A DNA stretch of 64,000 nucleotides from contig SHUF01000004.1 of NCBI GenBank assembly GCA_009694745.1, forward strand, positions 1 to 64,000, in the 5' to 3' direction. Both the position numbers and the translations under genes were made by a program. The notes beneath the pieces are model-generated. The model saw only the letters and a list, made by a program, of their open reading frames with translations, did no database searches and was not told where the DNA came from. The DNA comes from Acidobacteriota bacterium. Lineage in GTDB: Bacteria; Acidobacteriota; Vicinamibacteria; Vicinamibacterales; SCN-69-37. Below, piece after piece: positions 1 through 64,000 of this stretch. How positions within the stretch are numbered: the stretch's first letter is position 1; every line of letters starts with the position of its first letter.

Positions 1-1
1 G

Positions 2-118
2 GAGTTGTTCGATTACATCGACGTGTGCTATCACCAGCAGCGGCGACATTCGTCGGCGGGTCGGATCAGTCCTGCCGCCTACGAAAAGCAGTATGTGCAG
101 ATGACTCAGGTAGCGTAG
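2..118 (+). CDS. IS3-family transposase (OrfB/integrase core) C-terminal fragment, truncated by the window edge
   Basis: Frame 2 reads ELFDYIDVCYHQQRRHSSAGRISPAAYEKQYVQMTQVA*, the typical C-terminus of IS3-type rve transposases (YNxQRRHSxLGxxSPxxYE). Confidence 0.85.
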   Translation, partial: ELFDYIDVCYHQQRRHSSAGRISPAAYEKQYVQMTQVA

Positions 119-298
119 TTAACCCGTCCACGCGATCGGATCAACCTCACATCGACATTCCCGCCATCACCGACGGCCCGGTGCAGATGGCCGGTGTGCG
201 ATTTCCAGTGAAGGCGTCTGTCTCATGCGTGTTCGCTGCGAACGGCCGGTTGTGGATCGGTTTACACGTCGAGGTCACTCAAACCCGGAAGGGAAGCC

Positions 299-1291
299 GT
301 GACTCGCCGGCAGGTCACCGTCCTTGTGGCGGCATCGGCTGTGGTCGCGACCGCTGCAACGGCGTGGATGATGCTCGGCCGGTCGCGCGCCGGGAAGCGG
401 AAGACGACGGCGTTACAGGCCGATGTGGTGGCGCTCACGGCGGAACGCGATCGGCTCCGGTCGCAGGTCGTCGGCGCCGTGCACCTCGACAATCGTCTGA
501 CCGGCGGTTCCGACATGCCGCTGCGCATCGGCATCCCGACCACCCTGGCGCACGGGGTGGTCTCGACGCTCGTCGCCGGTGTGGCCGACCAGGTCTCGCT
601 CATGTTGGGCAACCTTCGCGTACGTAGGCAGGGTGAAGTGCGGCGCGTCGTGTCGCTGAGCGACTTCGACCTCACGCTTCGCGTCAAACAGGTCAACGTC
701 AAGCTGGGCACAGGCACCCCAGACCTCCAATTTGGCGGCAACCAGATGCGCATGGCCATGCCGGTGCGCGTGGAATCGGGTACGGGCTCGGCGGAGATCG
801 ATTGTCTCTGGCGCGCGCGAGGTATCAGCAACGCCGTGTGTGGCGATATTTCAATGCTCGAGGTCGTCACCGGCACCGTGACGCCGGCGGTCTACCGCCT
901 CGCCAGCACCCTGCAGCTTTCCACTACAGACGACGCGATCATCGTGACTCCTCGCATGCCGGCGCTCCGGATTCGGGTGCGGGTGGTGCCATCAAACGCC
1001 TCGTGGGATCTCGTGCAGAAAGCACTAGACGCAAAGAGGGGCCTGTGCGGATTCGTGCTCGACCGCGTGAATATTCCCGAGGGGCTTGAAGGGCTGCTGG
1101 CCAGAGGTTTCAGCGTGCGTCTACCGATCGAGAAGATGCGGCCGATGGCCGTGCCGATCGGATTTGCCCAGACGGTGATGGTGCGGCGCATGCCTGTGCA
1201 GACCGGCATCAAGGCAGGCGGTCTCATGATCACGAGCGACATGATCTGGCTTGGCGCCGACGTGACGCTCGTCACGGGCGGCCGGTCGTAG
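299..1291 (+). CDS. hypothetical protein with N-terminal signal/TM anchor
   Basis: 330-aa ORF with N-terminal hydrophobic segment (VLVAASAVVATAATAWMML). Confidence 0.6.
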   Translation: MTRRQVTVLVAASAVVATAATAWMMLGRSRAGKRKTTALQADVVALTAERDRLRSQVVGAVHLDNRLTGGSDMPLRIGIPTTLAHGVVSTLVAGVADQVSLMLGNLRVRRQGEVRRVVSLSDFDLTLRVKQVNVKLGTGTPDLQFGGNQMRMAMPVRVESGTGSAEIDCLWRARGISNAVCGDISMLEVVTGTVTPAVYRLASTLQLSTTDDAIIVTPRMPALRIRVRVVPSNASWDLVQKALDAKRGLCGFVLDRVNIPEGLEGLLARGFSVRLPIEKMRPMAVPIGFAQTVMVRRMPVQTGIKAGGLMITSDMIWLGADVTLVTGGRS

Positions 1292-1330
1292 GCGCCGCCA
1301 ATCCGGCTCCGTGTGTGCGATGCTGACGTC

Positions 1331-2131
1331 ATGCATCGGCGACTTATTGTGAGCAGTCTTGCGGTTGCGGCGATCAGCGTCGCGACGTTCGTCGCGGTCC
1401 GTGGCGTCAGCCCTGCGTTGGACGCCCAACGTCGCAGCGCGCCCGTCCAATCCTTCACCGTCGTCAAATCGTTCCCGCATGACCCGGGCGCGTTTACGCA
1501 GGGGCTGGTCTACGCCGACGGGGAGTTTCTTGAAAGCACCGGGCTGTTCGGCGAGTCAACCCTGCGCCGCGTGGAACTTGCCACGGGCAAGGTGTTGCAG
1601 CGCAAGGCGATCGATGCTCAGTACTTCGCTGAGGGTCTCGCGTTGGTGGGCGATGCGCTGGTGCAACTGACCTGGCAGACTAAGATCGGATTTGTGTACG
1701 ACCGCAAAACGTTTGCGCAGCGCCGGACGTTTCAGTACCAGACCGAAGGATGGGGAATCGCCTACGACGCGAAGGGCGGCCTCGTGATGACCGATGGATC
1801 CGATCGGCTCCTGTTCCTCGATCCCAAAACGTACGCGGTCACCCGCACGATCCGCGTGACCGACGCGGGTCGCCCGGTGGCGCAGCTCAATGAGCTGGAG
1901 TGGATCGAAGGCGAAATCTGGGCGAACGTGTGGCAGACCGATCGAGTGGCCCGCATCGCACCGGCCACCGGTGTGGTCGCCGCATGGGTGGACTTCTCGA
2001 CCTTGTGGCCCCAGGCCCGCCGCACACCACCTGCCGACGTCCTCAACGGCATTGCCTACGACGCCGCCGGCAAGCGCATCTTCGTGACCGGCAAGAAGTG
2101 GCCGAAGGTGTATGAGATAAGAGCGCAGTAG
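1331..2131 (+). CDS. glutaminyl-peptide cyclotransferase (glutamine cyclotransferase family)
   Basis: Signal peptide, then FPHDPGAFTQGLVYADGEFLESTGLFGESTLRRV ... LNELEWIEGEIWANVWQTDRVARIAP ... DVLNGIAYDAAGKRIFVTGKKWPKVYEI. Confidence 0.9.
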   Translation: MHRRLIVSSLAVAAISVATFVAVRGVSPALDAQRRSAPVQSFTVVKSFPHDPGAFTQGLVYADGEFLESTGLFGESTLRRVELATGKVLQRKAIDAQYFAEGLALVGDALVQLTWQTKIGFVYDRKTFAQRRTFQYQTEGWGIAYDAKGGLVMTDGSDRLLFLDPKTYAVTRTIRVTDAGRPVAQLNELEWIEGEIWANVWQTDRVARIAPATGVVAAWVDFSTLWPQARRTPPADVLNGIAYDAAGKRIFVTGKKWPKVYEIRAQ

Positions 2132-2188
2132 TCCAGGGCTTGCCCCGCCGTAGCCTTGGCGGAGGCGGGTCCAGGGTCCAGGGTCCTG
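2131..2188. repeat. dispersed module (GTCCAGGGCTTGCCCCGCCGTAGCCTTGGCGGAGGC) plus GGGTCCA heptad array
   Basis: Direct reading; the same module occurs inverted at about 55444-55490. Confidence 0.85.
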
Positions 2189-2312
2189 AGTCAACATTGA
2201 AAAAATTGCCAGGGACATAGGCCCCGAGGTTGTAGAGTCTGCGACCTTCTGGCGCGGGCCTGCGATTTCCCGGCGTGTTCGCGATGGCATGGCATGTGCT
2301 GCTATCCGCACC

Positions 2313-2657
2313 ATGGGAGTGCGGCACGTTGAAGAGCTGAGGGCGTTCCAGCACGCACGCGCCTTCAAATGCGAAGTCTACGCGCTCATGCGGGCCAGTC
2401 CCGACGCGAACTCCGACTTCAAGTACCGAAGCCAACTGTTTGAATCGGCAGCCAGCGCAGAGATGAATATTGCGGAGGGCTGGCGTCGCTTTGGTGCTGG
2501 CGAGATTGCGCAGTTCCTACGGTTCTCACGCGCGTCATTGGAAGAGGCCGAACATCGGCTTCGGGATGGCGTAGACCGCGGCTATTTCACCATGGAGGCT
2601 TGTGCTCCGGCCTTCGACCAGGCCAGAAAATGTGGTGCCGCCACCATGGCCCTCTAG
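2313..2657 (+). CDS. four-helix-bundle protein (23S rRNA intervening-sequence protein family-like)
   Basis: VEELRAFQHARAFKCEVYALMR ... DFKYRSQLFESAASAEMNIAEGWRRFGAGEIAQFLRFSRASLEEAEHRLRDGVDRGYF, the S23/TIGR02436-type pattern. Confidence 0.8.
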   Translation: MGVRHVEELRAFQHARAFKCEVYALMRASPDANSDFKYRSQLFESAASAEMNIAEGWRRFGAGEIAQFLRFSRASLEEAEHRLRDGVDRGYFTMEACAPAFDQARKCGAATMAL

Positions 2658-2720
2658 AAGAGCCTCCAACCATTCGTCAAGATGCCGCGGGCCTCGAAGT
2701 CCGGGAGGCCGTAACCTCTC

Positions 2721-2782
2721 GGACCCCGGACTCTGGACCCCGGACTCTGGACCCTGGACCCTGGACTCTGGACTCTGGACTC
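2721..2782. repeat. tandem array of degenerate heptads GGAC(T/C)C(T/C)
   Basis: ggaccccggactctggaccccggactctggaccctggaccctggactctggactctggactc read directly. Confidence 0.9.
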
Positions 2783-2783
2783 G

Positions 2784-3020
2784 CTACTGGCTCTTGAATG
2801 CCACCGACCCCATGGACTTCTCCCACATGACCGTGAGGCGGCCACCGGTCTTGGTCATGTCCACGAATGCGATGGTGAACTCATCAACTGAATATGGCAG
2901 CGCGTCGAGTTTCATCGGCACGCGGAGGACGTCACGGTCCGGTGTGTAGTTGTAGGCGCCCCAGAGTTCGGCCTTGTTGGCCTGGTCGTATTTCTGTTGC
3001 GCGGGCCATGGGGAAAACAC
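2784..3020 (-). pseudogene. 3' remnant of a DUF2911-type gene
   Basis: ELWGAYNYTPDRDVLRVPMKLDALPYSVDEFTIAFVDMTKTGGRLTVMWEKSMGSVAF matches the C-terminal half of DUF2911. The homology stops at the palindrome arm at 3011-3030. Confidence 0.65.
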
Positions 3021-3030
3021 ACCCGTCCCC
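3011..3030. repeat. solo arm of the GGGGACGGGTGTGTTTTCC palindromic element
   Basis: gggaaaacacacccgtcccc, nearly identical to the arm of the hairpin at 46565-46682. Confidence 0.8.
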
Positions 3031-4140
3031 CTACTTTTCCACCACTTCCCCGTCTGGCGTCAGGATGATCGGCGTGCCGTCCACGAGTTGCTCGCGGTAG
3101 GCGATTCCGAAGATCTGCCACGACGTCACGAAGAGGCCGGCAAGCACAGGACCGATGATGAAGCCGAGCGGCCCAATGACCAGCAGGCCGCCCAGGGTCG
3201 AGAACAGGATGATGAGATCGTGCAGCCGCGTATCGCGGCCGACGAGCCACGGCCGCAACAGGTTGTCCACCGAACCCACAACCAGCGAGCAGAACAGGGC
3301 AAGGCCAATCGCAGTTCCCACTTGACCCGTGGCGAGTAACACGATGCAGGCAGGCACCCAGATGAGCGCCCCACCGATCAGCGGGATGATCGAGAGCACG
3401 ATCATCAGCACCGTCCAGAAGGCCACGTTCGGGATGCCCGCTACCCAGAACGCCAGGCCGGACATCGTGCCTTGAATCAGGCCGATCACCAGGGTCCCCT
3501 TCACCGTGGCCCTGGTGATCGACATGAAGCGCTCCGTGAGCAGCACTTTTTCATCGGCCCGCAATGGCAGGTGGTCCAGGATCTCGCGCAACATCCTCGG
3601 CCCGTCGATCAGGAAGAAAAACATCGCGTACAGTGCGATAAAGAAGTCGAAAATCAACCCCACCGTGCTCAGCGTGCCGCTCGAGAGCGAGGACATCAGG
3701 AACCCGCCGGCTGAGTTCACCACTTCACCGGTCTTGGTCAGGATTTGTTTCCGGTACGGCCTGAGGTACCGGTCATATCCCGGCAGGCGCTGCAGTGTTT
3801 GATCCAGGTACGAAGGCGAGTTGATCGACTTCTCAACAATCGGGCGGACGTTCTCCGTGATTCCCGCCGCCTGACTGACCACGAGTCCGCCTATGCCGAT
3901 CAACGGTCCGATGATCACGACCAACGTCAGCACAACCGTAGCGGCGGCCGCGGCAAGTGTATGCCCGCGCATCAGCGTCAGCAGTCGCAGGTACACCGGC
4001 CGCAACAGGCCCGCGAGCACTGCGGCAGCCACGATCGTCATCAGGAAGGCCTTCAGGATGACCACCATCACCAGGGTCATGCCGACGACGAGGAAGAGCA
4101 GGAAGGCCTTGCGGAACGAGGTATCAGCGGTTACAGCCAT
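3031..4140 (-). CDS. AI-2E family transporter (PF01594-like)
   Basis: Multi-TM protein with characteristic VGSVDNLLRPWLVGRDTRLHDLIILFSTLGGLLVIGPLGFIIGPVLAGLF. Confidence 0.9.
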   Translation of the reverse strand: MAVTADTSFRKAFLLFLVVGMTLVMVVILKAFLMTIVAAAVLAGLLRPVYLRLLTLMRGHTLAAAAATVVLTLVVIIGPLIGIGGLVVSQAAGITENVRPIVEKSINSPSYLDQTLQRLPGYDRYLRPYRKQILTKTGEVVNSAGGFLMSSLSSGTLSTVGLIFDFFIALYAMFFFLIDGPRMLREILDHLPLRADEKVLLTERFMSITRATVKGTLVIGLIQGTMSGLAFWVAGIPNVAFWTVLMIVLSIIPLIGGALIWVPACIVLLATGQVGTAIGLALFCSLVVGSVDNLLRPWLVGRDTRLHDLIILFSTLGGLLVIGPLGFIIGPVLAGLFVTSWQIFGIAYREQLVDGTPIILTPDGEVVEK

Positions 4141-5096
4141 TTAGCTTTCCTGAACCGAAACACGAGATACAGATCGATGGCGACCATCGCCGCAACTGTC
4201 ACCGGATAGCCATACGCCCAATCCAGTTCCGGCATGTGCCTGAAGTTCATGCCATAAACGCCGGCGACCATCGTGGGCACTGCCACAAGCGCGGCATATG
4301 CCGCCAGCCGCTTGGTGACCTCGTTCTCCTGCAGAGTAATCAACGACAGATTGACCGAAAGCGCCGTGCTGACCATGTCGCGCAGGTTGTCGGTGGACTG
4401 CTTGAGGCGCTGCAAGTGGTCATAGACGTCACGAAAGTAGTCCTGGAGCCCGGCGCACAAGGGCGGCACCCGCCCACCGTGAAGTTTGCTGGTCACTTCC
4501 AGCAGCGGATTGATCGCGTGATCCAGCACCATGAGGCGCTGCTTGAATGTATACAGCGCTTCCACCTGCGCCCGCGTGGTGTTGCTGGCGAAGATGCGTT
4601 CCTCGATGTCCTCGATCTCGCGCGTCAACCGGTCGATGAGCGGAAAGTAGCGATCGACCACCGTGTCCATCAGCGCGTACAACACGTACGCCGGCCCGTG
4701 CTTGAGGAGGTCGGGCTCCTCCTCGCATCGGCGGCGGACTTCTGTGAAACCCTGTCGCGAGTTGCGCCGCACCGACACCACATACTGGGGACCGACGAAG
4801 ATCGCGACCTCACCCGTCAGCAGTTCCTCGCCCTCGGCTTCAATCATGTGAAGCACGACGAAGATGGAAGAGCCGTACTCCTCGATCTTCGGGCGCTGAT
4901 GCCCCCGGCTCGCATCTTCGACCGCCAGTTCGTGCAGGTTGAACTCTTCCTGCAGGCGTTCAAATTCCTCCGGCGCCGGGTCCTTGAGCGCCACCCACAC
5001 GAAACAGCCGGGATCGGCCAGATGCGATCGGATGTCGCTGATCGGGATGTCGGCCACCCGCTCACCCCGACGATACGCCACGCAGTTGACCAGCAC
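4131..5096 (-). CDS. corA: magnesium/cobalt transporter CorA
   Basis: C-terminal YGMNFRHMPELDWAYGYP plus two TMs; CorA cytoplasmic domain pattern. Confidence 0.92.
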   Translation of the reverse strand: MLVNCVAYRRGERVADIPISDIRSHLADPGCFVWVALKDPAPEEFERLQEEFNLHELAVEDASRGHQRPKIEEYGSSIFVVLHMIEAEGEELLTGEVAIFVGPQYVVSVRRNSRQGFTEVRRRCEEEPDLLKHGPAYVLYALMDTVVDRYFPLIDRLTREIEDIEERIFASNTTRAQVEALYTFKQRLMVLDHAINPLLEVTSKLHGGRVPPLCAGLQDYFRDVYDHLQRLKQSTDNLRDMVSTALSVNLSLITLQENEVTKRLAAYAALVAVPTMVAGVYGMNFRHMPELDWAYGYPVTVAAMVAIDLYLVFRFRKAKWL

Positions 5097-5133
5097 ATCG
5101 TCATTCTAGCTGCGCTTGGGCTAGAGTAGGCCC

Positions 5134-5838
5134 ATGTCCATGACACGACGAGAGCTTCTTTCGACGGTCGGCGCCGCTGCCGTCGCCGCCGTGGCGTCAC
5201 CCAGGCTTGCTGGCTTTGACCAGGCTCCCGCGCCGGCCGGGCCATACACGCTGGCACCTCTGCCGTATCCGGCGGCCGCACTCGAGCCACATATCGATGC
5301 GCAGACGATGACGATTCACCATGATCGACATCACCAGACGTATGTGACGGGGCTCAACACCGCGTTGGCGAAAGAGCCGGCCGTGGCCGGCCGCTCACTT
5401 GAAGACCTGCTGCGTAATCTGGGTACGGTGCCCGAGGGCATCCGGACGGCCGTGCAGAATCACGGCGGTGGGCACTTCAACCACATGCAATTCTGGGCGC
5501 TGATGGCGCCCAACGCCGGCGGCGCCCCCACGGGCGCGGCGGCCGCGGCCATCACCAGCACCTTCGGCAGTTTTGAATCGTTCCGCGACCGCTTCAATCA
5601 GGCGGCCGCGTCACGATTTGGCAGCGGGTGGGCCTGGCTGAGCGATGAGAAGGGCAAGCTGGTGATTCACAGCACAGCCAATCAGGACACGCCGCTCGCC
5701 GACGGGCGCAAGCCGATCATGGGTCTCGATGTCTGGGAACACGCGTACTACCTGAAGTACCAGAACCGCCGTGCCGAATACGTCAGCGCGTTCTGGAACG
5801 TGATCAACTGGACCGAAGTGAATCGTCGCCTGGCCTGA
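5134..5838 (+). CDS. superoxide dismutase (Fe/Mn) with Tat-like signal peptide
   Basis: [19 protein letters not shown] signal; [42 protein letters not shown]. Confidence 0.92.
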
Positions 5839-5909
5839 TTCACCCACGCGCGTCGTCCCGGCGGCGTCTTGACTCCTTTCCGACAAGTCGCTTAGAGTCG
5901 GGGGAGCCC

Positions 5910-6257
5910 ATGCGTCTCCGTCGCCCGGTCGCCATCGTCCTCCTCGCCGCATTTTTCTGCGGCTTTGGCGTGCCATGGCTGGGCGATGCGCATCAGTTCA
6001 ACGACGACCCGCACTGGGTGGTTAAACTCGGAACTGATGCGCCCGACGGCGTCCGGTTGGGCACCAAGCGAGAGGGGGATGACAGCCACTGTGCCGTCTG
6101 TCACCTGCTTCGCACGATGCGATCGGCCAATCGCCCCATGCAGGCCGTCGCCGTCCGTGACGTCCGGCAGGTGCTGCCGCCGCACGTCACGGACCCGCGC
6201 ACCCGCGCGGCCGTCACGCGCCCTGACGGCGCTCGCGCTCCCCCTTCCGCACTCTGA
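5910..6257 (+). CDS. small exported hypothetical protein with HCxVCH motif
   Basis: N-terminal signal peptide; DDSHCAVCHLLRTMRSA; immediately upstream of the TonB receptor. Confidence 0.6.
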   Translation: MRLRRPVAIVLLAAFFCGFGVPWLGDAHQFNDDPHWVVKLGTDAPDGVRLGTKREGDDSHCAVCHLLRTMRSANRPMQAVAVRDVRQVLPPHVTDPRTRAAVTRPDGARAPPSAL

Positions 6258-6346
6258 CCCGTCGCTCGTTTGATGTTGGTGAGGCCGGCGCCTTGGTGCG
6301 CACGGCCGCGCCTTGGTCGTAGTTTTGGAATGGAAGGAACAAGTTC

Positions 6347-8596
6347 ATGAATGCGCGTGTCCATATTTCGGCTCTGGTGGCCCTCTTGCTGTTTGTGGCC
6401 CCAGCCAGGTTCGTGTTTGCCCAGCCGACCGGAGGCACAATTTCGGGAAAGGTGCTGCTCGAAGGAACGAGTGCGCCCCTGCACGGCGCCGAGGTCATCG
6501 TCGTCGGAGCGCGTCGCACCGCGACCACCCGCGAAGACGGAACGTTTGAAATACCGAATGTGCCGCCAGGTACGTATCAGGTGCTGGCACAGCGCGAGCA
6601 TTTGTCGGCCGCCAGGCTGTCGGTGACCGTCGTTGCCGGGGCGACCGCGACGATCGAGTTCAAACTCTCGGTCGACGCCGTTCACGAAGAAGTGACGGTG
6701 ACGGCAAGCGCGTCGGGTACCGCCACCACGTTTGAGGCGTTCAGCGCGATCACGAGTCTTGACGCGGTGGAACTGGCCAAGAACCCTGGCGGCACAGTGG
6801 CAGATGCACTGGCGAGCACGCCGGGCGTGGCCAAGCGATCGTTTGGCCCCGGCAACGCAAGGCCCGTCATCAGAGGTTTTGACGGAGATCGGGTGCTCAT
6901 CATGCAGGACGGTGTGCGCACGGGCGATCTCTCGAGTCAGTCAGGGGATCATGGCGTGTCGATCGACCCGGCGGGATTGCAGCGCCTTGAAGTGGTCAGG
7001 GGCCCTGCCACGCTGTTGTACGGCAGTAACGCGATCGGCGGCGTGGTCAACGCGATCACGCCGCAGGATGCCTTCAGGTCCAGTCCCTTCTCGGGGATGC
7101 TGGGTGGGGTGACGCTCGAAGCCGGGAGCGCCGACGACGCTCTCGGCGCCAACGGCAGCGTGCAGTTTGGCCAGGGGGGATGGACGGGGTGGGCCGGTGG
7201 TGGGTCGCGTCGCAGCGGCGACTACAGGACGCCGAGCACGACCATTGCCAACTCTGCCACCCGTCTGCAAAGCGGCCGCGCAGGATTCGGCCGCACCGGC
7301 GCCAGGGGCTTCTTCAGCCTTGGCGGCTCGATTGAAGACAGTCGATTCGGCGTGCCGTTTGCCGGGTTGTTCGAAGGTGAGCCCGACGCCGAGATCGATA
7401 TTGACTCTCGACGCCGCGACGTTCGCCTCGACGTTGGCGCACGGCACCTCTCAGGGTCGCTCCTCGATGCGGCGAAGCTCACCGTGGGATACACGGACTA
7501 TGCGCACACCGAGCTGGAGGTTGAGGACGGTGTCGAATCTGTCGCCACGGCGTTCTCAAACGACACACTGACCGTCAGGACGGAACTGGAGCAGAAGCGG
7601 CGTGGACGGATCACCGGTCGACTGGGTGCCGAACTGTTCCGCCGCGAGTTCGCCGCGGTCGGCGCCGAGGCGCTGGCCCCGGCGGTGACCCAGTCGTCAC
7701 TGGCGGCGTTTGTCTATGAAGAGGCAGCCTTCGATCGCTTCCGGTTGCAGTTCGGTGTGCGGGCGGAGCGGAACTCCTACGCGGTAGAGCCGCGTCCGGC
7801 CGGCGCACCCGCCGAGGCCCCGGCGGTGCGTGACCGTTCGTTCAATGCATTGTCCGGGTCACTCGGCCTGCACGCCAACATCGGCACCCAGAGCGCCTTC
7901 GTCGTGAATCTGAGCGGCGCATCGCGGGCGCCCGCGCTCGAAGAGCTCTACAACTTCGGGCCGCACATCGGGAACCTGGCCTTCGAGATCGGCAACCCGG
8001 ACCTGCGCGTGGAGCGAACGCTCGGCGTGGACATCAGTCTGCGGAGTCGCGCGGAACGCGCCCAGGGCGAACTGAACGTCTTCGCCTACAACATCAGCAA
8101 CTTCGTGTTTCTCGATTTCACCGGCGAAGAGGAAGACGGGTTGCGGGTGGCCAACTACGTTCAGGCCGACAGCCGTTTTGTGGGAATGGAGGCGTCAGGC
8201 GAGTTCCAGGCGCACCCGATGTTCCATCTGCACGCCGGCGCCAGCTACGTGCGCGCGACACTCACAGGAACAAACCAGTCACTGCCGCGCATCCCCGCAT
8301 TCTCCGCCCGTTTGGGTGTGGAAGTGCCGTGGGGCGGGTTGACGCTCAGTCCTGAGGTGGTTCTCACCGCCGATCAGAACCGCGTGTTCGGAGCCGAGAC
8401 GTCCACAGCAGGTTCCACGGTGGTGAACCTCGGTGCCACGTATCTGCTTGTCGACGGCCATGCCACACACACGTTTTCGCTCAAGGCGTACAACCTGACC
8501 AACGAGGAGTACCGGCTCCACAACTCGCTGCTCAAGGACCTGGCCGCCGAGATCGGGCGCGGCGTCAAGCTGACCTACACCATCAGGTTCTTTTGA
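6347..8596 (+). CDS. TonB-dependent receptor (ZnuD-like) with N-terminal carboxypeptidase-regulatory domain
   Basis: GTISGKVLLEGTSAPLHGAEV; plug RPVIRGFDGDRVLIMQDGVRTGDLSSQSGDHGVSIDP; C-terminus NEEYRLHNSLLKDLAAEIGRGVKLTYTIRFF. Confidence 0.88.
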   Translation: MNARVHISALVALLLFVAPARFVFAQPTGGTISGKVLLEGTSAPLHGAEVIVVGARRTATTREDGTFEIPNVPPGTYQVLAQREHLSAARLSVTVVAGATATIEFKLSVDAVHEEVTVTASASGTATTFEAFSAITSLDAVELAKNPGGTVADALASTPGVAKRSFGPGNARPVIRGFDGDRVLIMQDGVRTGDLSSQSGDHGVSIDPAGLQRLEVVRGPATLLYGSNAIGGVVNAITPQDAFRSSPFSGMLGGVTLEAGSADDALGANGSVQFGQGGWTGWAGGGSRRSGDYRTPSTTIANSATRLQSGRAGFGRTGARGFFSLGGSIEDSRFGVPFAGLFEGEPDAEIDIDSRRRDVRLDVGARHLSGSLLDAAKLTVGYTDYAHTELEVEDGVESVATAFSNDTLTVRTELEQKRRGRITGRLGAELFRREFAAVGAEALAPAVTQSSLAAFVYEEAAFDRFRLQFGVRAERNSYAVEPRPAGAPAEAPAVRDRSFNALSGSLGLHANIGTQSAFVVNLSGASRAPALEELYNFGPHIGNLAFEIGNPDLRVERTLGVDISLRSRAERAQGELNVFAYNISNFVFLDFTGEEEDGLRVANYVQADSRFVGMEASGEFQAHPMFHLHAGASYVRATLTGTNQSLPRIPAFSARLGVEVPWGGLTLSPEVVLTADQNRVFGAETSTAGSTVVNLGATYLLVDGHATHTFSLKAYNLTNEEYRLHNSLLKDLAAEIGRGVKLTYTIRFF

Positions 8597-9206
8597 GGGC
8601 AGCGATCACCGGCGCCAAGGCCCCGGCCATGTTCCGGTAGCCCTCCACATCGGGGTGGAGTCCATCCGGAGAACCGGCAAGCCGGTCGGGCTGTCCTGGC
8701 GCCGCCACTGCGGCGCGCGTGTCGGCCACACGAATGCGCGGGTCGCGGCGTCCCTGGGCCGCGATCCACGCATTGATCTCACGCATCTTCGAGTTCTGCT
8801 CATCGGTGGCCGTGTTGTACGGCACGATCGTGCCGGCCACGATCGGAATGCCCACGGCAATGGCGCGGTCATACATCGCGCGCAGTTGTGTCGTGACGTG
8901 TGAGACCGGCCGGCCCTGATAGACGTCGTTGACGCCGGCGATGATGATGACCACTGCGGGCTTCGCCGCTACGACATCGCGATCGAACCGGGCGGCAATC
9001 TGATCGGTGTGTTCGCCGTTGACGCCGCGATTGAGCACCGTCCATCCCGGGTGCGTCTTCATCAGCCAATAAGAGAACTGACTCTCGGGGTTGCCCGCGC
9101 CGTCGGGCGGCGCCTCAATCGGCGACTTGAACGCCGGCGTGCCCGCCGTCGTGGAGTCGCCGAGGGCGACGATGGTGACTGGCGGGGGAGGCGGAGACTG
9201 CGTCAT
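8583..9206 (-). CDS. SGNH/GDSL hydrolase family protein
   Basis: IVALGDSTTAGTPAF; VVIIIAGVNDV; DGLHPDVEGYRNMA. Confidence 0.85.
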   Translation of the reverse strand: MTQSPPPPPVTIVALGDSTTAGTPAFKSPIEAPPDGAGNPESQFSYWLMKTHPGWTVLNRGVNGEHTDQIAARFDRDVVAAKPAVVIIIAGVNDVYQGRPVSHVTTQLRAMYDRAIAVGIPIVAGTIVPYNTATDEQNSKMREINAWIAAQGRRDPRIRVADTRAAVAAPGQPDRLAGSPDGLHPDVEGYRNMAGALAPVIAALKRT

Positions 9207-10402
9207 CGGCCGGTGCGCGCCACTTCTTCGGCGCGCTTGAGCACCCGCATGATGTTCTTGCCGGCGATCTTCCGCACGTCTTCGTCGGAATACTCGCGAC
9301 GCAGCAGTTCGACCATGAGGTCAGGATAGGTCGAGACATCCTCGAGGCCGAGTACCACTTGCGTGATGCCGTCGAAGTCGCCGCCCAGGCCGATGTGATC
9401 GATGCCCGCCACCTTGCGGATGTGGTCGATGTGGTCGGCGACTTGAATAATCGTCGCGCGCGGCGGCGTGTTGGCCGAGCGCCACATCTCCACGCCACGA
9501 GTGATCGAGTCGGTCGTGCTGTCGGCCACCGCAGTGAGCCTGGTGCGCTCGGCGTTTTCACGCACGTTGAAGTCTGCCATCTCCTGGGAAATGAACCCAG
9601 GGACGAAGGTCACCATCACCACGCCGCCGTTCTTCGGCATCTGCGACAGGACGTCGTCGGGCACGTTGCGCGGCACATTGGCGAGGGCCCGGGCCGAAGA
9701 GTGAGAGAAAAACACAGGCGCTTGCGATACCCGGATGGCGTCGGCCATGGTCTCGGGTGAGACATGACTCAGGTCCACGAGCATGCCGAGGCGGTTCATC
9801 TCCTGAATGACCTGTTCGCCAAACGGTGAGAGGCCGCCGTGCACCGGTGTGTCAGTTGCCGAATCCGCCCACGGTACGTTCAGGCTGTGCGTCAGCGTCA
9901 TGTAGCGGGCGCCGAGCCGATACATCATGCGCAGCGTGCCGAGCGAGCCGTCGATGGAGTGTCCGCCCTCCATACCGATGAGCGAGGCGATCTTGCCGGA
10001 CTTCTGGATGCGTTCCACGTCCGCCGAGGTGAGTGCCAGTTCGAGTCGATCGGGATACCGTGCGACCATCCGGTGCACCACATCGATCTGCTCAAGCGTG
10101 GCCGTGACCGCCGTGGTTCCCTGCAACGTTGAGGGCACGTAGACCGACCAGAACTGCGCGCCCACGCCGCCGCGCGCCAGTCGAGCGAAGTCGGTGTGCA
10201 GCGCCTTCTGGGGTTGTCGCAGGTCGAGCGCCGTGATGTCGCCCTTGGCCAATTCCCGAACCTGCCAGGGGTAGTCGTTATGTCCGTCGAACACCGGCAC
10301 ATCGCGCAGGATTCTGCGCGCACGTTCCACCATTGGATCTCCCTGTTGCGACGCGACCGTTGTCACACAGAGCGCACAAAGAAGCAGGGCCAGCGTTCGC
10401 AT
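9203..10402 (-). CDS. membrane dipeptidase (peptidase family M19)
   Basis: DVPVFDGHNDYPWQ; GMEGGHSIDGSLGTLRMMYRLGARYMTLTHSLNVPWADSAT; LVDLSHVSPETM; GIDHIGLGGDFDGI. Confidence 0.93.
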   Translation of the reverse strand: MRTLALLLCALCVTTVASQQGDPMVERARRILRDVPVFDGHNDYPWQVRELAKGDITALDLRQPQKALHTDFARLARGGVGAQFWSVYVPSTLQGTTAVTATLEQIDVVHRMVARYPDRLELALTSADVERIQKSGKIASLIGMEGGHSIDGSLGTLRMMYRLGARYMTLTHSLNVPWADSATDTPVHGGLSPFGEQVIQEMNRLGMLVDLSHVSPETMADAIRVSQAPVFFSHSSARALANVPRNVPDDVLSQMPKNGGVVMVTFVPGFISQEMADFNVRENAERTRLTAVADSTTDSITRGVEMWRSANTPPRATIIQVADHIDHIRKVAGIDHIGLGGDFDGITQVVLGLEDVSTYPDLMVELLRREYSDEDVRKIAGKNIMRVLKRAEEVARTGR

Positions 10403-10422
10403 GAACCGATTATAGTCACCTC

Positions 10423-10815
10423 ATGGGTTTCCGGTTGTCGGCCATTCTCGTGGCCGGTCCCTGCCGGGCAAGGGCACAACGTGTGGTGGATGCGCTCAGC
10501 GCGCAGACCGCCCTCCTCTCCATTGAGATCATCGTCGTGGACCTGGTCGCCGAGTCAGTGCCACGCCTGACCGCCGGCGAAGAGGCGACGCTGGTGTACG
10601 TGCCGATGCCGGGCCTCGCGCGGTGGGGGAAGGCGCGAGCCGAGGGTGCGAGAGTGGCGCGGGCGCCAATCGTGGCGTTTATCGAAGACCATTAAATCGC
10701 GGTGATGTATCTGTCAGACGCGCTGGGTGAGTCGGCCGGCTACCTGTCCAGGGCCGGGGCCGCAGCGCGTGATGTGCTGAAGTACGAGCTCGAGACCGAG
10801 CGCGGTTCCGGATGA
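10423..10815 (+). pseudogene. glycosyltransferase remnant: N-terminal piece, stop at 10693-10695, then an in-frame C-terminal-like piece
   Basis: ...RVARAPIVAFIEDH* continues in the same frame as IAVMYLSDALGESAGYLSRAGAAARDVLKYELETERGSG*; the catalytic middle is missing. Confidence 0.55.
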
Positions 10816-11636
10816 CTCGCCCTCCGCTGGTGTCCGTTGTCGTCGCGGCGTATCGCTCGGACAAGGGAATCGCCGGCTGCCTCTCTGCCTTGCAGTCGCA
10901 GACGTTCACCGATTTCGAAACGGTCGTCGTCAACAGCTCTCCGGGTGACGAGACAAAGCGGATTATCACGGAGGAATTTCCGGCCGTCACGTTTGTGGAG
11001 AGTCTCACTCGGCTGTTGCCGCACGCCGCGCGCAATCGAGGTGTGCAGATCACCAGTGGGCGGCTCCTGGTGTTCACAGATGCCGACTGCCGGCCGGCAC
11101 CTGACTGGATCGAACAATGTGTGGCCGCTCAGGCAGCCGGGCATGAGGCGGTGTGTGGCAGCATCGAGCCCGACGAACAGAACTGGTTCGGCCTGGGCGT
11201 GCACCTCTGCAAGTACTCGTTCCGGCTGAAGGGACTGCCGCCAGGTCATTGCGCGATCGCCGGAACCGCCAACGCCTGTTATTCGCGAACCGCATTCGAG
11301 GCGGCCGGGCCCTTCGATGGTGAGGTGTACTCGGGTGACGCGGTGCTGGCCTGGCGTGCGGCTAGGCGCGGCTGGACGCCGTGGTTCGAACTCCTGCGGC
11401 TCGTGGTCCGACAGGGCCTGCGTCCAGCGCGTGACCGACTCATCATCGGTCTTGCCATCGGAGTGTTGTCACGGGTCGCGCTGGGTGCGATCCTGCCGTC
11501 GGGCCTGGCGGTCGTTGACGTTTTCGCGTTTGTCGTAGTGCCCGTGGTGATCGTCGCCACCGCCGTGGCGTCAAGCATCATCCCCGCTCGCCGCGCCGCA
11601 AGCGTGGATCCCAACGTAGCGCTCAGAAATTTCTGA
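10812..11636 (+). CDS. chimeric ORF: family-2 glycosyltransferase N-terminus joined to an ADOP/MacB-type permease C-terminus
   Basis: VSVVVAAYRSDKGIAGCLSALQSQTF ... SGRLLVFTDADCRPAPDW ... SGDAVLAWRAARRG then RLVVRQGLRP ... VVIVATAVASSIIPARRAASVDPNVALRNF. Confidence 0.75.
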   Translation: MTRPPLVSVVVAAYRSDKGIAGCLSALQSQTFTDFETVVVNSSPGDETKRIITEEFPAVTFVESLTRLLPHAARNRGVQITSGRLLVFTDADCRPAPDWIEQCVAAQAAGHEAVCGSIEPDEQNWFGLGVHLCKYSFRLKGLPPGHCAIAGTANACYSRTAFEAAGPFDGEVYSGDAVLAWRAARRGWTPWFELLRLVVRQGLRPARDRLIIGLAIGVLSRVALGAILPSGLAVVDVFAFVVVPVVIVATAVASSIIPARRAASVDPNVALRNF

Positions 11637-11676
11637 TGGGGTCCTGGGGTCCCGGAGTCCCGGAGTCCGGGGGTCG
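11637..11676. repeat. G-rich tandem array of GGGGTCC / CGGAGTCC units
   Basis: tggggtcctggggtcccggagtcccggagtccgggggtcg read directly after the stop codon. Confidence 0.8.
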
Positions 11677-11745
11677 TCAGACTCCGCGTCTCGGCGCCTC
11701 CTGTGATCCGTCGTAAGGGCGGCGCGACAAGGTAAGATCGCGCCT

Positions 11746-12138
11746 ATGTCTTTGTCGCTCGACTGGAAAGGTGATCTCACGTTCGTCAACAGCGCCGGTT
11801 CGCCGGCGATTCATCTTGAGAGCAGCACACCGGGAGTGTCATCTCCAATGCACGTGCTCGCCTACGCCGCAATGGCGTGCATGGGGATGGATCTGGTGCA
11901 CATCCTGCAGAAGGGCCGTCACGACCTGAAGGGTCTCACGGTGCATTTCGACGGCGAGCGCGCCGCCGATTACCCGAAGCGCTACACCGCGATGCACTTG
12001 CGATTCGAGGTCACAGGCGACGTGCCCGAAGACGCCGTCGAGCGCGCCCTGACGCTCTCGCACGAGAAGTACTGCTCGGTGTCCAATTCCATCCGCGCGG
12101 ACATCGAGTTCAAGACTTCCTTCACGGTGACCAAGTAA
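11746..12138 (+). CDS. OsmC family protein
   Basis: SSPMHVLAYAAMACMGMDLVHILQKGRHDLKGLTVHFDGERAADYPKRYT; SHEKYCSVSNSIRADIEF. Confidence 0.9.
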   Translation: MSLSLDWKGDLTFVNSAGSPAIHLESSTPGVSSPMHVLAYAAMACMGMDLVHILQKGRHDLKGLTVHFDGERAADYPKRYTAMHLRFEVTGDVPEDAVERALTLSHEKYCSVSNSIRADIEFKTSFTVTK

Positions 12139-12268
12139 GGGGACGGGTGTCGATCTGTGGAAAAGTCCTGGAAAACGACCTCTGAGGTAGTTTTCGCGGA
12201 GGCCGAATCGAAAACTACCTCAGAGGTCGTTTTTCAGGACTTTTCCACAGATCGACACCCGTCCCCTT
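12137..12268. repeat. long modular inverted repeat (about 60-nt arms, one mismatch seen) containing AAAACGACCTCTGAGGTAGTTTT
   Basis: aaggggacgggtgtcgatctgtggaaaagtcctggaaaacgacctctgaggtagttttcg / cgaaaactacctcagaggtcgtttttcaggacttttccacagatcgacacccgtcccctt. Confidence 0.95.
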
Positions 12269-13317
12269 CCCCCCGCCGCCCGTACATCGACTGGCTGCGC
12301 GGTGTGGCCGTGTTGTTCATGATCGAGTGGCACGTGGTGGATGCGTGGAGCACCGATGCCTCGCGGCAGGGCACCGTGTTCACGGCACTGGCGCTTATCG
12401 GCGGCACGGCCGCGCCGCTGTTCCTGTTTCTCGCCGGCCTGGCCATTCCATTCGCCGCCGCTTCACAGCAGCGAAAAGGGAAGTCGCTGCGTGAGGCCGC
12501 CTGGGCGCTGGAAAAACGCGGCTGGCAAATCTTTCTGTTCGCGCACCTCTTCCGGCTGCAGTCATTCCTCGGCAACCCCTGGGCGCGCGTGGACAGCATC
12601 TTCAAGCCCGACATCCTCAACATCCTGGGTCTCGGCATGGTGGTCACCGCATGGTGCTGGGGGCGCAGTGACGCACTGAAACGCCGCGCGGCTTGGCTGC
12701 TGGTGCCTGCGGCCATCCTGGTCGTGATCACTCCGCTCTCACGAGTCTGGTGGTGGCCCACGGTGCTGCATCCGCGACTCGAGGCGTACATCAGGCCCAA
12801 CGGCGGATGGGGCCAGTTCGCGATCTTTCCCTGGCTGGCCTTTGTTCTGGTAGGGTGTGCCGTCGGCGTTTGGATCGCCCGGTCACGCCCAGCGACCGAA
12901 GAACGCCGCTTCCACGGCCAACTCGCTCAGGCCGGCGCCGCCCTCGTCATCGTCGGCATCATCGCTGCGTTTGTGCCGTCGCCATTCAACTCGAGTTTCT
13001 GGACCACCTCGCTGTCCTTCTTCTTCATCAGGACCGGGGTGATGACGATGGCGCTGGCGGGGGCGTGGTGGTGGATGTCACGAGCGAATGCGCACCGATG
13101 GAGCCCGGTGGTGCTGTTCGGACAGACGTCGCTATTTGTGTACTGGGTGCACGTGGAACTGACGTACGGGATGTTCAGCGCCGCGTGGAAGCGGTCGCTG
13201 ACGCTCGGCGAAACGGCGCTCGCCTATCTCGCGTTCACCGCGCTCATGCTCTTCGCCGCGAAATGGTGGGCGAAGCGCACCGAACGGCCCTGGATACCGG
13301 AGCACCTGCGGGCGTGA
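12157..13317 (+). CDS. multi-TM HGSNAT/DUF1624-like acyltransferase whose N-terminus is encoded by the hairpin
   Basis: MEKSWKTTSEVVFAEAESKTTSEVVFQDFSTDRHPSPSPRRPYIDWLRGVAVLFMIEWHVVDAW...; no in-frame start between the hairpin and IDWLRG. Confidence 0.75.
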   Translation: MEKSWKTTSEVVFAEAESKTTSEVVFQDFSTDRHPSPSPRRPYIDWLRGVAVLFMIEWHVVDAWSTDASRQGTVFTALALIGGTAAPLFLFLAGLAIPFAAASQQRKGKSLREAAWALEKRGWQIFLFAHLFRLQSFLGNPWARVDSIFKPDILNILGLGMVVTAWCWGRSDALKRRAAWLLVPAAILVVITPLSRVWWWPTVLHPRLEAYIRPNGGWGQFAIFPWLAFVLVGCAVGVWIARSRPATEERRFHGQLAQAGAALVIVGIIAAFVPSPFNSSFWTTSLSFFFIRTGVMTMALAGAWWWMSRANAHRWSPVVLFGQTSLFVYWVHVELTYGMFSAAWKRSLTLGETALAYLAFTALMLFAAKWWAKRTERPWIPEHLRA

Positions 13318-13330
13318 GATCCTCCCGGCC

Positions 13331-14266
13331 ATGAGACCATTCCCAGTCGTCGCCATCACCCTCGTGTTCGGACTCGCCACCGCCGGGCCGGTGGCCGCGC
13401 ATGGCAATCCGTCGGCGTTGGCCGATCGGGCGGCGCGCGCGATTGCCTCGGGCAAGGTGGACTTGGCCCGCGACCTTGCGCCACTGGTCGGCGTGCTGCG
13501 TGCACCTGCTTCCACCGAAGACCTGCGCACCGCTATCGACAAGATCAAGACTCTGGGCTGCGCCACCGGCAGCAGCCCCGCTGAAGTCAAACACTACCTG
13601 CTCGAGCAGTCCACCCCGCTACTGCTGAAAATCGGCGCCACCGGGCCCACCGTGTTTGCCCGCGGAGATGCGCTGATGGCGCTGCGCGAGATGGGAGCCT
13701 CGCGAGCCGTGCTCGACCAGGCGGCGACGATTGCAGAGAAGGATTCCGACGACTACGTGCGCAGCCGCGGCGAGATCCTGCGTAACTTCATGAAATCGAT
13801 GCCCGCCGGCGGTGCCGCGGCCGAAGTCAAGGCCGGCGGCGGCGCAGGAGCAACGGCCGCGACCGCGGCGCTGAAGAAGAAAGACCTCGGCGTGTCATTG
13901 GACCAATTGCGCCGATCGTCGCTTGAGGGCGCCGCCGCCGACGTGCAGGCACTACTCGATGCCGGCGTCAGTGCCAATGGCGGCGCGGGCCTGAACGACA
14001 GCCCTCTCTACTTCGCCGTGTTCTCGGGCTGCGGCGCCAAGGGCGGCGAGACCGACGCCCTGGTCAGCACTGTTGGCATGCTGCTGAAGGGCGGCGCCGA
14101 CGTGAAACGCAAGGACGACAACGGCAACACGATCATGACGAGCGCCGCGCAGATGTGCGGCGGGAAGATCGTCGGCAGTCTGACCGCCGCCCAGGCAACC
14201 ATGGTGTCGGCCATGGTCACTGACCCGCGCGAGAAGGCGCTCCTGCAGCGCGCCACGCGTAAGTAG
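13331..14266 (+). CDS. exported ankyrin-repeat-like protein
   Basis: Signal peptide; SLEGAAADVQALLDAGVSANGGAGLNDSPLYFAV ... MLLKGGADVKRKDDNGNTIM. Confidence 0.7.
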   Translation: MRPFPVVAITLVFGLATAGPVAAHGNPSALADRAARAIASGKVDLARDLAPLVGVLRAPASTEDLRTAIDKIKTLGCATGSSPAEVKHYLLEQSTPLLLKIGATGPTVFARGDALMALREMGASRAVLDQAATIAEKDSDDYVRSRGEILRNFMKSMPAGGAAAEVKAGGGAGATAATAALKKKDLGVSLDQLRRSSLEGAAADVQALLDAGVSANGGAGLNDSPLYFAVFSGCGAKGGETDALVSTVGMLLKGGADVKRKDDNGNTIMTSAAQMCGGKIVGSLTAAQATMVSAMVTDPREKALLQRATRK

Positions 14267-14273
14267 CGACGCC

Positions 14274-17225
14274 CTACCTGTCGTTCCAGTTCACGATCGA
14301 GTTGAAGATCATGTTGAACTCGCCGTGGTTCTGCCACCGGTAGATCGGGTTGTTGGCAAACAGAAGCACGCGGCCTTTGCCGTTGCGCGCACCGGGCACG
14401 TCAACCGCGATGGCCTTCTGCGAGAGCACATCCGCGCCGGTCATCAGTCCGGAGATGACCGACGAGTCGCCACCGACGTAACGCGCCAGGATGTTCTCCT
14501 GGTCCGACATGCCCACGCGCAGGAACGGACCGCTGACGTACTTCACGCCGAAGTTCTTGTTGCCGTAGCCGTAGAACACTGGGTGGTCGGGCTTTGAAAT
14601 CTCAGCCTGCACGAGCGGACGCTGCGCGGTAATTCCTGCGACCTGGTCGGTGTCCACGGTCTTCGCAAAGCCGAACTCGATCGGGAACCGCACCGCATTG
14701 TGCGCGGCGATGAGCGTGCCGCCGCCTTCAAGGAACGCCGCGAACGCATCTACGCCCACCTGGCCGAAGCCGCCGGTGATGTCGGGTGATTCGCCATACA
14801 TGCCGAGGAACTTGTACTTGTCCGTTTTCATGTAGGGCACAGGCCGTGCGCTGGCGGGTTGCATCACCGACTGCCGGTTGATGCCCTGGAACGCCATGAC
14901 AATCACGTCGTAGTCGGCCTTTAGGTTGCCCTTCATCACCCGCTCTTTGTAGATGAGGTCGAAGGGGATGCCGAACTGGTCAAACGCGTGCCGGTACCAA
15001 CCCAGTTCCTGCGTGCCGCCCCACTGCGAGTAGATGGCCACACGAGGTGCGTCGGCATCGTGCGTCGCCACGGTCGGAATCGAGGCAAGCGTGGTCGCCG
15101 TCAGTCCGAACTTCTCCACCGCAGCCCGCACCGTCGCGATATCGGAGGGTGTTGACACGATGAACGAGCCGGCAGGGAAGTCCATGCCCGAGGCCGTGAA
15201 GCTGGCCTTGGCGACTTTCATGGGGACGTTGCGTACCGCATAGCGGAACGACACCATATTGTTCGAGCCGAGGTGGGCGATGGCGATGCCGGCCGTGCCT
15301 GACCCGATGATGCGGGCCGCGTGGGTGGACGTCTTGACCACCTTCGTCCCCACTTCCAGCACGTCCTTGTTGTTGATCTCGCGCACATCCACACCCATCG
15401 CCGGGCCCATCGTCCACCCCGAGTCGTCGTAGGTGGAGAGGCGCTCGTCGGGATAGTCCTGCTTCTCAAAGAGGTTCTTCGCGAGGTTCCAGTAGGGCTG
15501 TCCGGCCTTCACGAGGTACGAACCCGCCGGGAATGTCTCTTCGCCCAGTTTGAACTCTGCGGTGGCCTGGCTCACTTCGATGCCCTGGATGCCCATGATG
15601 CGGATGAGTTCGGCCACGCGCGTCATGTCGCGCTGCACGGGAATCACATACGCGTGGGGCGGATTGTCCAGACCGCGCCGGATGGAATTGCGTGTTTTCA
15701 TGTAGAAGTTCTCGACCACGAGGTTCGGGAACATCGACGTGAGCTGCAGCGCCGAGAGCACGCCCGTCTGCATGTAGTTCGTGTTGTTCCGGCGTGTGAA
15801 GTTCGCCACCGCGTCCGGCGGCACCGGCAGGCCGCGATACCACTCGCGCGGCTGGCCTCCGCCTCGTCCGGTCGGCACGCCGCCCGCGCGGCCGCCAGCC
15901 GGCGGTGCGCCTCGTCCAGCGCCCTGGCCTGCACCCACAGCTGCATCAGGCGCACCCGCGCCACGGCCACCGCCACGGCCTGCACCGCGGCCACCACCGG
16001 CACCCGCGGCGGCAGGCGGCGTCGCGCCGCCAGCGGCAGGGGCTGTTCCAGCCGCTGCCGGAGCCGCCGGCGTCGGAAGGTCACGCCCCGACTGCGTTTC
16101 GTACATCTTCATCAGGCCGTTGTGGTTGTAGGCCAACGACCCGAGGTAACCCGGCGACCAGCCGTCCATGAACGCGTGCGTGTACACGCCAGGCATGCCG
16201 TACTTGGTCATCTGCGCCATCTCGAAGTTTGAGAAGAACGGCAGTTCCGAAAAGAGGATCGGGTCCAGGTTCGGGTTTTGGGGCGGACCGCCGCTGTAGG
16301 TGTAGAGTAGCGTCAGCGACTCGTGCAGGTCGTGCATGATCGGCGGGTGGGCGGTGAAGTACCAGTCGCCCAGGCCGCGCATCTGCATCTGCGAGAGGTT
16401 AATGTCGCGGTTGTTGTCGTGGTAGACGTACTTGCCCCAGTAGGGCACGCCTGCGCCACCACCACGGCCGCCACCACCCACGGCGCCCGGCTGACCGGCC
16501 GCTGCCGCTGCGGTCTCATCCAGCCCCTTGTAGAACCAATCGAGGTTGCGGTCGCGCCCGTCGGCATCGGCCACCGGCGTCACCGAGACGATCACTTTGT
16601 TGCGAATCTCCGAGATGAGCGGCGACGTTTCAACGGCCAGGCGGTAGACCAGCTCCATCAGCATCTCGGGGGGCCCGAGTTCGCCTGAGTGCAGACCGCC
16701 CATCAGGTGGTAGTGCGGCTTGGTGGTGGCGATGAGGTTCTTGATTTGCGGTTCGCTCAGGCCGCGGGGGTCTGCCAGCTTGGCCAGGTTGTCGCGGTTG
16801 CCCTGCAGGCCCTTGATGTTGGCGTCTGAAGACACCCAGACCACCACCAGCTCCCGGCCCTCGTCCGACTTACCGATGGATTCGATCCGGACCCGGGGCG
16901 TGGCCGCGGCCAGCGCCCGGTAGTACTTGAGGATGTCTTCGTAGTAGGTGAGTTTCCCGGGGGCTCCGATGTGGTACCCCAGCACGTCCTTGGGGGTGGG
17001 GATGCCCGGCACCTTCGGGAGGTGGTCCACCAGCGGGCTGCCGTAAATGGGGTTTCCCGTCCATTCCTTGTAGAGTTTCACGAATTCTTCGTCCTGGGCC
17101 TGTTTCGGGTCCCGGGTCTCGGTCACCGATTGCTGGGCCGGGGCCGTAGCCACTGCCAGGACAAATACTGCCAGGCCGACGGTCGACATCCACCATTTTC
17201 GGTGGGAAACTCCAGCGATTCTCAT
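14274..17225 (-). CDS. M14 family zinc carboxypeptidase, exported
   Basis: Start MRIAGVSHRKWWMSTVGLAVFVLAVATAPAQQ; zinc motif region YHLMGGLHSGELGPPEMLMELVYRL; DRDGRNLDW-type region. The track ORF extends artefactually to 18464. Confidence 0.88.
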   Translation of the reverse strand: MRIAGVSHRKWWMSTVGLAVFVLAVATAPAQQSVTETRDPKQAQDEEFVKLYKEWTGNPIYGSPLVDHLPKVPGIPTPKDVLGYHIGAPGKLTYYEDILKYYRALAAATPRVRIESIGKSDEGRELVVVWVSSDANIKGLQGNRDNLAKLADPRGLSEPQIKNLIATTKPHYHLMGGLHSGELGPPEMLMELVYRLAVETSPLISEIRNKVIVSVTPVADADGRDRNLDWFYKGLDETAAAAAGQPGAVGGGGRGGGAGVPYWGKYVYHDNNRDINLSQMQMRGLGDWYFTAHPPIMHDLHESLTLLYTYSGGPPQNPNLDPILFSELPFFSNFEMAQMTKYGMPGVYTHAFMDGWSPGYLGSLAYNHNGLMKMYETQSGRDLPTPAAPAAAGTAPAAGGATPPAAAGAGGGRGAGRGGGRGAGAPDAAVGAGQGAGRGAPPAGGRAGGVPTGRGGGQPREWYRGLPVPPDAVANFTRRNNTNYMQTGVLSALQLTSMFPNLVVENFYMKTRNSIRRGLDNPPHAYVIPVQRDMTRVAELIRIMGIQGIEVSQATAEFKLGEETFPAGSYLVKAGQPYWNLAKNLFEKQDYPDERLSTYDDSGWTMGPAMGVDVREINNKDVLEVGTKVVKTSTHAARIIGSGTAGIAIAHLGSNNMVSFRYAVRNVPMKVAKASFTASGMDFPAGSFIVSTPSDIATVRAAVEKFGLTATTLASIPTVATHDADAPRVAIYSQWGGTQELGWYRHAFDQFGIPFDLIYKERVMKGNLKADYDVIVMAFQGINRQSVMQPASARPVPYMKTDKYKFLGMYGESPDITGGFGQVGVDAFAAFLEGGGTLIAAHNAVRFPIEFGFAKTVDTDQVAGITAQRPLVQAEISKPDHPVFYGYGNKNFGVKYVSGPFLRVGMSDQENILARYVGGDSSVISGLMTGADVLSQKAIAVDVPGARNGKGRVLLFANNPIYRWQNHGEFNMIFNSIVNWNDR

Positions 17226-17279
17226 CGGTAACTCCTTCAAGGCTTGAGATTCTACAGGCCGCAACCTACAATCACGCCT

Positions 17280-18407
17280 ATGATTTCCGTCGCCGCACTC
17301 CGGATGCAGCAATTTGGCGTCCAATTCTATCAGGCTTCGCTGACCGCGAAGGACATCGACAAGCTCGTACGCTTCGAGGTCCTGAGCTACGGCGATCAGG
17401 GCGCATCGGGCGTCCGCGGAAACGCCAGGCAGTCCAAGGTCCGGTGGGACTTCCTGGAACGCCGCATCGCCTCGAGCGACAAGGCCTACCAACGCCAAAT
17501 CATCCGGAAGAAGATCGACGAGCTGGTCGGGTACTACGACCAGTGCCGCCAGGCGCGCGACCTGCCGTCCATCCCAGGCGCCGTCATCATCTCGTGCGAC
17601 GAGGCGCTCAAGTTCGACGCGATGCCGGGCGAACCGTCGCTGGGCATCCTCAAGGTGCCTGAGCGCGAAGGCATTCTGCGCGCCATCGACGGCCAGCATC
17701 GCCTGCTCGCGCTCCACGCGGGCATCGAGCACTTTGGCGACGAGTCCTTCACGGTGCCGGCCATCATCTTCGACCGTCTCCCTGAAGACCACGTCGTCCA
17801 GATGTTTGTCACGATCAACGCGAAGCACACGCGGCTCAATCCGTCGCACCTGGTTGCGCTCTCGGGACGGCAGTTGTACCGCGACGAGAATCTCGCGGCC
17901 GCGCACGATGTGGTTCGTGCACTCAGCGAGCGGGAAGATTCGCCGCTGCTTGGCGAAATCAAGCTGCTCGGTGTGGGTCACGGACGAGTGGCGCAGGCGC
18001 CGCTGGCGCAGGAACTCAAGAAGCTGTTCGGCGCTGAGGCGTTCGGCTCGGTCAAGAAGACCAATGAGTTCCGCGATGAGGCGACGCGCTTCTTTGTGAA
18101 CTACTTCAAGCAGGTCGCCGTGGTGTTTGGCGCCGCCTGGAACGGCCGGAAGTACAGCATCAAGTCGGCCTCGGCGCTCCGTGCCTTCATCCGGGTCGCG
18201 CCAGACATCGTCAGGCACCTCGACCAGCAGCACGCCGACCTCGCAGACTTCCGCGCCATCGGCCGCATCATCGCCCCCTGGGGCCGCCGCATCGGCGACC
18301 TCCGGTTCGAAACCGACGGCGCCTGGAAGCGCTCGGGTTCGACGGTGGATCAACTGGTGAAGGAACTCCGCCTCGCGCTTCAGTACCCCGAAGGTTCGAT
18401 CGGGTAA
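17280..18407 (+). CDS. DGQHR domain-containing protein (DndB-like)
   Basis: REGILRAIDGQHRLLALHAGIEHFGDESFTVPAIIFDRLPEDHVVQMFVTINAKHTRLNPSHLVALSG. Confidence 0.88.
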   Translation: MISVAALRMQQFGVQFYQASLTAKDIDKLVRFEVLSYGDQGASGVRGNARQSKVRWDFLERRIASSDKAYQRQIIRKKIDELVGYYDQCRQARDLPSIPGAVIISCDEALKFDAMPGEPSLGILKVPEREGILRAIDGQHRLLALHAGIEHFGDESFTVPAIIFDRLPEDHVVQMFVTINAKHTRLNPSHLVALSGRQLYRDENLAAAHDVVRALSEREDSPLLGEIKLLGVGHGRVAQAPLAQELKKLFGAEAFGSVKKTNEFRDEATRFFVNYFKQVAVVFGAAWNGRKYSIKSASALRAFIRVAPDIVRHLDQQHADLADFRAIGRIIAPWGRRIGDLRFETDGAWKRSGSTVDQLVKELRLALQYPEGSIG

Positions 18408-19762
18408 GCGCTCACTTCTGCAGTCAGGCCTGAGGGCGTGTTCGCGCGGAAGCGCAGCGTCCATCCGCTTCGCGCGATCGCCTCGGCCACGATCGCCAAC
18501 CCAATGCCCTGACCATCGGGGCGCCGTGATCGTGCGTCGTCTCCACGGAACCTCCGCGTGGCTAGGTGTGGCAGTTCCTCCGGCTTCACGCCCAGGCCAT
18601 CGTCTTCAACCGCCAGCCAGGAGCCGCCTTCTGTGCCGGTGCGATCGAGCACGACCGCCACGTGGCCACCGGGTGTGTTGTAGCGGATCCCGTTGTCCAC
18701 GAGATTGCTGATGGCCTGCTCCACCAGAGTCGGATCAGCTTCGACCACCACGCCCCCTTCGGGCACTGCGAAATTCACTTCGACGCCGGCTGCGCGAGCC
18801 AGCGGAGTCAGCCGCGCGACCACGCGTTCAATCACGCCGTTCAGATCCGTGCGGACGCGTTCGATGGGGACGCCGCCTTCCAACCGGGACGCGGTCGTCA
18901 GGTTCCGCAGGCGCGACGCCATGTAGTGCGCCTCGCGGATGGCCCCGTTGACCTCGATCGCGTGGGCCGGCGGGAGCGGAGCGCCTTCGAGACTCGCCAG
19001 ATGGCTTTGCAGCACCGTCAGCGGCGTGGCGACGTCGTGCGCCGTGTTGGCCACAAACTCCCGCAGCGTGGCCTCCCTGGCTTCAACGTCAGTGAGATGC
19101 GTCCTGACCTCGATCCCGGCTTCGTTGAACGCGCGCGCCAACGCGCCCACTTCGTCCTGACCGGTGTCAGGCACCGGGACGCCGTAGTGAGATGCGGCGG
19201 ATGAGCGCACGTGCTGGGCCAGTCTGTGAATCCTGGCAATCGTGGGCCCGACAGCAAACCAGATGGCCGCGACGACGATGAGGAGAATGGAGGCGAGACC
19301 GATCAGGAGATCGCGGGACTCACCCGGGCGCGGCCGCATCCTGGCGAGGAGAATGTCGCAGGGCCCCGTGGTGTCAGAGATGCGGACGGCCACTTGCAGG
19401 CCTCGTCCCTGTTCGTGACTGAAGACACCCACGGCGCGACCTGAGCTCATGACCGCCTCTTTGAGTGCGTCCGGGAACGCAGGGCCCGGGCCCCGTCGTG
19501 CCAGTTCGTACGTGCGCGTATAAGGGATCAACTCAATAGGGCCAGGCCCAGCGCCGCGTGGTCCACCACCGCGTCCACCTCTGCCGCCGCCCTCGGTTTC
19601 ACAGCGTCCGATGATTCCGCTGCTGAGTTCCGTCGAGAGGAACCGGTCGATGGAGTCCTCCTTGTCCGCGTGCCGCCAGCGCTCGGCGACGAAGAACAGG
19701 GCCACGGTCAGCGGGACGGCCACGGCCAAGGTGGTCAGGAGCAGGCGGGTTCGCAGGCTCAT
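18380..19762 (-). CDS. two-component sensor histidine kinase
   Basis: HAMP-like region, FVANTAHDVATPLTVLQSHLASLEG, ISNLVDNGIRYNTPGGHVAVVLD, DGLGVKPEELPHLATRRFRG, GQGIGLAIVAEAI. Confidence 0.9.
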   Translation of the reverse strand: MSLRTRLLLTTLAVAVPLTVALFFVAERWRHADKEDSIDRFLSTELSSGIIGRCETEGGGRGGRGGGPRGAGPGPIELIPYTRTYELARRGPGPAFPDALKEAVMSSGRAVGVFSHEQGRGLQVAVRISDTTGPCDILLARMRPRPGESRDLLIGLASILLIVVAAIWFAVGPTIARIHRLAQHVRSSAASHYGVPVPDTGQDEVGALARAFNEAGIEVRTHLTDVEAREATLREFVANTAHDVATPLTVLQSHLASLEGAPLPPAHAIEVNGAIREAHYMASRLRNLTTASRLEGGVPIERVRTDLNGVIERVVARLTPLARAAGVEVNFAVPEGGVVVEADPTLVEQAISNLVDNGIRYNTPGGHVAVVLDRTGTEGGSWLAVEDDGLGVKPEELPHLATRRFRGDDARSRRPDGQGIGLAIVAEAIARSGWTLRFRANTPSGLTAEVSAYPIEPSGY

Positions 19763-20450
19763 GCGTGCCCATCCAGGCGGTAGCCCACGCCCCACACGGT
19801 GGCCACCAGGGATCCGGCAGGTCCCAGTTTCTTGCGGAGTCTCGAGACATGCACATCGAGCGTGCGTTCGGCGCCGTCGCGATCGGGAGCGAGCACGTGA
19901 TCCACCAGCCACGCCCGTGAGACCGCCGGGCCGGGCCGGGCCGTCGCGCCAGTGCATGCAGCAGATCGAACTCCACGCGTGTCAGCTCTATTGGGTGGCC
20001 GTCGACCGCGATCGTGCGTCCCTCGGTGTGCAGGCGAAGGCGGCCGAACTCCAGCACGCCGGTTGTGTTGGAAAGCGTGGGCCGGCGCAGCCGCGCCTTG
20101 ACGCGAGCGAGCAGTTCCTCGGGCCAGAAGGGTTTAGTCAGATAATCATCCGCCCCCAGTTCGAGCGCACGAACCTTGTCTGACGTCTCGGTACGGGCGC
20201 TGAGGATCAGCACGGGCACCTGCTCCTGGCTCCCACGCACATGTTTCAGCACGTCGAGTCCATGCCCGCCGGGCAGCATCAGGTCGAGCACGATCAGACT
20301 CAGCCCCTCGAGCGGCGCCACCATCGCGTCGTCGCCACGTGTGACCCATGTGACGTCGTAGCCCGCGGCGGTGAGGCTCTGCTTCACCTGGCCACCGAGG
20401 GTCTGGTCATCTTCCACGAGCAGGATGCGCGGGGTCACGGTATGTGCCAA
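19759..20450 (-). pseudogene. OmpR-family response regulator with apparent frameshift at a (GCCGG)n repeat
   Basis: Receiver plus start of winged helix to ALARRPG, then a frame change; the other frame reads PAVSRAWLVDHVLAPDRDGAERTLDVHVSRLRKKLGPAGSLVATVWGVGYRLDGHA*, ending with ATGA overlap to the kinase start. Confidence 0.88.
19925..19943. repeat. pentanucleotide repeat (GCCGG)3 in response-regulator coding sequence
   Basis: gccgggccgggccgggccg read directly. Confidence 0.9.
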
Positions 20451-20562
20451 CGATAGCTGGAGGATCTTACGGGATTCTGAAGGGCGTATGCTGGCGGGTT
20501 GAAGGTGCCTTCAGAATTCCGCAAGGTTGCGTCCGTATCGTTCCGTGCAAGGAGATCAACCC

Positions 20563-21303
20563 ATGCGCAACCGATTGAGCTTTTCTGTACCCGCCGTGCT
20601 GCTGGCCCTGGCGTGTTCCACACCGACGACGCCTTCGGCAGCTCCCTCGTCTACAACCACAACCACCACGACCACTGGTGCTGCGCCGGCGTGGTACTCG
20701 AAGTTCTCGTCGGCCGTCACCGTGTCGATTGATGGCAGCAACGTGCTGTTGCGATCAACAGGTGTGCCTGACCACACAAGTCCGTACTGGGGTGTGGGCA
20801 ACGCGTTGTACGAGGCGCCGCACGCGGGCATGCAGTTGAACCCCAACCGCATCAGCACGCAGTCCCTGGTGTTGCGCGTGCCCTCCGCACCCACCGCGGC
20901 AACCCCATCGGACACGCCGATGGAGCCGATGGGCATTGCCGTGAATGGCGTGGCGCTGTTCAACCAGTACGCCGCGGGTCGATCGCCCCTGACAAACGAG
21001 ATTCTCTCGTTCGACAGGTTCAACGGCCATCCCCAGCAGACCGGGCAGTATCACTACCACCTCGAGCCGCTGTGGCTGACAGCTCGTGATGGAGAAGCAG
21101 CGCTCATTGGCGTGCTGCTCGATGGGTATCCCGTCTACGGCCCGCGTGAATCCGGCGGCGCGTTGCCATCAGGGCTCGACACCTGCAATGGCCACACACA
21201 CACAACCACGGACTTTCCCTCGGGCAGCTATCACTATCACGTGACGACCAGCGTGCCGTACATCTCGGGTTGTTTCGCTGGCAGACCGGGATCCATTGGG
21301 TAG
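20563..21303 (+). CDS. YHYH domain-containing lipoprotein
   Basis: MRNRLSFSVPAVLLALACSTP lipobox; QTGQYHYHLEPLWL; LIGVLLDGYPVYGPRE; GSYHYHVTTSVPYISGCFAG. Confidence 0.88.
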   Translation: MRNRLSFSVPAVLLALACSTPTTPSAAPSSTTTTTTTTGAAPAWYSKFSSAVTVSIDGSNVLLRSTGVPDHTSPYWGVGNALYEAPHAGMQLNPNRISTQSLVLRVPSAPTAATPSDTPMEPMGIAVNGVALFNQYAAGRSPLTNEILSFDRFNGHPQQTGQYHYHLEPLWLTARDGEAALIGVLLDGYPVYGPRESGGALPSGLDTCNGHTHTTTDFPSGSYHYHVTTSVPYISGCFAGRPGSIG

Positions 21304-21342
21304 TGGGGAAGTTAGGAACTGGGGAAGTTGGGAAGTGAGGAA
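21304..21342. repeat. GGGGAAGTT-type tandem array
   Basis: tggggaagttaggaactggggaagttgggaagtgaggaa follows the YHYH stop codon directly. Confidence 0.75.
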
Positions 21343-21345
21343 GTG

Positions 21346-21642
21346 ATGCGTTGGATGGGACTGACCGTGGTGTTGTGGACACTGGCGCTGACGTCGCCGG
21401 CGCCGGTGTCCGTTGAGCAAGTGCGCATGCGCCATGGTGAGTTCCGCGCGTGGCACGCGAATGGTCAACTGGCGGAAGTGTGGCGCTACGTGGACGGGCG
21501 TGAATCCGGCCTTCAGCAGTCGTGGACGCCCGAGGGGGTGTTGTTCCTGAACTACGAGGTGCGTGATGGCCGGCGGTATGGACTGGTGAACTCGAAACCA
21601 TGCCTGCCCGCCGGCGATGGGGATGTGAAAGAGGTGATGTGA
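21346..21642 (+). CDS. MORN-variant (YwqK-like) small exported protein
   Basis: MRHGEFRAWHANGQLAEVWRYVDGRESGLQQSWTPEGVLFLNYEVRDGRRYG. Confidence 0.7.
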   Translation: MRWMGLTVVLWTLALTSPAPVSVEQVRMRHGEFRAWHANGQLAEVWRYVDGRESGLQQSWTPEGVLFLNYEVRDGRRYGLVNSKPCLPAGDGDVKEVM

Positions 21643-22289
21643 TGACCCGCAACGTGATGATGGCCATCGTGGCCTGTGCTTCCGTAGGCCTTGGCGCGTG
21701 TTTGCCGCACGACGCCGACCTGCCCTATTACTCCGAGCGCACGTTCTTGCCCTCCTGGTCAGTCACCGGTCACACTGTGACCGAGGGCGCACTGGCAGAC
21801 GAGCCGTTTGTGGACCAGACGGGCGCCGGGTTCACTCTGGCCTCCGTTCGTGGCCGCGTCCACGTGGCGAGTTTCATCTTCACCCGGTGCTCGGTGATCT
21901 GTCCGCCCCTGGTGTCGTCGCTGAAGAAGGTCCAGTCGGCCGTAGCTGGCACAGACGTGGTTCTCCTTTCGTACTCTGTGACACCCGATCTGGACACCGT
22001 GGATGTGCTTCGTGTGTTTGGTGAGGATCGGGGAGTTGACCCCGTACGCTGGAAGCTGCTGACCGGGAATCCGGACGGCGTCCTGCGAGCCGCCCGCGAC
22101 CTGTATTTCGCCGATGACGATGGGATGAGGGAGTCGCTGGCCGGGCCTGACGCCTTCCTGCACACCGAGAAACTTCTGCTGGTTGATGCCGACGGCCACA
22201 TCCGGGGCGTCTACAACGGCACCCAGCCGTACGAAGTGCAGAAGCTCATTCAGGACATCAGGGAGCTACTGCCGGCTATGGGGAAGTGA
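21642..22289 (+). CDS. SCO1/SenC family protein
   Basis: FVDQTGAGFTLASVRGRVHVASFIFTRCSVICPPLVSSLKKVQ ... FLHTEKLLLVDADGHIRGVYNGT. Confidence 0.88.
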   Translation: MTRNVMMAIVACASVGLGACLPHDADLPYYSERTFLPSWSVTGHTVTEGALADEPFVDQTGAGFTLASVRGRVHVASFIFTRCSVICPPLVSSLKKVQSAVAGTDVVLLSYSVTPDLDTVDVLRVFGEDRGVDPVRWKLLTGNPDGVLRAARDLYFADDDGMRESLAGPDAFLHTEKLLLVDADGHIRGVYNGTQPYEVQKLIQDIRELLPAMGK

Positions 22290-22399
22290 CGGTCGCCTAG
22301 CCTTCGGACTCGCGGCGGACCAGTGCGCTTGCGCGCAGATGCACGCCGCGCGGGCTGGGCCACTGGATTGGAGGCCTGGTGTGGGCTGCAGAGCGCAAG

Positions 22400-22423
22400 C
22401 CCCAGTTCCTCAGTTCCCCAGTG
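22400..22423. repeat. inverted short copy of the GGGGAACT array
   Basis: ccccagttcctcagttccccagtg; the reverse complement resembles 21304-21342. Confidence 0.6.
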
Positions 22424-22446
22424 ACAAGATCTCTTAATATCCCTAC

Positions 22447-24426
22447 GTGCATTCACGTATCGGCATCGACACCGGTGGCACGTTCACCGACTTTGTTCAT
22501 CTGGGGCCGGACGGACTCGTCGTCCACAAGCAGAGGTCTACGCCCGACGACCCGTCGCGCTCGATTCTCGACGGCATTCGACACCTCACGGGCCAGGCCA
22601 CGTCCCTCGACGTCGTCCATGGTTCCACCGTGGCCACGAATGCAGTACTGGAACGCAAGGGTGCGCGCGTTGCACTGGTCGCCACTCGCGGGTTCGAAGA
22701 CGTCCTGAAGATTGGCCGCCAGACGCGCCCCGAGCTCTACAACGTCTTCGTCGCGCCACGGCCCCCGCTGGTTGACCCGGACCTGACGTTCGGAGTCACC
22801 GAGAGACTGGATGCGTCCGGCGCCGTGCTGCAGGCCGTCAACGAAGAGGAGGTGGACCGTCTCGCCCGCCTCATCCGCGATCGCGGTGCCACCATCGTCG
22901 CCGTCTGCCTCCTGCACTCGTACGCAAACCCCGCACACGAAGAGCAGGTCGCGACACTGCTGCGGCAGTCAAGTCTCGCTGTGTGCACATCACACGAAGT
23001 GCTGCCCGAGTACCGCGAGTTCGAGCGCTGGAGCACCACGGTCGTCAACGCCTACGTGACTCCGCTCATGGACCGTTACCTGGGCACATTGGAGCGGACG
23101 TTGGCAGAGTCCCGACTGTCGATAATGCAGTCGAACGGCGGATGTATCTCAGCCGGGGCGGCACGCGCTCAGGCGGTGCGAACCGTCTTGTCCGGTCCTG
23201 CGGCCGGCGTCGTCGGGGCCAGCGCTGTGGCCCATGCCGCCGGTTTTCCGCGCGTCATCTCATTCGACATGGGCGGCACGTCCACAGACGTCAGCCTCAT
23301 AGACGATGGCATTGGGAGGACGACGGATTCGAAGGTGGGAGATTTCCCGGTGCGACTGCCCCTAATCGACATTCACACGGTGGGCGCCGGTGGCGGGTCG
23401 ATCGCGTATCTGGACACTGGTGGGGCACTCCGAGTCGGGCCGCGAAGCGCGGGCGCGAACCCAGGTCCCGTTTGTTACGGCGTTGGTGAGGAGTTGACCG
23501 TCACTGATGCGAACCTGCTGCTCGGCCGGCTCGACCCGGACTATTTCCTGGGTGGGCGCATGACGATCGACACGGGTCGCACGCAGCGAGTGGCGGCCGC
23601 GCTTGCCAAACAGACCGGACTCTCAGTACCCGAACTAGCCGATGGCATCGTGCGAGTAGCGAACGCGAATATGGAGCGCGCGATTCGTGTGGTGTCGGTC
23701 GAACGCGGTCACGACCCGCGCGATTTTGCGCTGCTGGCCTTCGGCGGCGCCGGCGGGATGCACGCCTGCGAGATTGCGCAGCAACTAGAAATCAAAACCG
23801 TGATCGTGCCCAGGCATGCGGGCGTCCTGTCTGCGCTCGGCATGCTCGTGGCCGACGTCACCAAGGACTATTCGGCCAGCGTCCTCAAGTCCAGCTCACA
23901 AGTGAGCGTGAAGGACCTGCAGCGTTTGTGCGCGCCACTCGTCGCGGCCGCAAAGGCCGAGCTCGAGGGCGAAGGGTTCCCCACGAGGCGCCAGGTGATC
24001 ACGTTGTCCGTGGACGTGCGTTACGTCGGCCAGTCGTTCGAAATCACATTACCGCTCACCGCTGACTATCGGAAAGTATTCGACCAGCAGCACGGCAAGA
24101 CGTACGGCTCCTCGAACCCGGCGCGTGCGACCGAGGTCGTCAACGTCCGCGTCTCGGCCGCAGGCATCACCGACAAGCCGAAACTGCCGTTCACCAAAGT
24201 CCGCGGCGCGTCGAAGGCTAAGCCCTCGGCGGTACGCCCTGGCCGTTTTACCGGAAAGAACGTGAAAGTGGCGTTCTACCGCTGGGATGATCTGAAACCG
24301 GGGTCATATGCATCCGGTCCCGCGGTCATCGCCGGCGGCGAAGCGACGGCTGTTGTTCCGCCAGGCTGGAAGTTCAAAGTGGATGGCCATGGCAACGTGC
24401 TGGCCCAGAAAGGGCGGGCGTCATGA
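22447..24426 (+). CDS. hydantoinase/oxoprolinase subunit A (HyuA-like)
   Basis: RIGIDTGGTFTDFVHL; VHGSTVATNAVLERKGARVALVATRGFEDVLKIGRQTRPELYN; SFDMGGTSTDVSLID; HTVGAGGGSIAYLD. Confidence 0.93.
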   Translation: MHSRIGIDTGGTFTDFVHLGPDGLVVHKQRSTPDDPSRSILDGIRHLTGQATSLDVVHGSTVATNAVLERKGARVALVATRGFEDVLKIGRQTRPELYNVFVAPRPPLVDPDLTFGVTERLDASGAVLQAVNEEEVDRLARLIRDRGATIVAVCLLHSYANPAHEEQVATLLRQSSLAVCTSHEVLPEYREFERWSTTVVNAYVTPLMDRYLGTLERTLAESRLSIMQSNGGCISAGAARAQAVRTVLSGPAAGVVGASAVAHAAGFPRVISFDMGGTSTDVSLIDDGIGRTTDSKVGDFPVRLPLIDIHTVGAGGGSIAYLDTGGALRVGPRSAGANPGPVCYGVGEELTVTDANLLLGRLDPDYFLGGRMTIDTGRTQRVAAALAKQTGLSVPELADGIVRVANANMERAIRVVSVERGHDPRDFALLAFGGAGGMHACEIAQQLEIKTVIVPRHAGVLSALGMLVADVTKDYSASVLKSSSQVSVKDLQRLCAPLVAAAKAELEGEGFPTRRQVITLSVDVRYVGQSFEITLPLTADYRKVFDQQHGKTYGSSNPARATEVVNVRVSAAGITDKPKLPFTKVRGASKAKPSAVRPGRFTGKNVKVAFYRWDDLKPGSYASGPAVIAGGEATAVVPPGWKFKVDGHGNVLAQKGRAS

Positions 24427-26015
24427 AGCCGAACCCCATTGAGTTTGAAGTCTTCAAGAACCTGTTCCTCTCCATCGCCGAGGAGATGGGCGTCACGTTG
24501 TGCCGCACCGGGTTCTCGCCGAACATCAAGGAACGGCTCGACTACTCGTGCGCCGTGTACGACGCCGAGGGCAACACCATCGCGCAGGGCGACCACATGC
24601 CGGTGCATCTGGGCGCGATGCCGCTCTCGGTGCGAGCCGCCATCGACGCGGTGGACATGGAACCGGGCGACATCGTGATGCTCAACGACCCCTTCCGGGG
24701 TGGCACACATCTGCCCGACATCACGCTGGTGTCGCCGGTGTTTCTCGGCAAGGAGCAGAAGCCCGCCTTCTACGTGGCCAATCGCGCGCATCACTCCGAT
24801 GTGGGCGGCATGAGCCCAGGGTCCATGCCGGTCGCGCGCGAGATTTACCAGGAGGGGCTGATCATCCCACCGGTTCGTCTGGCACGGCGAGGGCAGATCG
24901 TGGAGGACATCATGGCGCTCCTCCTCAACAACGTGCGCACGCCCGACGAGCGCGAGGGCGACATCGCTGCGCAGATTGCCGCTAACCGCGTGGCCGAGAC
25001 TCGCCTGCGCGCGGTCGTGGCCCGTTACGGCCGCGCGCAGACGATGCGGTATGCCGCAGCGTTGCAGGACTACACCGAACGCGTGGTGCGGCACGCCATC
25101 AAGGGCATTCGCGATGGCGAGTACACCTTCGAGGACGCGCTCGATGATGACGGGTTCAGCGACGCGCCTGTACCGATTCGAGTGAAGGTCACGATTCGGA
25201 AGGACCGCGCCGTCGTGGACTTCACCGGCTCAGCGCCGCAGGTGACCGGCAGCGTGAACGCGAACTACGCCATCACGCTGTCAGCGTGCCTATATGCCTT
25301 TCGGTGTCTCGTGCAAGACGACGTGCTCTATAACGCGGGCGTGGGCCGGCCTATCCAGGTCATCGCCCCCGAAGGTTCAATCGTGAACGCGCTTCGGCCT
25401 TCCGCCGTGGCCGGCGGCAACGTCGAAACCTCGCAACGCATCACCGATGTGGTGCTGGGCGCGCTCGGCAAGGCGCAACCCGATCGATGGCCTGCTGCCA
25501 GTCAGGGCACGATGAATAACGTGACGCTGGGAGGGACCGACCCCAGGACCGGTCGGCAGTTTGCGTACTACGAGACCATGGGCGGCGGCATGGGTGGACG
25601 AAAGGGTATGGCCGGACTGAGCGGCGTGCACGTGCACATGAGCAACACGCGCAACACGCCGTCCGAAGCGATTGAGCACTATCTTCCGGTGCGCATTCGG
25701 CAGTATGGTCTACGGCAGGGTAGTGGCGGCGCCGGCGCCGCGCCGGGCGGCGAGGGCCTGGTGCGCGAATACGAGATGCTCGTGGAGACATCAGTGACCT
25801 TGCTCACAGACCGGCGACGGCTCGCCCCGTACGGAGTGCGAGGGGGTGGGCCTGGGGGATTAGGCAGGAACACGCTGATTCGTGACGGCAAGGAAACGCC
25901 GCTTCCTGGCAAAGTGCAGATCACGTTGAAAGCCGGAGATCGTCTGCGAGTGGAAACCCCCGGCGGCGGCGGATACGGTTCGTCCAAACACCCTCAGGGT
26001 TCACACGAGGCGTGA
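24423..26015 (+). CDS. hydantoinase/oxoprolinase subunit B (HyuB-like)
   Basis: LFLSIAEEMGVTLCRTGFSPNIKERLDYSCAVYDAEGNTIAQGDHMPVHLGAMPLSV; GDIVMLNDPFRGGTHLPDITLVSPVF. Confidence 0.93.
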   Translation: MKPNPIEFEVFKNLFLSIAEEMGVTLCRTGFSPNIKERLDYSCAVYDAEGNTIAQGDHMPVHLGAMPLSVRAAIDAVDMEPGDIVMLNDPFRGGTHLPDITLVSPVFLGKEQKPAFYVANRAHHSDVGGMSPGSMPVAREIYQEGLIIPPVRLARRGQIVEDIMALLLNNVRTPDEREGDIAAQIAANRVAETRLRAVVARYGRAQTMRYAAALQDYTERVVRHAIKGIRDGEYTFEDALDDDGFSDAPVPIRVKVTIRKDRAVVDFTGSAPQVTGSVNANYAITLSACLYAFRCLVQDDVLYNAGVGRPIQVIAPEGSIVNALRPSAVAGGNVETSQRITDVVLGALGKAQPDRWPAASQGTMNNVTLGGTDPRTGRQFAYYETMGGGMGGRKGMAGLSGVHVHMSNTRNTPSEAIEHYLPVRIRQYGLRQGSGGAGAAPGGEGLVREYEMLVETSVTLLTDRRRLAPYGVRGGGPGGLGRNTLIRDGKETPLPGKVQITLKAGDRLRVETPGGGGYGSSKHPQGSHEA

Positions 26016-26072
26016 AGGTGCTTTGCAGGAAACCAGAATTATTGGACCGTATTTCAGTTTACTGCTGCCGTT

Positions 26073-26104
26073 CGGAGGTCCCGGGCTAAAGCCCATGCCC
26101 TCCG
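26073..26104. repeat. palindromic element CGGAGGTCCCGGGCTAAAGCCCATGCCCTCCG
   Basis: Read directly; inverted, shortened form of the element at 27451-27509. Confidence 0.85.
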
Positions 26105-26207
26105 TACGATTCCCGCTACGCCGATCTGGACGACGGTCCAGGCCCTCTGAAAGAAGATCAAATGATCCTTCAGTTCTACGTGCCTCGTGTGAACCCAAAA
26201 GGTAGCG

Positions 26208-27431
26208 ATGTTTAGTTGGTGGCATGACGCAGACCGGACCGCGCGCAAAGCGCTGGTCGCAGCCTCGCTAGGCTGGATGCTCGATTCGTTCGACGTCATG
26301 TTGTACGCGCTCGTGCTGCTGGCCGTGCGCAATGAGCTGGGCATCGACGCGGCCACTGCCGGGTCGTTGCAGTCGCTCACACTGCTCGCCTCAGCCGCCG
26401 GCGGTTTGATTTTTGGCGTGCTCGCCGACAAGTGGGGGCGCACGCGCGCACTGATGTTGAGCGTGCTGGTGTATTCGGTCTTCACCGCTGCGTGCGGCTT
26501 TGCCCAGACGGTGGCGCAGTTGGCCGTGTTCCGCATTTTCCTGGGGTTCGGGATGGGCGGCGAGTGGGCCAGTGGCGCGGCGCTTGTGTCCGAGACCTGG
26601 AAAGAAAAAGATCGCGGCAAGGCACTCGGCTTCATGCAGAGTTCCTGGGCCATCGGCTACGCCCTAGCCGCCATCGTCAACTACCTGGTCCAGGATGTGG
26701 CGGGGCTGGGGTGGCGGGCGGTGTTTTTCGTCGGCGTGTTGCCCGCGTTCTACGCGTTCTGGGTGCGCCGTAGCGTGGAAGAACCGGCGATGTGGACTGC
26801 AGAGAAAGCCAAACCCACGCGAGTGTCGCTCGGTGAAGCGATGGGCGGCCCCATGCTGCGCATCACGTTGGCCGTGACGCTGATGAATGCCTGCACGATG
26901 TTCGCGTGGTGGGGGCTCAATTCCTGGATTCCGTCGTACCTGCGCGCGGCTCCTGACACCGGAGGTATCGGCCTATCCAATGCAGCGATGAACTGGTTCA
27001 TCGTGGTCATGCAGGTCGGCATGTGGTTTGGATATGTGACGTTCGGATACGTGAGCGACAGCGTCGGTCGCAGAAAGACCTATGTTGGATACCTGGTGGC
27101 CGCCGCCGCGCTCGTGTTGGCCTACGCGTACACGACCACTCCGTGGGTCTTGCTCGCACTGGGCCCCGTCGTCGCGTTCTTCGGCACCGGCTACTTCAGC
27201 GGCTTCGGCGCCGTGACAGCGGAGTTGTATCCGACGGCAGTGCGCGCGACCGCGCAGGGCATCACCTACAACGTTGGTCGTGTGGCAAGCGCCGCCGCCC
27301 CGTGGATGGTGGGCTCAATCGCGCAGACAAACGGCTACCCGAGCGCGTTGTCGATTACGGCGGTGGCCTATCTGCTTGCCGCGGCCTTCTGGTTGGTCAT
27401 CCCGGAGACGAAGGGCCGGGCGATTCAGTAA
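26208..27431 (+). CDS. MFS transporter
   Basis: 12-TM protein; ADKWGRTRALMLSVLVYSVFTAACGFA; LGFGMGGEWASGAALVSETWKEKDRGKALGFMQSSWAIGYAL. Confidence 0.92.
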   Translation: MFSWWHDADRTARKALVAASLGWMLDSFDVMLYALVLLAVRNELGIDAATAGSLQSLTLLASAAGGLIFGVLADKWGRTRALMLSVLVYSVFTAACGFAQTVAQLAVFRIFLGFGMGGEWASGAALVSETWKEKDRGKALGFMQSSWAIGYALAAIVNYLVQDVAGLGWRAVFFVGVLPAFYAFWVRRSVEEPAMWTAEKAKPTRVSLGEAMGGPMLRITLAVTLMNACTMFAWWGLNSWIPSYLRAAPDTGGIGLSNAAMNWFIVVMQVGMWFGYVTFGYVSDSVGRRKTYVGYLVAAAALVLAYAYTTTPWVLLALGPVVAFFGTGYFSGFGAVTAELYPTAVRATAQGITYNVGRVASAAAPWMVGSIAQTNGYPSALSITAVAYLLAAAFWLVIPETKGRAIQ

Positions 27432-27450
27432 GCCCTCGGGGTCTGCGAAA

Positions 27451-27509
27451 CGGAGGGCATGGGCTTTAGCCCGTGCTGCGCGTCCCGGGCTGAAGCCCGG
27501 GACCTCCGG
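27451..27509. repeat. palindromic element CGGAGGGCATGGGCTTTAGCCCG...CCCGGGCTGAAGCCCGGGACCTCCG
   Basis: Read directly; two GGGCT..AGCCC hairpins within one outer palindrome. Confidence 0.88.
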
Positions 27510-27533
27510 ACAGAACTGGCTCCGGGACCCCGA

Positions 27534-27755
27534 TCAGCCTTTCGTGATTTCCGTCACCATGCCCATGAGGTAGTGCAGCGTCACCGTATCTCCCGCTGCC
27601 ATGTGCTGCGGTACCGCTTCGTTGCCGACGCGTGCGTGACGGATTTCGCCTTCGGGATCTTCCGGATCGGTCCAGAACACATCCAGAGAGATCTGGCCGT
27701 GAATCGACATCGGCTGAATACGGTGGATGACAGCTGTGCGGGTGCCTTTGAGCAT
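27534..27755 (-). CDS. small hypothetical protein
   Basis: 73-aa ORF directly downstream of and collinear with the PQQ-propeller gene. Confidence 0.5.
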   Translation of the reverse strand: MLKGTRTAVIHRIQPMSIHGQISLDVFWTDPEDPEGEIRHARVGNEAVPQHMAAGDTVTLHYLMGMVTEITKG

Positions 27756-27758
27756 GCG

Positions 27759-29033
27759 TTACCGCTTCACATCATAGACGTGAAGGGCATCTTGTTCGCG
27801 AAGATACATCCGGCCTCCGGTGACCACCGGATGCGACCAACTGGGGTTGCGGACGCCTGGAATCTGGAACTTGCCTTTCTCGCGGTACTGCTTGGGATTA
27901 GCCTCAATCAGCATCATCACGCCGTTCTGGTAGCGGAAATAGAGGTGGCCGTCGGCGGCCGTGACCGCAGCCGAGCCACTGCCATCGTTGCGGAAATTTC
28001 CGCCCCACACCACGTTTCCCGAGGCAAGTTCGAGGCACATCAGAAAACCGTTGTTATGACCGTGACCGGCGTACACATGGTCGCCGATGAGCACCATGCC
28101 GCCATGGTGGTTCTGGAAGGTCCCTCCGCCGAGGAAGTACTTCTCGGCCGCGGTGACACGGCCGTCAGAACCAGGCGCAAGCTGCATCAGCACTGACCCC
28201 GTGCCATATCCCGAAGAGGCAAACACCATGTCGTCCTTGACCAGCGGCGTGGGGATGTTGGCCGTCCCGTTCGCCACCCGGCCATAGGCCCACATGAACT
28301 GGCCGTCGCTGGCGCGCACGCTGATGACTCCGCGGCTGCTGAGCCGCACGTACTGCTTCACGCCGCCACCGTTCGAGATCACGACCGATGAATATTCTGG
28401 GCTGCCGCCATCTGGTTGTTGCGTGCACCAGATCTCTTTCCTCGTGGTCTTTTCCATCGCCACCATGCCCGCACCAGCGGTGCCAGGGCTCACCACCACA
28501 TGGGGGCCGTCCACGAGAGGGGATTCGGCGAACAGCCAGTTTGGCGTCTGCGCTCTGTAATCGCGCGTCAGGCTCTTGCTCCAGATGTTTCGCCCGGGCG
28601 CGGCATCGAGCGCGACGACAGTGCCGTCGGAACTGAGCACATACACCGAGTTGCCATCGACAGTGGGAGTGGCCCGCGGTCCGCCGTATTCGTCCTGATG
28701 CGTCTCACCCACACGCGCGGCCCAGATCGGCGCGCCGTCGGCTTCGTTGAAGGCAAGCGCGTATTGTCCATCGCGCCTATCACCCATCGTGTAGATACGT
28801 CCGCCCGTGACGGCGACGCTGGAAAATCCTCCGCCCATACCCATGGCAGTGAACAACTTCCGGGGGCCACCTTCAGGCCAGGTCTGCAACAAACCGGTAT
28901 CGGTGGAAATGCCATCGCGATTGGGCCCGCGCCACTGCGGCCAGTTGCCCGAGGTCGCAGGCTGGTCAAACGCAGGCAACGCCGCCACCGCGGACAGCAG
29001 CACCAATGTCGCACTCATGAGGCGCAGTCGCAT
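27759..29033 (-). CDS. PQQ-binding-like beta-propeller repeat protein
   Basis: Signal peptide; NWPQWRGPNRDGISTDTGLLQTWPEGGPRKLF; repeated VYVLSSDGTVVALDAAPGRNIW motifs. Confidence 0.9.
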   Translation of the reverse strand: MRLRLMSATLVLLSAVAALPAFDQPATSGNWPQWRGPNRDGISTDTGLLQTWPEGGPRKLFTAMGMGGGFSSVAVTGGRIYTMGDRRDGQYALAFNEADGAPIWAARVGETHQDEYGGPRATPTVDGNSVYVLSSDGTVVALDAAPGRNIWSKSLTRDYRAQTPNWLFAESPLVDGPHVVVSPGTAGAGMVAMEKTTRKEIWCTQQPDGGSPEYSSVVISNGGGVKQYVRLSSRGVISVRASDGQFMWAYGRVANGTANIPTPLVKDDMVFASSGYGTGSVLMQLAPGSDGRVTAAEKYFLGGGTFQNHHGGMVLIGDHVYAGHGHNNGFLMCLELASGNVVWGGNFRNDGSGSAAVTAADGHLYFRYQNGVMMLIEANPKQYREKGKFQIPGVRNPSWSHPVVTGGRMYLREQDALHVYDVKR

Positions 29034-29098
29034 TCACATCTCCTTGTGACACGCGTCAAAGTTGGCGCGGGCCGCGTATCATCAACTACGGATAACTT

Positions 29099-31141
29099 AT
29101 GGTGACACGTTCTCATGGACGTCTGACGCGGCGGATACGCGCTTTGGTCGGCTTTCTCGCATTGGGTGGCGCCTGGGGCGCCGGAGCGTCCGCTCGCGAA
29201 CAGGATTTGCCCAGCGGCGCAAGCCTCGTCGCAAAACACCTGGCCGCGATCGGTGGCGCAGACATCGTTCGCGCCACGACATCCCTTCGCGCCACGGGCG
29301 TGACCGAACTGCCCGCGCAGAACATCCGCGGCACGTTTGAAGTGTTGGCCGGTCGCCCGGCGAAGGCGATCCTCAGACTTGAACTTGGTGGCATCGGCAA
29401 GGCCGAGAGCGGCTACAACGGCACGGTGGGATGGATGCTGGATCCGATGGTCGGGCCATCGATTGTGACCGGTCCCCAGCTCGACGAGATGCGCAACGAC
29501 GCACACTTCGACGCCGTGCTGCATCCACCTGATCTGGTGAAGTCGATCACCACGATCGCGCGCGTGGAGTTCGACGGCCGGCCTGCGTTCAAGACACACT
29601 TGGTGTTCGTCTCGGGCCAGACACGTGATCAGTTCTTCGACGTCGAGCGCGGATACCTGCTCGGTTTCTCCGCCGACAGCCAGACACCGATGGGCGTGGT
29701 GCCCACCATCGTCACGCTCAGGGGCTACAAAGCGTTTGGCGCCATGACGAATCCAGCCAGGATGATTCAGTCGGCGATGGGCGTTGAGCAACACTTCATC
29801 TTCGAGACGTACGAATACAACACGCTCAAGCCCGAGGCGTTTGACCCGCCGGCCATCATCCGCGCCATCATGAAGACCGACGCGGTACCCGCGCAGCCCG
29901 TGGAGCAATGGCGCACGGAAGGCCTGGCCAGTTTCGACGAGGCCTGGACGACGATCAACGATTCATTTTTCGATCCCACTTTTGGCGGCTTGAACTGGGC
30001 CGCGGTGCGCGACGAACTCCGCCCTCGCGTATTGGCCGCCACCAGCCCGGAAGACTCTCGCCGCCCCATCCACGAGATGCTCGCGCGCCTGAAGCGATCG
30101 CACTTTGTGCTCATGTCTTCTGCGGCGACTACGAGTGAGGATCCGCCTCGGGCGGGTGGGGCCACTGTGGGTGTCGATGTCCGCGTTCTCAAGGACGATG
30201 TGGTGATCACGCGAGTGACTGCCGGCTCAGCAGCGGCGACTGCCGGCCTTGCCGCGGGGCAGGTGCTGCTCGCGATTGACGATGAGGCCGCTTCGAAGTG
30301 GTTTCGGCCGCAGGGCTCCGGTGTCGATCCCCGTGCGCGTGCGCTGGAGGTGTGGCGCCGCGTGCAGCGAAGTCTGTCGGGTGCGCCCGGCTCCACGGCT
30401 ACCGTGCGCGTGAGCGACGACCGCGGCGAGAGAGTCATCAGGGTCAATCGCTCGGTCGAGGCGGGTGAGCGCGTAGTGCTTGGCGACCTGCCTCCGTTTG
30501 TCACTGCGGTCACCGAACGCGCGGTGGAGACGCCCGACGGCCGGCCGGTCGGTGTGATCGGATTCAACGTGTGGATGACGCCCGTCAACGACCCAGTCGC
30601 CCGCGCGGTCAATCGATTCCGCTCGGCCAAGGGCCTGGTCATAGACCTGCGCGGAAATCCCGGCGGTCTGGCCGCGATGATTTCCGGCGTGGCCGGACAC
30701 CTCTTCACGACACCCGAACTGCTGGGTCGCATGAAAACCCGGACGTCGGATTTGGTGTTTCGCGCCAATCCTCGCCTGGTGACGCCCGAGGGCGTGCCCG
30801 TGGTGCCGTACGAAGGGCCTGTGGCCATCCTGGTGGACGAGCTGACCGCCAGTGCCTCCGAGTGCTTCGCAGGAGCCCTCCAGAGCCTTGGCCGGGCCAG
30901 AGTCTTTGGTCGCCAGACTCTGGGTCAGGCCCTGCCGGCCAACACCCGGCGTCTGCCCAACGGCGACCTGCTCATGTACGCGGTCGGCGACTTTGTGACC
31001 GCCACCGGACGCCGCCTCGAAGGCGAGGGCGTCATGCCCGACCAGGTCGTCCCCCTCACGCTCCAGACCCTCAGGGCCGGGCGCGACGCAACGCTCGATG
31101 CCGCCCTGCGCTGGATTGACACGTCTTCAGGCCTGAATTGA
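29099..31141 (+). CDS. S41 family peptidase with N-terminal lipoprotein-carrier-like domain
   Basis: GLAAGQVLLAIDDEAA (PDZ-like); GLVIDLRGNPGGLAAM; VAILVDELTASASECFAGALQSLGRARVFGRQTLGQALP. Confidence 0.88.
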   Translation: MVTRSHGRLTRRIRALVGFLALGGAWGAGASAREQDLPSGASLVAKHLAAIGGADIVRATTSLRATGVTELPAQNIRGTFEVLAGRPAKAILRLELGGIGKAESGYNGTVGWMLDPMVGPSIVTGPQLDEMRNDAHFDAVLHPPDLVKSITTIARVEFDGRPAFKTHLVFVSGQTRDQFFDVERGYLLGFSADSQTPMGVVPTIVTLRGYKAFGAMTNPARMIQSAMGVEQHFIFETYEYNTLKPEAFDPPAIIRAIMKTDAVPAQPVEQWRTEGLASFDEAWTTINDSFFDPTFGGLNWAAVRDELRPRVLAATSPEDSRRPIHEMLARLKRSHFVLMSSAATTSEDPPRAGGATVGVDVRVLKDDVVITRVTAGSAAATAGLAAGQVLLAIDDEAASKWFRPQGSGVDPRARALEVWRRVQRSLSGAPGSTATVRVSDDRGERVIRVNRSVEAGERVVLGDLPPFVTAVTERAVETPDGRPVGVIGFNVWMTPVNDPVARAVNRFRSAKGLVIDLRGNPGGLAAMISGVAGHLFTTPELLGRMKTRTSDLVFRANPRLVTPEGVPVVPYEGPVAILVDELTASASECFAGALQSLGRARVFGRQTLGQALPANTRRLPNGDLLMYAVGDFVTATGRRLEGEGVMPDQVVPLTLQTLRAGRDATLDAALRWIDTSSGLN

Positions 31142-31260
31142 CTCTGGGCGAAGGGGTGGGTTATCCTCCCTCGACCTACACGAACACCCGATGTATTGCG
31201 CTTTGAGGTCACGTCTGACCTTGGTTTTGGGTGGTCGCAATTGCAGGAGTACTAATACGA

Positions 31261-32007
31261 ATGGAACAGCAGCGCCCGCTGCGCTTGGGCGATCTCGTGG
31301 ACGACTACTGTCCGAGAGAACGCCGTGTTACCAACCACGCGATCGTCGCCATCGTTGAAGACGCGATTCGGCAAACTCGCTGCACTGCATGCGAGGCCGA
31401 CCACGTCTACAAGGGAGGCAAGGCGCCCGTTCGGAAGAAACCTGCTCGAACGAAAGAAGACGAGCAGGCCGCTCTTTACGACCAGGTGCTGGCGAACGTG
31501 ACCGGAGGCACCCCCGTGCCCCCGCCGCCTGAACCGGTCGTTGTACCGGTGCCGGTGGTGGTGGCCGCGCCACCTCCGCCTGTCCCCGCGCCAATAGCCG
31601 AGCCCGAACCGGAGGTTCCGGTGATAGACCACGGGTGGTCGCTCAACAGACCTCTGATACGCGCGTCCCTTCCCCGCAACGACAGCCAGCCCCCTCCCCC
31701 CAGAGCGATTCCCGAATTCACGATGCACCAGCGCAATGTGCGCGGCTCGCAGCAGTTTCGCGGCAGTGGTGGTAACGGCAACGGCAATGGTTACGGCGGC
31801 TCCGGAGGCTCCGGCGGAGGCTGGCACGACCGCAGCAGCCAGGGCGCCAACGGCAATTCCAATGGTCACCGCGGTGGTTTCCGCCCCGACCCACAAGGAC
31901 AGGGACAAGGACAGGGTGAGGGCCAGCCCGGAGCTCCGAACGGACAGCGGCCTGGCGGCGGACGCCGCCGTCGCCGCCACAAGTCACCCAGACCTCCGCA
32001 GAACTAA
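31261..32007 (+). CDS. hypothetical protein: Cys-containing N-terminus, Pro-rich linker, Gly/Arg/Asn/Gln-rich disordered C-terminus
   Basis: MEQQRPLRLGDLVDDYCPRERRVTNHAIVAIVEDAIRQTRCTACEADHVYKGG ... GGRRRRRHKSPRPPQN. Confidence 0.75.
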   Translation: MEQQRPLRLGDLVDDYCPRERRVTNHAIVAIVEDAIRQTRCTACEADHVYKGGKAPVRKKPARTKEDEQAALYDQVLANVTGGTPVPPPPEPVVVPVPVVVAAPPPPVPAPIAEPEPEVPVIDHGWSLNRPLIRASLPRNDSQPPPPRAIPEFTMHQRNVRGSQQFRGSGGNGNGNGYGGSGGSGGGWHDRSSQGANGNSNGHRGGFRPDPQGQGQGQGEGQPGAPNGQRPGGGRRRRRHKSPRPPQN

Positions 32008-32013
32008 TCGCTC

Positions 32014-32787
32014 ATGACACAACTCACGTCCAAAGTTGGCCTCATCGTCGGCGTGGCCAACAAGCGGTCGATTGCCTGGGCGATCGCCCAGGCCGCCTCG
32101 GCCGAAGGCGCGTCACTCATCCTCACGTATGCCGGCGAACGTCTTGAAGAAAACGTCCGCGAGCTTGCGGCAACGTTGCCCAACGTCACAGTGCTGCCGT
32201 GCGACGTGACAGACGATGTGCAGATCGATGCGCTGTTTGAAAACATCCAGACGCAGCATGGTGGGTTGGACTTCATGGTGCATGGGGCCGCGTATGCCCT
32301 GCGCGAAGATCTGGCGGCGCCGTTCTCGCAGACGTCGCGTGAGGGGTTCCGCATCGCCCTCGAGGTGAGCGCCTATTCCCTTGTGGCGCTGACGCGCCGT
32401 GCCGCGCCCCTGATGGCCGCACGCGGAGGCGGCAGCATCGTCACACTGACGTATCTGGGCAGCGACCGCGTGTTCACCAACTACAACGTGATGGGTGTGG
32501 CCAAGGCCGCGCTCGAGGCGTCGGTTCGCTATTTGGCGAGCGACCTCGGCCCGCAGGGCATTCGCGTGAATGCGATCTCGGCCGGGCCGATCAAGACGCT
32601 TGCGGCGTCCGGCGTGTCTGGGTTTTCGTCCATTCTGCAGACCTATCGCGATCGCGCCCCCCTGCGCCGCACGGTGGACACCAGTGAAGTGGCGGCTGCG
32701 GCGATCTTCCTGCTCGGTCCGGCGGGTCGCGGAATTACCGCTGAAGTGCTGATGGTCGACGCCGGCTTCCACGCCATGGGCGTGTAG
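32014..32787 (+). CDS. fabI: enoyl-[acyl-carrier-protein] reductase FabI
   Basis: GLIVGVANKRSIAWAIAQAASAEGA; YLGSDRVFTNYNVMGVAKAALEASVRYLASDLGPQGIRVNAISAGPIKTLAASG. Confidence 0.95.
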   Translation: MTQLTSKVGLIVGVANKRSIAWAIAQAASAEGASLILTYAGERLEENVRELAATLPNVTVLPCDVTDDVQIDALFENIQTQHGGLDFMVHGAAYALREDLAAPFSQTSREGFRIALEVSAYSLVALTRRAAPLMAARGGGSIVTLTYLGSDRVFTNYNVMGVAKAALEASVRYLASDLGPQGIRVNAISAGPIKTLAASGVSGFSSILQTYRDRAPLRRTVDTSEVAAAAIFLLGPAGRGITAEVLMVDAGFHAMGV

Positions 32788-33956
32788 TGTCCGTCACGCG
32801 AACCTTCCTGTCGGGCGCCGATGTGGTCCTGCCGGACCGCGTGGCGTTAGGACTCACGGTGGTGATGGAAGGTGACCGCATCGTGGACCTCACGAGCGGG
32901 CCAAGGGAACTCTCAAACAGCGAACGGCGCGTGGATGCCACCGGGCAACTGGTGGTGCCTGGGTTCGTCGATGTGCACGTGCATGGCGTGATGGGCATCG
33001 ATGTGCTGGATGGGGCCGACGCGGTCTCGGCTGTGGCCCGCGAGCTCTCCCGATTCGGCGTGACCGCTTTTTGCCCGACCTCGATCGCGTGTTCGCCCGA
33101 CACCCTCTCGGCGTTTCTGGATTCGGTGGCGGCCGCGCGAAGCGCACCTGAGCCCGGCGCGGCACGCGTGTTGCGCGCGCACCTCGAAAGCAATTTCATC
33201 AATCCCGAGTACAACGGCGCGCAGCCCGCGGAGTGGCTGTGGACGTACGAGGATGCGACAAAACGACCTCTGAGATCGTTTTTCTCCCCCGACGTCGGCA
33301 TCCTCACCATGGCGCCCGAGATGCCCGGCGGGATGGACTTGCTGCGCGCGGCGGTCCAGGCGGGCATCCGGGTGTCGCTGGGCCACTCCGGCGCCACGTT
33401 CGACCAGGCGCGCGAGGCTATCGACGCGGGCGCCCGTCACGCCACACACCTGTTCAACCGCATGTCGCCCATGGACCATCGTGACCCCGGTCTCGTGGGC
33501 GCCGTGTTGTCGAGCGACGAGGTGGCCGCCGAGCTCATCTGCGACGGCCACCATGTGCACCCCGCCGTGATGCGCGTGGCGATCGCCGCCAAAGGGCATA
33601 GCCGCGTCATGGCGATCACCGACGGCACGTCCGGCTCGGGGCTGCCCCGCGGCACTTGCGCCCGTCTGGGTGGGCGAAACATCACCGTCGGCGACGTGGC
33701 CCGGCTCGACGATGGGACGCTGGCGGGGAGCGTGGCCACCATGGATCGGGTGTTTGCAACCCTCGTGGCCCAGGCGGGGCAGTCGCTCGTCGAGGCCGCC
33801 CTGCTCTGTTCCACCACTCCCGCTCGCGAACTTGGCCTCATCGGGCAAGGGGTGATTGCCCCCGGCCGCCTGGCGGACCTGGCCATTCTGACCCCCGACC
33901 TGCGGGTGGTCCAAACCTGGGTGGGCGGTCGAACGTCGCACCCCGTACGACCGTAG
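32787..33956 (+). CDS. nagA: N-acetylglucosamine-6-phosphate deacetylase
   Basis: VVPGFVDVHVHGVMGIDVLDG; LTMAPEMPGG; VSLGHSGATFDQAREAIDAGARHATHLFNRMSPMDHRDPGLVGA; ICDGHHVHPAVMR. Confidence 0.94.
   Translation: MSVTRTFLSGADVVLPDRVALGLTVVMEGDRIVDLTSGPRELSNSERRVDATGQLVVPGFVDVHVHGVMGIDVLDGADAVSAVARELSRFGVTAFCPTSIACSPDTLSAFLDSVAAARSAPEPGAARVLRAHLESNFINPEYNGAQPAEWLWTYEDATKRPLRSFFSPDVGILTMAPEMPGGMDLLRAAVQAGIRVSLGHSGATFDQAREAIDAGARHATHLFNRMSPMDHRDPGLVGAVLSSDEVAAELICDGHHVHPAVMRVAIAAKGHSRVMAITDGTSGSGLPRGTCARLGGRNITVGDVARLDDGTLAGSVATMDRVFATLVAQAGQSLVEAALLCSTTPARELGLIGQGVIAPGRLADLAILTPDLRVVQTWVGGRTSHPVRP
33260..33283. repeat. copy of the AAACGACCTCTGAGGTCGTTT palindrome inside nagA (one mismatch)
   Basis: aaaacgacctctgagatcgttttt, read in frame as KRPLRSFF. 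Confidence 0.9.
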
Positions 33957-33964
33957 AGGTAACC

Positions 33965-34855
33965 ATGCGCACTATCACCGCCTCGGGACTCCTGTTCTGC
34001 GCCACCTGCCTCTCTGCCTGCAGCATCAACGTCGACACAGAAGGGTTCATCGTCCGTGAGGAGAAACGTTTTGCCGTTGAAGGCGTTGCGGAACTGACGC
34101 TCCAGACGTTTGACGGCGGCGTGGAGGTGCGGGGCTGGGATCGCCTCGAGGTGGTTGTCGAAATCGAAATGCGGGCCGTGGACAAAGAGGCCGTTTCGAA
34201 GATCACGGTGCTGGCCGAACAGACCGGCCAGAAGATCTAGGTCGATGTGCGACACTCCGGCACCACCCGGTTCGTGGGCATAGGTGTGTTCACGTCGCCG
34301 AGCGCGCGCCTCATCGTGAGTGCGCCCCGAAAAATCAACCTCGACATCCGCACGTCGGATGGCTCCGTGGTGGTCGAGCGGATCGACGGCAAACTGCAGC
34401 TTCGCATCGCTGACGGCAGCATCCGGGCGACCGCGACGGCCGGGGACATGCTGGCGGAGTCGGGTGACGGATCGCTGACACTGGAAGATGTCGAGGGCCG
34501 GATCGAGGCCCGCACCACCGACGGTACGATCAGAGTGTCGGGTATCCCTGGCGTGGTTCGCGCCTGTTCGGGCGACGGCTCCATCGTTCTCAGAATTCGC
34601 CGCGGTGCGGTCATGACCGAAGACTGGATGCTCGCGACCAACGATGGTTCCATCTCGGCGGAGTTGCCTGACGACTTCAACGGGCTGATCGAGGCCGAGC
34701 CCGGCTCCGACAGCCGCGCTCGCTCGGACCTCAAGCTCGAGGATCAAGTGGGCGGCACGCGCGAACAGCGGTCCCTGCGCGGACGCCTTGGTGCCGGGGG
34801 CATGACGATGGTGCTGCGCACCGGCGACGGCTCCATTCGGTTGACGCAATACTGA
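33965..34855 (+). pseudogene. DUF4097-like lipoprotein interrupted by an in-frame TAG at 34238-34240
   Basis: MRTITASGLLFCATCLSACSINVDTEGF ... LAEQTGQKI*VDVRHSGTTRFVGIGVF ... SGDGSLTLEDVEGRIEARTTDGTIRVSG; the same frame is retained on both sides of the stop. Confidence 0.85.
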
Positions 34856-34862
34856 AAACGCT

Positions 34863-34889
34863 CGGAGGGCACGGGCTTCAGCCCGTGAA
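34863..34889. repeat. CGGAGGGCACGGGCTTCAGCCCGTG palindromic element overlapping the queC stop
   Basis: Direct reading; same family as 26073 and 27451. Confidence 0.8.
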
Positions 34890-35504
34890 GCGCTCACGGC
34901 ACTTGCTGCACGCTCCACAATGGCCATCGTCTGGAGTGGGGTTCATGCACGACAGCGTAAGATCCATCGGCACTCCCAATTTCATTCCCCGCTGCGCCAC
35001 CTCGGCTTTGCGTAGCGCCAGGTAAGGCGCGCAGATTTCCAGTGGGTGGCCCAGCGTCTCCGACATGGCGTCCGCCATTTCCGCAAAAAACTCCAGCGTC
35101 GCGTCGGGGAACGGGTTGCCGGCAAGCGGCGCCAGAAGCAGCCGGGTGATCCCACGCTGTTTGCACACCACGGCGGCGTTCGAGATCAGCAGCCGGTTCC
35201 GGTCTTCGAGGTAGACGTCCTCGTCGGGCGAGCTGAACACCGGCGGGCGACCCACCACCGCCCAATGATCGGCCGGGTAAAGGTGTTGGGCGTTCACCTC
35301 CACCGTGATGACCGGCTCCGATCGTCCCGCCAGCGGCGCAAGGGCGAGCAGGCGGGCCATGGTGCGCGCTTCAGCCGGCTCCCACGCCAGCCCGCATCGC
35401 ACGTGAATGGGCTGCACGACGCGCCCAGCCGACAGCTCGTCGGCCAGCAGCACCGTGCTGTCGAGCCCCCCGGACCACAGGATCGCTGAACGATCGCTCA
35501 CCAT
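34878..35504 (-). CDS. queC: 7-cyano-7-deazaguanine synthase (QueC family)
   Basis: Start MVSDRSAILWSGGLDSTVLLADELS (PP-loop); CMNPTPDDGHCGACSKCRERFTG C-terminal zinc Cys cluster. Confidence 0.88.
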   Translation of the reverse strand: MVSDRSAILWSGGLDSTVLLADELSAGRVVQPIHVRCGLAWEPAEARTMARLLALAPLAGRSEPVITVEVNAQHLYPADHWAVVGRPPVFSSPDEDVYLEDRNRLLISNAAVVCKQRGITRLLLAPLAGNPFPDATLEFFAEMADAMSETLGHPLEICAPYLALRKAEVAQRGMKLGVPMDLTLSCMNPTPDDGHCGACSKCRERFTG

Positions 35505-35519
35505 GGAATAATCACGCAA

Positions 35520-35930
35520 ATGTATTCCGTGACCAAGCGCCTCGATTTTTGCTACGGCCACCGCCTGCTCAACTACGATGGCGTGTGCCGGCACCTGCAT
35601 GGCCACAATGCCATGGTTGAAATCGACATCACCGCCGAGGTGCTTGACGGCCTGGACATGGTCGTTGATTTTTCCGACATCAAGCGCGTGGTCAAGGCCT
35701 GGATCGATCGCGAGCTGGACCACAAGATGATCCTGCGGCACGACGACCCGCTGGTGGACCTGCTGCGCGCGCAGGGGGAGCCCATCTACACGATGGACGC
35801 CAATCCCACCGCTGAGCGGATTGCGAGACTGATTTTCGAGAAGGTCAGGGAGCTTGGCTTCAACGTCTCAGCCGTACGCCTGTGGGAGACTCCCGGGTCG
35901 TGCGCGAGCTGGGCGCCCGCTACCAGATAG
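35520..35930 (+). CDS. queD: 6-carboxytetrahydropterin synthase (QueD family)
   Basis: RLDFCYGHRLLNYDGVCRHLHGHNAMVEIDI; DMVVDFSDIKRVVKAWIDRELDHKMIL; NPTAERIARLIF. Confidence 0.92.
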   Translation: MYSVTKRLDFCYGHRLLNYDGVCRHLHGHNAMVEIDITAEVLDGLDMVVDFSDIKRVVKAWIDRELDHKMILRHDDPLVDLLRAQGEPIYTMDANPTAERIARLIFEKVRELGFNVSAVRLWETPGSCASWAPATR

Positions 35931-37296
35931 ACGCGACGATAAACGTCACGAGGAAAGCGAGACCCAGCGGCATCAGCGTGCCGACCACGGTCCACTTCAG
36001 GCTGAGCGTTTCCTTGTACATCGTGATGATTGTGGTCGCGCACGGATTGTGCAGCAGCGAAAACAACATCAGGTTCACCGCAGTGAGCAACGTCCAGCCG
36101 TGTTCGGTGACCAGCAGGCGCTTGATCTCCTCAAGCGACACATCGTCGGTCATCATTCCGGTGCCGAGATACACCATCAGCAACGTTGGCACCACGATCT
36201 CGTTCGCCGGAATTGCGATGATGTACGCCAGCAGAATGACGCCGTCGAGGCCAATGGCGTGGCCGAGGGGATTCAGCGCGTTCGAGATGTGCCGCGCCAG
36301 GCTGACGTCTCCAACGAAAATGTTCGCCAGGAGCCAGATGACGGCGCCGGCGGGAGCCGCCGTCAGCACAGCGCGCCACAACACGAAGAGCGTGCGATCG
36401 ATGATCGACGTGTAGAGAATGCGCAGGATGCCCGGCCGGCGGTACGGAGGCAGCTCGAGCGTAAACGCTGAGGCCTGGCCCTTGAGTACCGTCCGCGACA
36501 ACACCCAGGACACTGCGAGGGTGACCACCACGCCGATGAGCACCACGCCGACCACTGTGCCGGCCGCGGCGATTGAGGCGACCGCACTTGGCACCAGAGG
36601 CCCCACGAAGATCGTGGCCAGCAAGATCAGGGTGGGGAAGCGGCCATTGCAGGGCACGAAGTTGTTGGTGAGGATGGCCACAAGCCGCTCGCGCGGCGAG
36701 TCGATCACGCGCGTCGAAATGATGCCGGCCGCATTACATCCGAATCCCATCGCCATCGTCAGCGCCTGTTTACCGTGCGCGCCGGCGCGTGAAAACAGGA
36801 AGTCGAGGTTGAATGCCACCCGCGGCAGATAGCCGAGATCTTCCAGCACCGTGAAGAGCGGGAAGAAGATCATCATCGGCGGCAGCATGACGCTGATCAC
36901 CCAGGCCAGACCGCGGAAGACGCCGTGCCAGATGAAACCGGTGACCCACCAAGGGGCGCCGAAGTTGGTGAAGACCGCCGCGGCCTGATCCTCGAACCAG
37001 AAGAACCCGGAGGCCAGCATCGCCGACGGCACGTTGGCTCCCGCGACGGTCAGCCAGAATACGATGGCCAGTAGCAGCGCCATGATTGGCAGGCCGAAGA
37101 TCGGGGAGGTGACGATGCGATCGATGCGCTGGTCGAAGTCATACCGCGCGGTGCCGGAGTGATGCGACGCGCGGCCGGCGATGCGCTCGGCCTCGGCATA
37201 GATCGACTTCACTGTTTCGTCACGAAACTGACCGGTGAGCGTGGCGCGCAGTTCGGCGGCGCGTTGCAGGACCGCGACGGCATTGGGGTTCGACAT
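35920..37296 (-). CDS. FeoB-type iron transporter, transmembrane (gate-domain) subunit
   Basis: MALLLAIVFWLTVAGANVPS; two gate regions (GCNAAGIISTRVIDSPRERLVAILTNNFVPCNGRFPT; AYIIAIPANEIVVPTLLMVYL); C-terminal TMs. Confidence 0.9.
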   Translation of the reverse strand: MSNPNAVAVLQRAAELRATLTGQFRDETVKSIYAEAERIAGRASHHSGTARYDFDQRIDRIVTSPIFGLPIMALLLAIVFWLTVAGANVPSAMLASGFFWFEDQAAAVFTNFGAPWWVTGFIWHGVFRGLAWVISVMLPPMMIFFPLFTVLEDLGYLPRVAFNLDFLFSRAGAHGKQALTMAMGFGCNAAGIISTRVIDSPRERLVAILTNNFVPCNGRFPTLILLATIFVGPLVPSAVASIAAAGTVVGVVLIGVVVTLAVSWVLSRTVLKGQASAFTLELPPYRRPGILRILYTSIIDRTLFVLWRAVLTAAPAGAVIWLLANIFVGDVSLARHISNALNPLGHAIGLDGVILLAYIIAIPANEIVVPTLLMVYLGTGMMTDDVSLEEIKRLLVTEHGWTLLTAVNLMLFSLLHNPCATTIITMYKETLSLKWTVVGTLMPLGLAFLVTFIVASIW

Positions 37297-38111
37297 TACT
37301 GCGTGCCCTGCAGCGAGATCTTTGCGCTGAAGCGCTGGGCCGTTTCCTGCTGACTGGCCACCAGATCGACGAGACGGCCCGACGAAAGCGCTTGTTCGAC
37401 TTCGGCATCGCCATCGAGCAGTCGAATGGCGATCCAGCGGGCGTTCGGCACACCCGGCGCCAGCGATTCGATGAGCGGTACCAGTTCCGAGATGGCACGC
37501 TGGAACTCAGGCGTTCCCTTGATTCGCAGCGGCTCGGTATGGACCGAGCCCGATGAAACACCCGCCACTGCTTCGAGCAATCCATGGATGCCGTCGCCGG
37601 TGCGTGCGGTGATGCCCACGGCCGGCACACCCAGGTCGCGCGAGAGACTGCGGACGTCCACCTCGATGTTCTTCCGCTTCGCTTCATCCATCAGGTTCAC
37701 GGCGATCACCACGCGGCTGGTGATCTCGAGCACCTGCAGCACCAGGTTCAGGTTGCGCTCGATGGCCGTGGCGTCAACGACGACGATGGTGGCATCGGGA
37801 TGACCGAAGAGGAGGAAGTCGCGGGCGATTTCCTCGTCGTGCGACGCCGAGAGCAGCGAGTAGGTGCCGGGAAGGTCCACGAGTTTGTAGCGCACGTTGT
37901 CGAACGCAAACGCGCCTTCGGCCCGTGTGACCGTCTTGCCGGGCCAGTTGCCGGTGTGCTGTTTGAGGCCGGTGAGCGCGTTGAAGAGCGTGGATTTGCC
38001 GGTGTTGGGGTTACCCGCGAGCGCGACCACACGATCGACTTTGTCGAGCGACACGCCCATGCGGGCCAACTCAGCGTTGATGCTGCACGAGCCGCAGTCG
38101 TGGGCACTCAT
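37296..38111 (-). CDS. FeoB-type GTPase subunit (separate ORF)
   Basis: VVALAGNPNTGKSTLFNALTGLKQHTGNWPGKTVTRAEGAF; VDLPGTYSLLSASHDEEIARDFL; NLMDEAKRKNIEVD. Confidence 0.92.
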   Translation of the reverse strand: MSAHDCGSCSINAELARMGVSLDKVDRVVALAGNPNTGKSTLFNALTGLKQHTGNWPGKTVTRAEGAFAFDNVRYKLVDLPGTYSLLSASHDEEIARDFLLFGHPDATIVVVDATAIERNLNLVLQVLEITSRVVIAVNLMDEAKRKNIEVDVRSLSRDLGVPAVGITARTGDGIHGLLEAVAGVSSGSVHTEPLRIKGTPEFQRAISELVPLIESLAPGVPNARWIAIRLLDGDAEVEQALSSGRLVDLVASQQETAQRFSAKISLQGTQ

Positions 38112-39109
38112 GAGGCTTTCTCCAGTGGCTGCACCAGCACTTGGGATGCCTGCTCGCTTCGGAGCGCGACGAGGGTGCCGCGAATTTCGTACGCGCGCGG
38201 ATCGCCGGCAAAGGTGGTGAGCGCCGCGCGAATGGTGGCCCCTTCGGTGAAGCCCAGGTCCATCAGGCGGCGCCGGCTGTAGCCCTGGCAGCGATCGTCG
38301 AGGCCAAGGATCTCGGCAGCCTGACCGGTGGAGAGTTCGGCCAGTCGCAGCGCGCCCGCGAGCGCGGGCGCTTGCGGGGCGTTTTCCAGGAAGATATTGG
38401 CCGCCACGGCAGGCGCCAGGCGAAATTCATTCTCGCCGTCGGTCAGCACCATGCGTTCGGGCGAGGAGTCGATGATGCGAATCATCTGTCCGACTTCGAT
38501 CCCTGCTGCAACGAGTTGGGCGTAGGAGATCGGCGGCTCGTCTTCAAGGTGCACGATGCGCGCGAGCCGGTCGATGGGCCAGGCCGTCGCAGGAGTGCCA
38601 GCCGCCGGCGGCACAAACCCTTCGCGGGTGGGAATTGGATCGCCGTGGGGATCGACAGACGGGTGGCCCAACGATGCCGAAAGCCGATCGGCGGCGTCGG
38701 GTGAGAGGTGATGCTCGCCGCGCTCGGCCGCCGCATGCACCTGTGGCAGGGGCAGGCGCGCTTCGTCGGCGAAGTAGCGTTCAAGCAGGCGATGCGCGCG
38801 GATGACTTGAAGTGCCAGGCGTTCGCCTTCGGGGGTGAGGTCGAACTCGGCGCCGCGAGCCACCAGGAGACCCTGGGTCTGCATCCGTTTGACTAGGTCC
38901 AGAGCCGCGCGGTCGCGCACCCGGAGTGCCCCGGTCAGGGAGGCCAGCGACCCGTGCCGGCCACGGTACTCCAGGTCAAACAGGTGCTTCAGGGCGTCTT
39001 CGAGTCGGTGGCGGCTCTGTGACGCCCGCCGCCGACTGGCCCAGGACAGGGCCAAAAACAGGCCAAAAATTGTGGCGCCAATCGCGACAGTTGTGAGAAG
39101 TGGCCCCAT
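38108..39109 (-). CDS. membrane-anchored DtxR-type regulator domain fused to FeoA-like domains
   Basis: MGPLLTTVAIGATIFGLFLALSWASRRR (TM); LVARGAEFDLTPEGERLALQVIRAHRLLERYFADEARLP; C-terminal LDDRCQGYSRRRLMDLGFTEGATIRAAL (FeoA). Confidence 0.85.
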   Translation of the reverse strand: MGPLLTTVAIGATIFGLFLALSWASRRRASQSRHRLEDALKHLFDLEYRGRHGSLASLTGALRVRDRAALDLVKRMQTQGLLVARGAEFDLTPEGERLALQVIRAHRLLERYFADEARLPLPQVHAAAERGEHHLSPDAADRLSASLGHPSVDPHGDPIPTREGFVPPAAGTPATAWPIDRLARIVHLEDEPPISYAQLVAAGIEVGQMIRIIDSSPERMVLTDGENEFRLAPAVAANIFLENAPQAPALAGALRLAELSTGQAAEILGLDDRCQGYSRRRLMDLGFTEGATIRAALTTFAGDPRAYEIRGTLVALRSEQASQVLVQPLEKAS

Positions 39110-39158
39110 TTCGATTACCCATAATACAGATTTTGACCACTCAAAACAACTGTCCGAC

Positions 39159-39221
39159 AAACGACCTCTGAGGTAGTTTTTTTCTCCCCTCTGAAGAAAA
39201 AAACTACCTCAGAGGTCGTTT
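39159..39221. repeat. perfect 27-nt-arm inverted repeat containing AAACGACCTCTGAGGTAGTTTTTTT
   Basis: aaacgacctctgaggtagtttttttct / agaaaaaaactacctcagaggtcgttt, about 9-nt loop. Confidence 0.95.
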
Positions 39222-39225
39222 TCGC

Positions 39226-39897
39226 TCATTTGTTGGGGCGGACGAGGACCTTCGACGCCGCGCGGGTGCCGATGGTGGTGTGGCGATCGGCGTCAGACCG
39301 CAGGCGGACGGCGTCGGCGGCTGAATCGCGCGCCTCGATCACCACCGACCGTCCCGGCATGAGGTCTCGCTGCTCGACGAAGCGCAGAAACTCCGCGTCC
39401 TGATCGATCACGCGCGTAATCACCAACGGGGTTTCGAGTGGCGCGTTCAGCAGGTCCACAGATTCGCGATGCGAGATGGTGCCTTCCGCGTTTGGAATGG
39501 GGTCGCCGTGCGGGTCCACTTCTGGACGGCCGAGCATCTCGTCGATGCGATCGATCAGCTGCTCGGATACCGCATGTTCCAGGCGTTCCGCCTCGTCATG
39601 CACTTCGGCCCAGCTCATCCCCAGCACTTTGACGAGAAACAGCTCGATCAGCCGATGCCGCCGCAACACGAGCGACGCCAGCTTTTCTCCGGCGTCCGTC
39701 AGCCGCACACCCATGTACGGCTCGTAGTGCACCAGCCCTGACTCCGACAGCGCCTTCATCATCGTCGTCGCGGTGCCAGGCACAACGCCGAGCGCCGACG
39801 CCAGTTGGCCCATGGGGACCAGTGACGGGCTGGTCTGGGCGGCCTGCGCGAGGTGGATGGTCTTGAGGTAGTTCTCCACCGTTTGTGACGGAAGCAT
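39226..39897 (-). CDS. DtxR/MntR family metal-dependent transcriptional regulator
   Basis: TVENYLKTIHLAQ; GTATTMMKALSESGLVHYEPYMGVRLTDAGEKLASLVLRRHRLIELFLVKVLGMSWAEVHDEAERLEHAVSE. Confidence 0.93.
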   Translation of the reverse strand: MLPSQTVENYLKTIHLAQAAQTSPSLVPMGQLASALGVVPGTATTMMKALSESGLVHYEPYMGVRLTDAGEKLASLVLRRHRLIELFLVKVLGMSWAEVHDEAERLEHAVSEQLIDRIDEMLGRPEVDPHGDPIPNAEGTISHRESVDLLNAPLETPLVITRVIDQDAEFLRFVEQRDLMPGRSVVIEARDSAADAVRLRSDADRHTTIGTRAASKVLVRPNK

Positions 39898-39925
39898 AGG
39901 CCCCATTATCGGCCACAATGCCCAC

Positions 39926-40675
39926 GTGAGGTTGGAGCGGGCGTTTGATTCTCCTGAGGACAAGCGGCGCTATGTCCGGCGCCTCTTCGCCACCATTGCC
40001 ACCCGGTACGACCTCATCACCCGCGTGCTCTCGTTTGGCCTCGACCAGCGATGGAAGGCGCAGCTGGTGGCGTCGACTGGGGCCAGTGTCGGCTCGCGCG
40101 CCCTCGACCTGGCGTGTGGCACGGGGGACCTCGCGCAGCGGTTGGCGGCGCGTGGCGCTTCCGTCACCGGGCTCGATGTCACACCGGTCATGCTTGTCCT
40201 CGCACGCGCCAAGCCGGCGAATGCCGGCATTCGCTGGGTCGCTGGCGACATGACCGCCTTGCCGTTGTCCAGCGCGTCGGTCGATGTGATCACCACTGGT
40301 TATGGGTTGCGGAACGTCCCGGATCTGAAGCTCGCCCTGGCTGAGGTGTACCGCGTGTTGGATGACAACGGGCGTCTGGCATCGCTCGATTTCAATCGGC
40401 CTGAGTCTGCGATCGTGCGCGGCCCGTACCTGGCGTACCTCACGGTGGTCGGTGCGGTCCTCGGATGGCTGCTGCATCGCGACCCCGACACCTATCGCTA
40501 CATCCCGGCGTCGATCAGGCGATATCCCGGCGCGGCGAGCGTGGCCCGTCTGATAGAAGACGCGGGATTTGCTGAGGTGCGAGTGGTGCCGGTGTTAGGC
40601 GGCTTGATGGCGATTCATCTGGCGGCCAAGCGGCCGATCGCAGGGATAAGGAACGGCAGCAAGTCCACGTCCTGA
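39926..40675 (+). CDS. ubiE: UbiE/MenG demethylmenaquinone methyltransferase
   Basis: VRRLFATIATRYDLITRVLSFGLDQRWK; ALDLACGTGDLAQRLA; DVITTGYGLRNVPDLKLALAEVYRVL. Confidence 0.93.
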   Translation: MRLERAFDSPEDKRRYVRRLFATIATRYDLITRVLSFGLDQRWKAQLVASTGASVGSRALDLACGTGDLAQRLAARGASVTGLDVTPVMLVLARAKPANAGIRWVAGDMTALPLSSASVDVITTGYGLRNVPDLKLALAEVYRVLDDNGRLASLDFNRPESAIVRGPYLAYLTVVGAVLGWLLHRDPDTYRYIPASIRRYPGAASVARLIEDAGFAEVRVVPVLGGLMAIHLAAKRPIAGIRNGSKSTS

Positions 40676-41046
40676 AGATCGGCAATCGCCTTGCCCGGCG
40701 CGATGGGGACTTCCTCCACCACCACGTTGCGGCGGCCTACTGTCGCGCTCGATCGCCCCATGACACGGGGCGGCCGCACACTCGTGTCGAGCACGAATTC
40801 GATGAAGTCATCCGCCGACGACTCGGACGCGATTCGTACGGAATCCGCAGGCGTCTGCGCCTGAAATGGCAATCGCTCAGCCCGGAGGATCTGGACGGTC
40901 TGCACCACCAGCGGCCCTGCGACCTCGACAATGAACTTGGCGTAGGCCGCGTGCGCGGCGTCACCGCTCTGGCGGCGTTCGATGGCCCCGGCCTGAGCGC
41001 GTTCAATTTCTCTGAGGATCTGCTGGCGGAGTTCGGCGACTTCCAT
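40615..41046 (-). CDS. conserved hypothetical protein
   Basis: 143-aa ORF, slightly overlapping the ubiE 3' end. Confidence 0.5.
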   Translation of the reverse strand: MEVAELRQQILREIERAQAGAIERRQSGDAAHAAYAKFIVEVAGPLVVQTVQILRAERLPFQAQTPADSVRIASESSADDFIEFVLDTSVRPPRVMGRSSATVGRRNVVVEEVPIAPGKAIADLQDVDLLPFLIPAIGRLAAR

Positions 41047-41060
41047 AGCCCTTCAGCGTA

Positions 41061-42308
41061 CTACGTTCGCAGCACGCCCACCGCGCCGGATGCAGCCAGG
41101 GCAGCAATTCGTTCAGGCGCGTACCCGAGGTCGCTTTCGAGCACGGAGGCCGTATGCTCGCCCAGTCGCGGCGGCGGCGTGCGCACCGCCCCAGGCGTTT
41201 CCGAGAGCTTGACCGGCACACCAAGCACCTGCAAAGGACCGATGGTGGGATGGACGACCGACTCGACCATGGCCCTGGCCAGGATCTGGGGATCCTCGAG
41301 CGCTTCTCCCACCGAACGCACGGCGCCGCACGAGACGCCGGCCTCACGAAGGCGCGTGGCCCATCCCGCAGCGGTATCAGTGGCCAGCGCGCGGTTGACG
41401 ATCAGTTCAAGCGCGTCGATGTGCTCGACGCGACCGGTATTGGTGGCGAATCTGGCGTCGGCGCCCACCTGCGGGAGTCCGGCGACGACACAGAAGCGCT
41501 GGAACTGGTCGTCGTTGCCCACGGCAAGGACCAGCACACCGTCGGCAGTGGCAAACGTGTTGTACGGCGCGATGGCCGCGTGTTTGTTGCCGAGGCGATT
41601 GGGCGAGACGCCGGTGGCGAGATAACGCCCGGCCTGATAGGTCAGCAGTGCCGCGCACGAATCCAGCAGGCTGATGTCCACATGCTGGCCTTTGCCCGTG
41701 CGGCCTTTGGCAATCATCGCGAGCAGCATGCCCTGGAACGCAAACATGCCGGCCGCGATGTCGGCAATCGCCACTCCCAGACGCACCGCAGGACCGTCGC
41801 GCGCGCCGGTCACACTCATCAGTCCGCCCTCGGCTTGAATCACCGCGTCGTAGCCCGCTTCTTCTCGTCGTGGTCCGGTGTGCCCGAAGCTCGAGATTGA
41901 GACGTAAATCAATCCCGGATGCTTTTCCGAGACAGCGCCGTAACCCAGGCCACGATCATCCAGCGTGCCGGGCCGGAAGTTCTCGGCGAGGACGTCGGCG
42001 CGGGCGATGAGGGCGTCGAGCACGGCGCGGCCATCGGGCGTGGTGTAGTCGAGCGCCACACTTTCCTTGTTGCGATTGACGCTCAGGTAATACGAGCTCT
42101 CGCCTTCAAGGAACGGCGGACCCCACGCGCGGGTGTCGTCGCCGCGGCGCGGGTGCTCGATCTTGATGACGCGGGCGCCCATGTCTGCGGCGAGCATCGT
42201 GCAGTACGGACCCGACAGGACGCGCGTCAGGTCGAGGATGGTGACGCCAGAGAGTGGTCCCGTGCTTGGATCGGAGCCGTTTGAAACGACCTCAGAGGTC
42301 GTTTTCAT
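41061..42308 (-). CDS. CaiB/BaiF-type (class III) CoA transferase with palindrome-encoded N-terminus
   Basis: MKTTSEVVSNGSDPSTGPLSGVTILDLTRVLSGPYCTMLAADMGARVIKIEHPRRGDDTRAWGPPF... Confidence 0.93.
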   Translation of the reverse strand: MKTTSEVVSNGSDPSTGPLSGVTILDLTRVLSGPYCTMLAADMGARVIKIEHPRRGDDTRAWGPPFLEGESSYYLSVNRNKESVALDYTTPDGRAVLDALIARADVLAENFRPGTLDDRGLGYGAVSEKHPGLIYVSISSFGHTGPRREEAGYDAVIQAEGGLMSVTGARDGPAVRLGVAIADIAAGMFAFQGMLLAMIAKGRTGKGQHVDISLLDSCAALLTYQAGRYLATGVSPNRLGNKHAAIAPYNTFATADGVLVLAVGNDDQFQRFCVVAGLPQVGADARFATNTGRVEHIDALELIVNRALATDTAAGWATRLREAGVSCGAVRSVGEALEDPQILARAMVESVVHPTIGPLQVLGVPVKLSETPGAVRTPPPRLGEHTASVLESDLGYAPERIAALAASGAVGVLRT

Positions 42309-42344
42309 GGTGTCCCCTCTGAAAACGACCTCTGAGGTCGTTTC
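42283..42344. repeat. pair of AAACGACCTCWGAGGTCGTTT palindromes forming a perfect 24-bp inverted repeat across a gene junction
   Basis: gaaacgacctcagaggtcgttttc-atggtgtcccctct-gaaaacgacctctgaggtcgtttc. Confidence 0.95.
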
Positions 42345-43387
42345 GGCACCGCTTTCGACGTCGCGTTCGCCACCGCGATCAAATCCACAAACAGCGCGTA
42401 CGCGGTCTTCTCCAGCCCTCCGTCGCGTTGTGTGATCACCACACGTCCCAGAATGTCCGTTTCGATCTCCAGAGCGTTCGCCTGTCCTTCGAGGCTCCCG
42501 AGCGGGTCACTCACGTCCAGGGTTTCCAGCTGCACACTTGCACGCACGCCAACATTCGTCCGCGTGGCCCGGCCCACCAGCTTCACGTGGTGGCCCACTG
42601 CAACCGCGGCCAAAAGGCGCGGGGCGTCGACAGCCGAAATTCCTTCGCGCTCCACATCGCGCGGCGTGATGCCGGCATCCATCCAGACGTTGGCCATCGC
42701 CGCCACCTTCGCGGCCGCGTCCCAGCCATCCACATCCAGTGACGCATCGGCCTCCGCCACCCCGGCGGCCTGCATGCGCGCAAGGGCCGCATCGAAGGCT
42801 TCGCCGCGTTCCATGGCCGTAAGAATGTGGTTGGTGGTGCTGTTCACGACGCCGCGAAACGAGCCGATTTTCACTCCCGGCATGGTCTCTCGCACGAGGT
42901 TGAAGATCGGGATGCCGTCCATGACCGCACCTTCGAAGAGGAACTGCAGGCCGGCGGCACGAGCCTCGGCAGCAAGCGCGCGATACGCATGCGCCACGGG
43001 TCCCTTGTTCGCGCTGATGACATGCGCGCCTGCGGCAAACGCCGCCCGGATGTGAGAAATCGCGGGCTCTCCAGACTGCACATCCAGAGGTGTCGTCTCA
43101 ACCATTACGCGGGCCTCGGTGTCGAGGGAACCAAGCTGGTGGATGAGGTCATGTGCTGTGAGCGATGCCGAGCCTGGCCCAACCAGGCCGCCGCCGGCCA
43201 CTCGTTGTGCCGCTTGTACGGTGTCGAGGCCCGCCCTGTCGAACACGGCGCCATGATGACCAGTCGCGATCGCCACCACGGTGACCTCGATGCCTCGCCC
43301 GTCGAGCGCCGGCTTGAGTTCCTGCAACAGAAGCGCAAACCTGCGGCCGACGTGGCCGAACCCGATGAGTGCCAGCGCAATACGCAA
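42305..43387 (-). CDS. hom: homoserine dehydrogenase
   Basis: ALALIGFGHVGRRFALLL; VISANKGPVAHAYRAL; FRGVVNSTTNHILTAMERGEAFDAALARMQAAGVAEADASLDVDGWDAAAKVAAMANVWM. Confidence 0.92.
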   Translation of the reverse strand: MRIALALIGFGHVGRRFALLLQELKPALDGRGIEVTVVAIATGHHGAVFDRAGLDTVQAAQRVAGGGLVGPGSASLTAHDLIHQLGSLDTEARVMVETTPLDVQSGEPAISHIRAAFAAGAHVISANKGPVAHAYRALAAEARAAGLQFLFEGAVMDGIPIFNLVRETMPGVKIGSFRGVVNSTTNHILTAMERGEAFDAALARMQAAGVAEADASLDVDGWDAAAKVAAMANVWMDAGITPRDVEREGISAVDAPRLLAAVAVGHHVKLVGRATRTNVGVRASVQLETLDVSDPLGSLEGQANALEIETDILGRVVITQRDGGLEKTAYALFVDLIAVANATSKAVPKRPQRSFSEGTP

Positions 43388-43419
43388 TCGGCGTAAAGTG
43401 TATCGAGGATTCCATCACC

Positions 43420-44160
43420 ATGCGAAATACAGCCCGTTCGTTGTCTGCCTTGTCGTTCGCCGTCGTCCTCGCAGGAGCCACGCCGGCGCTCGCGCAGCCG
43501 GCCGCTCCGGCGCCGTCCGTGGTCGTGGCCTCTGGGGAAAGCCGCATCAAAGTGGCGCCCGATCAGGCGTGGGCTACCGTGTCGCTCGAGACGCGGGATT
43601 CGCGGGGAGCCGAGGCGCGACGCCTGGGCGCGGCCGCGATGACGTCGGTCATGGCCACGCTCAAAAAGGCCGGCCTCGACGGCGATGCCGGGCAGACCAT
43701 TGGCATCTCTTTGCATCCGGAATACGACTACGCGAACGGCCGCCAGCGAATGAAGGGGATGATCATGTCGAATCAGGTCCAGGTGCGGATCGACGACATC
43801 TCGAAGGTGGCCGATGTGCTTGATGCGGTCGGCGGACTGACCCTGCCGGCGTCTTCAACGCTGACAGTCGGCGGATTGCGATTTGATTTGAAGAACCGCG
43901 CGGGGGTTCAGCGCGATGCCCTTCGTCTGGCCGTGGAGGATGCCGTGGCGCGTGCCAAGGCCCTGGCAGCCGGAGCCGGCATGAGCGTTGGCCGCACCCT
44001 TCGCATCGAAGAGGCGGGCGCCGAAAGTCAGATGAAGTTCCCCCAGGAGCAGTTCATGATGGCGCGGGCCGGCCAGGCCGATGCTTCGATGCCGACGCCC
44101 ATCTCACCGTCGGACATCGAGATTCGCGCGCAGGTGACGGTGACCGTCGAGATCAAATAG
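43420..44160 (+). CDS. SIMPL domain-containing exported protein (DUF541)
   Basis: VVVASGESRIKVAPDQAWATVSLETRDSRGAEARRLGAAAM ... RALALAAGAG-like C-terminal region. Confidence 0.87.
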   Translation: MRNTARSLSALSFAVVLAGATPALAQPAAPAPSVVVASGESRIKVAPDQAWATVSLETRDSRGAEARRLGAAAMTSVMATLKKAGLDGDAGQTIGISLHPEYDYANGRQRMKGMIMSNQVQVRIDDISKVADVLDAVGGLTLPASSTLTVGGLRFDLKNRAGVQRDALRLAVEDAVARAKALAAGAGMSVGRTLRIEEAGAESQMKFPQEQFMMARAGQADASMPTPISPSDIEIRAQVTVTVEIK

Positions 44161-45397
44161 GCCGCGCGCGTCCCGTGTCGTCGTTCTCGTCGCTGCCCAG
44201 ATCGAGCAGCGTCAATTCGTCCTTCTGCACACGCCGCATCGAGAGGCGAAGTGGGTCGGGCGCTTCAAGTTCCTTGGTCGAACTCACGCCGAGCTCCTTG
44301 AACCGCCGTGCGCCTGGAAGCACTTTCTGCTCCAGTGACCCGATGAACCGGTCGTAGCTGTCGGCCGCCTGCTTGATGCCGTACCCCACCTTGTCGAGGT
44401 GGTCCACCATGGTGGCCAGGCGGTCGTAGAGCTCTCGGCCCAGCTGCTGAATCTCTTCCGCGTTGACGGCCAGTTGCTGCTGCTTCCACCCATAGGCCAC
44501 CGCGCGCAGCACGGCGACCAGGGTCATCGGCGTGGCCGGCACCACCCGCATGGTGGACGAAAACTCCAGCAGCGTCGCGTCGCGCTCGAAGGCCGCGGCC
44601 AGCAGCGGTTCGATCGGTAGGAACATCACGACGAACTCGGGCGATGGCTGGAATTGCGCCCAGTATTCCTTGCTGCCGAGCGATCGCACGTGTTCGCGCA
44701 CCTGCCGTGCATGCGCGTCCAGCTGCACGTCGCGCTCCGCATCATCGCGCGCGGTCGAGGCGCGAAGGTAGGCGTCGATGGGCACCTTCGAGTCGATGAC
44801 GATGCTCGCGCCGCCGGGGAGGCGGACGATCATGTCGGGCGTCAACCGCGCGCCGCTGTCGGTGGTGGCCTGCGGCTGTTCCTCAAAGTCGCAGTGCGCG
44901 AGCATGCCCGACATCTCCACGACACGGCGGAGTTGGACCTCGCCCCACTTGCCGCGAGCGTTCGGTGAGCGCAGGGCCTGCGAGAGGCCTTCGGTGGTTT
45001 TGCGCAGCTGTTCCTGCGAGACCGCAAGCCCGCTCAGTTGCGACGCTACGGCCTGGAAGGAGCCTTCTCGCTCGCGATCCGCCGAGGCCACCTGCGTCTG
45101 GACTCGCCCGAGAGTCTCGCGCATGGGTTGCAGCAGCGCCTCGGCGCGCTGAACGAATTCCGTGCGATTTTCGCGCAGCGCATCCTGCGAGAGAGCCGCG
45201 AAGGATTCGCGCAGGCGCGACTGAGTTTCGGCAGCGGCTTGCCGCTGCTCGTCGGCCGAGCGTCGCGAGGTGTCGAGTTCAGCCGCCAGGCGGGCCAGAT
45301 CGGCCAACAAACGCTGCCGTCCGATAAGGAACCAGATGGCGGTGGCGGCCGCGCCGAGCGCGGCACCGACGACAAGAAAGAGCAGGTTCTGGGTCAT
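44153..45397 (-). CDS. rmuC: DNA recombination protein RmuC
   Basis: N-terminal TM, coiled coil, ALRSPNARGKWGEVQLRRVVEMSGMLAHCDFEEQ; DMIVRLPGGASIVIDSKVPIDAYL; PATPMTLVAVLRAVAYGWKQQQLA. Confidence 0.94.
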   Translation of the reverse strand: MTQNLLFLVVGAALGAAATAIWFLIGRQRLLADLARLAAELDTSRRSADEQRQAAAETQSRLRESFAALSQDALRENRTEFVQRAEALLQPMRETLGRVQTQVASADREREGSFQAVASQLSGLAVSQEQLRKTTEGLSQALRSPNARGKWGEVQLRRVVEMSGMLAHCDFEEQPQATTDSGARLTPDMIVRLPGGASIVIDSKVPIDAYLRASTARDDAERDVQLDAHARQVREHVRSLGSKEYWAQFQPSPEFVVMFLPIEPLLAAAFERDATLLEFSSTMRVVPATPMTLVAVLRAVAYGWKQQQLAVNAEEIQQLGRELYDRLATMVDHLDKVGYGIKQAADSYDRFIGSLEQKVLPGARRFKELGVSSTKELEAPDPLRLSMRRVQKDELTLLDLGSDENDDTGRARPI

Positions 45398-45420
45398 GAA
45401 AACTGTTTTATGCTCACCGC

Positions 45421-46566
45421 GTGACAGCCCCGGTCACAGCGCGAGTCACGGCATTCGATCGCCTTCGAGGACTGATTATGGTCCTGATGGCGATCGATCA
45501 CGCGGCTTTTTTCATTGCGCGTGTGCATCCTGCCGAGACCTGGGCGGCCCCGCCGCCCTACTACGCCGACGTGCCGGCGTTCCTCACGCGATGGCTCACA
45601 CACCTGTGCGCGCCCGGCTTCTTCATGCTGATGGGCATAGGCCTGGTGTGGTTTGCCGAGAGCCGGGGCCCGGCAGGATGGTCCTCCGGCCGGATCACGC
45701 GGTTCTTTGTCACGCGTGGCGCCATGTTGCTGCTCGTGCAGCACGTGCTGGAGAACCCAGCGTGGTTGCTGGGGTTGGCGTCGATGGACCCGACGGTTGG
45801 GGCCGCCCAGCCCGGGTTGCCGGGTGTGCCTGCCAATGTCATGTTGGCCTTTGCGGTTCTTAGCGCACTCGGCATCGCCATGATCTTCTGGGGCATGTGC
45901 CGGCGGCTGCCGCTGTGGGCGATCGGTGCGGTCTGTGGCGTGGCGTTCTGGTTGAGTCGTGTGATGCTGCCGGACATTTCGGAAAGCGCCGAGGCCATTC
46001 CCGTCTGGAAGTTGCTGCTCTTCGTCCCCGGTCAAGGTGGCATTGTCCAAAACATGTATCCGTGGGTGATCTGGCTTGTGCCGGCCGGCGTTGGGGTCGC
46101 GCTCGGTCGCGTGTTCTTGCGAGAGCCACAGCGCGTCAGTGCCGTGGCTGCGGCGGCGGCGGTTGTCGGCGTCACTACATTTGTCATGATGCGACTCGCA
46201 GGTCTGGGCGACGTGCATACGCCTGCCGATGGTGTGATGGGCTGGTTGAGCGTGACGAAGTACCCGCCCTCGGAGAGTTTCCTGGCGCTCATGCTCGGAC
46301 TGGACCTGGCGATCATCGCGGCGCTCTCGAAGTGGCCGTCACGTTGGCTGGCCCCGCTCGGGGTCTTCGGCCGCGTGCCGTTCTTCTTCTACCTCGCGCA
46401 CCTCTGGGCGTTTGGCGTTCTCAGTTGGGCGTTCCCGTCAGGCACGTCGTTTGCGGTGATGTATCTGGTATGGGCCGTCGTGATCGCCGCGCTCTACCCC
46501 GCCTGCGCCGCCTACGCCCGCTTCAAGTTCGGGAAACCTTCGACATCGGCTTGGAGGATTTTTTAG
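45421..46566 (+). CDS. multi-TM HGSNAT/DUF1624-like acyltransferase (paralogue class of 12157-13317)
   Basis: ARVTAFDRLRGLIMVLMAIDHAAFFIARVHPAETW; C-terminal FGRVPFFFYLAHLWAFGVLSW. Confidence 0.83.
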   Translation: MTAPVTARVTAFDRLRGLIMVLMAIDHAAFFIARVHPAETWAAPPPYYADVPAFLTRWLTHLCAPGFFMLMGIGLVWFAESRGPAGWSSGRITRFFVTRGAMLLLVQHVLENPAWLLGLASMDPTVGAAQPGLPGVPANVMLAFAVLSALGIAMIFWGMCRRLPLWAIGAVCGVAFWLSRVMLPDISESAEAIPVWKLLLFVPGQGGIVQNMYPWVIWLVPAGVGVALGRVFLREPQRVSAVAAAAAVVGVTTFVMMRLAGLGDVHTPADGVMGWLSVTKYPPSESFLALMLGLDLAIIAALSKWPSRWLAPLGVFGRVPFFFYLAHLWAFGVLSWAFPSGTSFAVMYLVWAVVIAALYPACAAYARFKFGKPSTSAWRIF

Positions 46567-46682
46567 GGGGACGGGTGTGTTTTCCACAGAAACGCTCGAA
46601 ATGGGGACAGGTCTCTCACGGAACCAGAAGAGAGACCTGTCCCCATTTCGAGCGTTTCTGTGGAAAACACACCCGTCCCCCT
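46565..46682. repeat. long perfect inverted repeat (about 52-nt arms) AGGGGGACGGGTGTGTTTTCCACAGAAACGCTCGAAATGGGGACAGGTCTCT
   Basis: Both arms read directly; loop cacggaaccagaag. Confidence 0.96.
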
Positions 46683-46694
46683 TACCATCATTGA

Positions 46695-47801
46695 ATGAGC
46701 TCGCCTGACGCGGTTCGGTATGCACGGCACTTGTTGCTGCCGGAACTTGGTCGGCAGGGGCAGCAGCGATTACTCGACGCACGAGTGCTCATCGTTGGCC
46801 TGGGTGGTCTGGGGTCGCCGGCCGCGTTGTACCTGGCCGCGGCGGGTGTCGGCACGCTCGGCCTTGTGGACTTCGACGTGGTGGACGAGTCCAACCTGCA
46901 CCGGCAGATTATTCATGCTACCGCCGACATCGGTCGCTCCAAGCTCGCCTCGGCCGCTGCGAAAATCGCATCCGTGAACCCCGATGTCGCCCTGGAACTG
47001 CACGAGGTCTCGTTCGGTGTGTCGAACGCCCGCGCGCTGGTGGACGCGTACGACGTCGTGCTGGACGGCACGGACAACTTTCCCACCCGTTATCTGGTCA
47101 ACGACGCGTGTGTCATGAGCGGCACACCAAACGTCTACGGCAGTGTGTTCAGGTTCGAAGGACAAGCCGCTGTGTTTGCGGCCCCGGGTGGCCCCTGCTA
47201 CCGGTGCCTTCACCCCGAGCCTCCCCCGGATGGCCTGATTCCGAATTGCGCCGAGGCCGGCGTGCTGGGCGTACTGCCGGGCATCATCGGCACCGTGCAG
47301 GCGACTGAAGCCATCAAACTCGTCACCGGAATGGGTGAGTCGCTGGCAGGGCGCCTGCTCTTGTACGACGCGCTGCGCATGACATTCCGCACCATCACCT
47401 TGCCGCGCGACGCGGACTGTCCGGTGTGCGGCGATGCGCCAACAATTGACACCCTGGTCGCTTACGATCAGGTGTGTGGACCATCGGAGACCACTGCAAT
47501 GAAAGACGAAATGACCGTTGACGAACTCCACCAGTGGCGCGAGTCGGGCCACCCGCACATGTTGCTGGACGTGCGGGAACCGTTCGAACACGCGTCGGCC
47601 CACATCGAAGGCGCCGTCCTCATCCCCATGGGGGCGGTCATGCAGCAGCTCGAAAGCCTGCCCAGGGACCGGACGGTGGTGGTCCAGTGTCAGTCCGGGG
47701 GGCGAAGCGCCAGGGTGACGGCGGCACTCCGACAGAAGGGTTTTGAGGCGGTAAACCTTGCCGGGGGCATTCACGCCTGGCGAATGGCCGGGCACAAGTA
47801 G
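46695..47801 (+). CDS. moeB: MoeB/ThiF-type adenylyltransferase with C-terminal rhodanese domain
   Basis: YARHLLLPELGRQGQQRLLDARVLIVGLGGLGSPAALYLAAAGVGTLGLVDFDVVDESNLHRQIIH; C-terminal LLDVREPFEHASAHIEGAVLIPMG ... VVVQCQSGGRSARVTAAL. Confidence 0.93.
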   Translation: MSSPDAVRYARHLLLPELGRQGQQRLLDARVLIVGLGGLGSPAALYLAAAGVGTLGLVDFDVVDESNLHRQIIHATADIGRSKLASAAAKIASVNPDVALELHEVSFGVSNARALVDAYDVVLDGTDNFPTRYLVNDACVMSGTPNVYGSVFRFEGQAAVFAAPGGPCYRCLHPEPPPDGLIPNCAEAGVLGVLPGIIGTVQATEAIKLVTGMGESLAGRLLLYDALRMTFRTITLPRDADCPVCGDAPTIDTLVAYDQVCGPSETTAMKDEMTVDELHQWRESGHPHMLLDVREPFEHASAHIEGAVLIPMGAVMQQLESLPRDRTVVVQCQSGGRSARVTAALRQKGFEAVNLAGGIHAWRMAGHK

Positions 47802-47813
47802 ACCCGGCCGCCC

Positions 47814-47842
47814 TTGCAACAACCCGCCGGTACCTCTAAGAT
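47814..47842 (+). promoter_or_regulatory. candidate sigma70-type promoter of the rrf2-suf operon
   Basis: TTGCAA (47814-47819), 17-nt spacer, TAAGAT (47837-47842). Confidence 0.5.
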
Positions 47843-47863
47843 GGACTAGTTCGGTCGGATATC
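47843..47863. promoter_or_regulatory. candidate IscR/Rrf2-type operator just downstream of the -10
   Basis: ggactagttcggtcggatatc, compared with the IscR type-1 consensus ...GACTRWWWYAGTCRRSTAT. Confidence 0.45.
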
Positions 47864-47890
47864 CTGAATCCGTCCAGTAAAGGCCCCGCG

Positions 47891-48358
47891 ATGTTACGGC
47901 TCTCAAAAAAGACAGACTACGCGCTACTCGCGGTGCGGCACCTTGCGGCAAATGCCGATCGGGGCGCTGTTTCGGCAAGGGAATTGGCCGAAACCTACGA
48001 TATTCCGCCCGAATTGCTGGCCAAGGTGCTCCAGAAGCTTGTGCGGGGGCGCCTGCTTGAATCACAGCAGGGTATTCGAGGCGGGTATGCGCTGGCTCGC
48101 GCGGCCTCCGCGATGTCGGTGGCTGATGTGATTCAGGCCGTGGATGGTCCGTTAATGGTCACGGCGTGTTCGGAAGAGGACCACAGTTGCGACCAGTACT
48201 CGAAATGCAACATCCGTGATCCGCTCTGGCGCATCAAGGACCGCATTATTGCCACCCTGGCGGCCACCTCGGTAGCTGAACTGGCGATGGAAATGCCGGC
48301 GCCGCTGCCACCCCTTCCCTCCGGCGTCATGCCGATGCAGATGGTGAAACGACCATGA
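47891..48358 (+). CDS. Rrf2 family transcriptional regulator (SUF/Isc regulator-like)
   Basis: MLRLSKKTDYALLAVRHLA; SARELAETYDIPPELLAKVLQKLVRGRLLESQQGIRGGYALAR; Cys ligand region CSEEDHSCDQYSKCNIRDPLW. Confidence 0.93.
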   Translation: MLRLSKKTDYALLAVRHLAANADRGAVSARELAETYDIPPELLAKVLQKLVRGRLLESQQGIRGGYALARAASAMSVADVIQAVDGPLMVTACSEEDHSCDQYSKCNIRDPLWRIKDRIIATLAATSVAELAMEMPAPLPPLPSGVMPMQMVKRP

Positions 48359-48681
48359 TTGCCGTGACCCCGATCGCCGCCACGCAGATGCACAAACTGC
48401 TGGCGAAACACGAAGCTGCCCGGGGCCTGCGCGTCGGCATCAAGGCCGGCGGCTGTTCCGGCTTTGAGTACGTGTTTGAGTGGGAAGCCGCGCCGAAGTC
48501 GGACGATCTGGTGTTTGACGGTCCCGCCGGCGTGAAGGTGTGGGTTGACCCCCGCAGCCATCGCCTGCTCGACGGCACCACGCTCGACTACGACACGAGC
48601 CTGGTCAGCCGCGGTTTTGTGTTCCAGAACCCGAACGCAAAACAGACGTGCGGCTGTGGGACGTCGTTTAGTGTCGCCTGA
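48355..48681 (+). CDS. sufA: HesB/IscA/SufA-type iron-sulfur carrier
   Basis: LRVGIKAGGCSGFEYVFEWE ... FQNPNAKQTCGCGTSF. Confidence 0.92.
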   Translation: MIAVTPIAATQMHKLLAKHEAARGLRVGIKAGGCSGFEYVFEWEAAPKSDDLVFDGPAGVKVWVDPRSHRLLDGTTLDYDTSLVSRGFVFQNPNAKQTCGCGTSFSVA

Positions 48682-48691
48682 TGTGACGGGA

Positions 48692-48746
48692 CGGAGGCTG
48701 CGCTTTGAGGCCCGGCGTCACGCCGGAGCTGAAGCCCCGGCCTCCT
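48692..48746. repeat. degenerate member of the CGGAGG...GGCTGAAGCC palindrome family between sufA and sufB
   Basis: cggaggctgcgctttgaggcccggcgtcacgccggagctgaagccccggcctccta. Confidence 0.6.
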
Positions 48747-48758
48747 AAGGAACCACGA

Positions 48759-50201
48759 ATGTCCACGCAAGAAGAAACCATCGAACAACTCGCGACACGC
48801 GAGTACAAGTACGGCTTCGAGACCATTCTCGAATCCGACACCTTCCCCCCCGGCCTCAATGAGGACGTCGTTCGCGCCATTTCGGCGAAGAAGGACGAGC
48901 CGGCGTGGATGCTCGAGTTCCGCCTGAGGTCGTTCCGCACCTGGCAGAAGATGGCTGAGCCGACGTGGCACAACCTGCACATTGAGCCCATCGACTACTA
49001 CGGCATCAGCTACTACTCGGCGCCCAAGGCCAAGCCGCAGCTGGCCAGCCTGGATGAACTCGATCCGGAAGTGCGACGGACGTTCGAAAAATTGGGCATC
49101 CCGATCGAAGAGCAGAAGATGCTCGCGAACGTGGCCGTGGACGCCGTCTTCGACAGCGTCTCGGTGGCCACCACCTTCCGCGCGAAGCTTGGGGAGATGG
49201 GCGTCATTTTCTGCTCATTTTCCGAGGCCGTGAAAGATCACCCCGACCTGGTTAAGCAGTACCTCGGCTCGGTCGTCCCATACACCGACAACTACTTCGC
49301 CACGCTCAACTCCGCGGTCTTCAGCGACGGGTCGTTTGTGTACATCCCCAAGGGTGTGAAGTGCCCGATGGAACTCTCCACGTACTTCCGCATCAACGCG
49401 AAAAACACGGGACAGTTCGAGCGCACGCTGATCATTGCAGACGAGGGATCCCAGGTCAGCTACCTCGAGGGCTGCACCGCGCCGATGCGCGATGAGCACC
49501 AGTTGCACGCGGCCGTCGTGGAACTGGTCGCGCTTGATCGGGCCACGATCAAGTACTCCACCATCCAGAACTGGTACCCGGGCGACAAAGAGGGCAAGGG
49601 CGGCATCTACAACTTCGTCACCAAGCGCGGCCGGGCAATGACCGACTCAAAGATCACCTGGACCCAGGTGGAAACCGGGTCGGCGATTACCTGGAAGTAC
49701 CCGAGCTGCATCCTGCAGGGCGACAATTCGGTGGGCGAGTTCTACTCGGTGGCCACCACGAACAATCGCCAGCAGGCCGACACCGGCACGAAGATGATCC
49801 ACCTCGGCAAGAACACCCGCAGCACCATCGTGTCGAAGGGCATCTCGGCGGGCTTCGGCCAGAACACGTATCGCGGCGCAGTGAAGATTGGCAAAAACGC
49901 GCACGGCGCCCGCAACTATTCGCAGTGCGACTCCCTGCTCATCGGCGACAAGTGCGGTGCGCACACGTTCCCATACCTGCAAATCAAGAACTCCACGGCC
50001 ATGGTCGAACACGAAGCGTCAACGTCGAAGATCGGCGAGGACCAGATTTTTTACTGCCGCCAGCGCGGCATTGCCACTGAGGACGCCGTGAACATGATCG
50101 TCAGCGGCTTCTGCAAAGAGGTCTTCCGCGAGCTCCCGATGGAGTTTGCCGTGGAAGCCCAGAAACTTCTCTCAATCAGCCTGGAAGGAAGCGTCGGTTA
50201 A
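48759..50201 (+). CDS. sufB: Fe-S cluster assembly protein SufB
   Basis: [84 protein letters not shown]. Confidence 0.97.
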
Positions 50202-50203
50202 GT

Positions 50204-50965
50204 ATGTTGCTCGAGATTTCGGATCTGCGTGTCAGGGTTGAGGAGAAGGAAATCCTCAAGGGCTTGAGCTTGTCGGTGAATCCAGGGGAAGTGCACGCCA
50301 TCATGGGGCCCAATGGCTCAGGCAAAAGCACGCTGGCTCGCATCCTCTGCGGCCACCCCGGCTATGAAGCCACGGGCGGCACCGCGACCTACGACGGCAA
50401 GGACCTGCTGGATATGGACCCCGAGGAGCGCGCCCGTGAGGGCGTGTTCATGGCGTTCCAGTATCCGGTGGAAATTCCCGGCGTCAACAACTCCTACTTC
50501 CTCAAAGCCGCGCTCAACGCCGTGCGCAAGCACCGCGGACTGCAGGAACTGGACGCCGTCGAGTTCCTCCAGGTGATTCGCGAAAAGGCGAAGTTGCTCG
50601 AGATGGATCAGTCGATGCTGCACCGCGCGGTCAACGAAGGGTTCTCGGGCGGCGAAAAGAAGCGCAACGAGATCTTCCAGATGGCGGTGCTCGAACCAAA
50701 GCTGGCGATTCTCGACGAGACCGATTCCGGCCTCGACATCGACGCCCTCCGCATTGTTGCCGCCGGCGTCAACGCGCTGCGCAGCCCCGACCGCGCCATC
50801 ATCGTGGTCACGCACTATCAGCGCCTGCTCGACTACATTGTGCCGGACTTCGTCCATGTTCTGAGCGGCGGCCGCATCGTGAAGTCGGGTGGCAAAGAAC
50901 TGGCGCTCGAGCTTGAAGACAAGGGCTACGGCTGGGTGGATGCCGTGGCCGGAGCCCGGGCGTAG
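50204..50965 (+). CDS. sufC: Fe-S cluster assembly ATPase SufC
   Basis: VHAIMGPNGSGKSTLARILCGHPGYEATGG; FSGGEKKRNEIFQMAVLEPKLAILDETDSGLDIDAL. Confidence 0.97.
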   Translation: MLLEISDLRVRVEEKEILKGLSLSVNPGEVHAIMGPNGSGKSTLARILCGHPGYEATGGTATYDGKDLLDMDPEERAREGVFMAFQYPVEIPGVNNSYFLKAALNAVRKHRGLQELDAVEFLQVIREKAKLLEMDQSMLHRAVNEGFSGGEKKRNEIFQMAVLEPKLAILDETDSGLDIDALRIVAAGVNALRSPDRAIIVVTHYQRLLDYIVPDFVHVLSGGRIVKSGGKELALELEDKGYGWVDAVAGARA

Positions 50966-50967
50966 TC

Positions 50968-52272
50968 ATGCCGCAGGTTGCCGAGCGTCACGAGACTTAC
51001 GCGGCCGACTTCGAGGCGTTTCGCGAAACACCGGCCTTCGGACCCGAGTGGCTTGGCACAGCGCGCTCCTCGGCCTTTGCCCGGTTCATCGCGGGAGGAT
51101 TTCCGACCACGCGCGACGAAGAGTGGAAGTTCACGAACGTGGCCGCGATTGCCGCCACGCCGTTTCGCCGAATTGGCGCGGCTGAAGGCTTTAGCCGCGC
51201 CGACCTCGAGCCATTCCTGTTTACCGACGCATCCAGGTTGCTGGCAGTCGTGATCAACGGCCGATTTTCGGCGAGACTCTCGTCGCTCGACAGCCTGCCG
51301 GCCGGTGTCACCATTTCCGGGATGGCCGAGGCCATGACCGACCAGCCGCCCTTGGAAGGCCCGAGCCTCAAGAGCGCTCATCCGTTTGTCTTGCTGAACA
51401 CGGCCTTCTGCGAAGGCGGCGTCTTTGTTCACATCGAACCAAAAGCGGTGGTGACCGAGCCCATCCATGTGCTCTTCATCTCGGCGCCCGGCGCCGATCC
51501 CGGCCTCGTGGCTCCGCGCCTCTTCGTCGTCGCCGGTGAGCAATCGCAGTCATCGATTGTAGAGAACTACGCCGGCGTCGGCGACGCGCCGGTCCTGACG
51601 ACCGCCGTGACCGAGTTCCTGCTGGGACCCGGAGCGATGATGGATCACGTCAAGGTGCAGCGCGAAACGGCCGAAGCCTTCCATATGGCCAGCACGTTTG
51701 TGCATCTGCACCGCGCCAGCACGTTTACATCGCAAGCCATCACGTTCGGCGGGCGCATCGCGCGCAATGACATCACGGCCACGCTTGCAGGGGACGGCGC
51801 CGAGTGCACGCTCAACGGCCTGTACGTGGCCGACGGCGAAACGCTCGTGGACACGCACACCACGATCGACCACGCCATGCCGCACTGCCCGAGCCACGAA
51901 GTCTACAAGGGCATTCTGGCCGGCCGCGCCAAGGCGGTGTTCAACGGGAAGATCATCGTGCGGCCTGACGCGCAGAAGACCGACGCCAAACAGACCAACA
52001 AAGCCCTGCTGCTCTCAGATGAGGCCTCGATCAACACCAAGCCTCAGCTCGAGATCTTTGCCGACGATGTGAAGTGTACGCATGGGGCCGCCATCGGCCA
52101 GCTCGACGCCGACCAGCTGTTCTACCTTCGCGCCCGTGGCATCGGTCTGCAGGATGCGCGCAACATGCTGATTCATGCGTTTGCCAGTGACGTCCTCAAC
52201 GGGATCAAACACGACGCCGTGCGAGAGCGCCTCGAACAGGTTCTGGTCGAGAAGCTGCACCTGCCGGTATGA
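50968..52272 (+). CDS. sufD: Fe-S cluster assembly protein SufD
   Basis: TRDEEWKFTNVAAIAATPF; CPSHEVYKGILAGRAKAVFNGKIIVRPDAQKTDAKQTNKALLLSDEASINTKPQLEIFADDVKCTHGAAIGQLD. Confidence 0.97.
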   Translation: MPQVAERHETYAADFEAFRETPAFGPEWLGTARSSAFARFIAGGFPTTRDEEWKFTNVAAIAATPFRRIGAAEGFSRADLEPFLFTDASRLLAVVINGRFSARLSSLDSLPAGVTISGMAEAMTDQPPLEGPSLKSAHPFVLLNTAFCEGGVFVHIEPKAVVTEPIHVLFISAPGADPGLVAPRLFVVAGEQSQSSIVENYAGVGDAPVLTTAVTEFLLGPGAMMDHVKVQRETAEAFHMASTFVHLHRASTFTSQAITFGGRIARNDITATLAGDGAECTLNGLYVADGETLVDTHTTIDHAMPHCPSHEVYKGILAGRAKAVFNGKIIVRPDAQKTDAKQTNKALLLSDEASINTKPQLEIFADDVKCTHGAAIGQLDADQLFYLRARGIGLQDARNMLIHAFASDVLNGIKHDAVRERLEQVLVEKLHLPV

Positions 52273-53522
52273 CACCTCACGCCGCTTCCGCGTCGCCGGC
52301 GTCACCACTGGACGTAGTGGCAGTGCGCGACCAGTTCCCCGCGCTGCATCAACTGGTGCACGGCAAGCCGCTTGCCTATCTCGACAACGCGGCGACGACT
52401 CAGAAGCCGCAAGTGGTGCTGGACGCGCTGCGCAATTATTACGAGCGCGACAACGCCAACGTCCACCGGGGCGTCCACGCGCTCAGCGAACGGGCAACGG
52501 CTTCCTACGAGTCGGCCCGCCGCAGTGTGCAGCGATTCCTGAACGCCAGGAGTGAACGCGAAATCATCTTCACGCGCAACGCCACCGAAAGTATCAACCT
52601 GGTGGCCCGCGCATGGGGCGACTGGCAACTGAGGCCGGGCGACGAGGTGCTCATCACCGCGATGGAGCACCACTCGAATATTGTCCCGTGGCAGATGGCC
52701 TGCGCGCGGACAGGCGCCATCCTCAAAGTGGCGCCTATCGACGATCGCGGCGACGTGATCCTGGAAGAGTTTGCGACACTCCTGACGCCCAGAACGAAGA
52801 TGCTGGCAGTGGTGCATCTCTCCAATGCGCTCGGTACGATCAATCCGATCGAAGACATGATCGCGGCGGCGAGGCGCGTGGGCGCCACGGTGCTCATTGA
52901 CGGGTCGCAGGCGGCGTACCACATGGCCGTGGATGTGCAGGCACTGGACCCCGATTTCTACGTGCTCACAGGCCACAAGGTGTACGGCCCCACAGGCATC
53001 GGCGTCCTGTACGGCCGCGAGTCGCTCCTGCAGGCCTGCCCGCCGTTCCTGGGCGGCGGCGACATGATTAGTTCGGTGACGTTCGAGAAAAGCGAGTGGA
53101 ACGAGTTGCCGTACAAGTTTGAGGCCGGCACACCGAATATCGCTGATGCCATCGGTCTGGGCGCGGCCATCGAGTTCGTACGTGGCATCGGCTTTGATGC
53201 CATCGGCGCGCACGAATCCATGCTTCTCGCATATGCCACGGCCCGGCTCTCTTCTGTGCCTGGCCTGACCATCATTGGCACCGCGCGGCGCAAAGCCAGT
53301 GTCGTGTCGTTTGTGATGGACGATCTGCACCCACACGACATCGGGACCATCGTGGATCGCGAGGGTGTGGCGATTCGGACCGGGCATCACTGCGCGCAAC
53401 CGGTGATGGACCGCTTCGGGATTCCGGCCACCGCTCGCGCGTCGCTCGCGATGTACAACACGACGGACGACATCGACGCGCTGGTTGTCGCGCTCGATCG
53501 CGTCCGTCAACTCCTAGGGTAA
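52269..53522 (+). CDS. sufS: SufS-type cysteine desulfurase
   Basis: LAYLDNAATTQKPQVVLDAL; NVHRGVHALSERATASYE; LTGHKVYGPTGIGVLYG; VAIRTGHHCAQPVMDRFG. Confidence 0.96.
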   Translation: MTPHAASASPASPLDVVAVRDQFPALHQLVHGKPLAYLDNAATTQKPQVVLDALRNYYERDNANVHRGVHALSERATASYESARRSVQRFLNARSEREIIFTRNATESINLVARAWGDWQLRPGDEVLITAMEHHSNIVPWQMACARTGAILKVAPIDDRGDVILEEFATLLTPRTKMLAVVHLSNALGTINPIEDMIAAARRVGATVLIDGSQAAYHMAVDVQALDPDFYVLTGHKVYGPTGIGVLYGRESLLQACPPFLGGGDMISSVTFEKSEWNELPYKFEAGTPNIADAIGLGAAIEFVRGIGFDAIGAHESMLLAYATARLSSVPGLTIIGTARRKASVVSFVMDDLHPHDIGTIVDREGVAIRTGHHCAQPVMDRFGIPATARASLAMYNTTDDIDALVVALDRVRQLLG

Positions 53523-53525
53523 GGC

Positions 53526-53999
53526 ATGGGCATGTTTTCATTTCTCACGGGCAAGAAAGACCAGGCGGAAGACGAGGCGGTGTCGCAGACGCCATTCACG
53601 GCGCCCGACGCCTGGACGTCTGAGGCATTAACGAGCCCGAAGCCCGAAACGACGCACGACGCGTTGCAGGTGGGGCCACTCGACACCGAGCAGACGGCGG
53701 AGTTCCAGGGCAAGATCGTGGAAGCCATCAAGACCGTCTACGACCCTGAGATCCCCGTCGATATCTTCGAACTCGGTCTCATCTACGACATCATCGTGGA
53801 CGCGGAGAAGCGCGCGCTGATCAACATGACGCTGACCAGCCCGGCATGCCCGTCGGCGCAGCAGCTGCCGCTTGAGGTGGGATTCAAGGTGAAGGCCATT
53901 CCCGGCATCACCGACGCGAAAGTCGAAATTGTCTGGGAGCCCGCCTGGACGAAAGAGCGGATGTCGGAAGCCGCGAAGCTCACGCTCGGCTTCTTTTAG
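53526..53999 (+). CDS. sufT: MIP18/SufT family protein (DUF59)
   Basis: IVEAIKTVYDPEIPVDIFELGLIYDIIVDAEKRALINMTLTSPACPSAQQLPLEV. Confidence 0.92.
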   Translation: MGMFSFLTGKKDQAEDEAVSQTPFTAPDAWTSEALTSPKPETTHDALQVGPLDTEQTAEFQGKIVEAIKTVYDPEIPVDIFELGLIYDIIVDAEKRALINMTLTSPACPSAQQLPLEVGFKVKAIPGITDAKVEIVWEPAWTKERMSEAAKLTLGFF

Positions 54000-54006
54000 G
54001 ACCCCC

Positions 54007-54459
54007 ATGCAAGACCTCAACGACCTCTATCAGGAGGTCATCCTCGATCACAATCGCCGGCCGCGCAACTACGGGCCGCTGCCCGACGCGACGCAATCGG
54101 CGAAGGGGCACAACCCCCTGTGTGGCGACAAGCTGACGCTGTTGCTCAAAGTGGAGGGCGACCGCATTACAGGGATCTCGTTCGAAGGCTCGGGGTGCGC
54201 CATCTCGAAGTCGTCCGCCTCGCTTATGACCGACGCGGTCAAAGGCCACACGATTGATGAGGCGACTGCACTGTTCGACAAGTTCCACCGGATGGTGACC
54301 ACGCCCATCGACCAGCCTGTAGACGAGGAAGCCGTCGGCAAACTCGCCGTGCTCGCCGGTGTCCGCGAGTTCCCCGCTCGCGTCAAGTGCGCGTCGCTCG
54401 CCTGGCATACGCTCAAGGCCGCGCTCACGAACGCGCCCATCCCCGCCAAAACGGAATAG
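54007..54459 (+). CDS. sufU: SufU/IscU-type scaffold
   Basis: LYQEVILDHNRRPRNYGPLPDATQSAKGHNPLCGDKLTLLL; FEGSGCAISKSSASLMTDAVKG; KCASLAWHTL. Confidence 0.95.
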   Translation: MQDLNDLYQEVILDHNRRPRNYGPLPDATQSAKGHNPLCGDKLTLLLKVEGDRITGISFEGSGCAISKSSASLMTDAVKGHTIDEATALFDKFHRMVTTPIDQPVDEEAVGKLAVLAGVREFPARVKCASLAWHTLKAALTNAPIPAKTE

Positions 54460-54465
54460 CGGCCC

Positions 54466-55331
54466 TCAGAACTTCCAGACGAAGTTCACGATCGGAAACG
54501 CGAACGCCTCGCCCACCCCGAGGGGAGTGAACAGCCCGATGTCGGCCGACAGTGATTCACCGAGGAAGCGCCCGCCGCCAGAAATCACGGCGTCGCCACC
54601 GATGAAATAGTTTTCTGTGATGAACTTGATGCGGCGACTCACGCGTCGTTCGGCGCCGACCATCAGCATCGCGGTCCCGGTGTTATCCTCCCCGTAGACT
54701 TCATACGCCCATCCCGCTCCCACTGTCACCGCATCGTTGCGCGAGCCGAATGTGCCTGCAGCGTAGGCGATGCCGAAGCTGCCGTCGCCGACGTGCAGGA
54801 AGTGCAAGGCACCTACCGAGACGCTGGCCTTCCGGCCTTCGTAAAGCTGGAACTTGGGCGTGAACCAGAAGGGGTGATCGCCCCCGCCGATGTAGAGCGG
54901 CGTGCCGCCGCCAATCGAGAATCGATCCGTCACCCCGAACTGGATCGTCGGCATGAACAGTTCGTAGGTGCCGAAATAGCCTTCACCCTTCTTCAAGGCA
55001 TGGCCCGTGGGACCAAAGAAGAGCCGAGTGGGATTCGGATCGGCCGGGTAATAGTCTTGACCGACTAGCGTTCCCGCCGCGACGGTGACGGAGGCTACAG
55101 CAGCCCGGGCCAACTCGATGACCGCGCCGCCAGGGGTCCGGAGCACTATGCGCTCAGGCGTGTCGATCTGCAGGTAGCCGTAGTACCGCACGCCGTCCTT
55201 CGTTCGGACCTCGTACATCTGCTGATCGGCGACGGCCGGCACGACTTGCGCAAAGCCGGTGCAACGCTGCTGCCCAGGCCGGGGGCCAGCAGGAATCCCA
55301 GGGCGCAGAAGGATGGTTGCATGAGGCGCAT
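54466..55331 (-). pseudogene. exported hypothetical (beta-barrel-like) protein; signal peptide lies in a different frame from the mature part
   Basis: Signal MRLMQPSFCALGFLLAPGLGSSVAPA is in one frame (start 55331); the mature sequence (F)AQVVPAVADQQMYEVRTKDGVRYYGYLQ is in another; a +1 shift near 55255 would join them. Confidence 0.5.
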
Positions 55332-55443
55332 ATCAAAGTCTCCCTCGATTCGTCGCCGGTATGACGACAGTCCAAGACTGCCGCACATTGCCATGAGAAG
55401 TCGTGAGAAAGTGGTGAGGACTGCTTGAATTGCCGCCTCCGGA

Positions 55444-55490
55444 GCCTCCGCCAAGGCTACGGCGAGGCAAGCCCTGGACCCTGGACCCTA
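55444..55490. repeat. inverted copy of the 2131-2188 dispersed module with GGACCCT units
   Basis: gcctccgccaaggctacggcgaggcaagccctggaccctggaccc. Confidence 0.88.
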
Positions 55491-56102
55491 TTGTCCCCAC
55501 GGTGCGGGCGGTACCGGCACCGGCGTAGTCAGGTCGAACTCCACCCGAAACCGGCGACCCGGCCGCGTTAGCTCGTCGCCGACCATCCGGCTAGGGTGAA
55601 TTTCCATGGCCCAGACATTGGTGTTTGAGACGGCGCGATTCTCACGCGTGAACATCGTTCTTGAGAACTCATCCACCGGGAATTCCTGGCGGGTCGCGGT
55701 GCCCGGCGAGGTCGAGTCACCGCCATACATTGAGACCGTATCCGGCGTTCCGTCCTGATGACGATGGTCGTGTTTGAGCCGCAGGCGGTCAGTCACAAGC
55801 GTCAGTACCCAGGTGCGGGAGCGATCCTCTCCCACGTGAAACGGCACCAGCACCTGCTTGGCTGAGTTGCACGTCTGCACATACATGACCAGCGCCTTGC
55901 CTTCGAACGGGTCATCGGGCGCAGCCGGCTCGTTCGCGACCACCTTACCGGCGAACGCCTGACCACACAGGGCGCCAACAGACAGCAAGAACTGCGACGC
56001 CGGCGAGACTGGAGCGACTGCCGGCGCTGCGCTGCAGGCGGACATCAACAGTAATGAGCCAATGAGCCAATGAGCCAATGAGCCAATGGGGCAATGGGGC
56101 AA
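55488..56102 (-). CDS. hypothetical lipoprotein
   Basis: MPHCPIGSLAHWLIGSLLLMSACSAAP lipobox; 204 aa. Confidence 0.7.
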   Translation of the reverse strand: MPHCPIGSLAHWLIGSLLLMSACSAAPAVAPVSPASQFLLSVGALCGQAFAGKVVANEPAAPDDPFEGKALVMYVQTCNSAKQVLVPFHVGEDRSRTWVLTLVTDRLRLKHDHRHQDGTPDTVSMYGGDSTSPGTATRQEFPVDEFSRTMFTRENRAVSNTNVWAMEIHPSRMVGDELTRPGRRFRVEFDLTTPVPVPPAPWGQ

Positions 56103-56105
56103 TGC
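56052..56105. repeat. tandem array of AATGAGCC(A) / AATGGGGC(A) units
   Basis: aatgagccaatgagccaatgagccaatgagccaatggggcaatggggcaatgct. Confidence 0.92.
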
Positions 56106-58550
56106 TCATCGAATCCCCGAGACATCAAGTGTATACATCCCACGCCCGTAGGTGGAGATGACCAGCACCTGATCCCCAGGGTGATACTGCAGGTCCGACA
56201 CCTGCGTGGACGGCAGGTTGGCGCCGAGCACTTCCCACTTCGCCCCGCCGTTGGTGGTCACATACACACCGAAGTCCGTGCCCACGAACAACACGTTCGG
56301 GTTGGTCGGATGTTCGCGGATGACGTTCACCGGACCTGCGGGAATGTTGTTCACGATGCTGGTGAATGTCTTGCCGTAGTCGGTGGACTTGTAGATATAC
56401 GCCGCGAAGTCGTCGTCTTCACGACCGCGCTGCACCACGTACACCGTGCCCTCGGAGTAGCGAGAGGGCACGAGTCCTGAGAACCACTTCCGCATCGGCA
56501 ACTTGCTCGTGAGTTCGGTCCACTCCTTGCCGCTGTCAATCGTCGTATGCAACCGCCCATCATCGCTCCCGACATACATCAAGCCAGCTTTCCTCGGTGA
56601 CTCGGCCAAGGCGACGATGGTCTGGTAGGGGATGGCGTTGGAGTTCTTGATCAGCATCTCCGCCGCGTTGTTGTTCGTGAGGTCCGGGCTCATGATTTCC
56701 CACTTGTCGCCGCGGCTCGTGGACTTGTAGACCGACTGGTAGCCCGCGTAGATGATCGTGTTGTCGTGGGGCGAGATGATGATCGGCGCCATCCACTGCG
56801 CGCGCAGTTCCGCGTCCGGCGGATTCTCGGGCTGGATGTTCGTCACCCGTTGCGGACCCTGAGGCGCAGGCGGCTGGGCGGGTGTGGCCGCGCCGGCGCC
56901 GCGGCCTCGGCCTCGCGCGGCGGCAGCCACGCCCAGGTCGGTGCGGCTGAAGTTGCCATAGAAGCCGTGCGTATAGACGATGTTCGGGTTGGTCGGGTCG
57001 ATGGAGTGGTTCGAGCCTTCACCACCGGGCGCACCCTCCCACGCCACGGCCGGGATGGCGCCGCGGCCCTTCGAGACGTCCACCAGCCCACGACGACTGC
57101 CATGGTCTTGAATCGAGCCGTACGCCCATGACGCGGGTCGAGTGGTGTCGAGCGACACGTTGTAGAACTGCGCGCCTGCGGCTGATACGGCAAACACCCA
57201 CGTCTTGCCGTCGTCGAGCGAATGATAAACACCGCCGTCGTTTGCGTTGTAAAGCTTGAGCGGATCCTTCGGATCGATCCACAGGCCGTGGTGGTCGCCG
57301 TGCACGCCGCCGGTTGCGCTGCCATCGATATTGCTGGTGGAGGCACCTGTGGCGTTACTGAACGTTTTGCCGGCATCGACCGATCGGTTCATGCCCAGAC
57401 CCAGTGTGTAGATCGTGTTCTCGTTGACGGGATCAACCCGAATCTGGCCAAACACCCATCCGTACGTGCCTGAGTGCTGAATCATGAAGTTGTTGTTCTC
57501 GCTGACCTTCCGCCAGCTCGCACCCTTGTCGTCAGTGCGGTAGATCTCGGCGGCCTTTATGCGGCCGTTGGTGATGGCACGGCCGTACGCGTCGCGCTCG
57601 CCTGCCTGCGGACCGCGGCCCTCTTCATAGTTGTCCACGAACGCGTAGAGCACGTTCGGGTTCGACCGCGCGATGTCGATACCGATGCGCCCACGGAACT
57701 GTGGCGCCGGCAGCCCCTGGCTCAAGTCCTGCCACGTCCGGCCACCGTCGGTGGACTTCACCACGCCGCCCTCGTTGTAACCGGGTTCCACGCGCGGGTC
57801 GCTCCACTTGCGACGGATGCGCTGCCACATGGCGGCGTACAACACGTTCGGGTCAGTCGGGTCCATCACCAGGTCGATGGCGCCCGTGCGCGGACTCTTG
57901 TAGTGCACCTTGGTCCAGTTGCGCCCGCCGTCGGTCGTCTTGAACACGCCGCGCATGGCGTTGTCAGTCCATTCATGCCCTGACGCCGCCACATACACGA
58001 TGTCCGGATTGGTGGGATGCACGATGATGCGCGCGATGGTCTGTGTGTCGGCCAGCCCCATGTGCGTGAACGTCTTGCCGGCATCCGTGGACTTGTAGAT
58101 GCCCACGCCGGCCATGGACGCGCGGAAGATATTGGCTTCGCCCGTGCCGACCCAGACGATGTTCGGGTTTGAGGGAGCAACCGCAACGTCGCCGATGCTC
58201 GTGGAGGCCTCATGTTCGAAGATGGCGCGCCACGACTTGCCGTGGTCTTCGCTCTTCCAGAGGCCGCTGGTGGCGTAGGCCGCGTAAATGTGCCGCTGGC
58301 CGCCCACGTCCACCACCGCCACGTCCGTGGCGCGTCCGCTGATATTGGTGGGGCCCAGGGACTGCCAGGTGGCGCCCCGGTACGGGGAGGCCCGGCGCAT
58401 CGACTGATAGGTGCCCCACGCCTTCAGGAGGCCGTCGGCATCCATGCGGGCCAGGGCCTGGGCCCAGGGCGTTGCGATTCCCGCTGCGGTGACGAACGCG
58501 GCACCAGCCAGCACACTGCCAAATAAAAATCGACGCATGGGTGTCCTCAT
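56106..58550 (-). CDS. BNR/VPS10-like beta-propeller exported protein (sortilin-like)
   Basis: Signal peptide; repeated SxDxGxxW motifs (KSEDHGKSWRAIFE, KSTDAGKTFTHMG, KTTDGGRNWTKV, KSTDGGRTWQDL). Confidence 0.92.
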   Translation of the reverse strand: MRTPMRRFLFGSVLAGAAFVTAAGIATPWAQALARMDADGLLKAWGTYQSMRRASPYRGATWQSLGPTNISGRATDVAVVDVGGQRHIYAAYATSGLWKSEDHGKSWRAIFEHEASTSIGDVAVAPSNPNIVWVGTGEANIFRASMAGVGIYKSTDAGKTFTHMGLADTQTIARIIVHPTNPDIVYVAASGHEWTDNAMRGVFKTTDGGRNWTKVHYKSPRTGAIDLVMDPTDPNVLYAAMWQRIRRKWSDPRVEPGYNEGGVVKSTDGGRTWQDLSQGLPAPQFRGRIGIDIARSNPNVLYAFVDNYEEGRGPQAGERDAYGRAITNGRIKAAEIYRTDDKGASWRKVSENNNFMIQHSGTYGWVFGQIRVDPVNENTIYTLGLGMNRSVDAGKTFSNATGASTSNIDGSATGGVHGDHHGLWIDPKDPLKLYNANDGGVYHSLDDGKTWVFAVSAAGAQFYNVSLDTTRPASWAYGSIQDHGSRRGLVDVSKGRGAIPAVAWEGAPGGEGSNHSIDPTNPNIVYTHGFYGNFSRTDLGVAAAARGRGRGAGAATPAQPPAPQGPQRVTNIQPENPPDAELRAQWMAPIIISPHDNTIIYAGYQSVYKSTSRGDKWEIMSPDLTNNNAAEMLIKNSNAIPYQTIVALAESPRKAGLMYVGSDDGRLHTTIDSGKEWTELTSKLPMRKWFSGLVPSRYSEGTVYVVQRGREDDDFAAYIYKSTDYGKTFTSIVNNIPAGPVNVIREHPTNPNVLFVGTDFGVYVTTNGGAKWEVLGANLPSTQVSDLQYHPGDQVLVISTYGRGMYTLDVSGIR

Positions 58551-58575
58551 GTAAATCTCGTAATATTACCGGGCG

Positions 58576-59724
58576 ATGTCGCGCCCGCCCATCTACCTCG
58601 ACTATCACGCCACGACGCCCGTGGACCCGCGGGTCCTCGAGGCCATGCTGCCTTACTTTACCGAAGTCTTCGGTAATCCCGCATCTTCAAGCCACCAGTG
58701 GGGCTGGAAGGCCCAGGAGGCGGTGGAAGAGGCCCGCCGACGCGTCGCGGCCCTCATCGGGGGCACCGCCCGCGAAATTACGTTCACGAGTGGCGCGACC
58801 GAATCGAATAACTTCGCCATCAAGGGCGTGGCGGCGTCGGCTCCGGAAGGACGCCGGCATATGGTCTGCTCTGCCATCGAGCACAAGTCTGTGCTTGAGG
58901 GCTGCAAGAGTCTCGAGAAGCAGGGCTGGACGTGCACCGTCGTGCCGGTGGGCCGCGACGGCCGGCTGGACCTGAATGCGCTCGACGATGCCGTGACCGA
59001 TGCCACCGCGCTTGTCAGTGTCATGGCCGCCAACAACGAAGTGGGCGTGTTGCAGCCCATGGCCGAAATCGCGTCCGTCGCCCACGCGAAGGGCGCGCTG
59101 TTTCACACCGACGCCGCGCAAGCCGTGGGCAAGGTGCCGGTGGACGTGCAGGCGGCCCACGTGGACCTGCTCTCACTCACCGGGCACAAGATTTACGGCC
59201 CGAAGGGCTGTGGCGCACTCTACATCCGCCGGCGCACGGAGCTGGCGCCGCTCATCATTGGCGGCGGCCAAGAGCGCGGCATGCGGTCTGGCACCCTCAA
59301 CGTCCCCGGCATCGTCGGCCTGGGGTACGCCTGTCTCATCGACAAGCGGGACATGGCGGTGGAGAGCGCAAGGCTCGCCGGTTTGCGTAATCGTCTGCTG
59401 GACGGTTTGCGTACGCAGGTTGGCGGCGTCACGGTGAGCGGGTCGATGGAACATCGCCTGCCGCACAACCTGCACGTCGGGTTTGAGGGCGTGGACGGCT
59501 CGTCGCTGATGATTGGCATCTCCGACATTGCAGTCTCTTCAGGCTCGGCGTGCAGCTCGGCCTCGGCCACCCCATCGCATGTCCTGCTGGCGCTGTTTGG
59601 ACCTGACCACGTGCCATCGGCTACGATCAGGTTTGGGCTCGGTCGCCACACGACCGACGCTGACATCGACTACGCCATCGAAAAATTTGCGGCGGTGGTC
59701 AGGCGCTTGCGCGAGGCGGAATGA
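58576..59724 (+). CDS. cysteine desulfurase (NifS/IscS type)
   Basis: IYLDYHATTPVDPRVLEAMLPYFTEVFGNPASSSHQWG; LSLTGHKIYGPKGCGALYIRR; SSGSACSSASATPSHVLLAL. Confidence 0.95.
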   Translation: MSRPPIYLDYHATTPVDPRVLEAMLPYFTEVFGNPASSSHQWGWKAQEAVEEARRRVAALIGGTAREITFTSGATESNNFAIKGVAASAPEGRRHMVCSAIEHKSVLEGCKSLEKQGWTCTVVPVGRDGRLDLNALDDAVTDATALVSVMAANNEVGVLQPMAEIASVAHAKGALFHTDAAQAVGKVPVDVQAAHVDLLSLTGHKIYGPKGCGALYIRRRTELAPLIIGGGQERGMRSGTLNVPGIVGLGYACLIDKRDMAVESARLAGLRNRLLDGLRTQVGGVTVSGSMEHRLPHNLHVGFEGVDGSSLMIGISDIAVSSGSACSSASATPSHVLLALFGPDHVPSATIRFGLGRHTTDADIDYAIEKFAAVVRRLREAE

Positions 59725-60548
59725 AGATCACCGTTGCTCACAGTCCGGATTCCGATGACGCGTTCATGTTTTTTGGTTTGGCCAGCGGCGCCGTGCAGGT
59801 GTCGGGCATTGAGGTAGACCAGGTTCTGTCAGACATCGAAACCCTCAATCGCGCTGCGTTCGAGGGCCGCTACGAAGTGACCGCCGTGTCCTTCCATGCC
59901 TACGCGCACCTGCTCGACAAATACGCGCTGCTGCCGCACGGCTCGAGCATGGGCGACAACTACGGGCCCATCCTGGTCTCCACTAGGCCGCTGCCATCGG
60001 ATTCGCTGAAGGGCGTCAAGGTCGGCGTGCCAGGTCTGCTGACCACGGCGTTCCTTGCTCTGAAAATGTACGACCCCGACTTCGACTACGAGGTCATTCC
60101 CTTCGATGAAATCCAGCAGGCCGTGCTCGAAGGTCGCGTGGACGCCGGGCTGCTCATCCATGAGGGCCAGCTCACGTACCAGGCCGAAGGGTTCTGCAAG
60201 ATTGTGGACCTGGGGGAGTGGTGGTTCGAACGCACGGGCGGGCTGCCCCTGCCGCTCGGTGGCAACATCATCCGTCGCGATATGGGACCCGAGTTGATGC
60301 GCACGGTCTCGACCATGCTGCACGACAGCATTGCGTATGCGCTCAACAATCGAGAGGCGGGCGTGGAGTATGCGCAACAGTTTGGGCGCGGTCTCGACCA
60401 GAAAGACACCGACAAATTTGTCGGCATGTACGTGAACGCGCTCACGCTCAACTACGGCACTCGCGGTCGCGCAGCACTCGAACGCTTCTTCGACGAAGCG
60501 TTTGAAAAGGGACTGATCCCGAATCGTGTGCCCGTCGAGTTCGTCTGA
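59721..60548 (+). CDS. mqnD: 1,4-dihydroxy-6-naphthoate synthase (futalosine menaquinone pathway, MqnD)
   Basis: AHSPDSDDAFMFFGLASGAV; EVTAVSFHAYAHLLDKYALLPHGSSMGDNYGPILVS. Confidence 0.88.
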   Translation: MKITVAHSPDSDDAFMFFGLASGAVQVSGIEVDQVLSDIETLNRAAFEGRYEVTAVSFHAYAHLLDKYALLPHGSSMGDNYGPILVSTRPLPSDSLKGVKVGVPGLLTTAFLALKMYDPDFDYEVIPFDEIQQAVLEGRVDAGLLIHEGQLTYQAEGFCKIVDLGEWWFERTGGLPLPLGGNIIRRDMGPELMRTVSTMLHDSIAYALNNREAGVEYAQQFGRGLDQKDTDKFVGMYVNALTLNYGTRGRAALERFFDEAFEKGLIPNRVPVEFV

Positions 60549-60561
60549 CCTGAGACCAGAC

Positions 60562-61176
60562 TTACTGAGTACGGTCGTAGACGCGCTTGATCTCGACTTT
60601 GGGCATCCGAACCATGATGTTTGAGGTCTCGACCGTCACCACGAGCTGCTTGCCGTCGGCGCTCACGGTGTAGTCCTCAACGACCTTCAGTGATTCCTTC
60701 GTCTCCATCTCGCGGCGAAGGACCTTGCCGTTCCACTTCACCTTGATGTCCACGGGACCCGCCGGGGTCGTCATCACGGACTTCTTGCTGTCCGTCGTGT
60801 ACTTGTACATCAGCCCCCTGGCCGGGTCGGGATCGTAGGCGAGCACGACGTCTTTGGCCGTGGCTTGAATGCCCAGCAGGGATGGCGCCGTACGGAACAT
60901 CTTCAGGTGCGCGTTGAAGCGCTGCAGTTCTTCCGGACCCAAATCGCCGCCGGGCGCCGGACCCCGGCCCGGCGCGGCAAAATTGTCGCCGCGGCCACCG
61001 CCACGACTGCCCCTGGCGCCTGCGCCGGCGGGACCATTCGGATTGATGCTCTCGTCCATGTTCAGTTTCCATCCGCCCGAGAGTGCCGCGGCCGGATCGG
61101 CCGCCTGGGCCAACACGGACGCGTGGTGCGCGAGTAACGATATGGCCAGCGTGGTGAGGACACGTTTCAACTGCAT
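60562..61176 (-). CDS. exported hypothetical protein with Gly/Arg-rich insert
   Basis: MQLKRVLTTLAISLLAHHASVLAQA; LSGGWKLNMDESINPNGPAGAGARGSRGGGRGDNFAAPGRGPAPGGD. Confidence 0.75.
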   Translation of the reverse strand: MQLKRVLTTLAISLLAHHASVLAQAADPAAALSGGWKLNMDESINPNGPAGAGARGSRGGGRGDNFAAPGRGPAPGGDLGPEELQRFNAHLKMFRTAPSLLGIQATAKDVVLAYDPDPARGLMYKYTTDSKKSVMTTPAGPVDIKVKWNGKVLRREMETKESLKVVEDYTVSADGKQLVVTVETSNIMVRMPKVEIKRVYDRTQ

Positions 61177-61310
61177 GATCTGACTCCCGGCTGTGGATGC
61201 TACCTCTGGAGTGCCCTGACGGGCAATCCATGGGTCTGTAACCGTATCGAACCGTGCCATCAGCTGCCCCCTTCTGTTGACGGGCAGCAGATGGTGTACC
61301 GTCCCAGTCC

Positions 61311-62567
61311 ATGCCGGACCCTTCACTTCGCCGCGGAAGGCGAACGCTGCTTGCGTTTACGTTTCTTCTCTCGCTGATTACCTTTCTGGACCGTGTCGCG
61401 ATAGGTGCCGCGGCCGGGCCGATTCGTGAGGAGCTACAGCTTAGCCCTGCGGCGCTTGGGTGGGCCTTCAGCGCCTTTACGTTTGCCTATGCGGCCTTTG
61501 AAATTCCTACCGGGTGGATGGGGGATGTATTTGGGCCCCGCAAGATCCTGGCCCGCATCGTGCTGTGGTGGTCGGCATTTACAGCGGCCACGGGTCTGGC
61601 CTGGAATTTTTCGTCGCTCGTCACGGTCCGATTTCTCTTCGGCATGGGTGAGGCGGGCGCCTACCCGAATATCTCCCGCAGCTTCGCGCGGTGGTTTCCG
61701 GTCAGCGAGCGCGGTTTTGCCCATGGCGTCGTGTTTATGGGTAGTCGCGTGGGTGGCGCGATCACCGTGCCGCTCGTGGCCTACCTGATTGGTGCCATTG
61801 GCTGGCGCGAAGCGTTTTATGTTCTCGGAGCGATTGGCGCCGTCTGGAGCGTGTTCTGGTGGCGCTGGTTCCGGGATGAGCCTGCAGGTCATCCTTCCGT
61901 GAGCCCGGCAGAACTCCAGGAGATTCAATCCGGCCTCGTGGTCCATCACACCAAAACGCGCCTCAAGAGCCTGCTCAACCTGAACCTGCTGCTGCTGTGT
62001 CTGATGTACTTCTGCGTCATCTATGGTCTGTACTTCTATCTAACCTGGCTGCCGACGTACTTCAAAGAAGCCCGGGGCTTCACCACCCAGCAAGCGGCTC
62101 TGCTCTCGTCGATGGTGCTGCTCACCGGTGGCGTCATGACGATTGTCGGCGGCTGGTTGACCGATTACCTCGCGAAGCGGTACGGACTCAAGGTGGCGCG
62201 CTCGCTTGGCGCAATCGCGTTGCCGCTCAGTGGGACGTGCCTGATTGCGGCGGCGCTCACGGGGCATCCGCTTCTCGCCGCATTTTTCTTCGCCGGCGCG
62301 GCAGGCCTTGCCGACATGTGTCTCAGCCCTTCATGGGCGATGTGTCACGACATCGGCGGCGATGCCGCCGGCACCGTGTCCGGCGCCATGAACACCTTTG
62401 GCAATCTGGGTGGCGCGCTCAGCCCATTGGTGGTGGGTTACGCGCTTGAGTGGTTCCAGTCGTGGCATACGCCACTGCTCATTGGAGGCGGCGTCTACAT
62501 CCTCGGTGGCATCCTGACGCTGTTGGTGAATCCCAATAAACCCCTCGAGACGGACACTCGGGCTTGA
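61311..62567 (+). CDS. MFS transporter (anion:cation symporter-like)
   Basis: LITFLDRVAIGAAAGPIREELQLSPAALGWAFSAFTFAYAAFEIPTGWMGDVFGPRKIL; FLFGMGEAGAYPNISRSFARWFPVSERG. Confidence 0.92.
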   Translation: MPDPSLRRGRRTLLAFTFLLSLITFLDRVAIGAAAGPIREELQLSPAALGWAFSAFTFAYAAFEIPTGWMGDVFGPRKILARIVLWWSAFTAATGLAWNFSSLVTVRFLFGMGEAGAYPNISRSFARWFPVSERGFAHGVVFMGSRVGGAITVPLVAYLIGAIGWREAFYVLGAIGAVWSVFWWRWFRDEPAGHPSVSPAELQEIQSGLVVHHTKTRLKSLLNLNLLLLCLMYFCVIYGLYFYLTWLPTYFKEARGFTTQQAALLSSMVLLTGGVMTIVGGWLTDYLAKRYGLKVARSLGAIALPLSGTCLIAAALTGHPLLAAFFFAGAAGLADMCLSPSWAMCHDIGGDAAGTVSGAMNTFGNLGGALSPLVVGYALEWFQSWHTPLLIGGGVYILGGILTLLVNPNKPLETDTRA

Positions 62568-62580
62568 GCACCAGCCCGAG
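62557..62580. repeat. hairpin CTCGGGCT-TGAGCACC-AGCCCGAG containing the MFS stop codon
   Basis: ctcgggcttgagcaccagcccgag read directly. Confidence 0.7.
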
Positions 62581-62600
62581 CTACGTACTGCCAAAGCCCC

Positions 62601-64000
62601 CTAGCGTCCCACCCGCACGCGAATGCCGCCCGTCACCAGCCGCGGCGAACCGACCGTCGTCGGCAGCGTGCCGACGATGTACTCGCGATTGAAGAGGTTT
62701 TGCACGCCGACAAAGGCGCTGAGGCGCGGGCCGATCGCGCGTGACACGGACAGCGACACGACCGCATATTTCGGCAGGCCAGCCGCGGTGTTGCCCGGCA
62801 CGGCGCGCGCATTGAGGTCGTCGTCAAATTGGCGACCCATCGCCAGCAGTTCAAGACTTGCGGTCACCAGCCGCGCATTGGCGAAGGTGACCTGCAAAGA
62901 GCCGCGATGGCGAGGTACCTGCGGCAGCAATTTGTCCACCAGGGCCGTGTTGGCGTCGTTGGCTGTCACGCGAGCGTGTTGATAGATGTACGCGCCAGAC
63001 ACTTTCCACGATCCGCCGGCGCGATAGTCCACACTCGTCTGCACACCGGAGACTCGCGTGGCCCCCAGGTTCTGGCGTTGCTGCGTGACGTTGGCGCCGC
63101 TCGCACTCAGTGTCACGTTGGACACGGGGTCCGTGATCCGGTTGTCGAACCAGGTGGTGCGCCACGCGACCTGGCGGAACGGCGATACCTGCAGGCCCAC
63201 CTCGCCGCCGCGCAGCCGCTCCGGGCCCAGTTGGTTGTTGGCCAGTGTGAGCACCGTGCCCACCCTGAACTGGCGATACAGCTCGTTGAGTGTCGGCGCG
63301 CGGAAGCCTTCGCCGATGTTCGCCCACACGCTCACGAGGTCCGTCACCCGATAGATGGCGGCCACGCGCGGACTGATCACCGTGTCACGCTTGTCCGGCA
63401 ACGCCGCGTTGTTGTTGATGGTGGGCAGGCCGCTCGGGACGCTGCTCTCCAGGTTGTGGGCGTGATAGTTGCGCCAGCGATCGATGCGTACGCTTCCAGT
63501 GATCGTCAATGCGGGCGTCACCGCGAAGATATCCTGCACAAAGGCGCCGAGGCCGTTCTGGGTGCCACCTGAAATACGCTGCACCGTGACGGTGGTACCC
63601 GTCGTGGCGTCCAACCCGTCTTCTTCACTGCCGCCATCCACCCAGCGCCAGTCTCCGCCGATCGTAATGGTGTGTGAACCCGACAGCAGGCGCCACCGCG
63701 CCATTCCGCTGTACGACGTCGTCGGCACCCGCTGATTGAGCGTCATGCGTCCGATGCTGCGGGGAGGTGTGGCCGCCGGCACGGCCAGAAAATTGCTGCG
63801 CAGTGTTCCCCGGCCGAGAGAGGCAGAGACCTGCACGTCGCTGTTGTCCGAGATTCGCGCCGTGAGTGACCCGCTCGCGGATGTCCAGGTCGTGTCGTTC
63901 TCCTCGGCGGCTCCGGTGAAGGTGCTGTGTTTGCCGTTGTTCCGCTCTTCATTGAAGTAACCGGCTCTCAACACCCCTCGCACACGGCCAGAAGGTGTGA
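62601..64000 (-). CDS. TonB-dependent receptor, N-terminal part beyond the window
   Basis: VSVWANIGEGFRAPTLNELYRQFRVGTVLTLANNQLGPERLRGGEVGLQ ... FVGVQNLFNREYIVGTLPTTVGSPRLVTGGIRVRVGR. Confidence 0.9.
   Translation of the reverse strand, partial: TPSGRVRGVLRAGYFNEERNNGKHSTFTGAAEENDTTWTSASGSLTARISDNSDVQVSASLGRGTLRSNFLAVPAATPPRSIGRMTLNQRVPTTSYSGMARWRLLSGSHTITIGGDWRWVDGGSEEDGLDATTGTTVTVQRISGGTQNGLGAFVQDIFAVTPALTITGSVRIDRWRNYHAHNLESSVPSGLPTINNNAALPDKRDTVISPRVAAIYRVTDLVSVWANIGEGFRAPTLNELYRQFRVGTVLTLANNQLGPERLRGGEVGLQVSPFRQVAWRTTWFDNRITDPVSNVTLSASGANVTQQRQNLGATRVSGVQTSVDYRAGGSWKVSGAYIYQHARVTANDANTALVDKLLPQVPRHRGSLQVTFANARLVTASLELLAMGRQFDDDLNARAVPGNTAAGLPKYAVVSLSVSRAIGPRLSAFVGVQNLFNREYIVGTLPTTVGSPRLVTGGIRVRVGR

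Follow-up and report, generated by a model that had tools for sequence, protein, structure and literature searches.

A dispersed composite palindrome as the probable source of an acyltransferase start codon in an Acidobacteriota genome

In the stretch of Acidobacteriota DNA analysed here (64,000 nt, referred to as the window), a long hairpin lies at the junction of an osmC-like gene and a gene for a membrane acyltransferase, which raises the question of where translation of the second gene begins and how the hairpin came to be there. The presence of such a hairpin had been noted in the original prediction, and an inverted-repeat search of the window located two 60-nt arms that are 98% complementary and separated by a 12-nt spacer (Table 1). 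At the single mismatch, the left arm has TGG and the complement of the right arm TGA, which corresponds to a G.U wobble in RNA; a hairpin with perfect TGA arms would place a stop codon in the acyltransferase frame. A six-frame check of the hairpin showed that the acyltransferase frame is the only open one. Folding of the leader, proposed along with the original prediction, revealed strong structure (-163.8 kcal/mol for RNA 12100-12360, z -14.4), and none of 200 shuffled sequences folded equally well. An intrinsic terminator was also considered but ruled out, since a T run is absent on either side; the sequence directly following the right arm on the + strand is CCCCCCGCCGCCC. No match to an Rfam family was detected anywhere in the window.

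For comparison, genomes of relatives were included, designated by G numbers; G000 is the 2.79-Mb genome from which the window is derived, and C numbers denote contigs. That the GTG at 12157 is the only upstream in-frame start proved correct for standard start codons preceding the motif RRxYIDWLRG. The codons from 12157 to 12268, upstream of this core, consist of element-derived sequence and are predicted to specify a leader, VEKSWK...RHPSP (TTSEVVFAEAESK is an example peptide). The in-frame starts left downstream of 12268, GTG 12304, GTG 12310, TTG 12313, and ATG 12319, are all located within the core, and the residues of the motif, x excepted, are invariant across ten aligned orthologues. Comparison with six congeners supports the view that the start codon and the first ~37 predicted codons of the acyltransferase are derived from the element, where ~35 codons had been proposed. 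The osmC stop codon TAA (12136-12138) indeed overlaps the first two bases of the arm, but it is not made by the element. G001 and G006 have TAG in this place, and the stop is therefore ancestral.

Table 1. Features of the osmC/acyltransferase junction and of other element-bearing sites in the window
Feature	Position	Strand	Evidence or remark
osmC-like gene	11746..12138	+	Pfam PF02566; stop position conserved in G001/G006
Hairpin left arm	12137..12196	+	Inverted-repeat search, 98% complementary
Weak Shine-Dalgarno-like AAGGGGA	12137..12143	+	Putative, sequence inspection; 13 nt before GTG
Element A left half (GGGGACGGGTGTCGATCTGTGGAAAAGTC)	12139..12167	+	Pattern search, 2 mismatches to A pattern
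GTG start codon of acyltransferase (predicted)	12157..12159	+	Within element A; only standard in-frame start before core
Acyltransferase (HGSNAT_cat / Acyl_transf_3)	12157..13317	+	Pfam PF07786 and PF01757 from residue 40 on
Element C first unit (GAAAACGACCTCTGAGGTAGTTTT)	12171..12194	+	In A apex; matches C copies at 39159-39230, 42283-42344, and others
Hairpin spacer/loop (12 nt)	12197..12208	+	Inverted-repeat search
Hairpin right arm	12209..12268	+	Inverted-repeat search
Element C second unit, inverted	12211..12235	+	Matches other C copies of the genome
Element A right half	12238..12266	-	Pattern search
nagA	32787-33956	+	Host gene of in-frame C unit
Single C unit in frame inside nagA	33260..33283	+	Region 33249-33305; encodes DATKRPLRSF
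C-type hairpin, intergenic	39159..39221		Empty site in G001
CoA-transferase gene	41061-42308	-	3' partner of ATGA junction
C-type hairpin over hom/CoA-transferase ATGA overlap	42283..42344	-	ATGA in loop
hom	42305-43387	-	5' partner of ATGA junction

By the repeats matched in its arms, the hairpin is a composite palindrome, with one element (A) on the outside and another (C) nested in the apex of the first. Element A, GGGGACGGGTGTCGATCTGTGGAAAA, is present at both ends of the hairpin, and element C consists of two inverted copies of AAAACGACCTCTGAGGT(A/C)GTTTT. A also carries GGGGACGG, which is one base away from the GGGGWSAS motif of some TIRs. Both elements are dispersed through the genome. 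Pattern searches detected 17 half-copies of A in G000, 24 in G001, and 22 in G006, while reversed-pattern controls yielded 0. A, C, and a further family, B, are multi-copy and occur mostly as inverted doublets flanking a short loop, although some C copies are single units. Nesting is common, with C inside A at C2, C18, C42, and C79, and A together with B at C43. At lpxK, the sister genome contains A alone and G000 contains A with B inside at the same place, both in frame, suggesting that a hairpin already in place received an insertion at its apex. Outside the window, 53 clusters were found in G000, 28 of them intergenic, 17 inside called genes, and 8 overlapping gene ends, counts that rest on the copies retrieved and on a home-made gene caller using codon scores.

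The window harbors other repeats as well. Positions 46565-46682 form a perfect 53-bp hairpin that belongs to yet another family (GGGGACGGGTGTGTTTTCCACAGAAACGC, GGGGACAGGTCTCTC inside). G001 shares the right arm of this hairpin, and half a copy stands alone at 3009-3033. Another dispersed repeat, GTCCAGGGTCC / GGACCCTGGAC, is present at 2131-2192, 2736-2766, and 55444-55479.

Inspection of the same junction in relatives revealed a varied picture. The closest genome, G001 (Acidobacteria MAG F1-60-MAGs081, 92% protein identity), is hairpin-free at this site (AAGTAGGCGGCCGGGTGCGTCGCCCC), and its GTG start lies 8 nt past the osmC stop. In G006, A follows the osmC stop immediately, and the corresponding GTG of the element is in frame; in G004, a decayed A has an ATG in frame at the equivalent position of the element. 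The distance from start to core is 120, 99, and 60 nt in G000, G006, and G004, respectively, and the frame is kept despite these differences in insert length. The comparison of orthologues, suggested originally as a way to the ancestral start, thus yielded the same element codon (GTG, GTG, and ATG) in G000, G006, and G004 and a start beside the osmC stop in G001. In G005 and G003, the junction is occupied by family B, and a homologous ATG in the loop is in frame (MTHPKKAPDAFSGRRTYIDW in G005, MTPTKKTPDVMSTSRRTYIDW in G003, which has a second ATG at the hairpin edge). An element-borne start followed by an open frame is therefore found in five out of five congeners with a hairpin. G011, a member of another genus, contains a third hairpin family at the junction, with the start just downstream.

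Outside the genus, the acyltransferase start is located between -8 and +10 nt from the osmC stop in eight of 13 relatives with an adjacent osmC, for example at -4 in G012, G036, and G023 and at -8 in G028, G016, and G038. Judged from these arrangements, in the ancestral layout the acyltransferase start overlaps the osmC stop or lies right beside it. In the tree, G000 and G001 group with G004 and G006, separate from G003 and G005. The simplest reading would be a single gain of A, its loss in G001, and a single gain of B; separate gains of A at the junction are possible because sites are reused by the elements. The genomes compared are assemblies, several of them fragmented, and in G002 a contig ends within the junction. 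Upstream of the acyltransferase gene of G004 (C13, L061), osmC is cut by an internal in-frame deletion to an ORF of 15 codons (MSWSLDFVTSFTIAK*), which keeps its own start and stop; an intact osmC is located elsewhere in that genome (L162).

The reading we favor, with a probability of roughly 0.8, is that a non-autonomous mobile palindrome displaced the original start and that the acyltransferase is now started at the GTG of the element, with a leader of ~37 residues. Composite anatomy, dispersal, open frame, the start position shared among relatives, and the element-free sister are seen in the sequence; that translation truly begins at GTG 12157 is what we infer. In this scenario, an element of the REP/TIR type, A, would have inserted into the short junction in an ancestor within the genus, displacing a start that coincided with the osmC stop or adjoined it, and its apex would later have been invaded by C. 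Ribosomes would start at GTG 12157 and read through both arms, giving the leader in front of RRxYIDWLRG. In the finished transcript this GTG is fully paired (unpaired probability 0.0), but as long as transcription has not reached about 12240, the region around the start is partly accessible (0.2-0.5 at most of the lengths tested); beyond that point it is closed. For this reason we favor initiation while the RNA is still being made and the right arm has yet to be transcribed; translating ribosomes could then hold the arms apart. Ribosomes ending osmC translation 18 nt upstream might assist. However, published tests found that termination-reinitiation varies at distances of +11 to +20 nt and almost disappears near 20 nt (PMC10666635); given this and the pairing of the GTG, initiation at +18 need not be efficient.

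The buried start could also indicate that the hairpin is an untranslated element of post-transcriptional control and that translation starts within the core at GTG 12304 or ATG 12319, and Di Nocera et al. hold that many REPs at 5' ends are mis-annotated as coding (PMC3733652). A start in the core would, however, remove the invariant RRxYIDWLRG, G001 starts just ahead of the core with its own GTG, and the congeners carrying hairpins combine element-borne starts with open frames, making this alternative unlikely. Somewhat more weight, though still well short of an even chance, is given to a hairpin that is coding and in addition a selected regulatory module, tying acyltransferase synthesis to osmC translation or to the timing of transcription and translation. 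Such a role would account for the recurrence of unrelated hairpins at the junction, with three families in G000/G004/G006, G003/G005, and G011, and the start region that closes as transcription proceeds would fit. Recurrence is also expected, though, if insertions at such junctions merely do the least damage; G001 and the outgroups manage without a hairpin, and the +18 spacing is marginal for coupling.

Strong structure covering the start might alternatively mean that the insertion disabled the acyltransferase and that the gene is untranslated. Since 386 codons are free of stops, dN/dS between G000 and G001 is 0.095, and frames are kept in element-bearing relatives, this is very unlikely; the acyltransferase is under purifying selection. 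Finally, long, nearly perfect inverted repeats can be fold-back artefacts of assembly or amplification, and contigs do break at these repeats (G002 C476, G000 C28). The same element is found at the same place in the separate assemblies G004 and G006, however, and the arms hold known dispersed modules in defined nesting, which leaves hardly any room for this explanation.

The displacement of the start by a palindrome, as favored here, would not be an isolated case. Across the genomes compared, hairpins at coding junctions or in frame are a genus-wide habit. The ATGA junction of hom and a CoA-transferase gene is straddled by a hairpin in five of seven species. The family is C in G000 and G002 and B in G001; G003 has a variant of B there, and G005 has D. 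The last codons of hom fall in one arm and the first codons of the CoA-transferase gene in the other, so that the N-termini read MKTTSEVVS, MKKTPGIFS, MKKPPDVFS, and VKIASELIS. Where hairpins are missing (G004, G006, G008, G011, and G013), the genes overlap by 4 nt or nearly so. At the codons of nagA that hold a single C unit in the window, G001 contains a full B hairpin (QKETSGVFFADGSTKKIPDIF), and GTCCAGGGTCC-type repeats are located at about that site in G011. In-frame elements were also detected inside queA, uvrC, metH, mutS2, and genes for a protein kinase and an epimerase, among others, and Pfam matches to the Queuosine_synth, UvrC RNaseH, and Pkinase domains extend across the inserts. 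In uvrC and metH, G000 has C and G001 has A at the same site, and uvrC of G002 also has A. For an EamA gene (C66), the only possible start is inside an A hairpin, and MBL-fold genes have A at their 5' end in four species. At C55 of G000 (L043:1313-1469), B and A hairpins fuse meaB with a glyoxalase domain resembling methylmalonyl-CoA epimerase into one ORF of 506 codons, the second part of which might have its own start at a GTG in A.

Reading frames of B are biased. Its left arms are read as EKTSGVFF in 16 of 20 cases (p = 2.5e-5) and its right arms as KKTPDVFS in 19 of 24 (p = 5e-6), counts that include sites from related genomes, which are only partly independent, and that rely on the home-made caller for the genes. 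All six frames of B are stop-free, and since spurious reading frames would be used uniformly, the bias speaks against them. For A, no frame bias could be established with counts of 2/1/5 and 5/2/2, the copies being too few. A dedicated stop-free design of the elements was dropped as a candidate, because it was not significant compared to dinucleotide shuffles. Taken further, and only tentatively, palindromic transposable repeats could be portable translation junctions: A (GTGGAAAA) and B (TTTTTCGATGAAAAAG, with an intrinsic ATGA) would bring an internal start and repeatedly replace the stop/start overlaps of operons, and families would compete and swap at coding junctions and condition downstream translation.

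Regarding mobility, eleven Y1_Tnp genes were found in the genus. B palindromes bracket the Y1 transposase of G000 C24 as well as one of G002 and one of G003, and D palindromes bracket one of G005. The REP-associated transposase model NCBIfam NF047646 yields 74.5 bits, below its cut-off of 80, Pfam Y1_Tnp scores above its own cut-off, and inspection detected no unpaired GTAG/CGTC tag beside the flanking B and D palindromes. Neither A nor C is located beside any of the eleven Y1 genes; both were presumably moved by a Y1 (REP-type) transposase. At G000 C24 (L056:1851-1901), the C-terminus of the transposase (EKTSGVFFDEKGTRRLF) is encoded by its own flanking B palindrome. A second type of Y1 transposase without flanking palindrome is present at L057 (G000 C65), L153, and L155; the one at L057, which may be domesticated, has genes on both sides that resemble those of purine synthesis.

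It had been left open whether palindromic repeats annotated at the start of genes are translated, most N-terminal REPs being suspected annotation errors. Orthologues with a different hairpin or none at one junction are natural alleles, by which this question becomes directly testable, and the locus offers a tractable case of an operon surviving the loss of an overlapping start codon. It also cautions that elements may be the source of start sites in such genomes, and a behavior known mainly from Rickettsia appears in a free-living phylum.

Translated palindromes have been described in Rickettsia (RPE), as enterobacterial RU elements, and in REP-rich genomes including Opitutus (PMC2229807, PMC2759123, PMC3733652). 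As far as precedents for element-supplied start codons are concerned, RPE, REP/TIR, ERIC/RU, and nematomorph repeats were the only ones found in the literature; orthologue-supported supply of a start codon, ATGA junctions in a loop, and the exchange of one family for another at a single coding site were not encountered there. Similar to the nematomorph mitochondrial palindromes (PMC6649704), both arms of long hairpins encode protein, but those arms specify a conserved protein core, and the ones described here are members of dispersed mobile-element families. The ERIC/RU repeats (Delihas, PMC2759123) are likewise small and MITE-like and form in-frame fusions with the ends of genes, among them an N-terminal one (wbbJ); the difference is the repeated supply of start codons supported by comparison.

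Parallels also exist to REPIN/REP sequences with their RAYT and to the TIR repeats of TIRtrons, the latter known also from Acidobacteria (PMC3116915, PMC3733652). Inverted doublets forming hairpins are dispersed in both cases, and B and D lie on both sides of Y1 transposases; untagged flanking repeats are termed TIRs (PMC3733652). REPs inside genes and REPs supplying TAG stops have been reported (PMC3733652), but REPINs are mainly extragenic and N-terminal REPs are thought to be largely misannotated. The extragenic placement of REPINs is not seen here, 25 of the 53 clusters of G000 overlapping called genes, and orthologues support a start internal to the element. RPEs (Ogata et al.), as summarized in reviews (PMC2229807, PMC10969869), are mobile palindromes that have inserted in frame into numerous unrelated conserved genes, where they are translated. 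The repeats described here resemble them in their in-frame position in conserved genes, a characteristic peptide frame, and some N-terminal locations. They differ in phylum, in the link of families B and D to Y1 transposases, in nested composites, element-borne starts, and stop/start overlaps in the loop, and in different families at one site in sister species. The junction system may thus be best described as REP/TIR palindromes that would be translated like RPEs and are unusual in acting as a start or stop/start cassette.
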